Part shown: one piece after another, positions 1 to 64,000 of the stretch | Numbering within the stretch: the stretch's first letter is position 1 | Layout: every line of letters begins with the position of its first letter | Assembly (NCBI RefSeq): GCF_011927785.1 | Contig: NZ_JAATJK010000001.1 | Location: forward strand, 3,939,001-4,003,000 | DNA: 64,000 nt | DNA from: Micromonospora profundi | GTDB lineage: Bacteria; Actinomycetota; Actinomycetes; Mycobacteriales; Micromonosporaceae | Reading direction: 5' to 3' | Position numbers and translations under genes: made by a program | Notes under the pieces: generated by a model | The model's input: the letters and a program-made list of their open reading frames with translations, nothing else | What the model was told of the DNA's origin: nothing | Databases searched by the model: none

Positions 1-3000
1 GGCGGTACGGAGGTGGTCGGCCGCCTCCTCGGGGCGGCCCAGCGCGGCGGCCAGCGCGGCGAGGTGACCCGCTACCGGGCCGGCGGTGAGGATCCCGCTG
101 CCGGCGGCCAGTTCGGTGGCGGCCGGGCGGAGCGCGGCGGCGACATACTCCATGGTGGATCTGTCGTCCACCGCGAGCGCCGCCTGGGCGAGGAGGCAGA
201 GCCGGGTCTCCCGCAGCAGGTCGTGCGGACCGTCCGGGAGGGTCCGCAACGCGCTGCGGGCCGCGTCCCGGTCGCCCGCGGCGGCGAGCAGCAGCGGTCG
301 GACCCACGGTTCGTGCGGCCCCCAGTCCAGGCTGGCCCAGTCCTCGGCGTCCAGGACCGAAACCGGGCGCGCCCCGTCGACGAGCCGCACCGCACCGGGC
401 GGCTGGGCCTCACCGAGCAACCACGCCGCACCCACCGGCCCGGCAACCGGTCCTCCGGCGTCGGCCGGTCGATCGGCACGCGCCGGTCGATCGGCAGCCA
501 GCGGATCGGCGCTGGCGGCGGCGTCCAGGTGCAGGCCGAGCAGCGCGAGCGGGAGCAGCCCACGGGTCAGGCCCGGCATGTCGTCGGCCGGCAGCCGGTC
601 GGCAGCCGCCCGGTACGCGTGCGCCGCAGCGGCCCGGTCGCCGTCCAGGGCGAGGCGCAGCGCGGCGTACCAGCCGGTGAAGACGCCGACAAGCGGCAGC
701 TCGTACCGCTGGGCGAGGCGGTCGGCGGCGCGCGCGTGCGCGTCGGAACCGGCGCGGTCGGCGCGCGCGCAGCACGCCTGGACCAGGATGAGATGGCCCA
801 GCACCTCGAAAGTCACCAGTTGGTGCCGGGCGGCAACGTCGATGAGCTGCTCCCCGATCCGCGCCCGCTCGGCGGCCAGCCCGACCCTGTCGAAGGCGTG
901 CATGAAGCGCGCGTTGAGCGCGAAGGCCAGCAGCCCGGCGTCCCCGGCGGTCCGGGCGATCGTCTCGGCCTCGGTGGCGGCCCGGCGACCACGGTCACCG
1001 GTGCTTCCGCGTAGTTCCAACGCGAGCGTGCTGAGCAGCCGGCTGCGCTGCGCCGAGCCGGTCGAGCCCAGACCGGCCAGGGCGTGCTCCGCGGCGCGGA
1101 CGATCCGCTCGGAGAGCAGGTCGTCGTCGTTGCGGGTCCAGATGGCGGGTACGTCGAAGCCGGCCAGCACCGCCGCCGTCAGCCGGGGATCGCCGACGGT
1201 TTCGGCGTCGGCGATCGCCCCGGCCCGGTACCGCCGCGCCTCTGCCAGCCGGCCCGTCACCGCCAGCGCCCGCCCGAGGCCGAGCACGGCGCTCAGCCGC
1301 ACGCGCCGCTCGGTCCCACCAGCCCTGTCGTACGCCTCGATGACCTGCGCCCACAGCCGGGCCGCCTCGTGCGGGTTCCCAGCCCGCTCGGCCAGCTCGG
1401 CGGCGGTACGCGCGTAGCCCGCGGCCCGGTGGGCGGCGTCCGGTCCACCCGCGCGCAGCAGGTGGTGCGCGAGCGCGGCCGGGTCGACCGGCTGGCGCTG
1501 TTGCAGCACGTCGGCCACCGAGGCGTGCCAGGCGGCGCGGCGGGGCGCGGACAGGTCGGCGTAGAGGGTGTCGCGGACCAGGATGTGGGTGAACCGTAGC
1601 TGCCCGTCGGACTCCCGCTCGGTCAGGAAACCGGCCTGCAACGCGCGGTCCAGTGCGTCCAGCACCGTCGTCGGGTCGTCAGTGAGCGCGCCGAGGACCT
1701 CCGGGTCGAGGTCGCGGCCCAGCACGGCCGCCTGCCGCAGCACGGTACGGGTCGGTTCGGGCAGCTGCCCGACGCGGTGCCGGATGACGTCGCGCACTCC
1801 CGGTGGCACCGCCGCCAGCGCGACAGCACCCTCGCCCGCGTACAACTGGGCCAGCTCGCGTACGAAGAACGGGTTGCCGCCGCTGCGGTGGTGGATCAGC
1901 CGGACGGTCGGCGGGTCCAGCTCCACCCCGGCGACGGCACGGGCCAGTTCGCCGGTCGCCTCGTCGGACAGGCCGGCCAGGTACTCCCGTACCGGTTCCA
2001 GGCCTGCGGAGCGGGCCAGCGCGGCGGTCAGCTCGGGGTTGATCTCGGTGGCCCGGTAGGTGCCGAGGATCAGCACCGGCCCGGTCGCCGGCTGCGGGCC
2101 GGTGAGCAGCCCGGTCAGCAGGTCGAGCGTGTCCCCGTCGGCGCGGTGCAGGTCGTCCAGGACAAGCAGCAGCGGGCTCCGGTCGGCGACGCCCGAGAGC
2201 AGCGACGCCACCGCGCGGTGCCTGCGGAACCGGGCCACCGCCGGATCGCCAGCACCCTCGAACCCATCTTCAGCCGGCCCGGCCAGCGCCGTCGGCCCGG
2301 TGAGCGCTGCCGGCCCCGCCAGCGTCGGCCCGGTGAGCGCGTCGGTGATCTGGGTCCACGGCCAGGCCGCCGGGGCGCCCTCGTACTCCGGGCTGCGACC
2401 CCACGCCGTCGTCCAGCCCTCGGCGGCGAGTCGGCGGGTCAACGCCTCGGCCAGCGCGGTCTTGCCGGCGCCCGGGTCACCGCTGAGCAGGGCGAGCGCG
2501 GGCCGACCGGCGCGGCCGACGGCCTCGGCGGCGTCCCGCAGCCGCTGAAGTTCCGCGTCCCGGCCCACGAACGGCCGTTGCGGCGCCGAGCCGACTCGAC
2601 CAGGTGGCGGCGGCGAGCCGACTCGCGCGGACGGCGACGTGGACCCGACTCGCCCGGACGGCGGCGGCGCGGTGCTGGCGATGGTGAGGTGGGGCGCCTG
2701 GGCCAGGATGTCGGCTTCCAGCTGCCGCAGCTCGGGCCCCGGGTCCAGGCCCAACTCGGCCACCAGGACGTCGCGCGCCTGGCGCAGAGCGGCCAACGCC
2801 TCGCCCTGTCGACCGGAGCGGTACCGGGCGACCGCGAGCAACCGCCAGGCGTCCTCCCGGAGCGGATGGTTGGCGAGGTGGGCGGGCAGGTCGGCGGCTG
2901 CCTCGTCCGGCCGACCCAGCGCCAGCAGCGCCTCGGCGCGTCGCTCGACGGCGAGCATCCGCAGCTCGTCCAGCCGGTTGATCTCCGCGGCCGCCCAGAT

Positions 3001-3471
3001 CTCACCCGCGCAGTCGGCGTACGCGGGCCCGCGCCACAACTCCAGGGCCGCGTCCACGGCGTCCAGGGCGGGTGCGGGCAGTCCTGCCGTGAGCAGCTGT
3101 CCCGCCTCGCCGACCGCAGCCTCGAACCGCCAGGCGTCCACCGCGTCCGGGGCGGCCCGCAGCACGTACCCGGTGGGTTCGGTGACCAGGAGCCGGGGTG
3201 GCTGCCGGGGCGGCCGGTCCGGCTCCAGCGCCCGCCGCAGGTCGGCGACGAAGGTACGGATGGCACCCACCGCGCCGTCGGGAGGGCTCTCCCACAGGTC
3301 GTCGACGAGGCGTTCCACAGGCACGACCCGGCCCCTGGCGATCAGCAGCCGGGCCAGCACGGTGCGCTGCCGAGGCCCCTTGAGCGCGACCGGGCCACCT
3401 TCCGTCGTGGCGGTCACCGGCCCGAGCACGCCGAAGGTCACCGCCTCGGGTGCGGCCTGCTGCCTGGTCAC
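1..3471 (-). CDS. AfsR/SARP-type transcriptional regulator with AAA ATPase domain (3' end cut by window edge)
   Basis: The minus-strand frame is open from a GTG at 3471 to base 1 with no stop, giving 1157 visible residues, so the C-terminus lies outside the window. The N-terminus (VTFGVLGPV...GPRQRTVLARLL) is an OmpR-type winged helix (about residues 11-95), followed by a bacterial transcriptional activator domain (about 105-245), a Pro-rich linker with three RVGS repeats (about 270-300), and a STAND/AAA ATPase with Walker A GDPGAGKT near residue 331 and Walker B LLLVLDDLH near 437, then helical TPR-like sequence. Such proteins activate specialised-metabolism or developmental genes by binding promoter direct repeats, with ATP-dependent oligomerisation. 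The target here is unknown; the gene is divergent from the hydrolase at 3623. Confidence 0.9.
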   Translation of the reverse strand, partial: MTRQQAAPEAVTFGVLGPVTATTEGGPVALKGPRQRTVLARLLIARGRVVPVERLVDDLWESPPDGAVGAIRTFVADLRRALEPDRPPRQPPRLLVTEPTGYVLRAAPDAVDAWRFEAAVGEAGQLLTAGLPAPALDAVDAALELWRGPAYADCAGEIWAAAEINRLDELRMLAVERRAEALLALGRPDEAAADLPAHLANHPLREDAWRLLAVARYRSGRQGEALAALRQARDVLVAELGLDPGPELRQLEADILAQAPHLTIASTAPPPSGRVGSTSPSARVGSPPPPGRVGSAPQRPFVGRDAELQRLRDAAEAVGRAGRPALALLSGDPGAGKTALAEALTRRLAAEGWTTAWGRSPEYEGAPAAWPWTQITDALTGPTLAGPAALTGPTALAGPAEDGFEGAGDPAVARFRRHRAVASLLSGVADRSPLLLVLDDLHRADGDTLDLLTGLLTGPQPATGPVLILGTYRATEINPELTAALARSAGLEPVREYLAGLSDEATGELARAVAGVELDPPTVRLIHHRSGGNPFFVRELAQLYAGEGAVALAAVPPGVRDVIRHRVGQLPEPTRTVLRQAAVLGRDLDPEVLGALTDDPTTVLDALDRALQAGFLTERESDGQLRFTHILVRDTLYADLSAPRRAAWHASVADVLQQRQPVDPAALAHHLLRAGGPDAAHRAAGYARTAAELAERAGNPHEAARLWAQVIEAYDRAGGTERRVRLSAVLGLGRALAVTGRLAEARRYRAGAIADAETVGDPRLTAAVLAGFDVPAIWTRNDDDLLSERIVRAAEHALAGLGSTGSAQRSRLLSTLALELRGSTGDRGRRAATEAETIARTAGDAGLLAFALNARFMHAFDRVGLAAERARIGEQLIDVAARHQLVTFEVLGHLILVQACCARADRAGSDAHARAADRLAQRYELPLVGVFTGWYAALRLALDGDRAAAAHAYRAAADRLPADDMPGLTRGLLPLALLGLHLDAAASADPLAADRPARADRPADAGGPVAGPVGAAWLLGEAQPPGAVRLVDGARPVSVLDAEDWASLDWGPHEPWVRPLLLAAAGDRDAARSALRTLPDGPHDLLRETRLCLLAQAALAVDDRSTMEYVAAALRPAATELAAGSGILTAGPVAGHLAALAAALGRPEEAADHLRTA

Positions 3472-3622
3472 AGGACCAATCTAGGCGGGCGTCCCGGGCC
3501 ACCTCGGCCGACCGGTACTGATCCGTCGCTGACCGGTCGCTGATGCCCACCGGCCAGGCTCGATCAGGTACGACGGCGACGGGCACCCGCCACCGCCGAC
3601 CCCGCTCATCAGAAAGGTTCCC

Positions 3623-4501
3623 GTGGACCCGAGGATCAACGGTTTCGACTACCGCCGCATCACCGTCGCCGACGGCGTGACGCTCAGCGCCGCCGTGGGC
3701 GGCTCCGGGCCGGCGATCGTGCTGCTGCACGGTTTCCCGCAGACCCATCTCATGTGGCGCCACGTCGCGGCCGACCTGGCCGCCGACCACACTGTCATCT
3801 GCCCCGACCTGCGCGGGTACGGCGACAGCGACAAGCCCGTGGACACCGACGGCGAGGCGTACGCCAAGCGCACCATGGCGGCGGACATCGTGGCGCTGGC
3901 CGGCGCGCTCGGTCACGAACGCTTCGCGCTGGCCGGCCATGATCGGGGTGCCCTTGTCGCGTTCCGGACGGGCCTGGACCATCCGGCGGCCGTCAGCCGA
4001 CTCGCCCTGCTCGACATCCTGCCCACCCTGGACATGTGGGACGTGCTGCACGGCGTCTCGGCGGCCATCGCGTTCCACCTGTACCTGATGGCGCAGCCGC
4101 AGGGCCTGCCCGAGCAGATGATCGGCGGCAGCCCGGACGAGTTCTTCGGCTACTTCCTGGACCTGTGGGCACGCGATCCGGAGGCGATCCCCGCCGACGT
4201 ACGGGCCGCGTACCTGCGCGCTTCCCGGGAGGCGGTTCCCTCGATCGTGGCCGACTATCGGGCGTCCGCCGCGGTCGACGTCGCCCACGACACCGCCGAC
4301 CGGGCGGCTGGCAACCAGCTGCGGATGCCGGTGACGGTCCTCCAGCAGGACTGGGGTGCCGCACTGGGCTACGACGCGGCAGAGGTGTGGCGGGCCTGGG
4401 CGCAGGACCTGGAGCACCAGACCGTCACCTGCGGGCATTTCATGGCCGAGGAGGCGCCGGCCGAGGTGGTCCGGGCGCTGCGCGCCCTGCTGCGGCGATA
4501 G
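3623..4501 (+). CDS. alpha/beta hydrolase, fluoroacetate-dehalogenase/epoxide-hydrolase type
   Basis: A 292-residue alpha/beta hydrolase starting at GTG behind GAAAGG. It has the oxyanion-loop HGFPQ, the DLRGYGDS motif, an aspartate nucleophile in GHDRGA (Asp, not Ser, as in haloalkane/haloacetate dehalogenases and epoxide hydrolases), a second ILPTLDMW acidic segment and a C-terminal GHFMAEE catalytic histidine. Overall it matches the haloacetate dehalogenase layout (GHDRGA, AQPxxLPE), but the His-Trp pair that helps hold halide in characterised fluoroacetate dehalogenases reads His-Leu here (AFHLYLMAQP), so the substrate may differ. It is cytosolic, with no signal peptide. It probably has its own promoter in the 151-bp divergent gap with the AfsR-like regulator, which may control it. 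Confidence 0.88.
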   Translation: MDPRINGFDYRRITVADGVTLSAAVGGSGPAIVLLHGFPQTHLMWRHVAADLAADHTVICPDLRGYGDSDKPVDTDGEAYAKRTMAADIVALAGALGHERFALAGHDRGALVAFRTGLDHPAAVSRLALLDILPTLDMWDVLHGVSAAIAFHLYLMAQPQGLPEQMIGGSPDEFFGYFLDLWARDPEAIPADVRAAYLRASREAVPSIVADYRASAAVDVAHDTADRAAGNQLRMPVTVLQQDWGAALGYDAAEVWRAWAQDLEHQTVTCGHFMAEEAPAEVVRALRALLRR

Positions 4502-4865
4502 ATCGACAACCGCCCATGACTTTCAGTTAGATTCCCGACACGTATAGTTATGGAAGGGAGGTGGCCGGTTCGCCGGCCCTCCCCCTGCCACGCTGCGCGC
4601 AGCCCGGCCGGAGCCCTTCGGCACCCCATCTGACCTGCGGATACACGACGTTACGCAAGTGGACGCGAACCGCCCGCCGGTGATACACAGGCAGATACCG
4701 GCCAGCCAACGACGGCGAGTCGCTCACCTCCTCGACCATCGACCGTCCACACGCACCGCCTGGACGAAGGCCGCAGACGGACCGCGCCGCGAACGCGGGA
4801 CCAGCAGCACGGCACATCCCCCGGCGGGCGGCGGGTGACCACGGTCCTTCGACCAGGGAGTTGCC
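4502..4865. other. intergenic region with candidate promoter and hairpin
   Basis: No convincing gene lies in these 364 bases. The first 60 bases are AT-richer than their surroundings and contain a possible -10 (TATAGT, 4543-4548). A strong hairpin with a TTCG loop follows. The remainder shows no clear motif until the GGGAG ribosome-binding site for the gene at 4866. Confidence 0.5.
4556..4583 (+). terminator. hairpin with TTCG tetraloop
   Basis: GGCCGG-TTCG-CCGGCC forms a six-pair stem. After a two-base bulge (TG) it is extended by GGGAG/CTCCC. It lies 55 bases after the hydrolase stop and could be its terminator. It also sits just after the TATAGT candidate -10, so it could instead be a structured leader for the downstream membrane genes. 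No T-run follows. Confidence 0.5.
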
Positions 4866-5315
4866 GTGGGAATTCTGCGAGTCCGGGCCAAGCACCAGCC
4901 GTTCGAGGTGGCCGCTCTGATCACGACGTCCATCTGCGGTGTCCTGCTGATGACGCTCGACGCCCGACCACCGTCCGTCCAACTGTCAATGCCCGAACCC
5001 ATCCAGCTCGGCTGGGAGGTCTCCCTGATCGTCGTCGGGGTGGCCGGGCTGTTGGGCATCCTGTGGCCCGGTCGTCTCTCCACCGGCCTCGGCATCGAGT
5101 TCGCATCCGTTCTGGTGCTCGGCACCATCACCGGCATGTACGCAGTGGCGCTGGTGGCGGTGTCGGGCCAGCAGGGCGTCGTCGCGGCGTCGCTGATCAG
5201 CGCGGTGCCTGCGGGGTCGTTCTGGCGGGCCGCCCAGATCGCCAACGACCTGCGCTGCCTGGCCTACGGCCACCAGTGCACGACCCACCGGCGGGTCGTG
5301 GGAGGTGTCACGTGA
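4866..5315 (+). CDS. four-helix membrane protein, phage holin-like
   Basis: A 149-residue protein from GTG behind AGGGAG. It has about four hydrophobic helices (roughly residues 14-31, 48-68, 74-100, 104-122) and ends in a short polar tail with an arginine/aspartate-containing QIANDLRCL stretch. I do not recognise a chromosomal family. Length, topology and the tail resemble the four-helix membrane proteins paired with a one-helix coiled-coil protein in lysis regions of actinobacteriophages (the LysF1a/LysF1b type). The gene overlaps the next by 4 nt (GTGA), so the two are translationally coupled. No endolysin, portal or integrase gene is nearby. The function as a holin is inference only. Confidence 0.7.
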   Translation: MGILRVRAKHQPFEVAALITTSICGVLLMTLDARPPSVQLSMPEPIQLGWEVSLIVVGVAGLLGILWPGRLSTGLGIEFASVLVLGTITGMYAVALVAVSGQQGVVAASLISAVPAGSFWRAAQIANDLRCLAYGHQCTTHRRVVGGVT

Positions 5316-5707
5316 TCTCAGCACCGACCCCCGAGGCGCCGGGCTGGGTACAGGTGCTGATCAGCCTGCTCGGCATCCTCGGCGGGAGCACCGGCCTGGC
5401 CGCCATCGCCACAGTCGTTGTGCAGCGCGGCAAGTTCAAGGCCGACGCGGCCGACACCCTCACCGAGGCCGCCCTGACCCTCGTGCAGCCACTACAGTCG
5501 CGGATCACGGAGTTGGAGGGTCAGGCGATAAGCGCCAGATCGGAGCTGGGACTGCTGCGCGAGCAGGTCAACCAGTTGCAGTTCGTCGTCCGGGTCCTCA
5601 CCCGCACACTGGACCGGTGGCGGACGGCGATCCGTGCGCCCGACGCCACCCTGCGCAAAGTCCGGGCGGTCGTAGCGGAGTCCGACCGGCAGCCCGAAGA
5701 CTCCTGA
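5312..5707 (+). CDS. single-pass membrane protein with coiled coil, partner of the upstream four-helix protein
   Basis: A 131-residue protein starting at a GTG that overlaps the preceding stop, with GGAGG at 5301-5305. One N-terminal hydrophobic helix (about residues 13-36) is followed by a charged segment with heptad-like spacing (about 50-105: SRITELEGQ...LGLLREQVNQLQ) and a basic tail containing RWRTAIRAP. This plan, TM followed by coiled coil, matches the second membrane protein of some actinophage lysis modules. Both genes may form a membrane complex. No enzymatic motif is present. The family assignment is from memory of phage proteins and needs a profile search. Confidence 0.7.
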   Translation: MISAPTPEAPGWVQVLISLLGILGGSTGLAAIATVVVQRGKFKADAADTLTEAALTLVQPLQSRITELEGQAISARSELGLLREQVNQLQFVVRVLTRTLDRWRTAIRAPDATLRKVRAVVAESDRQPEDS

Positions 5708-5759
5708 GCTTCCCGGCTTCCGGCGTGGCTGCCCCATCGCTGGCCGACGCGGGCTGGTA

Positions 5760-5779
5760 GCCCGGCCGGCTAGCCGGGC
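5760..5779. terminator. short hairpin at the ltrA stop codon
   Basis: GCCCGGC-cggcta-GCCGGGC forms a seven-pair hairpin overlapping the minus-strand stop of the LtrA-like gene. It lies between two convergent genes (ends 5707 and 5770), a plausible position for a bidirectional terminator. Confidence 0.4.
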
Positions 5780-6957
5780 GCCGCGTCACTTCCGACGACG
5801 GACTCCCGCCTCCACATTGCGGGCATCGCGTCGAGCAGGACGATCAGCAGCAGTATCCCGGCGACGATCGCGCTGGCGGCGAGCTGCGAGAGCCCGATGC
5901 TCACGAACCCGCCCACGATGATGGCCGGCACACCGATCAGCCGGGCCCAGGGCAGGTGGGAGTCGACAAGCATCGACAGCAGGATCCGGCCGACCAGGAA
6001 CAGGACCGGCCCGACGACGCCCACGACCAGGTGCCCGTGGTCGCGCACCGCCGGGTCCTCGATCGTCATCTCCATGGCCACGGAGGTCGCAAGCACGCCG
6101 GCGATCATGACGAGGTGCAGGTAACCGGCGAGGAGGGCCAGCTTGCTGCCGGGCGGGCCGGCGGCCTCGATGGCCGCACCCACCCGCCCGCCGGCGGGCA
6201 CCAGGTAGAGGCGGGCCAGGGCCACCGCCGTCACGAACGCCAGGACGAACGCCATGGTGTGCTCGTGGTCGAAGCCCGCGTCGCTGTAGGTGACACCGGC
6301 CATCAGGATGAGTTCACCGAGCGCGATGATGAAGATCTGCTGATAGCGCTCGGAGAGGTGTCCACCGTTCACCTGGAGGTCCGGCCACGAGCTGCGGCCG
6401 AGCCTCGGCGTCGGCCAGCCGAGCCGCGCCAGGCCGTACTCCATCACCAGGGCGAGCGCCCAGAGCAGCTCCCGCACCGGGGCGAGGGCGGCACCGACGA
6501 TCCAGAGCACCCCGGAGACCGCGAACCAGATCGCCACCCGCGCCGTCCGCACCTGCAACGGGTGCCCGCGCAGGGCGGGGAGCAGCAGCGCCGCCCGGCC
6601 CAGGTGGATGGCGACGTAGGCGACGGCGAACACGAGTGCGTGCTCGTCGAATGCTGTGGGCACGGCGGCGGCCATCAGCAGGCCACCGAACATCACCCAG
6701 AGCAGCAGGGCGACGATAAGCGGGGCGCGCGGGTCGAACCAGTCGGCCGACCAGGCTGTCACGAACCACACCCACCAGATCGCCGCCAGCAGCACCAGCA
6801 CCTGGAAGCCGCCGAGGATGCTGAGGTCGTGCAGGAACGCCCGGGAGAGCCGGGTCAGCGCGAAGATGACGGTCAGGTCGAAGAACAACTCCAGGAACGA
6901 CGTACGGCGGGGGTTCTCCCGCCGTTGCAACAGCCGTCCCGGAAGCCCACTCGTCAT
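5770..6957 (-). CDS. low temperature requirement A (LtrA) family membrane protein
   Basis: A 395-residue polytopic membrane protein with ten or more hydrophobic segments. The N-terminal signature RRTSFLELFFDLTVIFAL and the mid-protein HLSERYQQIFIIALGE are typical of the LtrA family, whose biochemical role is unknown; the founding member was linked to growth at low temperature in Listeria. I chose the ATG at 6957, since the frame upstream is open but has no hydrophobic or family-like sequence. It lies 77 bp downstream of a TetR regulator and a putative exporter on the same strand, so it may be cotranscribed with them. Confidence 0.88.
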   Translation of the reverse strand: MTSGLPGRLLQRRENPRRTSFLELFFDLTVIFALTRLSRAFLHDLSILGGFQVLVLLAAIWWVWFVTAWSADWFDPRAPLIVALLLWVMFGGLLMAAAVPTAFDEHALVFAVAYVAIHLGRAALLLPALRGHPLQVRTARVAIWFAVSGVLWIVGAALAPVRELLWALALVMEYGLARLGWPTPRLGRSSWPDLQVNGGHLSERYQQIFIIALGELILMAGVTYSDAGFDHEHTMAFVLAFVTAVALARLYLVPAGGRVGAAIEAAGPPGSKLALLAGYLHLVMIAGVLATSVAMEMTIEDPAVRDHGHLVVGVVGPVLFLVGRILLSMLVDSHLPWARLIGVPAIIVGGFVSIGLSQLAASAIVAGILLLIVLLDAMPAMWRRESVVGSDAAPG

Positions 6958-7034
6958 TCGCCGTCCCCCCGGGCACGCAGCCGCAGTCGCCGCCCCAGTC
7001 GTACCACCCGCGCCGAGGCGCCCGGGTCGATTCG

Positions 7035-7796
7035 CTAGCGGGACCGCTCGGCGACCACCACCGAGATCCCGTCGAGGACCCGTTGCAGGCCGAACTCGAA
7101 GGCGTACTCCGGGCCGTACGCGGCGCCGTGCTGCTGCCCGGCCGCCGTGCCGACCCGGGACGCGGTCGGGAACCTGTCGGCGGTCAGGAACGTCTCCAGC
7201 CACGGCGCGTGCGACTGCCACCACTGGCCGTCGGTCATGCCGGTCTCCCGCTCCAGGTCGAGCACCTCCGACGCGGCGCGGGCGGCGCTCTTGACGTGCC
7301 CGAGGACGAGGGTGAGCACCGCGTCCATCTCCACATCGGTGAGACCGATGTCGGCGACCGCGCCGAGTTCGTGGTCGTACTTGGCGATCGTGTGCGGGCC
7401 CAGCACCGGCCGGGTCGTCTCGGCCCGCAGCATCCACGGATGGCGCTTGTAGAGCGCGAGGTTGTCGCGGGCGATCCGCTCCAGCCGGGCCCGCCAGTCG
7501 CCGTCGACAGCGGTGCGGGGCATCTCGCCGTAGGCGGTGTCGATCATGACGTCGACGAGTTCGGTCTTGCCCGGCACGTACGTGTAGACCGACATGGTGC
7601 CGACGCCGAGCGCCTCACCGACCCTGCGCATGGTCAGCGCGTCGAGGCCCTCGGTGTCGGCGATGTCCATCGCGGCGCGGACGATCCGGTCGACGCTGAG
7701 CCCCTGGCCGGCGCTGCGACTGGTCGGCTCCCGGGTGCGCCACAGGATGGCCAGGCTGCGGGCCGGGTCCGCGCTCGCCTTACGCTGACTCGCCAT
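7035..7796 (-). CDS. TetR/AcrR-family transcriptional regulator
   Basis: A 253-residue regulator with an N-terminal helix-turn-helix (LSVDRIVRAAMDIADTEG...TMRRVGEALGVGTMSVYTYVPGKTEL, about residues 32-85). The DALTMRRVGEALGV...YTYVPGK spacing and the C-terminal ligand domain match the TetR subgroup that controls drug exporters. An 18-base upstream extension starts with TTG and adds no conserved sequence, so the ATG at 7796 is preferred. It lies 52 bp after the MFS exporter gene and 77 bp before the ltrA-like gene on the same strand, and may sense the exported compound and repress the group. Confidence 0.88.
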   Translation of the reverse strand: MASQRKASADPARSLAILWRTREPTSRSAGQGLSVDRIVRAAMDIADTEGLDALTMRRVGEALGVGTMSVYTYVPGKTELVDVMIDTAYGEMPRTAVDGDWRARLERIARDNLALYKRHPWMLRAETTRPVLGPHTIAKYDHELGAVADIGLTDVEMDAVLTLVLGHVKSAARAASEVLDLERETGMTDGQWWQSHAPWLETFLTADRFPTASRVGTAAGQQHGAAYGPEYAFEFGLQRVLDGISVVVAERSR

Positions 7797-7848
7797 GGTC
7801 GGCAATCCTAACAACGCGGCCGTACGCCGTACGACGCCCGGATCCGGG

Positions 7849-9609
7849 TCAGACGCCTTCCCGATCGTCGGTCATTGTCGGGCCGGCGGCTGCCGGCACC
7901 AGGTGGTGGATCTCCGGTGCGCCCTCGGTCAGGTCCTGGACCCGCCGCTCGGCAGCACGGTCCTCGCCTGTCAACCGGCCGCCGTGCTGGCGCAGGTGCT
8001 CGCCCCAGGACGGCACCAGGTACACCTCGACGAACCGGTCCGCCGTCTCGGCCGGCCGGAACAGCCCCCATCGCATCGCGCCGGTCCGCTGCCGGGCACC
8101 GCGCACCATGTCCATCGCCGTGAGGAACGCCTGCGTCCGTTCCGGCCGCACCGTGTACTGCACGGTCACCAGCACCGGCCCGACGCCCGGATCCGGCTCG
8201 TACACCAGGTTCAGTTGCGGCCAGTAGACAGCCGGCTCCCGGTTGCCAGTACGCAGGTCCGGCAACGGCCAGAGCCGACTCGTCACGGTGCCGATCAGCA
8301 TGACCGCGGCCGCCGCCAGATAGGCGAGCACCAGTCCGCCCAGGTCAGCGACCAGACCCCAGACAAGGGCGCCGGCCGCCTGCCCGCCGGCGAAGAAGAT
8401 CTGGTAGACGGCCAGCCCTCGGGCTCGTACCCAGCTGGGCAGGAAGAGCTGCATCTCGGCGTTGATGTTGGCCAGCACGGTCACCCAGGCCATCCCGGCG
8501 GGTAGCAGGGCGACGAGCACCAGCGGCACCACCCGTACCGTGCCGACCACTGTCAAAGCGATGGTGAACAGCGCTCCGGAGATCAGCAGCAGATGGTTGG
8601 CCGACAGCCGGGCGCGGATCACTGACAGCAGGAAGCCACCTCCCACCGCGCCGATCCCGAGGGCGGCCAGCAGCAGCCCGTACCCACCGGAGCCCAACCC
8701 CAGGCGCCGGTCCGCCACGAGCGGCAGCAACGCCCACAACGAGCTGGCCGGGACGACGAAGACCATGGAACGGCGCAGCAGCCGGCGCACTGTCGGTGAG
8801 TGACGTACGAAGCGGCTGCCGGCGCGCAGCGCTGCGGTGAACCGCTCGGGAACCTCGACGGCGCGGGTGTTGCCGGGCCGCCAGCGCCACAACGCGTACG
8901 CGAAGATGCCGAACGCCACAGCGTTCAGCGCGAACACCGGGGCGACGCCGGTCCGGGCGATGAGCACGCCGGCCAGTGCCGGCCCGACGGCCCGTGCGGC
9001 GTTCACGCTTATCGAGCCGAGTGCCGACGCCGAGCGCAGGTGCTCCTGCGGCACCAGCTCCGGAATCACCGCCGCCCAGGCCGGCAGGGTCAGCGCCTGC
9101 CCGACCCCGAACGCGAAGGTGAGGGTGAGCAGCAGCGCCGGCGGCATCCGGTCGGTCAGGGTGAGCACTGCCAGCAGCGCCGCCACCGCGACCAGGAACA
9201 GCTGCACGGAGATCAACAGATGCCGACGGTCGAAGCTGTCGGCCAGCACCCCGGCGGGCAGCGCCAGCAGGAGCACCGGCAGCAGGCTGGCGGTCTGGAC
9301 CAGCGCGACAAGCGTGGACGCGTTGGCCTGGTGGATGAGCAGCCACTGCGCGCCGACGGTCTGCATCCAGGTGCCGACGTTGGCGGCGAGCAGGGCCAGC
9401 CAGAGATTGCGGTAGGCCGCGGTACGCAGCGGCGCCCAGGCGGAGGTCGGACGGTCAGCGGGTCCGGCCGCCGCCGTCACCACCGCCCGGCCGCGCGCGG
9501 CCGGCGCCCACCGCCGACCACCACGGACATTCCTGCACCCATGTCTCTCCAGCCGGGACCTGAGGTCACACCTGTCGCGTGACGGCATCTCCTTCCCGTT
9601 TGCGGTCAT
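7849..9609 (-). CDS. MFS exporter with C-terminal dimeric alpha/beta-barrel domain (MFS_3/EntS-like)
   Basis: A 586-residue major facilitator of the EntS/MFS_3 type with 12 predicted membrane helices. The first cytoplasmic loop GVLADSFDRRHLL carries the usual D-R-R pattern. After the last helix, about 120 residues (VLVTVQYTVRPERTQAFLTAMDMVRGARQ...) look like an ABM-type ferredoxin-like barrel, a known extension in this family. The ATG at 9609 has GAGG seven bases upstream, but the first 42 residues are basic and unlike relatives. A GTG at 9483 is the alternative start. Probable role: export of a small molecule such as a siderophore or drug, with the TetR gene directly downstream as likely regulator. 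Confidence 0.87.
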   Translation of the reverse strand: MTANGKEMPSRDRCDLRSRLERHGCRNVRGGRRWAPAARGRAVVTAAAGPADRPTSAWAPLRTAAYRNLWLALLAANVGTWMQTVGAQWLLIHQANASTLVALVQTASLLPVLLLALPAGVLADSFDRRHLLISVQLFLVAVAALLAVLTLTDRMPPALLLTLTFAFGVGQALTLPAWAAVIPELVPQEHLRSASALGSISVNAARAVGPALAGVLIARTGVAPVFALNAVAFGIFAYALWRWRPGNTRAVEVPERFTAALRAGSRFVRHSPTVRRLLRRSMVFVVPASSLWALLPLVADRRLGLGSGGYGLLLAALGIGAVGGGFLLSVIRARLSANHLLLISGALFTIALTVVGTVRVVPLVLVALLPAGMAWVTVLANINAEMQLFLPSWVRARGLAVYQIFFAGGQAAGALVWGLVADLGGLVLAYLAAAAVMLIGTVTSRLWPLPDLRTGNREPAVYWPQLNLVYEPDPGVGPVLVTVQYTVRPERTQAFLTAMDMVRGARQRTGAMRWGLFRPAETADRFVEVYLVPSWGEHLRQHGGRLTGEDRAAERRVQDLTEGAPEIHHLVPAAAGPTMTDDREGV

Positions 9610-9725
9610 GCCACACCTCGTGAGCGTCCGGATCGACGGCGGGTGGCACAGGTAGGGCTGGGCATACCCCGGAAGGGGGCCTGGACGGCTGGGGTGCCGG
9701 GCCGTCGGCGAATAGCGTCTGCGGC

Positions 9726-11039
9726 ATGACCCCGGAACGCCCTCGTCACCTGGCCGAGGCGCTGCGCCGCCGCGACTGGCTGGTGTCCGCCTGGCCCTGG
9801 CGCGCTCTCGCCTACCTCGTCAGCACCGTGCCGATCGCCGGCGTGCTCGCCATCGGGCTTCTCGTCATCGGCGCGCCACTGCTGGCCGCTCTCAACGCGT
9901 TCCGGCAGCACGGCCGACCGCCGGACCTCCCCCTCATGCTGTTCCTGGCCGTCGGCAGTCTCACAGTGCTGGCGCTCGCGCCGATCGTGAGCTTCCCGGT
10001 CGCCGTCGTCGAACGCTGGCGGCTCGGCCTCGTGGACGGCCGTCCTCTGCCGGTGCCGCGGTGGACCGGCCTGGCCGCCCGCTACCGCAGCGCGGCCGGC
10101 TGGCGCGAGGTGGCGTATCTGTTCTGCCTCGGCGGGATCGCGCCGATCGCGTACTGGGTGTTCCTGCTGCTGGTGCTCCTCGACATCGGGTTGATCGCGA
10201 GCCCGTGGCTGGCGTTCAACAGCACGTCGGAACCCGGCGACGCCGCACAGGTCATCGTCGTCTGGGGCACTGTCGACACCGCGGGCGAGGCCGTCCCGTA
10301 CGCGATAGTGGGCGTGCTGCTCGTTCCGGTGCTCTGGTACGCGGCCGGGCTGCTCGCCGCCGGCCAGGCAGCGGTGGTGCGGTGGACGCTGGCCCGGCCG
10401 GTCGACGCGGCGGCGCTGCGCGAGGTCGCCCGGTCCCGGACCCGGCTGGTCAGCGCGTACGAGGCGGAACGGCGCCGGATCGAGCGTGACCTGCACGACG
10501 GCGCGCAACCCCGGCTGACGAGCCTCACGCTCCAGTTGGGCCTGGCCCGGCTGGACGTGGGAGAGGACTCCCCCGCCGCCCGGCCCCTCGCGGTCGCGCA
10601 CGACCAGGCGCGGGGCCTGATGGTGATGCTCCGGCAGTTGGTGCACGGCATCCGGCCGCAGAGCCTCACCGACCTGGGCCTTGCCGGCGCCGTCCGGGAA
10701 CTTGCCGATGCAGCCCCCGTCGCGGTCACCGTCTCCGCCGACCTGGACGGCGAGTTGCCGGAGATCGTCGAAACAACCGCCTTCTTCGTGGTGTCCGAGG
10801 CGCTTGGCAACGTGGTCCGGCACGCCGGGGCGACCCGCGCGGAGGTACGCCTCAGCCGTACCGACGGCGATCTCGTCGTCGAGGTGTCCGACGACGGGCG
10901 CGGCGGCGCCGACCCGTCCCGGGGCACCGGACTGACAGGTCTCGCCGATCGGGTCGCCGCCGCCGACGGGCGGCTGCTGCTGGCCAGCCCGCCCGATGGG
11001 CCTACCCTGGTCCGGGTGGAGCTGCCATGGCCGCGGTGA
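9726..11039 (+). CDS. membrane sensor histidine kinase, NarL/DesK-type (HisKA_3)
   Basis: A 437-residue kinase. Several hydrophobic segments in the first 225 residues form the sensor. The dimerisation domain carries RRRIERDLHDGAQ, with the phospho-acceptor histidine at about residue 257. The ATP-binding domain has SEALGNVVRHAG (N box), VSDDGRGG and GTGLTGLADRV (G boxes). The HDGAQ form is typical of HisKA_3 kinases that pair with LuxR-type regulators. Its stop overlaps the next gene by 13 nt, fixing the partnership with the response regulator. The signal is not predictable; the divergent MFS exporter 116 bp away is a possible target. Confidence 0.93.
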   Translation: MTPERPRHLAEALRRRDWLVSAWPWRALAYLVSTVPIAGVLAIGLLVIGAPLLAALNAFRQHGRPPDLPLMLFLAVGSLTVLALAPIVSFPVAVVERWRLGLVDGRPLPVPRWTGLAARYRSAAGWREVAYLFCLGGIAPIAYWVFLLLVLLDIGLIASPWLAFNSTSEPGDAAQVIVVWGTVDTAGEAVPYAIVGVLLVPVLWYAAGLLAAGQAAVVRWTLARPVDAAALREVARSRTRLVSAYEAERRRIERDLHDGAQPRLTSLTLQLGLARLDVGEDSPAARPLAVAHDQARGLMVMLRQLVHGIRPQSLTDLGLAGAVRELADAAPVAVTVSADLDGELPEIVETTAFFVVSEALGNVVRHAGATRAEVRLSRTDGDLVVEVSDDGRGGADPSRGTGLTGLADRVAAADGRLLLASPPDGPTLVRVELPWPR

Positions 11040-11692
11040 CCCGGGTGGTGCTCGCCGAGGACGAGGTGCTGTTGCGGGAGGGCCTGGTCGCGCTGCTGAC
11101 CCGCTTCGACTTCACTGTGTGCGCCGCCGTCGGCTCCGCGCCCGAGTTGCTTGACGCGGCCCGTACGCACCAGCCGGATCTGGTGCTCACCGACATCCGG
11201 ATGCCACCGGACCGGCGCGACGACGGGCTGCGCGTGGCCGTCGCGCTGCGCGCCGAGCGACCCCGGCTTCCGGTGGTGGTCCTCAGCCAGTACGTGCAGA
11301 CCGGGTACGCGGCGGCGCTGCTGGACAGCGGCGACGGCCAGCGGGTGGGCTACCTGCTCAAGGACCGGGTGGCCGAGGTCACCGAGTTCGTCGACACTCT
11401 GCGGCGGGTCACCGCTGGCGGCACCGCCATCGACCCGGACGTGGTGCGGCAACTGCTGCACCGCCCGCGCGACCCGCTGCGCGCCCTCTCCGCCCGGGAA
11501 CGCGAGGTGCTGGCGCTGCTGGCCGAGGGCCGGTCCAACGCCTCGATCGCCGCCCGGCTGCACGTCACCGAGGCGGCGGTCGGCAAGCATGTCGGCAACA
11601 TCCTGCTGAAGCTCGACCTGCCGCCCAGCGACGACACCAACCGCCGGGTGCTCGCCGTTCTCACCTATCTGCGCGCCGACCCGGCCGGCTGA
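11027..11692 (+). CDS. NarL/LuxR-family response regulator
   Basis: A 221-residue regulator with a receiver domain (acidic Glu11-Asp12, phospho-acceptor Asp56 in DLVLTDIRMP, conserved Lys in YLLKD) and a C-terminal LuxR helix-turn-helix (LSAREREVLALLAEGRSNASIAARLHVTEAAVGKHVGNILLKL). It overlaps the kinase gene by 13 nt, so both products are coupled. Phosphorylation by the upstream kinase should promote dimerisation and DNA binding. No operator can be assigned from this sequence. Confidence 0.94.
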   Translation: MAAVTRVVLAEDEVLLREGLVALLTRFDFTVCAAVGSAPELLDAARTHQPDLVLTDIRMPPDRRDDGLRVAVALRAERPRLPVVVLSQYVQTGYAAALLDSGDGQRVGYLLKDRVAEVTEFVDTLRRVTAGGTAIDPDVVRQLLHRPRDPLRALSAREREVLALLAEGRSNASIAARLHVTEAAVGKHVGNILLKLDLPPSDDTNRRVLAVLTYLRADPAG

Positions 11693-11787
11693 CCAGCACC
11701 GGGTCTAGATCAGGCCGGCTGCGTCGGGGCGTAGATTCGACAGCCGGTGCCGTCGCCACCCGGGCGCGGGCCGGGGAGGAGCACGGC

Positions 11788-12849
11788 ATGTCGGAGGCGT
11801 TGCGGGTCGGTCTGCTGGGGTACGGGCTGGCGGGTCGGGTGTTCCACGCGCCGCTGATCGCCGCGACGCCGGGGCTGCGACTCGACGCCATCGTGACCCG
11901 CGACCCGCAGCGGCGCGAGCACGCACGGCAGCACTTCCCGGACGCCCGGCTGGTCGACGACGCCGACGCGCTGTGGCGTACACCCGAGGCTCTGGACCTG
12001 GTCGTGGTGGCGACGCCGAACCGGCAGCACGTGCCGATGGCCCGGGCGGCGCTGGCCGCCGGTCTGCCGACCGTCGTGGACAAGCCGCTCGCACCGACCT
12101 CCGCCGAGAGCCGCGCGCTTGTCGACGAGGCCGCCGAGCGTGGCGTGCCGCTGACGGTGTTCCAGAACCGGCGCTGGGACGGCGACTTCCTGACCGCCCG
12201 GCAGCTGGTGGAGCGGGGCGAGTTGGGGCGGGTACTGCGCTTCGAGTCCCGGTTCGAGCGGTTCCGGCCGACGATCAAGCCAGGCTGGCGGGAGCTCGCC
12301 GGCCCCGAGGAGGCTGGCGGCGCCCTCTTCGACCTGGGCGCGCACCTCGTCGACCAGGCGGTGCAGCTGTTCGGCCGGGTCGAGCGCGTCTACGCGGAGG
12401 TGGACCGTCGGCGTGCGGGCGCGGCTGTCGACGACGACGCCTTCGTGGCGTTGACCCACGCCAACGGGGTGCGCTCGCACCTGTGGATGGGTGCGATGAC
12501 CGCTCAGCTCGGGCCCCGGCTGCGGCTGCTGGGCGACCGGGCCGGCTACACCACGTACGGCCTCGACGTGCAGGAGGCGGCGTTGCACGAGGGCGGCCGA
12601 CCGGACCAGCCGGGCTGGGGCGAGGTCCCGCCGGAGCGGTACGGCCTGCTCGGCGTCGACGGAGATCTGCGTCCGGTGCCGACCGAGCCGGGGGCGTACC
12701 AGAGCTTCTACGCGCAGGTGACAACGGCGTTGCGCGAGGGTACGCCGATGCCTGTGGACCCGCGGGATTCGGTGGCCACCGTCGAGTTGATCGAGCTGGC
12801 TCACCGGTCAGCGGCCGAAGGCGTGGTGCTACCGGTCCCGATCGCCTGA
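11788..12849 (+). CDS. Gfo/Idh/MocA-family NAD(P)-dependent oxidoreductase
   Basis: A 353-residue enzyme with an N-terminal Rossmann fold (VGLLGYGLAGRVFHAPL, close to GxGxxG), the ATPNRQHVPMA loop, and the family's EKP-type motif as VDKPLA, whose lysine contacts cofactor and substrate. The C-terminal alpha/beta dimerisation domain includes GGALFDLGAHLVDQA with the expected histidine. Family members oxidise or reduce sugars, inositols and related alcohols. GGAGGAG lies ahead of the ATG. It stands alone between the two-component system and a small conserved gene, so the substrate cannot be named. Confidence 0.9.
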   Translation: MSEALRVGLLGYGLAGRVFHAPLIAATPGLRLDAIVTRDPQRREHARQHFPDARLVDDADALWRTPEALDLVVVATPNRQHVPMARAALAAGLPTVVDKPLAPTSAESRALVDEAAERGVPLTVFQNRRWDGDFLTARQLVERGELGRVLRFESRFERFRPTIKPGWRELAGPEEAGGALFDLGAHLVDQAVQLFGRVERVYAEVDRRRAGAAVDDDAFVALTHANGVRSHLWMGAMTAQLGPRLRLLGDRAGYTTYGLDVQEAALHEGGRPDQPGWGEVPPERYGLLGVDGDLRPVPTEPGAYQSFYAQVTTALREGTPMPVDPRDSVATVELIELAHRSAAEGVVLPVPIA

Positions 12850-12965
12850 CCGATTGCCGAGCCTGGCCGGCGGGGGTGCCGGCGGGTTGACGTGGACACC
12901 GGGCCGGCCGGTGAGCGCGCCGGGCGGGGAGCCCAGGAGCGTTGCCGGCCCGGCCCGGTGCCGGA

Positions 12966-13187
12966 TCAGCGCTGCTTCAGCTCGCGCCAGGATGGGTGGG
13001 TGCCGCGCCAGGCGTCGGCGAGGATGGCCGCCGAGGCCCGGCTGGGGCACTGCTGCACCCGCTCACGACCCGACGCCCCACCGATCTGGGCGCGGACCTC
13101 CCAACCCTGCCCATCAGTACGGATGTACACGTCCCGGCGCCCGCGCGGGGTCGTGTCTCCGTTCCACCAATGCTCCTCGACCTTCAT
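12966..13187 (-). CDS. small conserved actinobacterial protein, 73 aa
   Basis: A 73-residue protein beginning MKVEEHWWNG, with a central YIRTDGQGWEVRAQIGG strand-rich segment and a helical C-terminus (ASAAILADAWR). I do not know a function. The start at 13187 is preferred because a TATACG-like -10 sits only about eight bases upstream, which would give a leaderless or nearly leaderless transcript. An upstream in-frame methionine at 13259 would put that promoter inside the gene. It is followed upstream on the same strand by the NYN-LOTUS gene. Confidence 0.7.
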   Translation of the reverse strand: MKVEEHWWNGDTTPRGRRDVYIRTDGQGWEVRAQIGGASGRERVQQCPSRASAAILADAWRGTHPSWRELKQR

Positions 13188-13215
13188 TCGCCGACCGTAT
13201 AGCAATTTTTGCGCG
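13188..13215 (-). promoter_or_regulatory. candidate leaderless promoter for the 73-aa gene
   Basis: On the minus strand an AT-rich stretch (AAAAATTGC) leads to TATACG at 13201-13196, with the ATG at 13187. The spacing would place the transcription start at or next to the initiation codon. No ribosome-binding site is visible. Confidence 0.45.
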
Positions 13216-13310
13216 GAGGGTACGGCGCAGGTGCGCCCGGACCAGGGCAAGAGCCGCAATTCAGGCGCAAATCGAGACCAGTGTTAACGGTTAGCAACCT
13301 TCGACGGCCG

Positions 13311-14405
13311 TCAACCCTGCGCGGTGAGCAGGTAGTCGTCCGCCTCCGGGCTCCACCTCAGATCGACTACGCCACCGGTCGCGGCGGCCTTGCAGAACTG
13401 GAGGAAGCTGCGGTACCCCAGCTTCTTCTCGCTGAAGTCCGGCCGGGCCCGACGCAGTTGGTTCTTCAGACCGGACAGCGCCACCGGATTGCCGGCGCTG
13501 CCGAGGTCGCCCACCACGGACCGGAGCAGACCGAAGGCCACCTCCCGGTCGCCGTGCTCGGGCAGCGAGACCTCGGGGTCACCCTTGGCGGGCCCCTCGG
13601 CCAGGTCGACCACGTTGTGCCCGGCAAGGTGGCGCAGCAGTTCCCCGAAGGTACGGAAGCCGTAGTCGGACTCGCTGAAGGTCGGGTCCTTGCGCAGCAG
13701 GGTCCGCTTGAGCCGGGATGCGGTCACCTCGCCGCTGGCGCTGCCCTGCAACCCGGCCACCGTCTGGGCCACCAGCACGGCCAGGGCGTCGACGTCCCGA
13801 CCGGGCTCCTCCCCCGCCGGCCGACCCTCGGGCTCCTGCTCCCGCTCCTCCTGCTCCGGCTCGGGCGGTCGCTGACCCGGGCCCGGCTGTCGGGCCGGAC
13901 GGCCCCGCCTGCTGGCGGTCGGCGGGATGTCCACGCCCTCCAGCCGGTCGTAGTAGAGGAACTCGTCGCACGCCGGAGGCAGCAGCGCCGAGGTCGACCC
14001 CTCGACCCCGACACCGATGACCTTCTTGTTCAGCTCGCGGAGCTTGTGCACCAACGGGGTGAAGTCGCTGTCACCGCTACAGATGACGAACGTCGAGATG
14101 TAGTCGCGCTCGAAGGCCAACTCGATCGCGTCCACTGCCATCTTGATGTCTGCCGCGTTCTTGCGGGAGGCGCCCATGCGCTGCGGGATCTCGATCAGCT
14201 CCACGTGGGACCGGGTGAGCATCCGGCGGTCCTCGTCGAAGAACGACCAGTCGGCGTACGCCCGGCGCACCACCACCCGTCCCCGCTCGGCAAGCGCGTC
14301 GGCGATCGGCCGGAAGTCGAAGGCCGCGCCGCCACGATGGTCGCGGGCGCCCAGCGCGAGGTTCTCGTAGTCCAGGAAAAGGGCGATCCGGTCTTCTTGC
14401 TCCAC
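13311..14405 (-). CDS. NYN-domain RNase-like protein with tandem OST-HTH/LOTUS domains
   Basis: A 364-residue protein. Residues about 5-160 form a NYN (PIN-like) nuclease domain: IALFLDYENLALGARD supplies the first catalytic aspartate, NAADIKMAVDAIELA and ICSGDSDFTPLVHKLRE the others. A Pro/Glu-rich linker follows, then two LOTUS/OST-HTH modules (about 215-285 and 295-362: SESDYGFRTFGELLRHL and SEKKLGYRSFLQFCKAA), which bind RNA in other systems. The order resembles eukaryotic MARF1-like proteins. The GTG at 14405 is taken because the NYN domain begins at once; no clear Shine-Dalgarno is seen. Probable role: RNA cleavage or turnover. It may share a transcript with the 73-aa gene downstream. 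Confidence 0.88.
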   Translation of the reverse strand: MEQEDRIALFLDYENLALGARDHRGGAAFDFRPIADALAERGRVVVRRAYADWSFFDEDRRMLTRSHVELIEIPQRMGASRKNAADIKMAVDAIELAFERDYISTFVICSGDSDFTPLVHKLRELNKKVIGVGVEGSTSALLPPACDEFLYYDRLEGVDIPPTASRRGRPARQPGPGQRPPEPEQEEREQEPEGRPAGEEPGRDVDALAVLVAQTVAGLQGSASGEVTASRLKRTLLRKDPTFSESDYGFRTFGELLRHLAGHNVVDLAEGPAKGDPEVSLPEHGDREVAFGLLRSVVGDLGSAGNPVALSGLKNQLRRARPDFSEKKLGYRSFLQFCKAAATGGVVDLRWSPEADDYLLTAQG

Positions 14406-14617
14406 GCGGCACAGCGTACGCCGCGCAGAGGCGGCCGGAGCGCAACCACCACCCAATGCGACAGTCCATTTCTTACCGGCATGTTGTCGCTTTTTTTCGT
14501 TTACGGATAGGCATCTTGCAGCACAGTGGTCGGTACTGGCACGATGACGATCAATGTCGGGCGTGGGGGGAGCGCCGGGCGGACCTCCCCACCACCATCC
14601 ACGAAGGAGTGGCACCG

Positions 14618-16654
14618 ATGTTCCGGAACTCGATGCGGGCGCGGGGTCGCCCAGGCCGCCCGACCATCACCACCGTCAGCCTCGCGACCGCCATCACAGT
14701 GCTGGCGGCCGGCGGGTCCACTGCCGCCGTCGCCGGTCCGCCGGCACCCGCCGCGACGCCTGTGGTCACCCGAGCCGGCCTCGACCCGGCGCTTGTCGCC
14801 GGGCGGGGCGCCGACGTGGACTTCGTCGAACAGGAGGCGGAGAACGCCCGCACCAACGGCACTGTCATCGGCCCCGACCGGTCCGCCTACACGCTGCCCG
14901 CGGAGGCGTCCGGCCGCCGGGCGGTCCGGCTCACTCCCGGCCAGTACGTCGAGTTCGTCCTGCCCAGGGCGGCCAACGGCATCACAGTGCGGTACAGCAT
15001 CCCGGACGCGCCGACCGGAGGCGGGATCACAGCACCCCTGCGCATCTCGGCGAACGGTAAACACGTGCGCGACATGACGCTGACGTCGCAGTACTCCTGG
15101 CTGTACAACCAGTACCCCTTCTCCAACGACCCCCGGGCCGGGCTGCTGCACCCGGACTGGTGGATCACCGAGTGCCAGTGCGTGCCGTCGGCCACCACCC
15201 CGTACCCGAGCATCAGCACGCCGTTCCGGCCCACCCACTTCTACGACGAGCAGCGACTCCTGCTCGGGCGCACCTACCGGGCCGGTGACACGATCCGGCT
15301 CACCGCGCCGAGCGGCAGCGCCGCCGCCTGGACCGTCATCGACCTGCTCGACTCCGAACTGGTCGCGCCGCCCCGCGTCCGGCTGCTCGCCGCCAACGTG
15401 CTGGCCTTCGGCGCCGACCCCACCGGCCGCCGGGACTCCGCCGACGCCCTCGACCGGGCCATCGCGTTCGCCAGGCGTACCCACCTGACCGTGTACCTCC
15501 CGCCGGGCACCTACCAGGTCAACAGGCACATCGTCGTCGACGACGTCACAATCGAGGGCGCGGGCAACTGGCACACCATCATCAAGGGCCGCGAGGTGGC
15601 CCTGTCGCCGCCCGCACCGGACGGCTCTGTGCACACAGGCGTCGGGTTCTACGGCCGCGACGCCGCCGACGGTGGCAGCCGCAACGTCCACCTCTCCGGC
15701 TTCGCCATCGAGGGCGACGTACGGGAACGCATCGACACCGACCAGGTGAACGCCATCGGTGGCGCGATGAGCGACTCGACAATCGACGGGCTCTACCTGC
15801 ACCACACGAAGGTGGGCGTGTGGTTCGACGGGCCGATGCGCAACGTGCGCGTCACCAACAACATCATCGTCGACCAGATCGCCGACGCGCTCAACTTCCA
15901 CACCGGCGTGACCGACTCGGTCGTCGCGCACAACTTCGTCCGCAACACCGGCGACGACGGCCTGGCGATGTGGTCGGACAAGACAGCCAACGCGCGGAAC
16001 ACGTTCGACCACAACACGGTGCAGTCCCCCACGCTCGCCAACGGCATCGCCATCTACGGCGGCACCGACGCCACTGTGTCGCACAACCTCGTCGCCGACC
16101 CGGTCCGCGAGGGCAGCGCCCTCCACGTCGGCGCCCGCTTCGGCGCGGAGCCGTTCACCGGGCACCTGCGGATCACCAACAACACCACCGTCCGCGCCGG
16201 AACGTACGAGCTGAACTGGAACATCGGGCTGGGCGCCATCTGGATCTTCGCCCTGGACCGGAGCATCGACGCGCGCATCGAGGTGACCGGTGACGCCTAC
16301 CTCGACAACACGTACAACGCGATCATGCTGGTGAGCGACTGGCCGGTGAAGGACCTCTACTCGATCAACGACGTGCGGTTCCGCGACATCCGGGTCGACG
16401 GCACCGGCACGTCAGTTGTCAGTGCCCGCTCGGCGGGGTCGGCGTCGTTCGCCAACGTGGACGCCCGCAACGTCGGCGCGGTCGGCGTCAACAACTGCGG
16501 GTCGTTCCACTTCACACCGGCCGGGTCGGAGTTCACAGTCACCGACCTGGGCGGCAACGACGGCGGCTGGCTCGCCCCGTGGCTGCTGCCCAACACCATC
16601 ACCTGCGACGACCGGCCACCGGTCTCGCCACCACCGCCTCCGTCGCGTTGGTGA
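14618..16654 (+). CDS. secreted GH87 alpha-1,3-glucanase (mycodextranase-like)
   Basis: A 678-residue secreted protein with AAGGAG eight bases before the ATG. It has a signal peptide (about residues 1-45, hydrophobic TVSLATAITVLAAGG), a beta-sandwich segment (about 60-250), then a right-handed beta-helix. Asp423 in ADALNFHTG and Asp446-Asp447 in NTGDDGLAMWS have the same spacing (23 and 24 residues) as the three catalytic aspartates I recall for Bacillus circulans GH87 alpha-1,3-glucanase (1067/1090/1091). GH87 enzymes hydrolyse alpha-1,3-glucan or nigeran of fungal walls. The protein ends in a proline-rich tail (PPVSPPPPPSRW) with no further domain. A perfect terminator follows. Confidence 0.85.
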   Translation: MFRNSMRARGRPGRPTITTVSLATAITVLAAGGSTAAVAGPPAPAATPVVTRAGLDPALVAGRGADVDFVEQEAENARTNGTVIGPDRSAYTLPAEASGRRAVRLTPGQYVEFVLPRAANGITVRYSIPDAPTGGGITAPLRISANGKHVRDMTLTSQYSWLYNQYPFSNDPRAGLLHPDWWITECQCVPSATTPYPSISTPFRPTHFYDEQRLLLGRTYRAGDTIRLTAPSGSAAAWTVIDLLDSELVAPPRVRLLAANVLAFGADPTGRRDSADALDRAIAFARRTHLTVYLPPGTYQVNRHIVVDDVTIEGAGNWHTIIKGREVALSPPAPDGSVHTGVGFYGRDAADGGSRNVHLSGFAIEGDVRERIDTDQVNAIGGAMSDSTIDGLYLHHTKVGVWFDGPMRNVRVTNNIIVDQIADALNFHTGVTDSVVAHNFVRNTGDDGLAMWSDKTANARNTFDHNTVQSPTLANGIAIYGGTDATVSHNLVADPVREGSALHVGARFGAEPFTGHLRITNNTTVRAGTYELNWNIGLGAIWIFALDRSIDARIEVTGDAYLDNTYNAIMLVSDWPVKDLYSINDVRFRDIRVDGTGTSVVSARSAGSASFANVDARNVGAVGVNNCGSFHFTPAGSEFTVTDLGGNDGGWLAPWLLPNTITCDDRPPVSPPPPPSRW

Positions 16655-16656
16655 AC

Positions 16657-16692
16657 GCGGTGGGCGGCCCGGGAAGTCGGGCCGCCCACCGC
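16657..16692. terminator. perfect 15-bp hairpin between convergent genes
   Basis: GCGGTGGGCGGCCCG and its exact complement flank a six-base loop (GGAAGT). It starts three bases after the GH87 stop and ends 15 bases before the end of the convergent gene, so it probably terminates both. No T-run is present. Confidence 0.75.
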
Positions 16693-16707
16693 ACGGCTCC
16701 TGCCGCG

Positions 16708-17346
16708 TCAGAGCGTCCGGGCGTACGCCAGCGGCACTGTCGTCGGCTGCCCTGCCCAGCTGCCGCTCAGGGTGGCGCCGGCCGCGCCCGCGGCCCCGTC
16801 CTCCGCGGGTCTCCGGACGACGACAAGCTCGACGGAGTCGGTCACGATGATCGTGCTGTCCCCGTCGACCACCCGACGGATGTCGCCCACCGGGCGCACG
16901 CTGTTGTCCCCGGCGCCGCTGGCGACCACCGTCATCGTCGGCTCGTGCACCTCGCGCCGACCGTCGACCTCGAAATACTGCTCGGCCTGGCCGGTGCCGG
17001 CAAGGATTGCGTGGGCCAGCGCCGCTGCGTAGACCGGGTCGCCGCAGCCGTCGTACACCCAGCGCCGGCCGAGCGCCGAGTGCTCGGTGGTGCCCACCAG
17101 CCAAGCGTCCGCGCCGTCGACGGGCGCGGCGCGGTACGTCAGCGGCACCTGGTGCACGGGCCCGCCCGGGACGCCGACAAGCATCGTCTCGATGCCGACC
17201 TCGCCGGCCGGGTCGTCGAAGCGGTAGGCGCCCGAGCTCACCACGTCGACCCCGGCCGGCCCCTGGTACCACTGTCGGTCCGGCAGCCAGGTCGTCAGCA
17301 GGGCCAGCTTCGAGGGGCGCAGCGTCGCCCGGTGCAGCAGTGCCAT
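16708..17346 (-). CDS. maltokinase N-terminal cap-like domain protein
   Basis: A 212-residue protein beginning MALLHRATLRPSKLALLTTWLPDRQWYQG. The WLPxQxW(Y/F) start, the middle segment GPVHQVPLTYR...WLVGTTEHSALGRRWVYDGCGDPVY and the length match stand-alone homologues of the maltokinase N-terminal cap domain found in actinobacteria. The kinase domain itself is absent, so no phosphotransfer is expected. The role is unknown; it may bind or regulate a sugar or glycan-metabolism partner. Its start lies 14 bp after the end of the SRPBCC fusion gene on the same strand, so the two are probably cotranscribed. Confidence 0.72.
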   Translation of the reverse strand: MALLHRATLRPSKLALLTTWLPDRQWYQGPAGVDVVSSGAYRFDDPAGEVGIETMLVGVPGGPVHQVPLTYRAAPVDGADAWLVGTTEHSALGRRWVYDGCGDPVYAAALAHAILAGTGQAEQYFEVDGRREVHEPTMTVVASGAGDNSVRPVGDIRRVVDGDSTIIVTDSVELVVVRRPAEDGAAGAAGATLSGSWAGQPTTVPLAYARTL

Positions 17347-17360
17347 GTGGAGAGCCTAGG

Positions 17361-18449
17361 TCAGAGGCCCGCGCACGGGTTGCCGTCCACCGTGCAGCCC
17401 ACCGGTTCCCTGGCCTTGGGTCGGCCGTCGCGGACGTCGAAGCGGATCGTCCGCGACCCGCCCGCCGGCACGGCCGGCCCGCTGAAGGTGATCGCCCGAT
17501 CGTCCTGCCGCCATTCCGCGCCCTCGACCTCGTCGACGCTGCTGCCCTCGGCGAGGGTCACCACCACGGACCACTGGTCGGCCGGTGCCCGGCCCGGATT
17601 GTTGACCACCACCTTGCCCGTGTAGCCGAACAACCGGCTGGAGTCGGTGTCGTAGCGGGCCGTCAGCGGCGGTGGGGGCGGCGCGGCCGTGGGCGTACGC
17701 GAGGGTTTCGCCGTCGGGGTGCGGCTCGGGCTGGTGGTGGGCGACGCGGCGGTCCGGGACGGGCGCGCCGACGATGTCGCCTTCGGTGGTGCGGTGGACG
17801 TGGCGGTCGCGGCGCTCGGCTCCGACGTCGCGGTGGGCGATGACGAGACCGGCGCGGCGGCCTGCTTCGACCCGCCCGGCAGCGTCATCCAGGCCACCAG
17901 CCCCGCCACGAGAACGACACCGACCAGGGCGGTGACCACCGTCCGACGGCGGCGGCGTGCCCGCGCTGCGCCGACCCCGCCGATCAACGGCAGTTCGGCG
18001 GTCATCCCGGCCTCGCCGCGACGCAGGTCGACCTGCTGGAACGCGAGCCAGTCCAGGATCGCCGGCAGGCGCACTGTCAACGCCTGACGGAGCTGCTGCT
18101 CACGCGGTCCGTGCTGCTCCGCCGACCAGGAGCCGTGGGTGGGGACCTCGCGAACGCCCAGCCGGCAGCCCTGGGTGGTGGGGGTGACCACGCAGGTCAG
18201 CTCGGTGAGTCGACCGGCCTCGTCGCAGCGTAGCTCCAGCAGCTCCGGCACCTGACGCTCGATCACCTCGACCTCGACGTTGGCATCGAAGCCGGGCAGT
18301 CCGGCAGTGTGCAGCAGCAGCCGGTCCGGCACTCCCTCGACCATGTCGGCCTCGGCGAACCAGCGGCCGATCAGCTCCCGATCGGTCAATGCGAGCCAGA
18401 CCCGGTCGGGTGGGTGGGACAGGTCGACGTGCGCGTCGATCTCGATCAC
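17361..18449 (-). CDS. SRPBCC (AHSA1-like) domain fused through a membrane helix to a CBM2-like domain
   Basis: A 362-residue protein with three parts. Residues 1-150 form a SRPBCC/AHSA1-like domain (IDAHVDLSHPPDRVWLALTDRELIGRWF). A basic stretch RARRRRR and a hydrophobic helix (about 170-190) follow. Then comes a Ser/Thr/Pro linker of about 70 residues and a C-terminal segment (about 263-362: GYTGKVVVNNPGRAP...FSGPAVPAGGSRTIRFDV...PVGCTVDGNPC) that follows the CBM2 pattern, including the final cysteine. Positive-inside topology puts the SRPBCC domain in the cytoplasm and the CBM2-like domain outside. No characterised homologue is known to me. It might sense an extracellular polymer or anchor to it, but that is inference. 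Confidence 0.75.
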   Translation of the reverse strand: MIEIDAHVDLSHPPDRVWLALTDRELIGRWFAEADMVEGVPDRLLLHTAGLPGFDANVEVEVIERQVPELLELRCDEAGRLTELTCVVTPTTQGCRLGVREVPTHGSWSAEQHGPREQQLRQALTVRLPAILDWLAFQQVDLRRGEAGMTAELPLIGGVGAARARRRRRTVVTALVGVVLVAGLVAWMTLPGGSKQAAAPVSSSPTATSEPSAATATSTAPPKATSSARPSRTAASPTTSPSRTPTAKPSRTPTAAPPPPPLTARYDTDSSRLFGYTGKVVVNNPGRAPADQWSVVVTLAEGSSVDEVEGAEWRQDDRAITFSGPAVPAGGSRTIRFDVRDGRPKAREPVGCTVDGNPCAGL

Positions 18450-18514
18450 GGCGAGACTCTAACGGGTTGCCCACCGACGCGTCGGGCCCCTCCCGCCTGC
18501 CCGGGACGCGCCGG

Positions 18515-19564
18515 TCAACCCCAGCGCGTCGACAGTTGCGCCGCCGTCGCCAGCGCAGCCCGGGCACTGGCGCTGATCTCGGCGACGAGCTGCGCCGCCG
18601 GCACGTCCCGGGCCAGCGGGTGGGCCTGACCGGCCCACAGGTTGACCACCGAGGCGTCCTCGTCGCGCCGGGCCGCGGCGAGCAGCGGGCGGGTCAGGTG
18701 CAGCACCTGCGGGTAGCCGGCCGGTGCCGCCGCGTCGTGCGCACGCAGGAAGGCGTTCACCACACCCCGGGCACGCTTGCCGGTGTACGCCCGCGTCAAC
18801 GCGGTGGGTGCGGCGCTTACCACCGCCGCGCGGTGCAGCGGCGAGCTACCCGCCTCCGGGCAGCGCAGGAACACAGTGCCGAGCTGGGCCGCGGCGGCAC
18901 CGGCGGCCAGCGCCGCCGCCAGAGCGGGGCCGTCGGCGATGCCACCGGCGGCCACAAGTGGCCTGTCGCAAACGGCGGCGGCCAGCCGGAGCAGCGGCAG
19001 CAAGGCGTAGTCGTCGTCATCCGGCACGCCGCCGCGATGCCCGCCGGCCTCGGTGCCCTGCACCACGACGGCGTCCACACCCAGCTCGGCGGCGGCCGTG
19101 GCGGCGTCGGGGCGGGTGACAGTTGCCCACACCTCGGTACCCCGCTCGCGCAGGGCCGCCACGGCTGCCCGATCGGGCAGCCCGAAGGCGAAGGACACCA
19201 CCGGGACCGGGTCCGCGAGCAGGGCCGCCAACTTCTCCGGGTACGCGTCATCGCCGCCCACCGGCTCGCCCAGGCTCACACCGAACTGGTCGGCCTGCGG
19301 GGCGAGCCGCCGCGCGTACTCCCGGATGGCGGACTCGTCGACGGCGTCGTCACCGGGCAGGAAGACGTTGACCCCGAACGGCCGCCGCGTACGCGCGCGG
19401 ACCTCGGCGATGTCGGCGACCAGCCGCCCGGTGTCGATCATTCCGGCGGCAAGGAAGCCCAACCCGCCGGCGGCGGAGACGGCCGACACGAGGGCCGGCG
19501 TGGACGGGCCACCGGCCATCGGAGCCGCGACGATCGGCTGGCGCAGGGCGGAGAGCACTGACAT
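18515..19564 (-). CDS. nitronate monooxygenase (2-nitropropane dioxygenase-like)
   Basis: A 349-residue FMN TIM-barrel protein. It has the N-terminal QPIVAAPMAGGPSTP motif, GGLGFLAAG, VDAVVVQGTEAGGHRGG with the conserved Gly/His around the flavin, and RPLVAAGGIADG...GAAAAQLGTVFL of the phosphate-binding loop. Such enzymes oxidise alkyl nitronates to carbonyl compounds and nitrite, and may detoxify nitronates. The ATG at 19564 is used; a GTG six codons upstream is possible. It is on the same strand as the SRPBCC fusion, 65 bp upstream, but no functional link is evident. Confidence 0.9.
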   Translation of the reverse strand: MSVLSALRQPIVAAPMAGGPSTPALVSAVSAAGGLGFLAAGMIDTGRLVADIAEVRARTRRPFGVNVFLPGDDAVDESAIREYARRLAPQADQFGVSLGEPVGGDDAYPEKLAALLADPVPVVSFAFGLPDRAAVAALRERGTEVWATVTRPDAATAAAELGVDAVVVQGTEAGGHRGGVPDDDDYALLPLLRLAAAVCDRPLVAAGGIADGPALAAALAAGAAAAQLGTVFLRCPEAGSSPLHRAAVVSAAPTALTRAYTGKRARGVVNAFLRAHDAAAPAGYPQVLHLTRPLLAAARRDEDASVVNLWAGQAHPLARDVPAAQLVAEISASARAALATAAQLSTRWG

Positions 19565-19666
19565 CCACCCATCCTGCCGCACCGATTCGCTGGTCGGGGC
19601 GTGCCCGCCGCGCGTACGACAGGTTCAGCGGTCGACGGGCCGGGCGGGTACGCCGGTGGCTGGTCG

Positions 19667-20773
19667 TCAGCGCCGGAGGGTGTGCCGCCGCCACAGCACC
19701 GCGCCCACCGCGAGTAGCGCCAGCAGCGTCCCCCCGCCGGCCATCAGCGGCCAGAACTGCCTCACATCGGGGCCGCTCGCCTGCGCCGCCGGACTGCCCG
19801 CAGTGGGTGGCGGGGCTGCGGCGGCCGACTCCGCGGGTGGCGACGTCGGGGTCGGCGTGCTGCTGGCGGGGTACCGCAGGATCGTCGGACGGGTGCCCGG
19901 CTGGCTTGCGGACTCGGAGACGGTGAGCAGGGACCGTCCGTCGCGGCTGTAGGTGATCGACTCGCCCTGTGGCTCGTCGGGCAGCGCGACGATCCGGGGG
20001 GTGCCGCTGGTCAGCGCGGCGACCACGTCGCCGTTCGACACGTCGTACTCGAAGGCGTCGGCGTAGCTGCGCAGCGCCACCCGCCGGCCGTCCGGGGCGC
20101 TCGCCCCGCCGGTGATCACGTTGCGACCGACGAACGAGTACGGGTTGCTTGTGGTGGTGGACGGCAGGGAAACCTGACCGACCAACGCCAGAGCTGTGGT
20201 GCCGTCCGGCTTCAGCGCGGTGGTCGGCGCGTACAGGTAGACGGTGCCGCTGCCGCCCTTGGTGATGATCAGCGGCCGGCCCTCCCCGTCGAGCAGCATC
20301 GCCTCCGCGTCGTGCGGGCGGTCCGGGTACGTCATCCGGTACAACACCGGTTGATCGGCGCCCGGAGCGAGCCGCCACAGCCCGATCGTCTCCCGGGTGC
20401 GGTCGTTGTCACCGATGTCGGCGACCCAGATGGTGCCGTCCCGACCGATCGCCAGGTCCTCGGTGTCCCGGGGCCGGGACGGGTAGCTGACCGTCCGCTG
20501 CACCGCGCATCGATCGTCGAGGAAGAAGATCCGTCGGCGGGCCTCATTGTCGGCACCGTCGTTGACCACCACGTACCCGTCGTCGGTGGCGACCATCCCG
20601 GAGATCTCGGTGAGCCGGTCGTCGCGGATCTGGCACACCGACGCGCCGGTCGCCGCGCCCGCCGCACCCGGCGTCAGCAGCACCGTCGGTGGGACCAGGC
20701 CGGTGAGCAGAGCCGCCAGCGCCGCCCCGACGCGGGCACGCCGCCCCCAGCTCAACCACCCGCGCACCCGCAT
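19667..20773 (-). CDS. cell-surface beta-propeller-like protein with C-terminal membrane anchor
   Basis: A 368-residue protein from an ATG preceded by GAGGAGGG. A signal peptide (about 1-40) is followed by a repetitive beta-rich region (DDRLTEISGMVATDDGYVVVND, DTEDLAIGRDGTIWVADIGDN, ESITYSRDGRSLLTVSES), the blade-like pattern seen in extracellular esterase-like-of-phytase or TolB-like propellers. A Pro/Ala/Thr-rich stalk leads to one C-terminal hydrophobic helix (about 345-362) and a basic tail (RRHTLRR), so the propeller should be displayed outside and held in the membrane. No catalytic motif was identified. It is divergent from the MoxR-VWA operon. Confidence 0.78.
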   Translation of the reverse strand: MRVRGWLSWGRRARVGAALAALLTGLVPPTVLLTPGAAGAATGASVCQIRDDRLTEISGMVATDDGYVVVNDGADNEARRRIFFLDDRCAVQRTVSYPSRPRDTEDLAIGRDGTIWVADIGDNDRTRETIGLWRLAPGADQPVLYRMTYPDRPHDAEAMLLDGEGRPLIITKGGSGTVYLYAPTTALKPDGTTALALVGQVSLPSTTTSNPYSFVGRNVITGGASAPDGRRVALRSYADAFEYDVSNGDVVAALTSGTPRIVALPDEPQGESITYSRDGRSLLTVSESASQPGTRPTILRYPASSTPTPTSPPAESAAAAPPPTAGSPAAQASGPDVRQFWPLMAGGGTLLALLAVGAVLWRRHTLRR

Positions 20774-21060
20774 CGCCAGCCCTCCTCGTCGCGGCCGCGA
20801 CCCGACCACCTGCCCATCCTGGCCGATCACGACCACCGGCGACGGCCATCGGGGCGCACGCCACACCCCTTGTCGACGTACTGACGCTCCGCCCGGTCGC
20901 GGATCCGGGGTGCCACGCACCGCCCCTGGTGGTCCGTCCCCGACGATGGCGGGCGGCCGTTTCGTCGTACCCGTAGTCCATGATCGTGTCGTCGCAGCGC
21001 CGCCGGGTCCCGGCGGTTGTGCGCATCATCCTGAGTTTGTCGATGGCGGGAGGGCCTGAC

Positions 21061-21567
21061 GTGACGGACGCCGACGGAGCCGGCTGGCGGCGGCGCAGCG
21101 TGCTGGCGGTGGTGCCGCCTGCGCGGCCCCGCAAGCTGGCAAAGGTGCCCTTCGTCGAGCTGGCCGACGGGCGGTTGCAGGGCGTCGTGTCCAGCGGGTC
21201 GGACATCGAGCGGGTCTATGTCTCGTCGATCTCCGCCGGCACCCACGCCTACCAGTGCAGCACCAACAACAACCGGCCCTGCGGCGGCCTGCGCGGCGCG
21301 CCGTGCAAGCACCTGCAGGCGCTCACCGACGAGGCGCTCCTCCAGTACGGCGGCGCCCGGGTCGCACGCTACCTGCGGGTCGACATCGGCGACGGGGTGG
21401 CCGGCGGCGCGGACCTGCTGGCCCGGCTCGACGGCCAGCCCGAGCCGGCCTCGGCGGCGGTGGTGTTCAGTCGCTTCCTGCGCCACCTGTCGTACCTGGA
21501 GCTGGCGGGCAGCACTATCGCGCTTCCCGAGCTGCAGTGGTTCCCGGGCACCGGGGCGACCCGCTGA
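21061..21567 (+). CDS. SWIM-like zinc-finger protein, first gene of the MoxR-VWA operon
   Basis: A 168-residue protein from a GTG with GGGAGGG six bases upstream. Its centre has cysteines at about 66, 74 and 82 and histidine 84 (C-x7-C-x7-C-K-H), which keeps the CxH half of a SWIM zinc finger but not the canonical CxC first half. SWIM fingers bind DNA, RNA or proteins. The rest (FVELADGRLQGVVSSGSDIERVYVSSIS) looks strand-rich. It is coupled to the next gene by a 1-nt stop/start overlap. In Enterobacteria a SWIM protein also occurs with MoxR and VWA genes in the yeh cluster (from memory). Confidence 0.72.
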   Translation: MTDADGAGWRRRSVLAVVPPARPRKLAKVPFVELADGRLQGVVSSGSDIERVYVSSISAGTHAYQCSTNNNRPCGGLRGAPCKHLQALTDEALLQYGGARVARYLRVDIGDGVAGGADLLARLDGQPEPASAAVVFSRFLRHLSYLELAGSTIALPELQWFPGTGATR

Positions 21568-22958
21568 TGCGCGGCACGCACCTCGCGCAGCTACGCGAGG
21601 TTCCGGTCGGGTTGGCCGACACGCTCGACGTGGTCGCCGGCTTCGACGACGCCCTCACCAACGGCTTCGGCCGGGTCGGCGAGCGGGACGGGGCGGCACT
21701 GGCCGCCTTCGCCCACGCCTTTGTCGGCACGCCGCTGGCCGACCCGGTCGCCGCGGCTGTCGCCGCGATCACCGCCGGGTCGGTCACGCCGGAGCACCTC
21801 GGCGCGCTCGCCGGAGCACGCTCGGCGCTGCTCGGCGCGGCGCACGACGCCCTGCTGACGCAGTTCGACACGGCGGCGGCCCGGGCACGGTCGCCATGGA
21901 CGGCTCCGGCCGTCCGACCCGCCGAGGCGCTGCCCGCCCTCGCGGGTGCGCGGGCGTGGTGGCACGAGGTGGCCGTCGCCGGCTGGCGCGGTGTCGACCA
22001 CGAACTGCTGTCCTCCGCCGCCTCGACGGTCGAGGCCGCCCTTGCCGTGCCGGCACTCCGTCGGCTCGCGGTGCTGCTCGACGGCCTGACCGCCGAGCTA
22101 CGGGCCTGCGCACCGATCGCCACGATGGCGGAAGTGCCGGCCCGGCGCTGGGCCGATCTCTGGGCCCGGGGCGTGCTGCTCACCGAGGGCACCCAGGTCA
22201 CCGACGAGGCACCACGGGTCTCCGGACGACTGCTGCCGCTCGGCGTGGACCTGCACGTCCACGACACGGCCGTGCAGGTGCAACTGCACGCCGTTCTGGA
22301 GCCGACGGGCGGCGGGCAGCCGCGGCTGGTCCGCACGGCGGTCGCCGCCGCGAAGGTGGCAACCATCGTCGGTCCGGCAGTCTGGCGGTTGCTGTCGGCG
22401 CACCCGATGCTGCTCACGGCGCTGGCCGAGCAGCGGGCACTGACTGTCACCGACCTGCCGCTGCACGGCGGCGACCTGGGCTGGGTCGATGATCGGGTCC
22501 AACTCGACGAGCCCGCGGACCCGTTCGCCACCGCCCGGGTGCTGCTCCCAGCGGCTGTCGCGGCGACGACCGCCCCACTGGACAGACACCCGACAGCCAT
22601 CGGCGAGGCCGTACTCATCGAGGGCACCCCGCTCCGCGACGAGGACGGGACGCTCGCCATCGAGGTGGACGGCGAACGGGTCGTCCTGGCCGTCGACCGG
22701 TTACCGGCCGCCGGTCCCCTCACGGCCGAGCTGGTGGCCGCCTCGTCCGCCTGCCTGGGCCTGCTGCGCTGGGACGACGGGCGGTGGCAGCTCCAACCGT
22801 TCGCGGTACGCGCCACTGTGAAGCGGCGGACGGTGCAGGCGCACAACGGCGACTGGGCGTGCGGCGTCACCGACCCGAAGGTCGCCAAGGATGAGGCCAG
22901 GGCGGGCGATGCCGTGGCCGTGTTGCGCGAGCGCGCGGGACGGTTGCTGCGCCGATGA
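21567..22958 (+). CDS. uncharacterised 463-aa protein of the MoxR-VWA operon
   Basis: A 463-residue soluble protein whose ATG overlaps the preceding stop by one base (TGATG). I do not recognise a domain. The N-terminal half is alanine-rich and helical (AHAFVGTPLADPVAAAVAAI, HELLSSAASTVEAALAVPALRRLAVLLDGL). The C-terminal half is more strand-like (GTLAIEVDGERVVLAVDRLP, RWDDGRWQLQPFAVRATVKRR). No signal peptide or membrane helix is present. It overlaps the VWA gene by 4 nt (ATGA). The tight coupling implies that it acts in one complex or pathway with the MoxR and VWA proteins, perhaps as adaptor or substrate-recognition part. Confidence 0.75.
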   Translation: MRGTHLAQLREVPVGLADTLDVVAGFDDALTNGFGRVGERDGAALAAFAHAFVGTPLADPVAAAVAAITAGSVTPEHLGALAGARSALLGAAHDALLTQFDTAAARARSPWTAPAVRPAEALPALAGARAWWHEVAVAGWRGVDHELLSSAASTVEAALAVPALRRLAVLLDGLTAELRACAPIATMAEVPARRWADLWARGVLLTEGTQVTDEAPRVSGRLLPLGVDLHVHDTAVQVQLHAVLEPTGGGQPRLVRTAVAAAKVATIVGPAVWRLLSAHPMLLTALAEQRALTVTDLPLHGGDLGWVDDRVQLDEPADPFATARVLLPAAVAATTAPLDRHPTAIGEAVLIEGTPLRDEDGTLAIEVDGERVVLAVDRLPAAGPLTAELVAASSACLGLLRWDDGRWQLQPFAVRATVKRRTVQAHNGDWACGVTDPKVAKDEARAGDAVAVLRERAGRLLRR

Positions 22959-24364
22959 CCGAGCCGATCCCCACCGGCGGGTCCGCCGACGCCAACCGCC
23001 GCCAGGTCCTCTACTGGAGGCTGCTGTCACGTCTCTTCGACCGCGACGAGCAACCGAGCCTGGAGTCGGCGAGCGTCGCTCTTGTCGACGATCTCGGGCT
23101 GCCCGCCGCCCTGCTGGACCCGGCGGTCTCGGTGGACACCATCGTGCAACGCTTCCCGGCGCTCGGGGCGGAGCTGCGCGGACTGCTCACCTCCGACGAT
23201 GAGCAGGCCGCCGACAGCTCTGCTGACGACGGCCCGGCTGCCGACAGTTCCGCTGACAGCGGCTCCGGTGCCGGCGGCCCTGCTGACGGCGCGGCCTACC
23301 GGCCGGGCGAGGCCGAAGTGCGCCGGGCCGCGCTCGTGTCGAAGGTGCTGCTCAACGTGTTCGCCACCGGCTCCGGTCCGGTCAGCGCCACCCAGCTGGC
23401 CCGCTGGCAGTCCGACGCCGGCTGGTTCGAGCAGGCCCTCGGGGCCGAGCCCGGCGACCTGCGGCGGGAGGGCAGTGGGCTGGGTGCCACCCTCGCGGGG
23501 CTGGAGGGTGACCTGGTCCGGCGGATGCACCTGCGGGAGGTGCTCGCCGACCCGGCGCTGGCCAAGGCATTGACCCCGAGCATGTCACTGATCGAGCAGT
23601 TGCTGCGGGACAAGGCCAACCTCTCCGGGGTGGCACTGGCCAACGCCAAGGCGTTGATCCGGCGTTTCGTCGACGAGGTGGCCGAGGTGCTGCGTACGCA
23701 GGTGCAGCAGACCAGCGTGGGCGCACTGGACCGGTCGGTGCCGCCCAAGCGGGTGTTCCGCAACCTTGACCTCGACCGGACCATCTGGCAGAACCTGACC
23801 AACTGGAGCCCGGAGGACGAGCGGCTCTACGTCGACCGGCTCTACTACCGGCAGACCGCCCGGCGTACCACGCCGGCCCGGCTCATCGTCGTTGTCGACC
23901 AGTCCGGCTCCATGGTCGACTCGATGGTCAACTGCACGATCCTCGCGTCGATCTTCGCCGGGTTGCCGAAGGTCGACGTGCACCTGGTGGCCTACGACAC
24001 CCGTGCACTCGACCTCACGCCATGGGTGCACGACCCGTTCGAGGTGTTGCTGCGTACCCAGCTGGGCGGCGGCACCGACGGCACGGCAGCGCTGGCGCTG
24101 GCCCGACCGAAGATCGCCGAGCCGAAGAACACAGTGCTGGTGTGGATCTCCGACTTCTACGAGGTCAACAACCAGGCGGTCTTCGACGGTCTACAGGCCG
24201 TCCACCGCTCCGGTGCCCGGGTCATCCCGGTCGGCTCGGTAAGCAGTTCCGGGCAGCAGAGCGTCAACCCCTGGTTCCGGCAGCGCCTCAAGGACCAGGG
24301 CACCCCGGTCATCTCCGGGCACATCCGCAAACTCGTCGTCGAGCTGAAGAACTTCCTCACCTAG
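22955..24364 (+). CDS. VWA-domain protein (CoxE/YehP-type) partner of MoxR
   Basis: A 469-residue protein. Residues about 1-300 are helical and contain a low-complexity insert with repeated ADSSADD/ADSSADS units (about 85-108). The C-terminal von Willebrand A domain has an intact MIDAS: D315-x-S317-x-S319 in VVVDQSGSM, a threonine in GGGTDGT and an aspartate in WISDFYE. VWA proteins with this layout bind metal-dependent ligands and serve as adaptors for MoxR AAA+ ATPases (as ViaA for RavA, CbbO for CbbQ, NorD for NorQ). It overlaps the preceding gene by 4 nt. Its stop TAGGAG doubles as the ribosome-binding site of the MoxR gene. Confidence 0.9.
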   Translation: MTEPIPTGGSADANRRQVLYWRLLSRLFDRDEQPSLESASVALVDDLGLPAALLDPAVSVDTIVQRFPALGAELRGLLTSDDEQAADSSADDGPAADSSADSGSGAGGPADGAAYRPGEAEVRRAALVSKVLLNVFATGSGPVSATQLARWQSDAGWFEQALGAEPGDLRREGSGLGATLAGLEGDLVRRMHLREVLADPALAKALTPSMSLIEQLLRDKANLSGVALANAKALIRRFVDEVAEVLRTQVQQTSVGALDRSVPPKRVFRNLDLDRTIWQNLTNWSPEDERLYVDRLYYRQTARRTTPARLIVVVDQSGSMVDSMVNCTILASIFAGLPKVDVHLVAYDTRALDLTPWVHDPFEVLLRTQLGGGTDGTAALALARPKIAEPKNTVLVWISDFYEVNNQAVFDGLQAVHRSGARVIPVGSVSSSGQQSVNPWFRQRLKDQGTPVISGHIRKLVVELKNFLT

Positions 24365-24378
24365 GAGACCAACCCCTC

Positions 24379-25491
24379 ATGTCCGAGATGCTGCGCGCCC
24401 CCGCCGAGGTCACGTACGCCGACGAGCTGGATTTCCTCGAGTCGGTCGACACCGGCCCGAAGCCGTTCTCCTGGCGGCTGAGCCCACGCATGGTCCGTCT
24501 GTTCATCCTTGGCTCAGAGCGGGCCGACGGCCTGTCCAGGGAGATCCCGCAGAAGTGGTTCGGCGACCGCAGTTTCGTCGAGCGGGCCATCGTCACACTG
24601 GCCTCGGATCGCGGCCTGCTGCTGATCGGTGACCCCGGCACCGGCAAGAGCTGGTTGGCCGAGTTGCTGGCCGCCGCGATCTGCCGCAACTCGACACTTG
24701 TCGTGCAGGGCACCGCCGGCACCACGGAGGACCACATCAAGTACTCGTGGAACGTCTCCATGGTGATCGCCAAGGGACAGTCCCGGGACTCGATGATCCC
24801 GTCGCCGATCATGACGGCGATGGAGCAGGGCGTGGTCGGCCGCTTCGAGGAGCTGACCCGTTCCACAAGCGACGTGCAGGACGCGTTGATCTCGATCCTG
24901 TCCGAGAAGTACGTGGCCATCCCCGAACTGGACCACGACAACATCGTCTTCGCCCAGCCCGGCTTCTCGATCATCGCGACCGCGAACAGCCGCGACAGAG
25001 GTGTCAACGACCTCTCCTCGGCGCTCAAGCGGCGGTTCAACTTCGTCCGGATCCCGGTGGTGACAAACAAGCGCAGCGAGGCCGAGATCGTCCGCTTCCG
25101 TACCGAGGAGCTGCTGCGCCGGCACCAGATCGAGCTGGACGTGCCGCCCACGCTGCTCGACATCCTGCTGCAGAGCTTCGCCGACCTGCGGGCCGGTGCC
25201 GCCGCCGCGACAAGCGACGACGAGAAGTTGGAGTCGGCGCTGTCCACCGCCGAGCAGATCGGCGTACTGGAGGACGCCATCCTGCACAGCCAGTTCTTCG
25301 GCGACCGTACGCTGCGGGCTGCCACGATCGCCGGATCCCTGGTCGGCTCGCTGGCCCGGCGCAGCCCGGAGGACCTGGCGATCCTCAACAAGTACCTGCA
25401 CGGCGTGGTGGAGCCCCGCGCGCGTAAGGACGCCGACGGGTGGGCGGGCTTCCTCGACGGCGGTCGCCAGGCGATCGCGTCCCTGTCGTGA
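24379..25491 (+). CDS. MoxR-family AAA+ ATPase
   Basis: A 370-residue AAA+ ATPase. Walker A is GDPGTGKS (84-91, Lys90), a Walker B-like segment VVGRFEELTRS lies near 155-165, sensor 1 is IIATANSRDRG near 200-207, and the arginine-finger region is SALKRRFNF near 215-223, followed by a helical lid. I chose the ATG at 24379 because the VWA stop lies just upstream; an open frame runs further back inside the VWA gene. MoxR ATPases remodel or load cofactors onto partner proteins with a VWA adaptor. The flanking genes supply the adaptor and a large putative substrate or effector. It overlaps the next gene by 4 nt. Confidence 0.93.
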   Translation: MSEMLRAPAEVTYADELDFLESVDTGPKPFSWRLSPRMVRLFILGSERADGLSREIPQKWFGDRSFVERAIVTLASDRGLLLIGDPGTGKSWLAELLAAAICRNSTLVVQGTAGTTEDHIKYSWNVSMVIAKGQSRDSMIPSPIMTAMEQGVVGRFEELTRSTSDVQDALISILSEKYVAIPELDHDNIVFAQPGFSIIATANSRDRGVNDLSSALKRRFNFVRIPVVTNKRSEAEIVRFRTEELLRRHQIELDVPPTLLDILLQSFADLRAGAAAATSDDEKLESALSTAEQIGVLEDAILHSQFFGDRTLRAATIAGSLVGSLARRSPEDLAILNKYLHGVVEPRARKDADGWAGFLDGGRQAIASLS

Positions 25492-28214
25492 CCGCACCGA
25501 CCGTCACCGGCACGTTCGGCCCGCTGCGCGAGCAGCTCACCGACGCGGCGTCCGCGTTCGCGGGCTCCCCCGACGCGCTCGGTGCGATCCTCGCGGGCAT
25601 CGTCGACGACGTCGACCGCGCGCTCGGCGAGCGGTTGGAGATCTTCCCGGTCTGCCACCACTCACCGGCCTCCGCGCTTGCCATGGTGCGCCGACTGCGG
25701 GCCAAGCAACCCCGGGTCATCTACCTGGAGCTGTGCGAGGATCTCCAACCGCTGCTCGGCGAGCTGCGCAACTGCCGTCTGCCAGTAGCGGTGCAGGCGT
25801 TCGCGTCGGAGCTGTCCGGTTTCCCCGCCGACTGGGGGCCGCTCAGCGTGGTCGCGCCCGTCACGGAGGCGTCGGCGGAATACCAGGCCATCGCGTACGC
25901 GCTGGAGACCCCCGGTGTGGAGCTGGTGCTTGTGGACCGCTCCACCGACCACGTCTTCCAGTGGTCGCCGCGCCAGGATCCGACCGCCGAGGGCGGCGAC
26001 ACCGTGCCGGCCGCGCAGACCGGCGAAGAGTCCGGGTTGCACGGCGACGCCGTCGGGGTGGAGATCGGTGACCTGCGGCCCCGATTCGCGGAGCTGGAGG
26101 CGTACCTGCTGCACCACGGCAAGGTGCGGCACTGGTCGGAGTGGTGGGACCAGTACGTCGAAGGCCCGCTGGCCGACGCCGACTACGACACCTACCGCCA
26201 GGTGATGGTGCTGATCGGCAGCCTGTTCCGGCGGTTGCGCCCGGCCGCCGCGGACCGACTGGACCGTGACGAGGACCGCGAGCGGTACATGTGGACGCGA
26301 ATGCGCCAACACCTTGCCGCCTCCGGCGTCGATCCCTCCGAATGCCTCTACGTCTGCGGCGCCTTCCACGCCGCAAGCCGGGTCGAGCAGTTCGGGCTGG
26401 ACTCCGTCGCCGCCGATTTCGACATCACCCCGCGCACCGCCACCCGCTGGCGGTACGGGCTGATCCCGTCCAGTCACTCCGCGATCGAGGCGCAGTTCGG
26501 CCTGGCACCCGGCTCGGTGTCGATCGCGGCGGCGACGTGGGCGAAGGCGGTGAGCCGTCACCGGCTGTCCCCGTACCGGCTGGAGGGTCAACGGGCCACG
26601 GCGACCCGGGGCCGGCGGGGCCGCGCCCCGGCGGCGCCCTCCCCTGTCGACGGCCCGGTCAGCGACGTACTCACCGGTTTTCTCTCCGCACCGCCGGCCC
26701 TGGACGGCCTCGACGAGGCGGAGTTGCGCGGCTGGTGCGTCGACATCGTCCGCCTGGCCCGCCGTAATGGATACCTGGCCAGCACCGCCGACGCGATAGC
26801 CGTCTTCGAGACCTCGGTCCTGCTTGCCGGTCTGCGTAATCGGGCACGACCCACCCCGTACGACTTCGCCGACGCGGCTGTCACCTGCATTGAGAAGGAC
26901 GTGGTACCGGGCCGGCGGGACGTGCGGCGGCTCTGCGAGATCCTGTTGGGCGGCGACCGGGTCGGTCAGGTCGGTTACGACGCCCTCCCGCCCCTGGCCC
27001 GCGACGTCCTCGACCGGCTCCAGCCGCTCGGCCTGGCCCTGGAGAAGCGGTCCGTCCAACGGGCGCTGCTGGATCTGACCGGTCACCCGGAGCTGGCCCC
27101 CTGCTCGGACCTGCTGTGGATCCTTCGGCACCTGCTGCCACCGGCCGCGGTTCGCCCGATCATGGGTGAGCGCCGGCTCGGGCACCGCTCGATCCAGGAG
27201 AGCTGGGACCTGGCACTCGGTCACCACCAGCGCGCGCTCATCGAGCTGGGCTACGAGGGTGTGACAGTCGAGCAGGTCCTGGAGCAGCGGCTACGCCGGT
27301 CGGTGCGCGGCCCCGACGCCACCGCGGCCGGTGCGCTCGCCGCAGTGGAGGATGCGATTCGGCTGCTCGGCAGCCCGCGCCTGGTCGACGAGTTGGGCGC
27401 GCGGGCGGTGGACCTGCTCGCCGCCGAGCGCACCGTCGACGGCGCCCCGGACGTGCTGCGGCGTATCCGTCGGCTGTTGGCTCACTACCGGGCCACCGCG
27501 CCGAGCCTGCCGGCCTGGTGCGAGGCGTTCGTCACCACCGGGTACGCGCACTACTGCACCCTGCTGCCGACCGCCGTGACGGCGGAGGAGACGGAGGTCC
27601 GGCAGGTCGCCGCGATGCTCGGCTTCCTGTTCTCGATGGAGGGCCTGGCCCTGTCACTGGGCTGCGATAGGCACCAGTTGGAGTTGGCCGTCGCGCAGTC
27701 ACATCCGACGGCGCCGGCGAAGGTCGCCCTGCTCTGGGCGGGTCAGCACCAGCTCGGCCTGCTGCCCCTCGTCGAGCTGCGGGTCCGGTGCGCTGAGTTG
27801 CTGGCCAATCCGCTGGTGGTGCCCGCCTTCCCGCAGTATCTTGCCGGGCTCGTCCACGCGCTGGAGCCGGTGCCCGGGTTGGCGCCGTTCGTCGTCGAGA
27901 CGATGTCCACAGCCTTCGCCCAGCTGCCCGACCCGGTGCTGCTGCCCTGGCTGCCCACCCTCATCACCACACTGCGGGACCAGGGCCCGGAGCTGGTTCC
28001 GTTGCTGGTCCGTGAGGCCGGGCGCATCTTCCCGGGGGCGCTGCCGGAGCTGGATTCCTGGGTGCCGCCATGGCTGGCACCTCCGGCCCCTACGGGCGCG
28101 GTCACCGCTGCCGCGCCACAGCGTCTGGTGGGCGCGTTGCTGGCCGCCCACCCCGAGACCGCCGAGGCCGTGAACGCGCTCCTGACTCAGCGTGGGCGTG
28201 GGGCCGCGATGTGA
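25488..28214 (+). CDS. DUF5682-type 908-aa protein, last gene of the MoxR-VWA operon
   Basis: A 908-residue protein from a GTG overlapping the MoxR stop (GTGA). The first 300 residues show a pattern like TraB/EreA/ChaN (TIKI-like) domains: FPVCHHSPASA near residue 55, VIYLELCEDL near 78-87 and LYVCGAFHAASR near 287-298, i.e. paired histidines and an ELE-like acidic motif that could bind metal. The last 600 residues are long helical repeats without a known motif. The assignment to DUF5682 is by family memory and gene context; the TIKI-like relationship is inference. It is the likely client or effector of the MoxR-VWA machinery. No membrane segments are apparent. Confidence 0.8.
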   Translation: MTAPTVTGTFGPLREQLTDAASAFAGSPDALGAILAGIVDDVDRALGERLEIFPVCHHSPASALAMVRRLRAKQPRVIYLELCEDLQPLLGELRNCRLPVAVQAFASELSGFPADWGPLSVVAPVTEASAEYQAIAYALETPGVELVLVDRSTDHVFQWSPRQDPTAEGGDTVPAAQTGEESGLHGDAVGVEIGDLRPRFAELEAYLLHHGKVRHWSEWWDQYVEGPLADADYDTYRQVMVLIGSLFRRLRPAAADRLDRDEDRERYMWTRMRQHLAASGVDPSECLYVCGAFHAASRVEQFGLDSVAADFDITPRTATRWRYGLIPSSHSAIEAQFGLAPGSVSIAAATWAKAVSRHRLSPYRLEGQRATATRGRRGRAPAAPSPVDGPVSDVLTGFLSAPPALDGLDEAELRGWCVDIVRLARRNGYLASTADAIAVFETSVLLAGLRNRARPTPYDFADAAVTCIEKDVVPGRRDVRRLCEILLGGDRVGQVGYDALPPLARDVLDRLQPLGLALEKRSVQRALLDLTGHPELAPCSDLLWILRHLLPPAAVRPIMGERRLGHRSIQESWDLALGHHQRALIELGYEGVTVEQVLEQRLRRSVRGPDATAAGALAAVEDAIRLLGSPRLVDELGARAVDLLAAERTVDGAPDVLRRIRRLLAHYRATAPSLPAWCEAFVTTGYAHYCTLLPTAVTAEETEVRQVAAMLGFLFSMEGLALSLGCDRHQLELAVAQSHPTAPAKVALLWAGQHQLGLLPLVELRVRCAELLANPLVVPAFPQYLAGLVHALEPVPGLAPFVVETMSTAFAQLPDPVLLPWLPTLITTLRDQGPELVPLLVREAGRIFPGALPELDSWVPPWLAPPAPTGAVTAAAPQRLVGALLAAHPETAEAVNALLTQRGRGAAM

Positions 28215-28292
28215 TCTCCGGGCATGTGGTCGGCGACGCCGGGTAGGCAGTGGCCCGGCGTCATGTCGACACCCGCCGGGCAGGAGGCTCCG

Positions 28293-28565
28293 ATGAGCAC
28301 GTACCGGGACGAACAGGACGCAACGTTTCCTCCTCCGGAGGCGGACGCCCTTGAGCAACGGCAGAACGCCGTCGACTACGGGCCGCCGGACCGGATGTCG
28401 GGTGACGTCGACCCGGAGGCGTCCGAGGCGGATCTGGCCGAGCAGGGCGCCCTGCCGGCGGTAACGCTCGAGGAGGTCACAACCCTTCCGGCCGACGCCA
28501 ACCCGGCGGACGCTCTCGAACAGCGCCAGGAGATCCCCGCCCGCGACGAGGGCCGCCGAACCTGA
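28293..28565 (+). CDS. small acidic protein with duplicated ADALEQRQ motif
   Basis: A 90-residue, strongly acidic, Pro/Ala-rich and probably disordered protein behind AGGAGG. The octapeptide ADALEQRQ occurs twice (near residues 16-23 and 74-81), suggesting an internal duplication or two copies of a binding motif. No known domain is recognised. It lies 78 bp downstream of the MoxR operon and may be read from the same transcript or its own promoter. Confidence 0.65.
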   Translation: MSTYRDEQDATFPPPEADALEQRQNAVDYGPPDRMSGDVDPEASEADLAEQGALPAVTLEEVTTLPADANPADALEQRQEIPARDEGRRT

Positions 28566-28615
28566 CCGGCGATGTGAGTCTGGGCCTGTCGGCCGTCTCC
28601 GCCGCCCTCGTGGGC

Positions 28616-28655
28616 GTGATACCTGTGAGTCATCAAGATGACTCACAGGTATCAC
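28616..28655. repeat. perfect 18-bp inverted repeat with 4-nt loop
   Basis: The arm GTGATACCTGTGAGTCAT is followed by CAAG and its exact reverse complement, giving a 40-base palindrome that is much AT-richer than its surroundings. It lies between the small acidic gene (+) and the mntH remnant (-). It could be a bidirectional terminator, a dispersed palindromic repeat, or a binding site left from the metal-transporter gene. Confidence 0.8.
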
Positions 28656-28734
28656 CGCGTCAGGGAGAGGGCCGGGCCCGGCCCGCTGGCTGGGTGTCGC
28701 TCGCGCCGCACGGCGACGCCATCGACCGGCCGGT

Positions 28735-29047
28735 TCAGCCGGCGACGACCTGCCAGAGCAGGAACGCGTTGAGCGCGACCACCAGCACGGCCACGAGTGA
28801 TGCGGCGGCCGGTGGTGAGCGGGTGGTTGACCAGGTTGCCCATCAGGTCGCGGCGGCGGGTGAAGGCGACCACCGGGATCAGCGCGAACGGGATGCCGAA
28901 GCTCAGGATGACCTGGGTGCCGACGCTGGTGGAGGCGAGGCCGGAGACCAGCAGGGCGATGGCGAAGCCGAACGCGGCGGTGGTGCCGATGGTCTCGCCG
29001 AGACCGGCGTGCACGCCTTCCAGGCTGTCGGCGACTGCTCGCTGCAC
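28735..29047 (-). pseudogene. mntH: remnant of an Nramp/MntH divalent-metal transporter
   Basis: The minus strand encodes FGFAIALLVSGLASTSVGT followed directly by QVILSFGIPFALIPVVAF and GNLVNHPLTT, all typical of the C-terminal half of proton-coupled Mn(II)/Fe(II) transporters of the Nramp family. About 43-45 residues normally between SVGT and QVILSFG are missing. A one-base shift near 28803-28813 then moves the ending into another frame, where the expected SLVAVLVVALNAFLLWQVVAG tail and stop (28735) are found. The whole N-terminal half is absent. Three separate lesions make this a decayed gene, not a sequencing slip alone. Confidence 0.8.
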
Positions 29048-29113
29048 CTGCCAGCCGGCCGGAGTAGCCAGGCCGCCCCCGGGCAGGGCTCGCGTCCCGA
29101 GGGCTGACCGACC

Positions 29114-29145
29114 GCGCCCCCGGTGGCTGGGCCCACCGGGGGCGC
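29114..29145. terminator. perfect 13-bp hairpin after the ABC exporter genes
   Basis: GCGCCCCCGGTGG and its exact complement flank the loop CTGGGC, 13 bases beyond the stop of the ABC permease gene on the minus strand. It is a probable terminator of the exporter operon. Confidence 0.7.
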
Positions 29146-29158
29146 ACCCGCCCGCTGC

Positions 29159-29983
29159 TCAGCCGGCCGGCCGCCGGTAACGGGCGACCGAGAGTGGGAG
29201 GAACACGGCGACCAGCACTATCGGCCAGGCCACGGCCAACCAGGGGTAGTGCTGCGCCGCCCAGGAGTCGCCGCCCCAGCCGGGGTTGCCGAACAGCTCG
29301 CGGGCGGCCCCGACGGTCGCCGAAAGCGGGTTCCACTCGGCCACCGCGCCGAGCCAGGCCGGCATGGTGGCCGGTGCGACGAACGCGTTGGAGAGGAAGC
29401 CGAGCGGGAACTCCAGGGTCTGGACGGCGACCACGGCCGACTGACCGCGGGTGACCAGGCCGAGGAAGATGCCGACCCAGACCAGGGCGAACCGCAACAG
29501 CAGGATCAACCCCACCGCGCCCAGCGTGGCGCCGGTCCCGCCGTGCGCCCGCCAGCCCACCGCGAGGCCCGTGACCAGCAGCACCGCCAGGGTGACCACG
29601 GCGAACAGCATGTCGGTCACGGCTCTGGCGACGAGGGGGGCAAGTGGTGCGACAGGCATCGAACGAAGCCGGTCGGTCACCCCGCGCTCCAGGTCCTCGG
29701 CGACGGCGATCGTGGTGAGACTGATGCCGAACACCATGGTCATCACGAACATGCCGGGCATCAGGAACTCCCGGTAGCTGCCACCGCCGGGCACCTGCAA
29801 CGCCCCGCCGAACAGGTACGCGAACATCAGCACGATCAGGATGTTGAAACCGAGCGAAGCGATCAACGGGCTTGGATCGCGGCGCCACCGGGCCAGGCCG
29901 CGCCAGACGAGCGTGCCGCTGTCGGCCAGCGGAGCGGGTCGGCCGGGCGTCAGGTCCACCGTCGAGGGCAGGGTCACGCTCAC
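29159..29983 (-). CDS. ABC-2 type exporter permease (DrrB-like)
   Basis: A 274-residue membrane protein with six hydrophobic segments and the ABC-2 signature region (GLVTRGQSAVVAVQTLEFPLGFLSNAFVAPATMPAWLGAVAEWNP). The EDLERGVTDRLRSMPVAP loop is the usual coupling helix of DrrB-type permeases. The GTG at 29983 has GAGGAGG seven bases upstream and overlaps the ATPase stop by 4 nt. With the ATPase it should form an exporter for a hydrophobic drug or natural product. Transcription is probably controlled at the palindrome 30977-30995. Confidence 0.92.
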   Translation of the reverse strand: MSVTLPSTVDLTPGRPAPLADSGTLVWRGLARWRRDPSPLIASLGFNILIVLMFAYLFGGALQVPGGGSYREFLMPGMFVMTMVFGISLTTIAVAEDLERGVTDRLRSMPVAPLAPLVARAVTDMLFAVVTLAVLLVTGLAVGWRAHGGTGATLGAVGLILLLRFALVWVGIFLGLVTRGQSAVVAVQTLEFPLGFLSNAFVAPATMPAWLGAVAEWNPLSATVGAARELFGNPGWGGDSWAAQHYPWLAVAWPIVLVAVFLPLSVARYRRPAG

Positions 29984-30951
29984 GCTGCCACCTCCTCGGC
30001 GACACCGCGCCCGGTGAGGCGCAGAAACACGTCGTCCAGGGTGGGACGACGAAGGGCGACGTCGGCCACCGTGACCTGCGCGGCGTCGAGCGCCCGCAGC
30101 ACCTCCATGAGGGCACCGGGTCGATGCCCGACGCCGACGCTGACCGCTCGGCGGTCCACGTCGACTGTCGGTTCGTCGTCGACCATGCGGCGTACCTGAG
30201 CGGCAGCGGCGGCGAGGTCGGCTGGATCCGCGACGACCACCTCGACTCGGTCGCCACCCAGCCGGGCCTTGAGGTCGTCCGGGGTGCCTTCGGCGATCAC
30301 GCGACCGGTCTCGACCACGCAGATCCGGTCGGCGAGCTGATCGGCCTCGTCCAGGTGCTGGGTGGTGAGCAGCACGGTGGTGCCGGCGTGGACCAGCTCC
30401 CGGATCGAGGCCCACACCTCGTTACGGCCTCGTGGGTCCAGCCCGGTCGTGGGCTCGTCGAGGAAGAGCACGGCAGGCGCCAGGACCATGCCGGCGGCCA
30501 GGTCGAGGCGACGACGCATGCCTCCGGAGTATGTGGTCACCGGTCGCTCGCCGACGTCGGCGAGGCCGAACCGCCCCAACAGCTCGTCGGCACGCTGGCC
30601 GGCTCGGCGGCGACCGAGCTGGAACAGCCGGCCGAAGAGCACGAGGTTCTGCCGGCCACTGAGCGCCTCGTCGAGCGCGGGGTGCTGCCCCACCAGGCCG
30701 ATCCGACAGCGCACCTGGTCGGGCTGGCGGGTCACGTCGAAGCCGGCGACCTCGGCCCGCCCTCCGTCCAGTCGCAGCAGGGTGGACAGGATCCGTACCG
30801 ACGTGGTCTTGCCGGCCCCGTTCGGGCCGAGCAGGCCACACACCGTCCCGGCGTCCACCCGCAGGTCGAAGCCATCCAGGGCGTACCGGTCCCGATACCG
30901 CTTCCGTAGCCCCTCCGCGACTATCGCCGCACCGCTCGTTGTCACATCCAT
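29980..30951 (-). CDS. ABC exporter ATP-binding protein (DrrA-like)
   Basis: A 323-residue ATPase with Walker A GPNGAGKTT, Q-loop GLVGQHPALDE, signature YSGGMRRRLDLA, Walker B VLFLDEPTTGLDP and switch histidine TTQHLDEAD. The DrrA-type C-terminal domain ends with RRPTLDDVFLRLTGR. The ATG at 30951 directly abuts GGAAGGGG; a GTG two codons later has better spacing, and an ATG at 30966 has no ribosome-binding site, so the exact start is uncertain. It is coupled to the permease gene. Confidence 0.93.
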   Translation of the reverse strand: MDVTTSGAAIVAEGLRKRYRDRYALDGFDLRVDAGTVCGLLGPNGAGKTTSVRILSTLLRLDGGRAEVAGFDVTRQPDQVRCRIGLVGQHPALDEALSGRQNLVLFGRLFQLGRRRAGQRADELLGRFGLADVGERPVTTYSGGMRRRLDLAAGMVLAPAVLFLDEPTTGLDPRGRNEVWASIRELVHAGTTVLLTTQHLDEADQLADRICVVETGRVIAEGTPDDLKARLGGDRVEVVVADPADLAAAAAQVRRMVDDEPTVDVDRRAVSVGVGHRPGALMEVLRALDAAQVTVADVALRRPTLDDVFLRLTGRGVAEEVAA

Positions 30952-30976
30952 CCCCTTCCGACGCATCGAAGGCGTC

Positions 30977-30995
30977 TACCGTACAACATACGGTA
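30977..30995. promoter_or_regulatory. palindromic TetR-type operator in front of the ABC exporter
   Basis: TACCGTA-caaca-TACGGTA is a perfect inverted repeat of 7-bp arms in an AT-rich island 26 bp upstream of the exporter ATPase and 38 bp upstream of the divergent gene at 31034. Size and symmetry fit TetR- or MarR-family dimers. No regulator gene is adjacent, so the repressor must be encoded elsewhere. Confidence 0.6.
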
Positions 30996-31033
30996 AGAGG
31001 TACGGGAACAGTTGATCGAGTACCTTCGGCGGC

Positions 31034-31381
31034 ATGACGATCTCGTTGGACGGTCGGCGTTTCGCCGCCGAGACGGATGTGGTGGCCGGTGAGGTGGGCA
31101 CGGAGACGGTCTTCGCGTACCACGAGCGGGCCGGCGAGGTGTGGGCCGAGTACGCCGGGGGGTCCATCCGCCGCGGCTACCTCGTCGGCACCCGCGAGGG
31201 CGACCGGCTCGACTTCCGCTACGTCCAGCTCAACGCCGAGGGACAGACGTCCTCCGGGCACTGCGTCTCCGAGGTGACGGTGCTGGCCGACGGCCGGCTG
31301 AGTCTGCACGAGACCTGGTCCTGGGAGTCGCGGCCAGGCAGCGGCACCAGCGTGGTTCAGGAACTGCCCGGTCCCGCGTAA
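31034..31381 (+). CDS. small beta-rich conserved protein, 115 aa
   Basis: A 115-residue soluble protein with alternating strands (MTISLDGRRFAAETDVV, TVFAYHERAGEVWAEYAGGSIRRGYLVGT, DRLDFRYVQLNAEGQTSSGHC, GRLSLHETWSWESRPGSGTSVVQEL). It resembles a lipocalin-like small barrel family that databases sometimes label N-acetylglutamate synthase; I see no acetyltransferase motif and would not use that name. It is divergent from the ABC exporter and shares its palindromic operator region, so the two may be co-regulated. Confidence 0.7.
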   Translation: MTISLDGRRFAAETDVVAGEVGTETVFAYHERAGEVWAEYAGGSIRRGYLVGTREGDRLDFRYVQLNAEGQTSSGHCVSEVTVLADGRLSLHETWSWESRPGSGTSVVQELPGPA

Positions 31382-31431
31382 CGGTCGGGCCTCTCAGGCG
31401 GCGTCCGGGCAGGCAAGGCACGCGGCAGGCG

Positions 31432-32694
31432 CTAGGCCGATTCGGGGCAGCCGACCTGGCCTGCGACGCCGACGTTGAGTGGGTCGGCCAGCAGCTTGTC
31501 GAAGGCCAGTTCGGCGGCGCCGATCAGGACGGCGTTCTCGTCGAGGGCCGCCGGTTGCAGCCGCAGGTGCTCGCGGGAGACCGGAAGCGGCATGGTGTCC
31601 AGCCGCCGCCGGACGACGTCCGCGCCAGCGATGAAGACGTCGCGCAGCGATCCGCCGAACACGACGGCATCCGGGTTGACGACGTTGACCAGGTTGCCCA
31701 CGCCGAAGCCGAGCCAGTCGGCGACCTGTTCGACGGCCTCCCTGGCCCTCGGGTCGCCGTCGGCCGCCGCTGCCAGCACCTCGGCCACAGCGGCGCGGTC
31801 ACCGGGGTCCCGGCCGGCGTGGCGCAGCAGGGCTGCCTCGCCGACCTCGGTCTCCCAACAGCCGCGCGAGCCGCAGCCGCAGGGCAGACCGTTCGGGTTG
31901 ACCACCATGTGGCCGACCTTGCCGCTGTGACCCTGGTGGCCCATCACCAGCCGTCCGGCGACGATGATGCCGGCGCTGATGCCCACGTCGCCGTGCAGGT
32001 AGATGAGATCGTCGACGTCCGCTGCCACGCCTCGGATGTGCTCGGCGAGGCCCGCGATGTCGGCCAGGTCACCGGTCACGAAACCCGGGCCGGGGGCGAA
32101 CTCGGCGTCGAGGGCGGCACCCAGACTCTCGTCGACGCTTGCGATCCGAATGCGGCCGTCCGGATCACGGGTGGTGTCGGTGACGGCGACCGCGCCGCCG
32201 ACAAGCAGCGTGTCGGGTGCGACGGCGCGTTCCATGTCGCGGACGAGGTCGGCCAGGGGGCCGACGGCGTCGATCGCCGACATGCCACCGGGACGGACGA
32301 CCTCGCGCAGGTCGAGGATGCGCCCGCCCAGGCCGACCCGGGCGGCACGCAGCCGGTCGGCGTCGATGCTCAGGGCGTTGGCGTAGACGCGGTCGGAGCG
32401 AGGGCTGACCACCAGCGAGGGACGACCGGCGCGGCGAGCGGTGGTCGGCACCTCCTCGGTGACCAGGCCACTGGCGGTCAGTTCGGCAGCCAGGGCACCG
32501 ATGGTGCTGCGGTTGAGGCCGAGACGGCTTGTCAGCTCGGCCCGGGACGTCGGTCCGTGCAGGTGGACGTAGCGCAGGACGGCGCCGAGGTTCTGCCGCC
32601 GGATCTCCTCCTGGCTCGCGCCGGGAACCGACTGCAGTGGGGATTCGAGGTTACGGCCGACGCCGGCTGGTCCGGACCGTGCGGGTGTTGCCAC
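31432..32694 (-). CDS. ROK-family transcriptional regulator near the first CUT2 importer
   Basis: A 420-residue ROK protein from a GTG behind AAGGAGG. The N-terminal winged helix (about 30-85, NLGAVLRYVHLHGPTSRAELTSRLGLNRSTIGALAAEL) is followed by a sugar-kinase-like fold with the ROK zinc site CGCGSRGCWE and the GHQGHSGKVGHMVV motif. The kinase catalytic residues are not needed for regulators of this type, which sense a sugar and release DNA. It lies just downstream of the CUT2 operon on the same strand, separated by a terminator hairpin. It is the best candidate controller of that operon; the ligand is probably a pentose or hexose. Confidence 0.9.
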   Translation of the reverse strand: MATPARSGPAGVGRNLESPLQSVPGASQEEIRRQNLGAVLRYVHLHGPTSRAELTSRLGLNRSTIGALAAELTASGLVTEEVPTTARRAGRPSLVVSPRSDRVYANALSIDADRLRAARVGLGGRILDLREVVRPGGMSAIDAVGPLADLVRDMERAVAPDTLLVGGAVAVTDTTRDPDGRIRIASVDESLGAALDAEFAPGPGFVTGDLADIAGLAEHIRGVAADVDDLIYLHGDVGISAGIIVAGRLVMGHQGHSGKVGHMVVNPNGLPCGCGSRGCWETEVGEAALLRHAGRDPGDRAAVAEVLAAAADGDPRAREAVEQVADWLGFGVGNLVNVVNPDAVVFGGSLRDVFIAGADVVRRRLDTMPLPVSREHLRLQPAALDENAVLIGAAELAFDKLLADPLNVGVAGQVGCPESA

Positions 32695-32738
32695 GGTCAG
32701 ACCTCCTTCCGGGTCGTTACCTGTGGTGCTGAAACGAC

Positions 32739-32772
32739 GATGGGTCCCGGAACAGGAGATCCGGGACCCATC
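32739..32772. terminator. perfect 13-bp hairpin after the first sugar-binding protein gene
   Basis: GATGGGTCCCGGA and its exact complement flank an eight-base loop (ACAGGAGA). It lies 20 bases beyond the stop of the substrate-binding protein, the last gene of the first CUT2 operon, and 44 bases before the ROK start codon. Confidence 0.78.
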
Positions 32773-32792
32773 GCGTTACCTGCGGTACAGAA

Positions 32793-33896
32793 TTACTTGG
32801 TGAGCGGCGCGAGCTTCGGGTCGTTGGCGTACGCCTCGGCCGCGTTCGCCTTGGTGACGGCGACCGGCGGGAGGAGGTACGTCTCGACGACCTTGCTGCC
32901 GTTGTTGTAGGACGAGGTGTCGTTCACCTGCGGCTTGTCACCGGCCTGGAGAGCCTTGACCATGTTGATGGTCTCCTTGACCAGGTTCCGCGTGTCCTTG
33001 TTGATCGTCATGTACTGCTCGCCAGCGACGATCGACTTGACCGACTCGACCTCGGAGTCCTGACCGGTGACGACCGGGACCGGCTTGCCGGCGCCCTTGA
33101 CCGAGGTCAGGATCGCGCGGGCCAGGGTGTCGTTCGGGGAGAGGACGCCGTCCAGCTCCTTGTTGCCGTAGGTCGAGGTGAGCAGCTGGTCCATGCGGGC
33201 CTGCGCACCCTCGGCCTTCCAGCCCTGGATGGCGGTCTGCTTGACGTCGGTCTGCTTCGAGGCGACGACAACGTTGCCCTTGTCGATCTCAGGCTTGAGC
33301 ACGTCCATGGCGCCGTTGAAGAAGACACCGGCGTTGTTGTCGTCCGGCGAGCCGGAGAACAGCTCGATGTTGTACGGGCCGTTCGGCTTCTTGGCCTTCA
33401 TGCCTTCCAGCAGGGCCTGGCCCTGGAGCTGGCCGACCTTGAAGTTGTCGAACGCGACGTAGTAGTCGAGGTCCGGCGTGTTGGTGATGAGCCGGTCGTA
33501 GGCGATGACCTTGACGCCGGCCTGGTGGGCCGCCGCGACCTGGGTCGACAGCTGAGCGGCGTCGGTCGCGCCGATGACGATGACCTTGGCGCCCTTGGTC
33601 ACCATGGCGGTGATCTGAGCCTGCTGGTCGGCGACAGTGGTCGACGCGCCGGCGTACTGCACGTCAGCCTGGAAACCGGCCTCCTTGAGACCGTTGCTGA
33701 AGAGGTCACCGGCGAGGACCCAGTTCTCCGAGGTCTTGGCCGGCAGGGCGACGCCGATCAGCGAGTTCGCCGCGAAGCCCTTGGCGTCTCCGTTGGAGCC
33801 ACCGGACTCCTCGCTGCGGCCGGAGCCGCAGCCGGCGAGGGCCAGCATGGCGGCGGCGCTGATGGCCACCACCGACGTGCCGAAGGATTTACGCAT
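32793..33896 (-). CDS. CUT2 sugar ABC transporter substrate-binding lipoprotein (ChvE/XylF-like), system 1
   Basis: A 367-residue type I periplasmic-binding protein with a lipoprotein signal (MRKSFGTS...LALAGC, Cys23). The body (IGVALPAKTSENWVLAGDLF, ADQQAQITAMVTKGAKVIVIGATD, GVKVIAYDRLITNTPDLDYYVAFDN, PVVTGQDSEVESVKSI) matches ChvE/XylF, which bind glucose, galactose, xylose or arabinose. It is the last gene of the ATPase-permease-binding protein operon. The product sits on the outer face of the membrane and delivers sugar to the permease. Confidence 0.93.
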   Translation of the reverse strand: MRKSFGTSVVAISAAAMLALAGCGSGRSEESGGSNGDAKGFAANSLIGVALPAKTSENWVLAGDLFSNGLKEAGFQADVQYAGASTTVADQQAQITAMVTKGAKVIVIGATDAAQLSTQVAAAHQAGVKVIAYDRLITNTPDLDYYVAFDNFKVGQLQGQALLEGMKAKKPNGPYNIELFSGSPDDNNAGVFFNGAMDVLKPEIDKGNVVVASKQTDVKQTAIQGWKAEGAQARMDQLLTSTYGNKELDGVLSPNDTLARAILTSVKGAGKPVPVVTGQDSEVESVKSIVAGEQYMTINKDTRNLVKETINMVKALQAGDKPQVNDTSSYNNGSKVVETYLLPPVAVTKANAAEAYANDPKLAPLTK

Positions 33897-33953
33897 GGTG
33901 AGGACTTGCCTTTCTGGAAAGGGTGGAGACGGGTGGTGAGGGTCGGTGGCCGT

Positions 33954-35248
33954 TCAGCCGGACACCGCTGCCTTGGCGGGCTCGCGCTCCGCGTCCGGCG
34001 GTGAGGCGGGCGGTCCGGATTCCTCGCGACGGAATGGCCGCATCAGGCTTCCGATGATCGAGAAACGACCCTGGCTCTTGTTGTAGACGTCGATCGCGAC
34101 GGCCAGCAGCAGGACCAGCCCCTTGATGATCTGGACGCGGTCGGTGCCGACGCCCATCAGTTGCAGGCCGTTGTTGAGCACGGCCATCACGAGACCACCA
34201 ACGATCGACCCGCTGATGGTGCCGATACCTCCGGAGACGGCCGCGCCGCCGATGAAGACCGCGGCGATCGCGTCCAGTTCCCAGCCGTTGCCGTCCTGCG
34301 GACCGGAGGCCGCCGAACGGGCCACGAAGATCATGCCGGCCAGCGCTGCCAGCACGGACATGTTCATCATGACGAAGAAGTTGACCCGCTTGAGCTTCAC
34401 GCCGGACAGCTCGGCCGCCCGGGAGTTGCCGCCCACCGCGTAGATGTGCCGGCCACCTGCCGTGTTGCGGGTGTAGAAGGAGTACGCGATGACGAGCGCG
34501 ACAAGGATGATGCCGGAGATCGGGAAGCTGGTGCCGACACGACCGCTGGCGAAGCGCAGCGCGGCGAAGGCGATGACCCCGACCATGACACCCATCCGCA
34601 GGATGGAGATCCACATGGGCGCCGGGTCGGCGTCCATCTCGCGGCGGGTCTTGCGCGCCTGGAGTTCGCGCCACACCACGGCCACCGCCGCGGCGAGGCC
34701 GAGCAGCAGTGTGGCGTTGTTGTAGCCGGTGTCCGGCCCGAACTCGGGCAGGAAGCCGGAGCCGATCTGCCGGAAGCCCTCGGGCACCGGGATGGTGTTG
34801 GCGTTACCGATGAACTGGTTGCCGCCGCGGAAGAGCAGCATGCCGGCCAGGGTCACGATGAACGCCGGTACCCCGATGTAGGCCACCCAGAAGCCCTGCC
34901 AGGCACCGATGAGGGCACCGACTCCGAGGCCGAAGAGGATGGCGAGGGGCCAGGGCAGTGACCAGTCGGCCATCGCCTTCGCCACGAGGATGCCCGAGAA
35001 GGCGGCGACGGACCCGACCGAGAGGTCGATGTGCCCGGCGACGATCACCATGAGCATGCCGATGGCCAGAATCAGAATGTACGAGTTCTGCTGGAACAGC
35101 GCGATCAGGTTGTCCGACCGCAGCGTCAGGCCGTCGGTGAGGATCTGGAACAGGACGACGATCGCCACCAGGGTGAAGATCATCCCGAACTGGCGAGCGT
35201 TGGAGGTGGTCCCTCCGAACAGGTTCTTCTGAAGGTCCTTCAATCGGC

Positions 35249-35252
<4 letters not shown>
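33954..35252 (-). CDS. CUT2 sugar ABC permease (XylH/GguB-like), system 1
   Basis: A 432-residue permease with 10 or more membrane helices. The hallmark [18 protein letters not shown] and the [25 protein letters not shown] segments are diagnostic for CUT2 permeases, and [17 protein letters not shown] is the usual mid-protein helix. The start overlaps the ATPase stop by 4 nt (ATGA). A proline-rich cytoplasmic tail follows the last helix. It is the single permease of the system and probably works as a homodimer. Confidence 0.93.
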
Positions 35253-36796
<1,544 letters not shown>

Positions 36797-36911
36797 CGCT
36801 CGTACCACCTCGCCAACGTCATCGTTGCCTCCGGAAGGTTGGACCTTCACTTGGTTTTGTTGTTGTCGGCAACGTATTGCGGCGGACGGCCGATCTGCAA
36901 GGCGAGGGACT

Positions 36912-36961
36912 GTTGAAAAGGTAACAATCCGGCAATATTGACGTGATCCATTGTTCACGTG
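36912..36961. promoter_or_regulatory. candidate operators of the first CUT2 operon
   Basis: Two imperfect dyads lie next to each other: TGTTGAAAAGGTAACA (36912-36927) and ACGTGA-TCCATTGT-TCACGT (36942-36961). They sit 115-165 bp upstream of the ATPase start. They are candidates for the ROK regulator or a catabolite-control protein; no confirmed consensus supports them. Confidence 0.35.
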
Positions 36962-37185
36962 CACCAGCAGTCCCAGGAGCCCCTCGCCGCCCGCTAACAG
37001 CAGCCGTGCGCCCCGCGGAACCCACGCTCGCGCCTTGATCGAAACCGATCTTCGACCACCGGGCTCCCACCAGGCAGGACCCATGGCCGCCGGGCGCGAG
37101 GCAGCCGGAGGCCGGCGGCCACCAAGGCGCGCCAGCCCACCCAGCGGCGGTATGCGCCACCGGCGCTACATCAGAATATTTCGAT

Positions 37186-37197
37186 GTTATCGATAAC
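37186..37197. promoter_or_regulatory. perfect palindrome GTTATCGATAAC
   Basis: A 12-bp perfect palindrome in an AT-rich island, resembling LacI-family boxes of actinobacteria (compare TGTTATCGCTCACA upstream of the GH43 gene). It is 390 bp upstream of the first CUT2 operon and about 210 bp beyond the end of the alcohol dehydrogenase gene, so its target is unclear. Confidence 0.4.
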
Positions 37198-37408
37198 TCC
37201 GTTGGCCCGGCCAATCGAAAAGGATCGGTGCCCCGCAGTCGTCATCTCACGGCGCTCCGAAGCCCCGTCGTGACACGCTGTCCCCCGCTGCGCCGATCGT
37301 GCCCGTCTGCCCGGCCCACGCATCGGACGACCACGCCCGAGCCCGGTCGCCGTCGGCGCGGGAGCGACCTCTCCGCAACGAACCGGGCCCCGGTGACGCC
37401 GCGACCTG

Positions 37409-38587
37409 TCAGCTCGGGTGCAGCACCGCCTTGATCACTCCGTGCTCCCGCCGGTCGAAGCTGCGGTACAGCTCCGGAGCGTCGGCGAGGCTGCCGTGGT
37501 GCGTGACGATCACGCTGGGTCGGGCACGGCCGGCGACGACCATGTCGCGCAGCAGCACCGTGTAGCGGCGGTCGTGCGTACGCCCGAACCGCACCGCGAC
37601 ACCCTTGCCGAACAGCGTTCCCCAGGGGGCGCGCAGGTCCTCGTGGCTGCTCGCCCCGGGGCGGGGATGCAGGTCCCTCTCCGGGTACACACCGGCGACA
37701 GCGATCGCCCCGGCGGGATTCACCAACCGGGCCGCGTCGGCGATCACCTGGTCGGGGCGCTCCTGGTCGGGGCGTTCCCGGTTACGGGCCTGGAACCCGA
37801 CCGCGTCGATGACCTTGTCGATCCCGCCCAGCTTCTCCTCGCCCAGCGGCAGCCCGGCACGGGCGCGGTCGGCGCGGATCTGCTCGACCGGGTCACCGTG
37901 TCGGAAGTCGACAGGCACCGCGCCGATCTCACCGGCCTTGTCGAGCCGGGCGTCGACGCCGTCCACGCAGTACACCACCCGTGCGCCCCGGATCAGCGCC
38001 GAGTAGGCGCTGAGCAGGCCGATCGTTCCGGCGCCGAACACTGCCACAGTGTCGCCGGGCTGTACGTCGGCGAGCGCGGAGGCGGCGTGCCAGCCGGTGA
38101 CGAACGCGTCCGCCAGCAGGACGAAGTCGTCCTCGTACGCGTCACCCGGCTCCCCCGGCAACGGCACGCAGTTCGCGTCGGCCCACGGCACACGCAGCAG
38201 GTCGGCCTGGGCACCCCGGTAGGGGCCCATCCCGGCGTAGCCGTACGCGGCACCCGGCCCCTCGGCGCGCGCCCGCAGGCAGGCCGCCGAGAGCCCTCGG
38301 GCGCACATGACGCACGTACCGCAGAACAGGTGCGTCGGCATGACCACGCGGCTGCCCGGCCGGACGGTATGCACCCCGCTGCCCACCTGCTCCACCACGC
38401 CCAGCGGCTCGTGACCGAGCACCAGCCCGGGGTCCGCGCCGGTGCGCCCGTCGTACATGTGCAGGTCGGTGCCGCACATGGCGGTGGAGGTGATCCGCAC
38501 GAGCGCGTCCGTGTCCGCCTCCAGCGTCGCGTCGGGCACCTCCCGCACGGCGACGGACCGCACGTCGGCGTACACGACGGCTCTCAT
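37409..38587 (-). CDS. zinc-dependent alcohol dehydrogenase, formaldehyde-dehydrogenase-like
   Basis: A 392-residue medium-chain dehydrogenase. The catalytic zinc site is CGTDLHMY with GHEPLGVVEQVG. The structural zinc loop is CGTCVMCARGLSAAC, and the NAD-binding motif is VAVFGAGTIGLLSAYSA. Length and the LHPRPG...LFGKGVAVRFGRT region fit glutathione-independent formaldehyde or threonine-type dehydrogenases. There is a short tandem duplication giving ERPDQERPDQ (DNA near 37747-37776). The ATG at 38587 follows GAGGGGG. The gene is divergent from the aminotransferase gene across 166 bp. Confidence 0.9.
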   Translation of the reverse strand: MRAVVYADVRSVAVREVPDATLEADTDALVRITSTAMCGTDLHMYDGRTGADPGLVLGHEPLGVVEQVGSGVHTVRPGSRVVMPTHLFCGTCVMCARGLSAACLRARAEGPGAAYGYAGMGPYRGAQADLLRVPWADANCVPLPGEPGDAYEDDFVLLADAFVTGWHAASALADVQPGDTVAVFGAGTIGLLSAYSALIRGARVVYCVDGVDARLDKAGEIGAVPVDFRHGDPVEQIRADRARAGLPLGEEKLGGIDKVIDAVGFQARNRERPDQERPDQVIADAARLVNPAGAIAVAGVYPERDLHPRPGASSHEDLRAPWGTLFGKGVAVRFGRTHDRRYTVLLRDMVVAGRARPSVIVTHHGSLADAPELYRSFDRREHGVIKAVLHPS

Positions 38588-38753
38588 CCCGACCCCCTCG
38601 CGCGGTAACCGTAGAAACGCCGGTCTTCCCGCCGCCCGCGCGATCATGCAACCTGTAGCCGGGGTGCGCGCAGGTCGGCGTCGCGACAGACATCGCATCG
38701 GCGAGGCACGATATTCAGGCGGACACGTCACCGACCGGATCGGGGCCTTCGCC

Positions 38754-40211
38754 ATGACGACCGAGCAGAGCACACCGACGGCCATGCGGGGGTACGCCGA
38801 CACCGCCCGGCTCGACGAGCTGCGCGCCACCGAATACCGGCACCTCGACCAGGGCGGCCGGGTCTATCTCGACTACACCGGGGCGGGGGTCGCCGCGCAG
38901 GCGCAGGTACGCGCCCACCACGACAGGTTGCTCGCCGGCCTGTACAGCAACCCGCACTCGGAGAACCCCACCTCGGTGGCCTCCGGCGCGACAGTGGGAT
39001 CGGCCCGCCGCGCGGTGCTCGACTTCTTCCGTGCCGACCCCTCCGAGTACGCGGTCGTCTTCACTCCGAACGCCAGCGGAGCGTGCCGGCTGGTCGGCGA
39101 GGCGTACGACTTCGGCCGGTCGTCGCCGTTGGCGCTGACCTGGGACAACCACAACTCGGTCAACGGCATCCGCGAGTACGCCCGATCAGCCGGAGCGCCG
39201 GTGCGGTACGTGCCGTTGGCCGGCCCGGAGCTGCGGGTCGCCGAGTCGGATCTGGTGCGGGTGCTGGACGCCGGCCATCGTCGGCTTCCCGGGTTGTCGG
39301 GTCGCCCATCCCGGCGTGGACTGTTCGCGTACCCGGCGCAGAGCAACTTCTCCGGGGTGCAGCATCCGCTGAGCTGGGTGGAGCTGGCCCACCAGCACGG
39401 CTACGACGTGCTGCTCGACGCCGCCGCGTTCGCGCCGACGAACCGGCTGGATCTGAGCGTCGTACGACCGGAGTTCGTCTGCCTGAGCTGGTACAAGCTG
39501 TTCGGGTATCCGACCGGCGTGGGCGCGCTGCTGGCCCGTCGGGACGCGCTGGCCCGGCTGCGCCGGCCGTGGTTCTCCGGCGGCACGATCCGCGCGGTGA
39601 GCGTGCAGGGCGACTGGCACCGCACGATGGACGACGAGTCGGCGTTCGAGGACGGCACTCTCAACTTCCTGAGCATCCCGGACGTGGAGTTCGGGTTGCG
39701 CTGGCTCGACTCGATAGGCGTGGATCTCGTGCACACCCGGGTCGGGCTGCTCACCGAGTGGTTGCTGGCCCGGTTGACCGCGTTGCGGCACGGCACCGGC
39801 CAGCCGCTGGCTCAGGTGTACGGGCCGGTGACGGGCGAGGGTCGGGGTGCCACTGTGACGTTCAACCTCCGTCGCCCGGACGGCACGCTTGTCGACGAGC
39901 GGCTGGTCGCGCGGGAGGCCGCATCGGCCGGATTCCTGCTGCGGACCGGCTGTTTCTGCAATCCGGGCGCGGGCGAGGAGGCGTTCGGGATCAGCCGGGG
40001 CCTGCTGCGGCGACGGGTGCCCGCCCGGCTCGACTCGATCGACCAGTACCTCCACGCGCTGCGGTTGCCGATCGGCGGCGCGGTTCGCGTCTCGTTCGGG
40101 CTGGTGTCCACGGCGGACGACGCGCAACGGTTTCTCGCGTTCGTCGAGTCGACCTATCTGGACCGCGACGCCACGAGCGGGCCGCCCCTGCCGCCCCGGC
40201 TGCGCTGTTGA
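38754..40211 (+). CDS. class V aminotransferase, molybdenum-cofactor-sulfurase-like PLP enzyme
   Basis: A 485-residue PLP enzyme of the cysteine-desulfurase fold. The Schiff-base lysine is K248 in SWYKLFGYPTG, preceded by DVLLDAAAFAPT. The RTGCFCNPGA segment carries the cysteine that in Moco sulfurases and cysteine desulfurases accepts sulfur. The start YLDYTGAGVAAQAQV matches the NifS-like domain of MOCOS. The C-terminal MOSC domain of the eukaryotic protein is absent. It may move sulfur from cysteine or act as a lyase on another amino acid. The ATG at 38754 is chosen since family-like sequence begins shortly after. Confidence 0.85.
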   Translation: MTTEQSTPTAMRGYADTARLDELRATEYRHLDQGGRVYLDYTGAGVAAQAQVRAHHDRLLAGLYSNPHSENPTSVASGATVGSARRAVLDFFRADPSEYAVVFTPNASGACRLVGEAYDFGRSSPLALTWDNHNSVNGIREYARSAGAPVRYVPLAGPELRVAESDLVRVLDAGHRRLPGLSGRPSRRGLFAYPAQSNFSGVQHPLSWVELAHQHGYDVLLDAAAFAPTNRLDLSVVRPEFVCLSWYKLFGYPTGVGALLARRDALARLRRPWFSGGTIRAVSVQGDWHRTMDDESAFEDGTLNFLSIPDVEFGLRWLDSIGVDLVHTRVGLLTEWLLARLTALRHGTGQPLAQVYGPVTGEGRGATVTFNLRRPDGTLVDERLVAREAASAGFLLRTGCFCNPGAGEEAFGISRGLLRRRVPARLDSIDQYLHALRLPIGGAVRVSFGLVSTADDAQRFLAFVESTYLDRDATSGPPLPPRLRC

Positions 40212-40241
40212 CCGGCTGCGCGGCCCGGTGGCGGGGTGTCG

Positions 40242-40643
40242 CTAGCTGACCTGGGCGACCGGCGCGGCGGTGTGCCGCTTCGTCTCCTCCATGAACGGGA
40301 ACCGGGCGGTGAGCTCGGCGAGCGTCGCCCCGGCGTGCCAGGCCGCAGCCATCTGGGCGACCTGGAGCAGGTCCATGGCGTCGCCCCGGGCCTGCACCTC
40401 ACCGTCGACCCGGAGATCGACCATGAAGTACCGGGCCTGTGAGCCGAGCCCGACGCAGACGACTCCCTGGTCGGAGTGCAGTTCGGCGCAGGTGAACCGG
40501 GCCCGTCCCTGGTCGGGGGCTGTCACCCGGCCGATGTCGAGCTGGTGCGCGGTGGCGGTTTCGATGAGCGCGGGGGCCAGGCCATCCCGCTCGACCAGGT
40601 CCGGGTAGAGGCGCACACCCAGCGCCGTCGACGCGTCGCTCAT
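40242..40643 (-). CDS. DUF6193-like protein
   Basis: A 133-residue protein. LYPDLVERDGLAPALIETA near the start and AAWHAGATLAELTARFPFMEE near the end match the DUF6193 pattern seen near natural-product genes in actinobacteria. No catalytic residues are recognised and the biochemical role is unknown. It is convergent with the aminotransferase gene (30-bp gap) and divergent from the GH16 gene. Confidence 0.65.
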   Translation of the reverse strand: MSDASTALGVRLYPDLVERDGLAPALIETATAHQLDIGRVTAPDQGRARFTCAELHSDQGVVCVGLGSQARYFMVDLRVDGEVQARGDAMDLLQVAQMAAAWHAGATLAELTARFPFMEETKRHTAAPVAQVS

Positions 40644-40935
40644 GACTGACTCCCACTTCCTTGTGACAGAGACCAGCAGCTCGCACGTTACGGCGAGGTT
40701 TCGAGCGAGCTTTCGTCATCCTGTCCCGCGTGGACGCCGACGGCAATAGCAGGAGTCGATTCATCCCCTATCGGAGGAAGGCGCGCTTCGCCCTTCTGGC
40801 AGGGCGACTCGGCCACTCCTTTAATTGGAAGGACTCTTGACAGAAAGGCGCCATATCGACATCCTTCGTCGAAAGAGCGCTCTCCGGATTTTCCGGCGCG
40901 AAGCCTCCGCCACCTCTCCCGCTGAGGAGCCTCCC

Positions 40936-42195
40936 GTGTTCACAGCCCGTCCCGCCCCCCGCCTGCGACCCTTCGTCCTCGCGGCGGTCGCGCTCATCGC
41001 CACCGCCGCCGCCCTCGTCGTACCCGGACACAACGACCAAGCCGAGGCCGCCATCGGCCCGATCACCTGGCAGGACGAGTTCAACGCCTCGGCCGGCACG
41101 CCCGTCGACCAGAACAAGTGGCGCTTCGACATCGGAGGCGGCGGCTGGGGCAACAACGAGCGGCAGTACTACACCAACAGCACCAGCAACGCGGTGCACG
41201 ACGGCCAGGGCAACCTCGTCATCACCGCCCGCCGGGACAACCCGGCCAACTACCAGTGCCACTACGGGCGCTGCGAGTACACGTCGGCGCGACTGCTGAG
41301 CGCGTCCACATTCACCCAGACGTACGGCCGGTTCGAGGCCCGCATCAAGATCCCGCGCGGCCAGGGCATCTGGCCGGCGTTCTGGATGCTCGGCACCGGC
41401 GGCGGGTGGCCCGACGCCGGCGAGATCGACATCATGGAGAACATCGGCCGGGAGCCCAACACCGTCTACGGCACCGTGCACGGCCCCGGCTACTCCGGCG
41501 GCGGCGGCATCACCGGCAGCCGCACCGTCGGCAGCCCGCTCGCCGACGGCTTCCACACCTACCGAGTGGACTGGGAGCCGAACCTCATCACCTGGTACCT
41601 GGACGGTGTGCAGTACCACCAGGTCAACCCGGCCCGGCTGGGCGGCAACCGTTGGGTGTTCGACCACCCGTTCTTCATGATTCTCAACGTGGCTGTCGGC
41701 GGCAACTGGCCCGGCTACCCGGACGGCTCCACCCAGTTCCCGCAGCAGATGCTCGTCGACTACGTCCGGGTGTCCGGCTACACCTCCGGCGGTGGCGGCG
41801 ACCCGGCGCCCGGCACCAGCCGGATCCGCGGCGCGCAGAGCGGCCGGTGCATCGACATCCCCAGCGCCAACCCGGTCGAGGGCGCGAAGCTCCAGATCTG
41901 GGACTGCAACACCACCGCCGCGCAGGCGTGGACCTTCGCCTCGGACGGGACCGTCCGCGCCATGGGCAAGTGCATGGACCCCGCCTGGGCCGGCACCGCG
42001 AACGGCACCGAGGTCAACCTGGTCACCTGCAACGGCAATCCCGCGCAGCGCTTCACGCTCAACGGCGCCGGCGACCTCGTCAACATCAGCGCCAACCGCT
42101 GTGTGGACGTCCGGGACGCCAACCCCAACAACGGTGGCAAGCTGCACCTGTGGGACTGCAACGGTGCGTCGAACCAGAAGTGGTCCCGCATCTGA
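40936..42195 (+). CDS. secreted GH16 endo-beta-glucanase with CBM13 (ricin-type) domain
   Basis: A 419-residue exoenzyme from a GTG behind GAGGAG. Signal peptide residues are about 1-37 (LRPFVLAAVALIATAAALVV...AEA). The GH16 jelly-roll (about 40-285) has the catalytic motif GEIDIMENIG with nucleophile E163 and acid/base E168. After a GGGGDPAPG linker comes one ricin-type CBM13 domain (about 295-419) with three repeats ending QAWTF, QRFTL and QKWSR. GH16 enzymes with this motif hydrolyse beta-1,3 or mixed-linkage glucans. The start is placed here because upstream codons lack a signal peptide. A TTGACA lies at 40837 but no good -10 is seen. Confidence 0.9.
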   Translation: MFTARPAPRLRPFVLAAVALIATAAALVVPGHNDQAEAAIGPITWQDEFNASAGTPVDQNKWRFDIGGGGWGNNERQYYTNSTSNAVHDGQGNLVITARRDNPANYQCHYGRCEYTSARLLSASTFTQTYGRFEARIKIPRGQGIWPAFWMLGTGGGWPDAGEIDIMENIGREPNTVYGTVHGPGYSGGGGITGSRTVGSPLADGFHTYRVDWEPNLITWYLDGVQYHQVNPARLGGNRWVFDHPFFMILNVAVGGNWPGYPDGSTQFPQQMLVDYVRVSGYTSGGGGDPAPGTSRIRGAQSGRCIDIPSANPVEGAKLQIWDCNTTAAQAWTFASDGTVRAMGKCMDPAWAGTANGTEVNLVTCNGNPAQRFTLNGAGDLVNISANRCVDVRDANPNNGGKLHLWDCNGASNQKWSRI

Positions 42196-42213
42196 GTACG
42201 GCACCGACGGCCT

Positions 42214-42247
42214 GCGGGCCGCCCGACACCGTTGTCGGGCGGCCCGC
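42214..42247. terminator. perfect 15-bp hairpin between GH16 and DUF1479 genes
   Basis: GCGGGCCGCCCGACA and its exact complement flank the loop CCGT. It is 18 bases after the GH16 stop and nine before the convergent DUF1479 stop, so it likely serves both genes. Confidence 0.78.
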
Positions 42248-42256
42248 TGCCGACAG

Positions 42257-43555
42257 TCAGTCCAGACCCAGGCCGCGCCGACCGGTGGAGTTGAGGTCGT
42301 CGGCCTGGAATCGGTTGGACCAACTGCGCTCGTAGTGCTCGGCCGGAAAGTCGGTCGGGCTGGACCCAGTCCGGAAGGCGTCGCGGACGGCTGCCGAGTA
42401 CCGCTCGTTGCGCGGGCACCACGGCGCCGCGGGGATGTACATGACGTTGCCCCAGCCCTGCTGGTCGCGTACCGGCGCGACGCTGTGGATCATGTCGCAG
42501 TGCCACCACACGGAGTCGCCCGCCCGGACGTCGGGGATGCCGGAGAGGGCCTCCAGCAGCAGCGGATGCCACCGCTCGCTCACCGGGAAGACCTGGTTGA
42601 CGGTGACGCCGCACATGTCGTCCTCCGGTACGTCGGGCAGCAGCGGCCGGAGCATCAGGTAGGCCATCGCCTCGGGGATCGGGACGGTGTGCAGCACGCC
42701 CTGGTCGTTGTCCATGTCGGACAGCGCCGTCCAGCCCTGGAAGGTGCGGAAGGCCGAGCACATGGTGCTGCCGGGGTACTGCGGGCCGGCGGTGCGGTGG
42801 GCGGCGTCCCAGGGGTCGTACTCCTCGACCGTCCCGTCGAAGAGGTGCCGGAACGCCCGCTGGTACGCCTCGGTCATCCACAGGTCGAGCGTGCCGGGGT
42901 CGAGGTGGGTGCCCAGGCCGTTGGAGTCGGCGCCCGGTGGCCGGCGGCGGATGCGGTCCGGGTAGAGCGAGTCGCGGTCGGGGTCGAACCAGCGCACGCC
43001 GTCGGACTCGTGCTTCCACTGGCTGTTGAGAAACGCCTGGACCCGGGCCATCCGGTCGCTCTGGCGGGCCTGCATCTGAGCTGCCGACCAGTAGATCGGG
43101 TAGATCTCGGGCTTCGACCCCACACTGCCGAAGAAGTCGTCGCCGGGGCCCCGGTAGGTCTCGAAGAACCTGTTGGACTCCACGTAGTCGACGATGTCGC
43201 GGTCCCAGTCCAGCGCCTGCTGGCGGTCGAAGTGCCCGCGTACGACCAGGCAACCCCGCTGGCGGAGCTTCGCCAGCGCCTCCGCCGAGACGGTGCCGGC
43301 GGCGATGTCCGCGTACTCGATGACGGGCCAGATCGTCTCGCCGCGGCCCCTGGCGGCGGCGATCTCCTCGACCCGCGCCCGGACACGCTGCTCGACGACC
43401 GCGAACACCTCCTCGACAGTCCGGCCGGACGCCTCGATCCGGGCCCGCAGCGCCGCCTTGACCTCGCGGATGGCGGACGGAAGGTCGGCCGGGGTCGACT
43501 CCCAGTGCGGTACTGACGGGAGCGGGGCGACGGCCAGGTCGGGCTGGGCGTTCAT
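42257..43555 (-). CDS. DUF1479-family, probable Fe(II)/2-oxoglutarate-type oxygenase
   Basis: A 432-residue protein of the DUF1479 (YbiU-like) family. It has candidate metal ligands in GLGTHLDPGTLDLW (His-x-Asp) and WWHCDMIHSVAPV (distal His), the arrangement of a double-stranded beta-helix dioxygenase. A VVRGHFDRQQALDWDRDIVDYV segment follows the usual DUF1479 N-terminal order. The substrate is unknown. The ATG has AAGGAG upstream. It is divergent from a ROK regulator, with two 23-bp operator-like repeats in the 90-bp gap, so its expression probably responds to a sugar-like ligand. Confidence 0.82.
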   Translation of the reverse strand: MNAQPDLAVAPLPSVPHWESTPADLPSAIREVKAALRARIEASGRTVEEVFAVVEQRVRARVEEIAAARGRGETIWPVIEYADIAAGTVSAEALAKLRQRGCLVVRGHFDRQQALDWDRDIVDYVESNRFFETYRGPGDDFFGSVGSKPEIYPIYWSAAQMQARQSDRMARVQAFLNSQWKHESDGVRWFDPDRDSLYPDRIRRRPPGADSNGLGTHLDPGTLDLWMTEAYQRAFRHLFDGTVEEYDPWDAAHRTAGPQYPGSTMCSAFRTFQGWTALSDMDNDQGVLHTVPIPEAMAYLMLRPLLPDVPEDDMCGVTVNQVFPVSERWHPLLLEALSGIPDVRAGDSVWWHCDMIHSVAPVRDQQGWGNVMYIPAAPWCPRNERYSAAVRDAFRTGSSPTDFPAEHYERSWSNRFQADDLNSTGRRGLGLD

Positions 43556-43568
43556 GGCGCGACTCCTT

Positions 43569-43591
43569 CTAGTAAGGGCTCCTTCTTGGAA
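43569..43591. promoter_or_regulatory. operator-like element 1 between DUF1479 and ROK genes
   Basis: A 23-bp sequence whose core AAGGGCTCCTT has dyad character. It matches the second element at 16 of 23 positions. It lies immediately downstream of a candidate DUF1479 -10 (minus strand TAGAGT, 43599-43594) and just before its ribosome-binding site, so bound protein would block transcription. Confidence 0.6.
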
Positions 43592-43615
43592 AAGACTCTA
43601 GGTGCGTTCACCGTT

Positions 43616-43638
43616 CCAGGCAAGGCTCCTGCCTAGAA
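43616..43638. promoter_or_regulatory. operator-like element 2 between DUF1479 and ROK genes
   Basis: The second 23-bp copy contains AGGCA-aggctcc-TGCCT. It overlaps a candidate -35 for the DUF1479 gene (minus TTGCCT, 43623-43618) and a good -10 for the ROK gene (plus TAGAAT, 43634-43639). The ROK GTG at 43646 is only six bases after that -10, suggesting leaderless, autoregulated expression. Confidence 0.6.
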
Positions 43639-43645
43639 TCCTGGC

Positions 43646-44764
43646 GTGACCACCGCCAAGCCCTCCCTGGAGCTGCTCCGCTCGCTTACCGACGAGCACG
43701 TGCTCCGGGAGCTGATGCGGCAACGACGGCTGACCCGGGCCGACCTGGCAACCCGCAGCGGCCTGTCCAAGCCCACCGTCGGGGAGAGCGTGCGCCGGTT
43801 GACCGAGGCCGGGCTTGTCGTCGACACCGGGGAGCGCACCCCTGGCGGTCGGGGCATGGGCCGCGTCGGCTCGTACTACGCGCTCGCCGGCTCAGCGGGC
43901 ACCGCCCTGGCCGTCAGCATCGCCCCGGACGGGGTGGTGGTCGAGCGGGTCGACGCCCACGGCGACATCGTCGGACGGACCCGGCACGACATCAGTCGGC
44001 CCGCACACGCCGAGCGGGTGGCCGCCGCAGTGGGCACCGCAGCGACGCAGGCGGGGCAGGGCGGCGGAGGAGCCATCCGGCTGGCGGTCGTCAGCGCCGC
44101 CGACCCGGTGCACCGGGTCACCGGCCGGCTGATCCGGCTACCGGACGCGCCGTTCCTGCTCGGCGACCTCGACCCGGTCGCCGTGCTGACGCCACACGTC
44201 GCCGGGCCGGTCGTCGTCGACAACGACGTCAACTGGGCGGCGCAGGCCGAGCGCGACCTCGACCCGGCCGGCCTGAGCGACTTCGCCTACGTCTTCCTCG
44301 GCGAAGGGCTGGGGTGCGCGGTCGTCAGCGACGGCGCGGTACGCCGGGGCCACAGCGGTGTCGCCGGGGAGATCGCCCACCTGCTGACCACCGGCCCGGA
44401 CGGCAGGGCAACCCGGTTCATCGACGTGTTCGCCGATCTGGGCCTCCGCCATGCCGGCACGACCGCCATCGACGTCGAGCGGGTCCGCCGCCTTCCGGCA
44501 GCCGGCAGGGCGGCGTTGGGGCAGGCCGTCAGCGGCGTGCTCGCCGCCGTCGTGGCGCTCGCCGACCCCCGGCTCGTGCTGATCGGCGGCGCATGGGGCA
44601 CCCATCCGCCGATCCTCGACGCCGTCACCAACGTCTTCAGCGGAATGCCCCGGCACGTCGAGGTGCGTCCGGCACGACTCACCGACGAACCGGCGCTCAC
44701 CGGCGCCCGCGCGGAAGCCCTCGACCGTCTACGCTCGGCAATCATCGCCCGCCGGACATCCTGA
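43646..44764 (+). CDS. ROK-family regulator without the cysteine zinc motif
   Basis: A 372-residue protein with an N-terminal winged helix (about 12-65, LRELMRQRRLTRADLATRSGLSKPTVGESVRRLTEAG) and a ROK-type sugar-kinase fold (VVVDNDVNWAAQAE, YVFLGEGLGCAVVSDGAVRRGHSGVAGEIAH). The CxCGxxGCxE zinc motif normally after the histidine is missing, so ligand binding must be arranged differently or lost. It is divergent from the DUF1479 gene, and both promoters share two repeated elements that this protein probably binds. Confidence 0.87.
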   Translation: MTTAKPSLELLRSLTDEHVLRELMRQRRLTRADLATRSGLSKPTVGESVRRLTEAGLVVDTGERTPGGRGMGRVGSYYALAGSAGTALAVSIAPDGVVVERVDAHGDIVGRTRHDISRPAHAERVAAAVGTAATQAGQGGGGAIRLAVVSAADPVHRVTGRLIRLPDAPFLLGDLDPVAVLTPHVAGPVVVDNDVNWAAQAERDLDPAGLSDFAYVFLGEGLGCAVVSDGAVRRGHSGVAGEIAHLLTTGPDGRATRFIDVFADLGLRHAGTTAIDVERVRRLPAAGRAALGQAVSGVLAAVVALADPRLVLIGGAWGTHPPILDAVTNVFSGMPRHVEVRPARLTDEPALTGARAEALDRLRSAIIARRTS

Positions 44765-44826
44765 CCGCGACGGCCCTCCGCCGGGCGCCACGCGCGTTTG
44801 GACCTGCCCGCCCGGCCGGACACAGA

Positions 44827-44863
44827 GCGGACCCCGCCGGCCACGCCGACGGGGTCAGTCCGC
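44827..44863. terminator. bulged hairpin between convergent genes
   Basis: GCGGACCCCG pairs with CGGGGT plus CCGC across a four-base bulge, enclosing a 13-base loop. It lies between the convergent ROK gene (ends 44764) and DUF2188 gene (ends 44883). Confidence 0.5.
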
Positions 44864-44882
44864 GGAAAAAGGTGGGAAGCTG

Positions 44883-45113
44883 TCAGCCCGCGATGTCGCG
44901 CGGGTCCCGGCTGCGCGGGTACGTGTTCTTCTCCCCGATCGTGCCGTCCTGCTTCTTGATCACGTGCTCGACCCCACGGTCGGCAGCCATCTCCCGACCC
45001 TGGGCCTGCGCGTCGGCCTTGCCCTCATGCGTGCTGCTGGCCCGCTCGTTGCCCTCCGCCTTGTTCTTCCACTGCCCGTCCTCTTGGTACGTGTCGACGT
45101 CACCCTTGGCCAT
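44883..45113 (-). CDS. DUF2188-like small protein
   Basis: A 76-residue hydrophilic protein beginning MAKGDVDTYQEDGQWKNKAEG and containing SSTHEGKADAQAQGREMAADRGVEHVIKKQDGTIGEKNTY. The pattern W.NK.EG.....S.H..K..A...GR.MA......H.....DG.I....TY fits DUF2188, which are small, widely distributed proteins of unknown role. The start at 45113 is chosen because conserved sequence begins there. Confidence 0.78.
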   Translation of the reverse strand: MAKGDVDTYQEDGQWKNKAEGNERASSTHEGKADAQAQGREMAADRGVEHVIKKQDGTIGEKNTYPRSRDPRDIAG

Positions 45114-45187
45114 GGCCTGCTCCCTCCGTGCGCCTCTGCACTGTCCTTCGATCAGTGCCCCGAGCCGGGTCGGGCAAAACGCCGTCC

Positions 45188-45841
45188 TCAGGAGACGCAG
45201 TTGTTGCTCGTGCGCCGCAGCGTCTGTTCGCGCTCGTCGGTGGTGATACCCGACGGCGTACCGTCGAAGTGGGTTTCCACCTTCTCCCACCCCCGGCGCT
45301 GCTCGTAGTGCAGGTGCGGTGCGCCGGAGTTGCCGGTGCTGCCGAGCCGCCCGATCTGCTGGCCCTGCGTGACCTCCTGGCCCTCCTTCACCAGCGGCGG
45401 TTCGAGCAGGTGCAGGTACTGCGTCTCCCACTTGCCGCCGTGGTCGATCTTCACCCAGTAGCCGCCACCACGGCCGCGTGGACCTTCCGGGTTCTCCGGG
45501 GTACGTCCGCCCAGGGTTCCGTTGATGCCCGCCACTGTGACAGTGCCGCCGTAGGACGCGAGGACTGGCCGCCCCCACGCCTCGCCCTCGATCGGGAACA
45601 GGTCGACGTCGAAGTCGTCGTGCCCGGGATAGGTGCTCAACTGCCAGGTCTCGCCGCAGGCCACGGGCATCTGGAAGAGCGGGCGCGGACCCGGCGGGCG
45701 CAGCAGCGGCACGACGACCACTGCCACCCCGACGACGACCGCCAGCGCGACGAGCCCGACGAGGACACCGATCAGCCGGCTCCGGGGGCGGCGGTGGGTG
45801 CGGGCTCTGCGGGGGCGGCCGGTCGTCACCGGCCCGAGCAT
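45188..45841 (-). CDS. membrane-anchored M23 peptidase
   Basis: A 217-residue protein. After a basic N-terminus comes one membrane helix (about 23-48, LIGVLVGLVALAVVVGVAVVVVP). The extracytoplasmic LytM/M23 domain has zinc ligands in HDDFDVDLF (His-x3-Asp region) and HLHYE (His-x-His), plus a third histidine in IDHGGKWETQYLHL. M23 enzymes cleave peptide cross-bridges of peptidoglycan. The start is uncertain: ATG 45841 is used, with an ATG at 45892 as alternative. It is the first of three cell-wall hydrolases in a row on this strand. Confidence 0.82.
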   Translation of the reverse strand: MLGPVTTGRPRRARTHRRPRSRLIGVLVGLVALAVVVGVAVVVVPLLRPPGPRPLFQMPVACGETWQLSTYPGHDDFDVDLFPIEGEAWGRPVLASYGGTVTVAGINGTLGGRTPENPEGPRGRGGGYWVKIDHGGKWETQYLHLLEPPLVKEGQEVTQGQQIGRLGSTGNSGAPHLHYEQRRGWEKVETHFDGTPSGITTDEREQTLRRTSNNCVS

Positions 45842-45941
45842 GACAGACGCCGGCAACGCGTGGGATCCGGGCGGTTGCCGGCGCCAGCTCACCGCTCCCC
45901 GGCGGCGGTGAGCTGGCGCCGGGCCGTGCCGGGCCGTGCCG

Positions 45942-46823
45942 TCAGCAGCGCGGCACGTTCGGGATGTACCCGTCGTGGCCGGTCAACAGGTACGCGTCGG
46001 AGACGTACCTGTTGGTGCCGATCCGGTTCCACACGGAGGTCGTGCCGTACGGGCCGGTGACAGTGCTTCCCACGGCCTGGCAGTAGACGGCCACTGTCGC
46101 GCCGTCGGGGACCGACCCGACGACCGGATAGCTGGCGCCGGGGCCGGAGCGCACGTTGAGGGTGCTCGCGCTGGTGCTCACCGTTCCGGAGCCGACGCCG
46201 GTGATCCCGTTCACCAGTTGCATGTAGTAGGTCCAGTTCCAGTTCGGGCCCGGGTCGGTGTGGGTGGCGCCGGGCACCTCGTTGTGCCCGATGATGTGCG
46301 CCCGAGTCTTCGGGATGCCGTACCTGTTGGCGAGGTTGCGGGTGAGTGCGGCGGATGCCCGGTACATCGCGTCGGTGAGCCAGGCGGCGTTGTCGACGTA
46401 CCCCTCGTGTTCGATGCCTATCGACTGGGTGTTGTAGGTCCAGTTGCCGGCATGCCAGGCGATGTCCTTCTCCCGCACCGACTGGGTGACGGCCCCGTCG
46501 GAGGACCGGAAGGTGTAGTGCGCGCTGGCCTGCGCCGCCGGGTTCTGGAACCAGTTGACGGTGCCGGAGTACGAGCCCTGCGCGGTGTGGATGACGACGC
46601 GGGTGACCTGGTGGCTGCCCGGCCGGCTGGCCACCGTGTAGTTGCTCGTGCTGGCCGGCGCCCACGCGGCCGGCCCGTAGTCGGTGCTGAGGGTGCCGAT
46701 CCCGCTGGGGTCGGCGGCGGCCGGTGCGACGACCGCGACGGTGAGCGCAGTGGTGAGCGCCGTGGTGAGGGCGGTGGTCAGGGCGAGTAGGAGGCGGCCT
46801 CGGAGGATGGGTCGAACGGACAT
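45942..46823 (-). CDS. secreted N-acetylmuramoyl-L-alanine amidase (Amidase_2) with SH3-like domain
   Basis: A 293-residue exoprotein. The signal peptide (about 1-37) contains a triple TTAL repeat. The Amidase_2 domain (about 70-205) has VVIHTAQGSY (first zinc His), SIGIEHEGYV (catalytic Glu region) and HIIGHNEVPGATHTDPGPNW (other ligands). A C-terminal segment (about 215-293: TLNVRSGPGASYPVVGSVPDGATVAVYC...YGTTSVWNRIGTNRYVSDAYLLTG) is an SH3-like wall-binding domain shared with the next gene. It cuts the bond between muramic acid and the stem peptide. Confidence 0.9.
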   Translation of the reverse strand: MSVRPILRGRLLLALTTALTTALTTALTVAVVAPAAADPSGIGTLSTDYGPAAWAPASTSNYTVASRPGSHQVTRVVIHTAQGSYSGTVNWFQNPAAQASAHYTFRSSDGAVTQSVREKDIAWHAGNWTYNTQSIGIEHEGYVDNAAWLTDAMYRASAALTRNLANRYGIPKTRAHIIGHNEVPGATHTDPGPNWNWTYYMQLVNGITGVGSGTVSTSASTLNVRSGPGASYPVVGSVPDGATVAVYCQAVGSTVTGPYGTTSVWNRIGTNRYVSDAYLLTGHDGYIPNVPRC

Positions 46824-46888
46824 CTGCACTCCTCGCGGGAACGGAGGTTGGCGGCCTGTGGGGCCGCCAACCTCGGCGGTCGTACTCG

Positions 46889-48058
46889 TCAGCACCAGCC
46901 GTTTACCGGACCGTTCACACCTGTCGACAGGTACGCGTCGGACACCCAACTGCCGTCGCTCAACCGGTTCCAGAGCGCCGTGGTGCCGTACCGGCCGGTG
47001 TGGGAGGTGCCGTTCGCGGAGCAGGAGATGGTGACTGTCGCGCCGTCGCCCACCGAGCCGAGCGAGCCGTAGCCCGTTCCCGGACCGGCCCGGCGAGTGA
47101 GCGCGCCACCGCCGTTCGCGTCGACAACGCCCTGGTTGAAGCCGAGCGCGCCGTAGTTGTAGAGGCCACCGCCGACACCGGCGAAGGCCGATCCGTGCCG
47201 CGCCCCGCCCTGGTAGGCGGCGCCGCCGTTGGCCAGCACCCACTTGCCGATGTCATGCCCGGCGATCGGCACGTACGCGCTGTTCTGCCGCAGTCCGAAG
47301 TGGACGTGCCGGCCGTAGGCAGCCCCACCGCAGGTGACGTCGGTGCCGGTGTTGCCCAGGACGGCGCCCTGGCCGACGCTGGCGCCGTTGACGGAGATGC
47401 TGTTCCACAGGTGGTAGTAGTCGGTCGAGTAGCCCCGGTCGTGGATGACCCGGATCCACCCGCGACACATGGTGTACGCCGCACCGGCCCGCGTCGCGCG
47501 AACCACCTGGTCGCCGCCGGCCAGGTCGATCGAGCTGTACGGCGAATCGGTCCCGCCCCAGCCGTGCGGGCCGCTGGTGAGCGTCCACGTCTGTCCGACA
47601 CCGAACGGCAGGGCCATCCCGGTCCGGTAGTCCCCGCCCGCGTACAGAGGGCTCGGCGTCGTGGTGAGCACGCTTCGCTCCTGGGCGCCCACCAGGGGCG
47701 ACTCGGCGGCCAGTTCACCGAAGGCGGCCTCACCGTCGAAGGCGATCCGCCATCCGGCGCGGTCGGCCCGCGCGATGAAGACCGACCCGGTCGGGTGAGC
47801 GTCCTCCTGTCGGGGTGCGACCGCGACGGCGGTGCCGAACGCCCACCGGCCGCTGCTGCGGCTCACGGTGATCCTGGTGTCCTGTTGCGCGCCAGCGCTC
47901 GACATCCGGGCGGTGCCGAGGAGTTTGGCGGTCACCGCCTCGGTGAGTGCGGAGGCGTCGGCGGTCGGCGCGGCGACGCTGGGGGTCGCCCAGAACAGGC
48001 TGGTGACCGTCAGCAGGGCTGCGGCTGCGCCGCCTGCCCATCGTCGATCGAGTCTCAT
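46889..48058 (-). CDS. secreted M23 (LytM/beta-lytic-like) peptidase with SH3-like domain
   Basis: A 389-residue exoprotein with a signal peptide (about 1-30). A pro- or substrate domain (30-155) precedes the M23 domain, with ligands in GPHGWGG, SSIDLAGGD and GRHVHFGLR. The spacing resembles beta-lytic metallopeptidases more than classical LytM. The C-terminus (LTRRAGPGTGYGSLGSVGDGATVTISC...YGTTALWNRLSDGSWVSDAYLSTG) is an SH3-like domain nearly colinear with that of the amidase downstream, pointing to a shared origin. The ATG at 48058 begins right at the signal peptide. Confidence 0.88.
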   Translation of the reverse strand: MRLDRRWAGGAAAALLTVTSLFWATPSVAAPTADASALTEAVTAKLLGTARMSSAGAQQDTRITVSRSSGRWAFGTAVAVAPRQEDAHPTGSVFIARADRAGWRIAFDGEAAFGELAAESPLVGAQERSVLTTTPSPLYAGGDYRTGMALPFGVGQTWTLTSGPHGWGGTDSPYSSIDLAGGDQVVRATRAGAAYTMCRGWIRVIHDRGYSTDYYHLWNSISVNGASVGQGAVLGNTGTDVTCGGAAYGRHVHFGLRQNSAYVPIAGHDIGKWVLANGGAAYQGGARHGSAFAGVGGGLYNYGALGFNQGVVDANGGGALTRRAGPGTGYGSLGSVGDGATVTISCSANGTSHTGRYGTTALWNRLSDGSWVSDAYLSTGVNGPVNGWC

Positions 48059-48327
48059 CGTGACCTCACTTTCGATACGGGGATCGAGGCCGGGGCGATG
48101 GAGAGCCTGCGGCCGCTGGCGGGTGGGGGTACCGGCGAGGCTGAGTGGAGTGCCGCATAGATAGAGAGGGATATGAATATTGACGATGATTGTTGTGTAG
48201 TAAACCGTCGAAGTCAACGTACTCATCGAAGGTTTCCTACATCCCACTCCGTCAGATCAGCGGTGACGGAGACTCCGCGCCGGGCAGCGACAACGACAGC
48301 GGCACCGGCAACTGCCACTGACCGCGT

Positions 48328-48361
48328 GATCCCGCTGCGTCGTCCGCGGCGCAGCGGGATC
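48328..48361. terminator. perfect 12-bp hairpin
   Basis: GATCCCGCTGCG and its exact complement flank a 10-base loop. No gene ends next to it, so its role is unclear: it could be an independent terminator or part of the neighbouring repeat element. Confidence 0.45.
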
Positions 48362-48429
48362 GTCTCGCGCTCGACCCTGCGGCGCTGCGGTGTCGCCTCC
48401 CTGGCCGGCCCTGGGGTGTGTCCGGCTCC

Positions 48430-48682
48430 CTGTAGAGCTGCCCCAGAAATGGGGCGGCGCCGGCCGGATCACCGCGAGCACCACGAACACCACCAGCACC
48501 ACGAGGACCACGAGCACCACGAGGACCGAGCAGCGGGAGCACCACGAGCAGCCGGAGCCGCCACGAGCAGCCGGAGCACCACGAGCAGTCGGAGCCACCA
48601 CGAGCAGCGGGAGCACCACGAGCGGCCGGAGCACCACAACCGTCTCCGCAGGGCACGGTCCATATGTGGGGCAGCTCTACAG
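48430..48682. mobile_element. 253-bp element with perfect 16-bp terminal inverted repeats, MITE-like
   Basis: CTGTAGAGCTGCCCCA at the left end is exactly complementary to TGGGGCAGCTCTACAG at the right. With mismatches the similarity extends several bases on both sides. The left arm also forms a small hairpin GCCCCA-GAAA-TGGGGC. The interior is a repeat array with no gene. Size and termini resemble a MITE, but I see no target-site duplication, so it could also be a structured RNA locus. Confidence 0.5.
48475..48637. repeat. tandem GAGCACCAC-type repeat array
   Basis: The first part is six degenerate 9-bp units (consensus GAGCACCAC). The second is six units of 18 or 19 bp (GAGCAGCCGGAGCACCAC-like). 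Because 19-bp units alternate with 18-bp units, no reading frame is kept, which argues against a repeat protein. Confidence 0.75.
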
Positions 48683-48814
48683 GACCACCGACAGGTGGGT
48701 CGACCCTGCAGGGCGGCTCAGGCATCGCCGCGGGAAGCCCTCAACCAGCGTGCCGGGCACCGGCGCGGGGCCGAGGCGGGCACGCTGTGCCTACCGACCA
48801 CCACCTGTTGACGC

Positions 48815-48848
48815 GTGGCCCCTGCCCGCAGAGGCGGGCAGGGGCCAC
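48815..48848. terminator. perfect 15-bp hairpin after the second CUT2 operon
   Basis: GTGGCCCCTGCCCGC and its exact complement flank AGAG. It is 19 bases beyond the stop of the permease gene on the minus strand. Confidence 0.78.
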
Positions 48849-48866
48849 GATCGTGCTGTTGCGACG

Positions 48867-50113
48867 TCAGCGGGCCGTTCCGGCGCGGCGCTTGTTGTAG
48901 ACGTCGAACGCGACGGCGACGAGCAGGACGAGCCCCTTCACCACCGACTGTGTCGACTGGTCGATACCCATCAGCTGCATGCCGTTGCTCATCACGGCCA
49001 TGATCAGACCGCCGACCATCGCGCCCACGACCGTACCGACCCCGCCGGTGACCGCCGCACCCCCGATGAACGCTGCGGCGATGGCGTCCAGCTCGAACAT
49101 GTTGCCCGCGGCGGGCTGCGCCCCGTTGGACCGGGAGGAGTAGATGACCCCCGCCACCGCCGCCAGGAAGCCCATGTTGACGAACATCCAGAAGTTGACG
49201 GTACGGACCTTCACCCCGGACAGCGCCGCCGCCGACAGGTTGCCGCCGATCGCGTAGACCTGCCGACCGAAGACGGTACGCCGGGTGAGCAGGCCGTAGA
49301 CCAGCACGAGGACCGCCAGGATGATCAGCACGATCGGCAGGCCACGGGCGTGCGCCAACTGCCAGGCGAAGTACATGATGACGGCACCCACCGCGACGAC
49401 CCGGGCGACGAACAGCGGGAACGACTCGACGGGCTGCTGGTAGCGGATCCGCGCCACGCGGGTACGGAAACCGCTGACCGCGTACCCGGCGACGGCGACG
49501 GCGCCGATGAGCAGCGTGAAGGCGTCGAAGCCCTGACCGCCGAGCAGCCCGTTGAGGAAGCCCGCGGCGACGCGCTGGTACTCGGCAGGGAACGGCGACA
49601 GCGAGATGTTGTCGAGCACCCGCAGGGTCAGACCACGGAACAGCAGCATCCCCGCCAGGGTCACGATGAACGCGGGAATCCCGGCGTACGCGACCCAGAA
49701 GCCGTGCCACGCGCCGACCGCGATGCCCACGGCGATCGCGGCAAGGACACCCACCCACCACGGGTATCCCTGCTGGATGACCAGGACGGCGGAGACCGCA
49801 CCTGTCAGCGCGACCACCGACCCCACCGACAGGTCGATGTGCCCACCGATGATCAGGATGACCATCCCGATCGCCAGAACCAGGATGTACGAGTACTGGA
49901 GGACGATGTTCGTGATGTTGCCGGGACTGAGCGACACCCCGTCGGTCAGGATCGCGAACAGCGCGACGATGACGACCAGGGCGACGTAGATCCCGCTCTG
50001 CCGCAGGTTGTTCAACACGAGCGCCCGCAGGTCGCTCGTCCCGGTGTGCAGGGCGGCGGCCGGCGTGGCGTCCGGTGACGTCGGGCGCTCCGTCGAAGGG
50101 GTCTTGATGCTTG

Positions 50114-50117
<4 letters not shown>
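48867..50117 (-). CDS. CUT2 sugar ABC permease (XylH-like), system 2
   Basis: A 416-residue permease with about 10-12 membrane helices, colinear with the system 1 permease. It has [36 protein letters not shown] and [26 protein letters not shown] hydrophilic N-terminus of about 35 residues precedes the first helix. It overlaps the ATPase gene by 4 nt and is the last gene of this operon, before a strong terminator. Confidence 0.93.
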
Positions 50118-51652
<1,535 letters not shown>

Positions 51653-51695
51653 GGTCGCTGTCCTCTGTCAGGTCCCGACGTGGTCCGCCACGAAC

Positions 51696-51728
51696 GTCGG
51701 GCCCGGCGGGGTGACCGCCGAGCCCGAC
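51696..51728. terminator. intercistronic hairpin after the second binding-protein gene
   Basis: GTCGGG..GGCGG pairs with CCGCC..GCCCGAC (14-base arms with small mismatches, five-base loop), eight bases beyond the stop of the substrate-binding protein and inside the operon. It probably acts as a partial terminator or mRNA 3'-end stabiliser. Confidence 0.5.
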
Positions 51729-51735
51729 GGATGGC

Positions 51736-52881
51736 TTACTTCTTGGCCTGACCGGCGGCGACCTCTTCCGCCGTCCAGTACCCGGAGTCGATCAGCGCGG
51801 TCTTGATGTTGTCCTTGTAGACCGTCACGAACGGCAGCAGGTACGACGGAACGACCTTGACGCCGTTGTTGTACGTCTGCGTGTCGTTGGCCTGCGGCTG
51901 CTTGTCCTGGAGGAACGCCTCGGCGGCGTTGACGGCCTGGTCGGCCAGCAGACGGGTGTCCTTGAAGACGGTGCAGGTCTGCACGCCGTCGTTGATCAGC
52001 TTGATCGAGGCGATCTCGGCGTCCTGGCCGGTCACCGCGGGCAGCTTCTTCTTGCCGCTACCGCCGTAGCCGGCGTTCTGCAGGGCGGTGATGATGCCCC
52101 GGGAGATGCCGTCGTACGGCGACAGCACGCCGTCGACCTGCGAGCCGTCGTTGTAGCTGGAGGTGAGCAGGTCCTCCATGCGCTTCTGCGCGGTCTCCTG
52201 CTGCCACCGCAGGATCGCCACCTGCTCGATCGTGGTCTGGCGCGACTTCACCTTCAGCGTGCCGGCCTCGATGAACGGCTTCAGCGTGTCCATGGCGCCG
52301 CCGAAGAAGTACTGGGTGTTGTTGTCGTCGAGCGACCCCGCGAACAGCTCGATGTTGAACGGGCCGGTGGCCGTACCCTTCGAGCCGTCCTGGTTCTGCA
52401 GGCCGAGGCCGACGAGCAGCCCGGTGGCCTGGGCGACGCCGACCTTGTAGTTGTCGAAGCTCACGTAGAAGTCGACGTTCTTGCTGCCACGGATCAGGCG
52501 GTCGTACGAGATGACCGGGATCTTCGCGTCGGCGGCGGCCTGCAGCTGGCCGCTGAGCGCCGTTCCGTCGATCGCCGCGATGACCAGGACATCCGCGCCC
52601 TGGGTGATCATCTGGTCGACCTGCTGCGACTGGGTGGGGATGTCGTCGCCGGCGTACTGGAGGTCGACCTTGTAGCCCTTGGCCTCCAGCTTCTGCTTCA
52701 CGGCGTTGCCGTCGGCGATCCACCGCTCGGAGGTCTGGGTCGGCATCGAGACGCCGATGGTCAGGTCGCCGGGCTTCTTCTCACTCGTGTTACCGCCGCT
52801 ACCGGCGCCTTCGCCACTGCATGCCGCCAGGCTCAGCGCCAGCATCGCGCTACCCAGAGCAACCAGGAATTTCCTGCTCAC
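51736..52881 (-). CDS. CUT2 sugar ABC substrate-binding lipoprotein (ChvE/XylF-like), system 2
   Basis: A 381-residue lipoprotein from a GTG preceded by GGAGGAGAGG, with a lipobox at LSLAAC (Cys21). The binding fold (IGVSMPTQTSERWIADGNAVKQKL, SQQVDQMITQGADVLVIAAIDG, IPVISYDRLIRGSKNVDFYVSFDNYKVG) is ChvE-like, so an aldopentose or hexose is the likely ligand. It is the first gene of the second importer. A LacI-type operator between -35 and -10 upstream indicates sugar-responsive repression. Confidence 0.93.
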   Translation of the reverse strand: MSRKFLVALGSAMLALSLAACSGEGAGSGGNTSEKKPGDLTIGVSMPTQTSERWIADGNAVKQKLEAKGYKVDLQYAGDDIPTQSQQVDQMITQGADVLVIAAIDGTALSGQLQAAADAKIPVISYDRLIRGSKNVDFYVSFDNYKVGVAQATGLLVGLGLQNQDGSKGTATGPFNIELFAGSLDDNNTQYFFGGAMDTLKPFIEAGTLKVKSRQTTIEQVAILRWQQETAQKRMEDLLTSSYNDGSQVDGVLSPYDGISRGIITALQNAGYGGSGKKKLPAVTGQDAEIASIKLINDGVQTCTVFKDTRLLADQAVNAAEAFLQDKQPQANDTQTYNNGVKVVPSYLLPFVTVYKDNIKTALIDSGYWTAEEVAAGQAKK

Positions 52882-53254
52882 GGGCCTCTCCTCCTCCGGA
52901 TTCCCCCGCCGACCGCCGGGGCCCACGTGTCACCTTTGGGGTAGTGTTAGCGCTCACATAAGGCACGTCAACAGTAGATCTGAAATACCGGTGTCACGGT
53001 CTCGTAACGAGAGGCTTCCCGGCGGCGCGGCCTGGGATTCCGCCGTCCACAGTGGATGCCGCCACCCGATCGCACGCTGGGTAGCGGCTGCCTCAGGGTG
53101 ACCGCCCACCACCGTCAGTGCAACGCGCGGACGGGCACCGCCGACGGGACGCGACGGGCCAGCAGGACTCCGCCGACCGAAGCGCGGCGGGCCGTCAGGG
53201 CAAGGCGACGGGACGCGACAGACCGGCACGTCCGCCGAGGGGACGTGTGGCGCC
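52882..53254. other. intergenic control region between importer 2 and LacI gene
   Basis: The 90 bases nearest the binding-protein gene hold its promoter and LacI box. From about 52990 to 53254 no gene is supported; frames present are compositional. The 13-mer GACGGGACGCGAC occurs twice (near 53143 and 53208). Confidence 0.5.
52945..52971 (-). promoter_or_regulatory. promoter and LacI-type operator of the second CUT2 operon
   Basis: On the minus strand a -35 TTGACG (52971-52966) is followed after seven bases by the box TGTGAGCGCTAACA (52958-52945), a near-palindrome of the LacI family, placed where it overlaps the spacer and -10 (TAACAC or AACACT). The binding-protein start is 64 bases further on. 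Confidence 0.7.
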
Positions 53255-54265
53255 TCAGCGCGAAGGGGGCGGGGCGACGCTGTCGCGGGCGACGAGTGTC
53301 GGTGCGATGGTCTGCCGCAGAGCCCCACCGCTGCCCGACTCGATCTGCGTCAACAGCATCTGCAGGCTCGCCCGCGCCACCGCGTCGAAGTCGGGCCGGA
53401 CGGTGGTCAGCGGCGGGATGAAGTACGCGGCCTCCGGCACGTCGTCGAAACCCACCACACTGATCTCGGCAGGCACCCGCCTGCCGAACTCGTGCAGCGC
53501 CCGCAGCACGCCCAGGGCGAGGTGGTCGTTGGCCGTGAAGATGGCGGTGACCTCGGGCATCCGCGCCAGCATCTGCCCGCACCGGTAGCCCGATGCCGCC
53601 GACCAGTCGCCCGGCATCAGCGGCGGTGGGCTGATCCCGGCGGCCAGCAGGGTCTCGCGCCAGCCCTCGATGCGACCGGCGCCGTCGAACCAGTCGGACG
53701 GCCCCGACACGTGCCACACGGTGCGGTGCCCGGCGTCGAGGAGATGCTGGGTCGCCGCCCGAGCGCCCGCCACCTGGTCGACAGTCACCAGCGGCATGGG
53801 CCGATGCGGGTCGCCGTCGACGGTGACCAACGGGACGTCCTGGGGCAGCCGCTCCAGCGCCTCGCCGGCCGACTCGACCGGCGCGATGACGACGATGCCG
53901 GCGACCCGGTGCGCCAGGTGCCGCTCGACCGCTGCCGAGATCGACCGGTGGTCGAGGTCCCGGACACTGCCCACGCTGACCGCGAAGCCCTCCTCCGCGG
54001 CGGTCTGCTCAAGGGCTGCCAGGAGCGACGCCGGGCCGTAGAGGGTGGTGTTCTGTGCCACCACGCCGATCACCTGCGACCGGCCGGTCACCAGGGCTCG
54101 CGCCGCGCCGTTCGGGCGGTAGCCGAGTTCGGCGATCGCCGCCCGCACCCGCAAACGGGTCTGCTCACGCACGTTGGGGTGCCCGTTGAGCACACGTGAC
54201 ACGGTCTGGTGGGAGACACCGGCGAGACGAGCGACATCAGTCATCGCGGGACCATGGACGGCCAT
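53255..54265 (-). CDS. LacI-family transcriptional regulator of the arabinose/hemicellulose locus
   Basis: A 336-residue regulator with an N-terminal LacI helix-turn-helix (TDVARLAGVSHQTVSRVLNGHPNVREQTRLRV, about 8-40) and hinge. The sugar-binding domain (VIGVVAQNTTLYGPASLLAALEQTAAEEGFAVSVGSV, FTANDHLALGVLRALHEFG, SVVGFDDVPEAAYFIPPLTTV) is complete. The ATG at 54265 has GGGGGGAG upstream. It lies between the second importer and the GH43 gene, both of which carry matching LacI boxes, and so is the likely repressor of each. The inducer is probably a pentose or arabino-oligosaccharide. Confidence 0.92.
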   Translation of the reverse strand: MAVHGPAMTDVARLAGVSHQTVSRVLNGHPNVREQTRLRVRAAIAELGYRPNGAARALVTGRSQVIGVVAQNTTLYGPASLLAALEQTAAEEGFAVSVGSVRDLDHRSISAAVERHLAHRVAGIVVIAPVESAGEALERLPQDVPLVTVDGDPHRPMPLVTVDQVAGARAATQHLLDAGHRTVWHVSGPSDWFDGAGRIEGWRETLLAAGISPPPLMPGDWSAASGYRCGQMLARMPEVTAIFTANDHLALGVLRALHEFGRRVPAEISVVGFDDVPEAAYFIPPLTTVRPDFDAVARASLQMLLTQIESGSGGALRQTIAPTLVARDSVAPPPSR

Positions 54266-54655
54266 TTCACTCCCCCCGCCAAATCCGGACCGCAGCCCGT
54301 CGACGTCGACTGGAGCGGCCCGGCCTGATCCCCCTCGCTCAGTCACCACGCCGGTGCTGAATCCCAGGTGACCAGCGCTGGATCGCCGACAGTCTACGCC
54401 AGGCATCGGCCTGGACAGGGCCTGGCTGCGGGGGAACGGCGCGACGGGCCGCAGGTCGGCGGACCGGCCCACCCGTCACCCACACCGAGGGCGGCGGACG
54501 GCCCTGGCGGCGCCCCTGCCGCCGGCCGGTTCCCCGTTCCCGGAAGGGGCGCGGAGCAGGGCGGCGACGGGCACAAACAGTGGCGCGGACTGCCCGTCCG
54601 AGATCCGGACGGGAAGTCCGCGCCACCGGTCAGATCGACAGGTGTGTGACAGGCG
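54266..54655. other. intergenic region between LacI and GH43 genes
   Basis: No gene is supported in these 390 bases. They contain the upstream region of the LacI gene and, at 54580-54626, the GH43 terminator. No LacI box was found next to the LacI gene itself. Confidence 0.5.
54580..54626. terminator. 21-bp hairpin after the GH43 gene
   Basis: Two 21-base arms beginning GTGGCGCGGACT pair with a single G-A mismatch around the loop AGATC. It lies 29 bases beyond the GH43 stop on the minus strand. Confidence 0.75.
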
Positions 54656-56782
54656 TCACGGTGTCGTCAGGTCGAACCGGCTCACGGTGACCGCTCCCCC
54701 GAGCGCCTGGGTGGCGTGGTTGAAGATGGCGAACCGGTAGCCCATGAAGAACTGCCAGTTGTTGGCGAGCGTCAGGGCGTTGCCGAACGACGTGAAGTTG
54801 ACCCCGTCGGTGCTGTACGAGAAGCGGGCCTGCCGTCCGGAGCCGGGTCTGATGTCGGCGTTGGCACGCAACCAGATCCGGCCACCGGAGACGGCGGTGC
54901 TCGCCACCTCACTGCCGGTGCTCGTGGTGTTCCAGTTGCCGTCCATCGTCAAGCCGTTCTGCATCACCAGACGAGTGGAACCGTTGTCCCGCCGAATGCC
55001 GATCCAGGCCGACGAGTTGCGCAGCACCGCCAGGCCCGTGCGGTCACCGTCGCGCATCGTCGAGTAGTCCAGCTCGATGGTGGCGGTGGAGGTGGGGCCC
55101 TGAATGCGGTGCGTCAACGTGTTCCGGGCGGCGTACAGGTCGCCGGTGACGGTGGCGGTCTGCAGGCGAAGTCCGTTGTTCACCGAATACCTGCTGGTGT
55201 CCGGATTGTGGTTCCACTCCCACTGCGGGCCGAGGGTCGTGCCGGAGAACGTGTCGGTGCCGGTGAGTGGCTTCACCGCCCGGGGCGCGGCGGGCAGGTT
55301 CGGCTTCGGGTACGAGCTGCCCCAGGCGCCGTTTACCGTCTGCAGGACGGGCCACCCGTCGCCGGTCCAGGTGATCGGCGCCATGGCGGGCATCCGACCA
55401 CCGGGGTACGCGTCGACGAACGCCATGTAGTACCAGTCGCCGTTCTGGGTCTGCACCAGTCCACCCTGGTGCGGAACCCCGCCGCCGGAGATCGGGCCGG
55501 GCAGGTTGAGCAGCACCTGGCGCTGCTCGTACGGGCCGAACGGGCCGTTTGTCGACTTCAGCACGTACTGGCCGTTGGCCGGTCGGGTGAGCCAGATGTA
55601 GTAGGCACCGTTGCGCTTGTAGAACCGTGCGCCCTCAAGCGTTCCGATGCTCGACGGCGTCTGGTAGACCTGCTGGGCGCGGACCTGCGACTTCCCGTCG
55701 GCGGACAGCTGGGCGACGCTGATGGTGCCGTTGCCGTACGCCACGTACATGGTGTCGTTGTCGTCGATCAGCATCCCGGCGTCGTAGTAGCAGTTGGGGA
55801 TGGTGGTGTGCTTGCTCCAGGTGCCGTCCACGGCGCTCGCCGTGTAGATGTGGGTCTGCGCGAAGTCGATGCACCCGGCCCAGTAGAACGTCCGGTTGCT
55901 CGGACGGTAGTTCAACGTCGAGGCCCAGATCCCGTCGACGTACGCGTTACCGCCGCTCATGTCGTACTTCGACCCGAACTCCAAGCGGGGTACCGAGTGC
56001 CCGGCGAACTCCCAGTTGACAAGGTCGTACGAGCGCAGGACGGGAGCGCCCGGCGAGTAGTGCATCGTGGACGCCGACATGTAGTAGGCGTCGCCCACCC
56101 GGATGATGTCGACGTCGGCGAAGTCCTGCCAGACGACCGGGTTGGTGTACGTGCCGCTCGGCGGGGGCGGAGTCGTCGGCGGCGGCGTGGTGGGGTTGCC
56201 TCCGCTGCCCACCTGCACGAGCTGCCACTGCTGGTTGTTGCCGCCCCAGTCGTCGTACTGCACGATGTTGCCGCCGTCGGCGGTGGAGGCGTTCTGCACC
56301 TCGACTGCTTTGTTGCTGTTGCGGTTGATCAGTCGAACGTAGCCACCGGCGGAGTCCGCCAGGCGGAACTGCTGGTTCACCCCGTTGCCGTCGGCCCACT
56401 GCACGATCGACGCGCCGTTGGCGGTGGAGAAGTTGTAGACGTCGAGCACCTTGCCGGAGTGCCGGGACTTCAGCCGGTAGTAGCCGCCGCCGGAGTCGAC
56501 GAACTGCCACTGCTGCCACGCGCCGTCGTTGCGCGCCCACTGGGTGATGCGCGCGCCGTCGTTCGTGGCCTGGTTGTACACGTCCAGCGCCTTGCCACTG
56601 TTGCGGTTCACCAACACGTACCAGGCGTTGGTGTCCACCGTCGCTGCCGATGCGGGTGACGCGGCCACCGCGGTGAGCGTGCCGCCCACCAGCACCGCCG
56701 CCGCGGCGGCGGTGAGCCGCCGCAACCAGCCGCGCCGACGCGCGGATGGTGTGGCCCAGGGAACCCGACCGATGGCAACCAT
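54656..56782 (-). CDS. secreted GH43 arabinofuranosidase/xylosidase with N-terminal CBM13
   Basis: A 708-residue exoenzyme from an ATG behind AAGGAGG. A signal peptide (about 1-48) is followed by a CBM13 ricin-type domain (about 50-185) with three repeats (QQWQF, QQFRL, QQWQL) and a PTTPPP linker. The GH43 five-blade propeller (about 205-510) has the base in DFADVDIIRVGDAYYMSAS, the pKa-modulating Asp in YYDAGMLIDD and the acid in TLEGARFYKRNG. A C-terminal concanavalin-like sandwich (about 525-708) is typical of GH43 beta-xylosidases. It probably releases arabinose or xylose from arabinan or arabinoxylan. Two LacI boxes lie upstream. Confidence 0.9.
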   Translation of the reverse strand: MVAIGRVPWATPSARRRGWLRRLTAAAAAVLVGGTLTAVAASPASAATVDTNAWYVLVNRNSGKALDVYNQATNDGARITQWARNDGAWQQWQFVDSGGGYYRLKSRHSGKVLDVYNFSTANGASIVQWADGNGVNQQFRLADSAGGYVRLINRNSNKAVEVQNASTADGGNIVQYDDWGGNNQQWQLVQVGSGGNPTTPPPTTPPPPSGTYTNPVVWQDFADVDIIRVGDAYYMSASTMHYSPGAPVLRSYDLVNWEFAGHSVPRLEFGSKYDMSGGNAYVDGIWASTLNYRPSNRTFYWAGCIDFAQTHIYTASAVDGTWSKHTTIPNCYYDAGMLIDDNDTMYVAYGNGTISVAQLSADGKSQVRAQQVYQTPSSIGTLEGARFYKRNGAYYIWLTRPANGQYVLKSTNGPFGPYEQRQVLLNLPGPISGGGVPHQGGLVQTQNGDWYYMAFVDAYPGGRMPAMAPITWTGDGWPVLQTVNGAWGSSYPKPNLPAAPRAVKPLTGTDTFSGTTLGPQWEWNHNPDTSRYSVNNGLRLQTATVTGDLYAARNTLTHRIQGPTSTATIELDYSTMRDGDRTGLAVLRNSSAWIGIRRDNGSTRLVMQNGLTMDGNWNTTSTGSEVASTAVSGGRIWLRANADIRPGSGRQARFSYSTDGVNFTSFGNALTLANNWQFFMGYRFAIFNHATQALGGAVTVSRFDLTTP

Positions 56783-56868
56783 GATCCTCCTTCGAGAACG
56801 CGAACCGAGCGGTCTGGGCCGGCATCCCCGGCACCGGGCGGGGTGCCGTGCCTGGCCACGGGCCCGAC

Positions 56869-56888
56869 CGATGTGATCGCTAACATCG
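56869..56888. promoter_or_regulatory. LacI-type operator in the GH43 leader
   Basis: TGTGATCGCTAACA (56872-56885) sits within a larger dyad CGATGT-8 nt-ACATCG, 90-100 bases upstream of the GH43 start and downstream of its candidate promoter, where it could act as a roadblock or second looping site. Confidence 0.65.
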
Positions 56889-56985
56889 CTCCCCGTGCCA
56901 CGAGGGCAGCAATCTGTGAAAATCGGGGGGCGGACACAATTCGCGGGCGGGCCAGCCGCAGACATTGATTGTCTTGGTTATAGAC

Positions 56986-57012
56986 TGTGAGCGATAACAC
57001 GTCCTTAGTCAA
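56986..57012 (-). promoter_or_regulatory. promoter and LacI-type operator of the GH43 gene
   Basis: On the minus strand TTGACT (57012-57007) is followed after seven bases by TGTTATCGCTCACA (56999-56986), the same arrangement as in the second CUT2 promoter. A TATAAC at 56982-56977 follows at long spacing; the hexamer at 17-base spacing is CACAGT. Confidence 0.7.
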
Positions 57013-57053
57013 GACGTAACACAGCCGGCTCGCGATCGTGCTAGGCGCACACG

Positions 57054-57109
57054 CAGACGGGTGGCGCGTCCCGGCCGACGACTGCCGCCGGGGACGCGCC
57101 ACCCGTCTG
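57054..57109. terminator. perfect 19-bp hairpin after araA
   Basis: CAGACGGGTGGCGCGTCCC and its exact complement flank an 18-base loop, 20 bases beyond the araA stop. It is the longest perfect terminator stem in the window and ends the arabinose operon. Confidence 0.82.
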
Positions 57110-57129
57110 GGAAGCGCTGGTGAGTGGGG

Positions 57130-58632
57130 TCAGAAGCCGCGCGCCAACCGGTAGTAGGCCTGGTTCCACCGGATCTCGTCGGCGAAGCGGCGCGGCTCGG
57201 TGTCGGCGTCGATGACGACGAGTTCGGTACGGCTCATCTCGGCCAGGTCGTGCAACTCCTCCACGCCGACGGCCTGGGACAGCACCGTGTGGTGGGGAGC
57301 GCCAGCGGTGATCCACGCCTCGGCCGAGACGGGCAGGTCGGGTCGTGGACGCCAGACGGCCCGTGCCACCGGCAGCCGGCGCAGCGGCTGCGGCGGCGTC
57401 ACCACGTCGATCTCGTTGGCCACCAGCCGGAAGCGCTCCCCCATGTCGGCGAGCCCCAGCACCACCGCCGGGCCGGGCTCGGCGTCGAAGACGAGGCGGA
57501 CCGGGTCCTCCCGCCCGCCGATGCTCAGCGGGTGGATCTCCACGTTGGGTACGCCGGACGCGATGGTCGGGCAGACCTCCAGCATGTGGGCGCCGAGCAC
57601 CAGCTCCGAGCCGGGGGTGAGGTCGTAGGTGTAGTCCTCCATGAAGGACGTGCCGCCCTCCACGCCCACCGACATCGCCTTGAGGGTGTGCACGAGGACC
57701 GAGGTCTTCCAGTCGCCCTCGCCGCCGAAGCCGTAGCCGTCGGCCATCAACCGTTGCACAGCGATGCCCGGCAGCTGACGCAGCCCGCCGAGATCCTCGA
57801 AGTTGGTGGTGAACGCCCGGAACCCGCCGGCGTCCAGGAAGGCCCGCATGCCCAGCTCCAGGCGGGCCGCGTACCGCAGGGAGTCGTGCTGCTCGCCCCC
57901 GGAGCCCAGCGCCGCGACGACGCGGTACGTGTCCTCGTACTCCTTCACGAGGTCGTCGACCTGCGCGTCGGTGACCTCGCCGACCACCTCGACCAGGTCG
58001 TTGACGCCGTAGGTGTTCACCGACACCCCGAAGCGCAGCTCCGCCTCGACCTTGTCGCCCTCGGTCACCGCGACGTCGCGCATGTTGTCACCGAAGCGGG
58101 CCAGACGCAGCGACCGCATCGCCGACCACCCCAGGGCCGCCCGCGCCCACGCGCCGACCCGGCTGGTCACCCTCGGGTCGCTGACATGCCCCGCGACGGT
58201 CTTACGGGCCACACCGAGACGCGTCTGGATGTACCCGAACTCGCGGTCGCCGTGGGCGGCCTGGTTCAGGTTCATGAAGTCCATGTCGATGTCGTCCCAC
58301 GGCAGCAGGACATTGGCCTGGGTGTGCAGGTGCAGCAACGGCGTCTGCAACGCGTCCAGGCCGGCGATCCACATCTTCGCCGGGGAGAAGGTGTGCATCC
58401 ACGCGATGACCCCGATCGCGCCCTGAGCGGCGGCGTCGCGGCAGACCTGGAGGATCTCGCCGCTGTTGGTCAGGACCGGCTTCCAGACCACCCGGGCAGG
58501 GATCTGCGGCGAGTCGTCGAGCGCGGCCGCGATCTGGCGGGACTGCTCGGCGACCTGCCGGAGCGTTTCCTCGCCGTACATGCCTTGGCTGCCGGTGAGG
58601 AACCAGATCACGGGTTCGGGGTGTGGTGCCAT
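57130..58632 (-). CDS. araA: L-arabinose isomerase
   Basis: A 500-residue enzyme, the same length as Escherichia coli AraA. It begins [18 protein letters not shown]. The active-site metal ligands are present: Glu305 in GEGDWKT, Glu332 in SFMEDYTY, His349 in LGAHMLEV and His448 in GAPHHT, matching Glu306, Glu333, His350 and His450 of the E. coli enzyme. It converts L-arabinose to L-ribulose. It is the last gene of the operon, 26 bp after the YjfF-like permease, so sugar uptake and its first catabolic step are made together. Confidence 0.97.
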
Positions 58633-58658
58633 GGGGTTGCCTTCCGCGAGAGGGGCGG

Positions 58659-59648
58659 TCACTTGTAACGGATTCCGATGAGGCGCTGGAGGAGGATGAA
58701 GACGAAGAGCAGGCCCCCAATCACGATCTTGGTCCACCAGGAGTTGAGGCTCCCATCGAAGGTGATGAGAGTCTGGATGACGCCCAGGACCAGTACGCCG
58801 AGCACCGTGCCGAAGACGTACCCCGCGCCGCCGGTGAGCACCGTGCCACCGATGACGACGGCGGCGATGACGTCCAACTCCATTCCCACGGCGATCAACG
58901 GCGCGCCGGAGAGGGTGTAGAAGGACAGCAGGATGCCGCCGATCGCCGAGCACAGACCACTGATCGTGTAGACGGCGATCCGGGTCCGCCCCACCGGCAG
59001 GCCCATCAGCAGCGCCGACTGCGGGTTGCCGCCGATGGCGTACACGTTGCGCCCCAACCGGGTGTAGGCAAGCGTGTACGCGGCCACTGCCACCACGGCG
59101 AAGGCGATGAGCACGCTGATCGAGACGAAGTTGCCCTTGGGGTCGCCGATCCGCTCCTGCGACATCCTGGTCCAGAACCCGTCGGTGATCGGGATGGACG
59201 AGCCGGAGATGAACGTGCACATGCCCCGGGCGAAGAACATCCCGGCGAGCGTCACGATGAACGGCTGGATCTCGAAGAAGTGGATGACGCAGCCCATCAG
59301 CAGGCCGAGCGTCGGGCCGATGAGCAGGGCGATGACGAGCACCAGTGCCGCCGGCAGGCCCTCCTGGAGCAGCCAGGCCGACACCATCGCCGTCATGGCC
59401 ACTACCGACCCGACCGACAGGTCGATGCCACCGGTGAGGATCACGAAGGTCATGCCCACCGCGACGACGAGCAGGAAGCCGTTGTCGATGAAGACGTTGA
59501 AGATGACCTGCACGTTGGAGAACGCCGTGTACTGCGAAACGCCGATGCCGTACATCACCAGCAGCAGTGCCAGCGTCGCCAGGACCGGTATCTGCTTCCT
59601 CGGCAGCCGGAACCGGGTACGACCGGCGGTAAGCGATCCAGTGGTCAT
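58659..59648 (-). CDS. yjfF: CUT2 sugar ABC permease, YjfF-like, system 3
   Basis: A 329-residue permease with nine to ten helices. It has [19 protein letters not shown] and [29 protein letters not shown], the latter close to YjfF of the galactofuranose transporter YtfQRT-YjfF. It overlaps the YtfT gene by 4 nt. A second permease in the same operon suggests a heterodimeric membrane part. Confidence 0.9.
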
Positions 59649-60711
59649 GCCGGCACCTGCTCCTTCGGCTTGTCGGCGACGGGGGCGGGCGGCGGGACGT
59701 TTCGCCTACGGCGGCTGAACCTGGCCCGGAAGGCCGGCGCCTGGATGAGGCAGACGGCGATGACGACCACCGCTTTGAACAGCAGCGACGTCTGCGGTGA
59801 GATGTCCATTGCGTACACGGTGGTGGTCAGGGTCTGGATGATCAGCGCGCCGATGATCGTGCCGCTGAGGAAGAACCGACCGCCCGCGAGGGACGTACCG
59901 CCGATGACGACCGCGAGGATCGCGTCCAGCTCGACCCAGAGGCCGGCGGCGTTGCCGTCGGCGCTGGAGACGTTTGCCGTCATCATGAAACCGGCTACCG
60001 CGGCGCACGCGGCGCTGATCACGTAAGCGAGGAAGATGACCCGGCTGGACCGGATGCCGGCGAGCCGGCTCGCCACTGAGTTGCCGCCCACCGACTCGAT
60101 GATCATGCCGAGCGCGGTACGACGGGTGAACGCGGCCACCAGCAGGGCCGCGGCGAGAGCGATGAAGATGGCAAGCGGCAGGGTCAACGCGTGGCCCAGG
60201 CCGATCGCCCGGTACGGCTCCGAGTTGATGGTGATGATCTGGCCCTCGGTGATCAGCTGGGCGAGACCCCGGCCGGCGACCATCAGGATCAGGGTGGCGA
60301 TGATCGGTTGGATGCCGATCACGGCCACCAGCACCCCGTTCCAGGCGCCGAGCACGAGCGAGACCCCCATCGCCAGCGCGAGGGCGGTCACCACCACACC
60401 GAGACTGTTCTGGTCGGGCTGCTTGCTGATGTACATGCAGGCGATCGCGCCGCTGATCGCGCAGAGCGAGCCGACCGACAGGTCGATGCCGCCGGTCGAG
60501 ATGACAAGGGTCATGCCCAGCGCGACGAGGATCAGCGGTGCGCTCAACCGCAGGATGTCGATCGGCGTGCCGTACAGGTGCCCGTCCTTGAGCTCGATGG
60601 ACAGGAACCCGGGCCGGTAGATCGTGTTCGCGGCGAGCATGGCGAACAGCACGGCGGCGGGCCAGAACAGCCGGTGACCGGTCATCGTCCGGAAGCGGCT
60701 CATTGTGTCGT

Positions 60712-60715
<4 letters not shown>
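59645..60715 (-). CDS. ytfT: CUT2 sugar ABC permease, YtfT-like, system 3
   Basis: A 356-residue permease with about nine helices. It contains [52 protein letters not shown] and [29 protein letters not shown], typical of YtfT. The ATG at 60715 overlaps the YtfR stop by 4 nt. It should pair with the YjfF-like protein to form the channel. Confidence 0.92.
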
Positions 60716-62253
<1,538 letters not shown>

Positions 62254-62287
62254 CCCATCAGACCTCTTCTGGGTTGTCGACACGGAA

Positions 62288-62434
62288 GGGCCGCTACGCC
62301 CCCGCGACGCCCGCCCGGTCGACCCTGGGGGGTCGCTCGGGCGGGCGTGGTACGGGGGTCGCCGCGGGCCAAGCCCGGTCCGTTTCGGGTAGGGAGGCGA
62401 CGCGGCGGGGCCGCCACGCGAGCGCGGCGGCCCC
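62288..62434. terminator. two hairpins between ytfQ and ytfR
   Basis: ACGCCCGCCCG pairs with CGGGCGGGCGT around 62300-62350, and GGGGCCGCC (62407-62415) pairs with GGCGGCCCC (62426-62434) directly after the ytfQ stop. They probably attenuate readthrough so that more binding protein than ATPase is made. Confidence 0.5.
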
Positions 62435-62444
62435 CCGGCGTCGA

Positions 62445-63449
62445 TCAGTACTTACGGTTGGGCAGCGCTTCCTTCGCTTGCTCCTGCGTGAACGTGGTCT
62501 CCTCGGTCTCGATCCGAGGCGGCACCTCTTCGCCGGCGTGGACCTTCTTGGCCAGTTCCATCAGCTGTGGGCCGAGCAACGGGCTGCACTCCGCGATGAA
62601 GTTGAACTTCCCGTCGGCGAGAGCCTGCATGCCGTCCTTGACCGCGTCGACAGTGATGATGGTGATGTCCTTGCCCGGCTCCTTGCCGGCCGCGGTGATC
62701 GCCTCGAGGGCACCCAGGCCCATGTCGTCGTTGTGCGCGAACAGCACGTCGATCTTCGGGTTGGCCTTGAGGAACTGCTCCATGACCTGCTTGCCACCCG
62801 CCCGGGTGAAGTCACCCGGCTGGGAGGCGATGATCTTCAAGTTCGGGTTGGCGGCAATCGCCTCGCCGAAGCCCTTCTTGCGGTCGTTGGCCGGAGCCGC
62901 GCCGGTGTTGCCCTGCAACTCGACGATGTTCACCGGGCCCGAGGCGCTCTTCTTCTGCTCGACCAGCCACTCACCGGCGAGCCGGCCCTCCTTGACGAAG
63001 TCCGAGCCGAGGAAGGTCTTGTACAGCGACTTGTCGGCAGAGTCGACCGAGCGGTCGGTCAGGATGACCGGGATGTCGGCGTCCTTGGCCTCCTTGAGGA
63101 CGGTGTCCCATCCGGATTCCACAACCGGCGAGAAGGCGATCACGTCGACCTTCTGCTGGATGTAGTTGCGGATCGCCTTGATCTGGTTTTCCTGCTTCTG
63201 CTGCGCGTCGTCGAACTTCAGCTCGATGCCCGCCGCGGCTGCCGCCTCCTTGATCGAGGTGGTGTTCGCGGTACGCCACCCGCTCTCCGCGCCGACCTGC
63301 GAGAAGCCCATCGTGATCTTGCCGTCGTCCGTGGAGCCGCCGCCGCCCGTGTCGCTGTTGCCGCAGGCCGCCACGCCGCCGACGAGCAGCACGCTGGCGA
63401 GGACCGCGACAGCGCGCCACGGCGCGGACTGCGTACGCATCTTTCTCAT
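62445..63449 (-). CDS. ytfQ: sugar ABC substrate-binding lipoprotein, YtfQ-like, system 3
   Basis: A 334-residue lipoprotein with lipobox VAAC (Cys29) from an ATG five bases after AAGGAG. The start ITMGFSQVGAESGWRTANTTSIKEAA and VIAFSPVVESGWDTVLKEAKDADIPVILTDRSVD are diagnostic for YtfQ, which binds galactofuranose in E. coli. L-arabinofuranose has the same ring geometry without the exocyclic carbon. Placed between araD and araA, this protein most likely binds L-arabinose in its furanose form; that is inference. Confidence 0.9.
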   Translation of the reverse strand: MRKMRTQSAPWRAVAVLASVLLVGGVAACGNSDTGGGGSTDDGKITMGFSQVGAESGWRTANTTSIKEAAAAAGIELKFDDAQQKQENQIKAIRNYIQQKVDVIAFSPVVESGWDTVLKEAKDADIPVILTDRSVDSADKSLYKTFLGSDFVKEGRLAGEWLVEQKKSASGPVNIVELQGNTGAAPANDRKKGFGEAIAANPNLKIIASQPGDFTRAGGKQVMEQFLKANPKIDVLFAHNDDMGLGALEAITAAGKEPGKDITIITVDAVKDGMQALADGKFNFIAECSPLLGPQLMELAKKVHAGEEVPPRIETEETTFTQEQAKEALPNRKY

Positions 63450-63575
63450 CAGTTCTCCTTGGCTGGGTGTGGTGGGGACCGCGTCCGCCGCCGACGTACG
63501 AGAGGCGACCTACGCGGGTGGTGCGTGCTGGTACGTCGGTGGTGCAGACCTGCGACCCTGATCCACGCTGGACGG

Positions 63576-64000
63576 TCAGGAACTCGCCGGTGCGACTGGT
63601 TGTTGACCGTAGACGTTCTGGTAGCGGTGATACAGGGCATCGATGTCTGCCTGTGCCATCGGCACCGGCTGACCGAGCGCCCGGGCCAGGTGGGCGGTGC
63701 GGGCGACGTCCTCACACATCACCGCGGCCTTGACCGCCGCGCGGGCGTCACGGCCGATGGTGAACACGCCGTGGTTACGCATCAACACCGCAGGTGAGCG
63801 GTGCCCGGCGAGCGTGGCGACGATGCCCTTGCCGATGTCGTCGCCGCCGATCAACGCGAACGGGCCGATCGGGATCTCGCCGCCGAACTCGTCGGCCTGC
63901 GCGGTGAGGTGGCAGGGAATGGACTCACCGCGGGCCGCCCAGGCGGTCGCGTACGAGCTGTGGGTGTGCACGACCCCGCCCACCTCGGGCATGGCCCGGT
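63576..64000 (-). CDS. araD: L-ribulose-5-phosphate 4-epimerase (5' end cut by window edge)
   Basis: The visible 141 residues are the C-terminal part of a class II aldolase/epimerase. The zinc-binding HTHSSYATAWAARG and the distal MRNHGVFTIG histidine are present, as is YQNVYGQ near the C-terminus. About 90 residues should lie beyond base 64000. AraD converts L-ribulose 5-phosphate to D-xylulose 5-phosphate, the last step of the arabinose pathway. It is upstream of ytfQ on the same strand; araB (ribulokinase) is expected beyond the edge. Confidence 0.9.
   Translation of the reverse strand, partial: RAMPEVGGVVHTHSSYATAWAARGESIPCHLTAQADEFGGEIPIGPFALIGGDDIGKGIVATLAGHRSPAVLMRNHGVFTIGRDARAAVKAAVMCEDVARTAHLARALGQPVPMAQADIDALYHRYQNVYGQQPVAPASS

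Follow-up and report, generated by a model that had tools for sequence, protein, structure and literature searches.

MoxR AAA+ ATPases are described, in excerpts of one account, as chaperone-like maturation factors (PMC3893208), and excerpts of another report that MoxR-vWA ternary systems are found mostly in multicellular prokaryotes (PMC7159879). The YehL branch of MoxR is present in E. coli K-12, and we found neither a client nor an activity for its ATPases in the literature that we searched. The name DUF5682, which stands for the family of the E. coli protein YehM, was likewise not found there.

We analyzed a window of 64,000 nucleotides from Micromonospora profundi and confirmed that it carries a coupled five-gene MoxR-VWA operon. 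All genes lie on the forward strand (+) in the order g1 (Cys/His protein), g2 (orphan), g3 (VWA), g4 (MoxR) and g5 (DUF5682), with ORF lengths of 168, 463, 469, 370 and 908 aa. An earlier note on this DNA had claimed tight junctions, and from g1 through g5 these were recovered at -1, -4, +14 and -4 nt: g1 and g2 overlap by 1 nt (TGATG), g2 and g3 by 4 nt (ATGA) and g4 and g5 by 4 nt (GTGA), and g3 and g4 are separated by a 14-nt gap with an AGGAG ribosome site that uses the TAG stop of g3. Its reading of the genes as a single coupled unit is borne out by relatives, in which the five-gene order and the short junctions recur. Among 80 named actinomycete loci, 77 carry all five genes in identical order and strand, and the remaining three (L087, L103 and L114) begin at a contig end. 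With the in-frame start closest to the upstream stop taken, a scoring that is biased towards short junctions, 69 of the 75 relatives scored had a g1/g2 junction of -1 nt, 71 of 75 had -4 nt at g2/g3 and 74 of 80 had -4 nt at g4/g5, and the g3/g4 gap measured 9-17 nt in at least 59 of 78 (among the eight commonest values listed). No obvious promoter motif was seen 5' of g1 in 47 sequences.

The MoxR-VWA pair points towards E. coli. g4 (24379..25491, +) encodes a MoxR AAA+ ATPase (AAA_5, E 7.8e-36) with 41% identity to YehL over 340 aa; G84, G89, K90 and S91 of its Walker A motif GDPGTGKS (24628..24651, +) are invariant in 80/80 rows, and the Pfam family bpMoxR reached 13.3 bits, below its 27-bit threshold. 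g3 (22955..24364, +) is a VWA_CoxE protein (Pfam E 2.3e-30) with 33% identity to YehP. Its MIDAS had been called intact, and indeed D315-x-S317-x-S319 (23897..23911, +) and D400 are invariant in all 75 rows; at position T374, 38 of the 75 rows have T and 37 have N. No effector family fused to g3 was reported. We refer to the present lineage as type C, a label coined here. In a MoxR tree that had RavA as sole outgroup, left out two MoxR outgroups from the window's genome and raised a long-branch warning, g4 groups with the YehL-type rows, across a very long branch from RavA (support of 80/87 for type C versus other types and 51/65 for type C as one group). The MoxR closest to YehL, a VWA_CoxE protein and a DUF5682 protein are all encoded in one operon. 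By sequence comparison this operon belongs to the E. coli yehLMPQ system as a divergent lineage, and the kinship with yehL, yehM and yehP that had been proposed agrees with the two identities above and with the family score of g5.

g5 (25488..28214, +; GTG start) matches PF18934 with 105.4 bits in a whole-genome search (cut-off 26), as its claimed DUF5682 identity predicts, and by homology it is a divergent DUF5682 (YehM) protein; hmmscan of g5 against Pfam did not report DUF5682. Because a structure search with full-length g5 was dominated by helical proteins, which made up most of its rows, the N-terminal domain (residues 40-372; 25605..26603, +) was folded separately using AlphaFold2 (pLDDT 87.2, pTM 0.88). 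The resulting model has the TIKI/TraB/EreA/ChaN core fold, and we assigned the ten best rows of its structural search to this superfamily. The superfamily signature consists of an early His, a downstream Glu, a basic residue and a late GX2H motif, a label that reportedly goes back to Sanchez-Pulido and Ponting in 2013. g5 carries it in the TraB register: H57-H58 in the first motif CHHSP (25656..25661, +), E81 (25728..25730, +), which aligns with TraB E67 of YbaP, R264 (26277..26279, +), which aligns with the TraB RN motif, and G291-A-F-H294 (26358..26369, +), which aligns with TraB VGALH. H57, H58, E81, R264, G291 and H294 are found in 105/105 sequences, and eleven motif positions are unchanged in all 105 despite only about 20% overall identity between types. 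The RRSP-type Glu two residues ahead of the first His is absent in g5, where V55 and C56 precede H57/H58, and the TraB rows likewise lack it.

Sequence-only support for hydrolase kinship of g5 is modest. Against a TraB profile (11 rows, including the motif-less L194) g5 scored 31.5 (E 0.0013, probability 19%), with unrelated pairs reaching up to 23.7; an EreA profile (18 of 20 rows, two being removed by a filter) gave no match. In the PDB, sequence queries with A2, A4 and A5 returned no chain judged relevant. Predicted fold and motif alignment with TraB together uphold the TraB/EreA-like N-terminus claimed for the 908-aa protein. Computation supports the assignment of the N-terminal third of g5 to the TIKI/TraB/EreA/ChaN-type hydrolase domains, with the TraB branch as the closest, and His57/58, Glu81, Arg264 and His294 likely constitute the predicted active site. 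TIKI-like kinship is not visible in DUF5682, possibly because the PF18934 model begins at residue 20 on YehM, past the conserved HH at residues 11-12. A helical solenoid-like region follows at residues of about 595-848 (27270..28031, +).

We lean slightly towards the view that type C is a YehL-subfamily system in which MoxR-VWA unlocks the N-terminal hydrolase domain of g5, and that the E. coli system works likewise. The MoxR hexamer, aided by the MIDAS-bearing VWA protein, would remodel or unlock g5. The g5 hydrolase, probably a peptidase or esterase, would normally be restrained and would act on a specific target once unlocked, and g1 together with g2 may serve as sensor or adaptor; YehL, YehP, YehM and YehQ would follow an identical scheme. 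The earlier proposal of the 908-aa protein as a MoxR-VWA client or hydrolase effector would fit this picture. Alternatively, MoxR-VWA might be a dedicated assembly chaperone that matures a separate target complex, much as RavA-ViaA has been proposed to do for respiratory complex I; g5 would then be a scaffold or a substrate adaptor, and its hydrolase fold would be inactive. The chaperone-like maturation role described for MoxR proteins in the excerpted account (PMC3893208), the existence of a TIKI superfamily member without catalytic residues and the long helical arm of g5 are all consistent with such a function. We nevertheless consider it unlikely, as eleven positions fixed at such low overall identity are more in keeping with an active site than with a scaffold and no target gene was found to be widely kept beside the operon.

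SWIM zinc fingers follow the pattern CxC...CxH (CxCxnCxH). The 168-aa protein g1 (21061..21567, +; GTG start, with an alternative ATG upstream at position 20980) is kept in relatives and had been described as a SWIM-like zinc-finger protein. The ligands stood up to analysis, since the metal-site-like motif C66-x7-C74-x7-C82-x-H84 (21256..21312, +) retains its Cys3His set in 78/78 rows. The link to SWIM itself gained no support: Pfam SWIM (PF04434) gave no match, g1 reads C-x7-C-xn-C-x-H in place of CxC...CxH, and the profile score against canonical SWIM proteins was 23.5, with 40 shuffled controls reaching 29.0. The 463-aa orphan g2 (21567..22958, +) matched no Pfam or NCBIfam family, has 53 invariant residues in 77 rows and was found in 21 genomes out of 200 from the order. 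Its identification as DUF5691 was unsupported (score 17.7 versus 22.9 reached by 40 shuffles). Together, g1 and g2 might represent a split YehQ: their lengths total 631 aa compared with 614 aa for YehQ, and the two are fused in frame in one of 15 aligned loci (L063). However, g1 and g2 showed neither a BLAST match nor a profile signal with YehQ. In the 80 named loci, g1 and g2 were never flagged as sharing a reading frame.

Within its genus the block has a patchy, cassette-like occurrence. It is present in 14 of 37 same-genus genomes, the window's included, one of them with a broken remnant. Between syntenic flanks the block (20894..28230) is missing from G002, which has 114 bp instead, and from G029, which has about 218 bp (from 20855); in G354 (L193) only one flanking gene aligned at this site. 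Some genomes hold several DUF5682 copies, on an Iodobacter plasmid a related operon has a type I restriction system as its neighbour, and the 80 best relatives are all actinomycete, with many of these genera being filamentous. Such features would suit an anti-phage or anti-mobile-element module in which g5 would be the effector and g1/g2 the sensor, akin to the MoxR-vWA ternary systems and their bias towards multicellular prokaryotes in the excerpted source (PMC7159879). Raw PADLOC counts point the same way, with 40 models having one or more hits among 95 near ORFs versus 3 models among 75 far ORFs (chosen by a GC3/GC2 filter, with ORFs of at least 700 aa removed; 119 near and 83 far beforehand). 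L089:57-758 was excluded from A6. However, 19 of the 25 listed near models are PD-T4-6 variants with a single member each, the highest count is 3/95, and the Pfam families of the near ORFs are mostly metabolic or regulatory among the 25 of 103 listed. PADLOC gave no match to g1, g2 or g5 at E up to 1 and weak matches to g3 (TerY, 18.1 bits) and g4 (best mad8, 22.5 bits). No relative of g5 was found in viral contigs, 5284 of the 5426 E. coli genomes carry yehM, and g5 is highly conserved, whereas the effectors of published systems are hypervariable according to excerpts. The defence role suggested earlier therefore seems quite improbable, and the survey of neighbours for defence islands met mostly ordinary nearest genes and no clear island. 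A metal, haem or envelope-stress system, in which a ChaN-like fold would bind a metal or haem while metal sensing would fall to the Cys/His protein, is very unlikely, as the conserved Glu81, Arg264 and GX2H follow TraB and two excerpts on copper have yehM only as one mutated gene among many.

Gating of g5 by MoxR-VWA, the reading that we prefer, puts beside MoxR a predicted hydrolase whose likely active-site residues can be named, as a concrete and easily testable candidate client, and provides DUF5682 with a predicted fold and a proposed mechanism. As a more speculative and rather doubtful extension, DUF5682/YehM proteins from E. coli to filamentous actinomycetes might be ATP-gated TIKI-like peptidases that are restrained by the solenoid arm and activated by MoxR-VWA, with type C as a separate cassette-like branch that actinomycetes use, with its own g1-g2 sensor pair, against stress or invaders.

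Like type C, the MoxR-vWA ternary conflict systems combine a MoxR-VWA core with further components, but their VMAP, iSTAND, FtsH and beta-propeller are not among the Pfam families of g1-g5. In E. coli yehL-yehM-yehP-yehQ, MoxR, DUF5682, VWA_CoxE and Cys/His genes are clustered as in type C, but the order is MoxR-DUF5682-VWA-SWIM instead of Cys/His-orphan-VWA-MoxR-DUF5682. E. coli has yehI (DUF4132) upstream whereas the type C block has no DUF4132, YehQ is one SWIM protein rather than a g1-g2 pair, and the type C MoxR occupies a long branch of its own. The orphan g2 stands where other types have DUF4132 or DUF5691. The actinobacterial SWIM-DUF5691-MoxR-DUF5682-VWA operons are five-gene units with the same protein classes. 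A SWIM-type gene is present in 11/11 wide actinobacterial loci and a DUF5691 gene in 8/11, and the other three have an ORF that clusters with a SWIM-type or DUF5691 gene. In these operons DUF5691 takes the position of g2, although profiles of the two did not match significantly, and their PF18934 scores are 732-1005 bits versus 97-105 in type C (a G056 copy is split in two, with 689 + 164 bits); their MoxR proteins are 42-48% identical to those of type C. g5 itself is like TraB/PrgY/GumN (YbaP), Tiki, EreA/EreC, ChaN and RRSP in predicted fold, GX2H-type motif, Glu and Arg, but lacks the first Glu of the RRSP 2His/2Glu set and, unlike this superfamily, has a long helical region fused to it and MoxR-VWA genes alongside.

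The operon occupies 21061-28214 on the forward strand of a 6.93-Mb chromosome and was read from its ORFs as five genes, encoding a SWIM-like Cys/His protein (g1, 168 aa), an orphan (g2, 463 aa), a VWA protein (g3, 469 aa), a MoxR ATPase (g4, 370 aa) and a DUF5682 protein (g5, 908 aa). The tight junctions described in the earlier note were borne out in the window and recur in relatives. A scan of GTDB genomes detected at least 565 relatives of g5, and the best 80, all bearing actinomycete titles, were retained for locus comparison. Of these loci, 77 carry the complete set in the same order, and the other three start at a contig end. Scored with the start nearest the upstream stop, a choice biased towards short junctions, the g1/g2 junction was -1 nt in 69 of 75 relatives, g2/g3 was -4 nt in 71 of 75 and g4/g5 was -4 nt in 74 of 80; counting the listed lengths alone, 59 of 78 relatives had a g3/g4 gap of 9-17 nt. 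Across the window and 65 of these loci, the most recurrent flanking family, which resembles a response regulator and occurs on either side of the operon, reached no more than 7 of 19 genera. Since the five-gene order is kept and no flanking family recurs widely, we take the unit to be these five genes.

Searches with hmmscan placed g3 in VWA_CoxE (Pfam, E 2.3e-30) and g4 in AAA_5 (Pfam, E 7.8e-36), and gave no Pfam or NCBIfam family for g1, g2 or g5. A whole-genome profile search matched g5 to PF18934 (DUF5682) with 105.4 bits against a cut-off of 26. Because hmmscan missed at 25488-28214 what the same model found at 105 bits in the whole-genome search, annotation may overlook g5-like copies. 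Compared with E. coli K-12, g4 is 41% identical to the MoxR protein YehL over 340 aa and g3 is 33% identical to the VWA protein YehP. YehM, itself a DUF5682 protein (330.8 bits), shares only short matches with g5, the HHSP motif among them, and neither g1 nor g2 credibly matched the SWIM protein YehQ. Profile comparisons likewise detected no kinship with DUF5691 or YehQ for g2, which 21 of 200 genomes from the order carry. In g1, C66, C74, C82 and H84 are kept in 78 of 78 rows. Their spacing differs from that of SWIM, the Pfam SWIM model did not match g1, and the g1 profile scored 23.5 against canonical SWIM proteins, inside the range of shuffled controls (maximum 29.0, n=40). As g1 and g2 form a single reading frame at one locus (L063, genome G083), the two are suggested to work together.

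Of 296 genomes from the phylum, 21 contain PF18934; no more than three candidates were scored in any listed genome, which makes the copy counts minimum values. By score, the matches form two sets, a high one and a low one (97-105 bits), the latter found in five genomes, the window's included; four of the five also carry a high-scoring copy. We distinguished four arrangements in wide loci. SWIM-DUF5691-MoxR-DUF5682-VWA occurred at 11 of them. MoxR-DUF5682-VWA-SWIM with DUF4132 nearby or inserted was seen in E. coli, Iodobacter, rhizobial plasmids and loci L068 and L215, and DUF4132 was also found at L075. MoxR with a single ORF holding DUF5682 and VWA was found at L066, L069 and L071, where DUF4132 was not detected; these fused ORFs measure 1223-1454 aa, and both domains were confirmed by Pfam in the L069 protein. 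The fourth arrangement is that of the window, Cys/His-orphan-VWA-MoxR-DUF5682, which we call type C. In a MoxR tree, where RavA is very distant, 14 type C rows fall on one side of a branch of length 0.87, with support of 51/65 for a single group and 80/87 for separation from the other rows. As the tree sets its rows apart, type C appears to be a lineage of its own; the tree support is moderate. At L215 (1-13883) and L056 (genome G015), a DUF4132-YehL-YehM-YehP-YehQ operon lies ~1.4 kb downstream of the type C operon on the same strand, placing two kinds of YehL-type system back to back. On an E. coli conjugative plasmid (NZ_CP103756.1), one segment follows the yehI-to-mlrA gene order of the chromosome; past its mlrA end lie IS26 copies and resistance genes.

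One candidate reading is that the operon serves defence. Its distribution is patchy, g5 being carried by 14 of 37 same-genus genomes, with fragments only in G013. At the syntenic site, G002 has 114 bp where the 7.3-kb block would stand and G029 has about 218 bp, while G028, G030 and G034 have about 1.1, 2.4 and 3.5 kb of other DNA there; in G024 and G355 the block is kept, flanked on one side by an additional 1.4-2.6 kb. By eye, a long inverted repeat that may be a terminator is visible in the short replacement in G002 (L187, about 4049-4164). Against a defence role, 5284 of the 5426 E. coli genomes have yehM (5166 when 80% coverage is required), a search of viral contigs found no relative of g5, and the five plasmid records are all at least 0.9 Mb. 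On the supporting side, PADLOC matched 40 models to 95 ORFs adjoining relatives' operons versus 3 for 75 more distant control ORFs, but each model matched at most 3 of the 95 near ORFs, 19 of the 25 near models listed are variants of one family, and the near ORFs belong mostly to ordinary Pfam families. HSP90 (Pfam) matched four of the 95, probably from Dactylosporangium loci, a genus inferred from ORF lengths. A DUF5682 operon adjoins a type I restriction system on Iodobacter plasmid pl1, and another lies near an N-6 DNA methylase gene on Streptomyces fungicidicus p1. A 14.2-kb record (MT835988.1, UNVERIFIED Bacteriophage sp.) with MoxR, YehM-like and YehP-like genes is perhaps a mislabelled bacterial scaffold.

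A literature search of papers available without subscription returned none naming DUF5682 or DUF5691, none on MoxR together with 'SWIM zinc finger' and, in the accessible portions, no study of the YehL, YehM, YehP and YehQ proteins themselves. One paper reports mutation of yehM under copper (PMC12409786), and another its expression in colonic fluid, listed under 'biofilm formation' (PMC12114223). The available sections of a MoxR–vWA conflict paper (PMC7159879) make no mention of SWIM, TIKI, EreA, TraB or YehL, and those of a 2026 BREX paper (PMC12839542) none of TIKI, EreA or TraB.

According to PMC3893208, MoxR proteins are chaperone-like, VWA proteins are their usual partners, and YehL is one of seven MoxR subfamilies. 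In our proposed mechanism, g4 and g3 would unlock or remodel g5, and g1/g2 may act as sensor or adaptor. Beyond the observed operon, protein families and conserved residues, a hydrolase-type fold with a helical arm is supported for g5 as a prediction. A member of the erythromycin-esterase family (contig C1, 134448-135488; PF05139, E 3.5e-122) is also encoded in the window's genome, far from the operon. The essential residues of RRSP include H3902, E3930, H4030 and E3900; its basic residue conserved in TIKI proteases is R4001. Unlike RRSP, g5 has no Glu two residues before the first His, a residue that TraB also lacks. The putative active site of g5 otherwise offers counterparts in the same order, H57/H58, E81, H294 and R264, with an R-to-H spacing of 30 versus 29 in RRSP.
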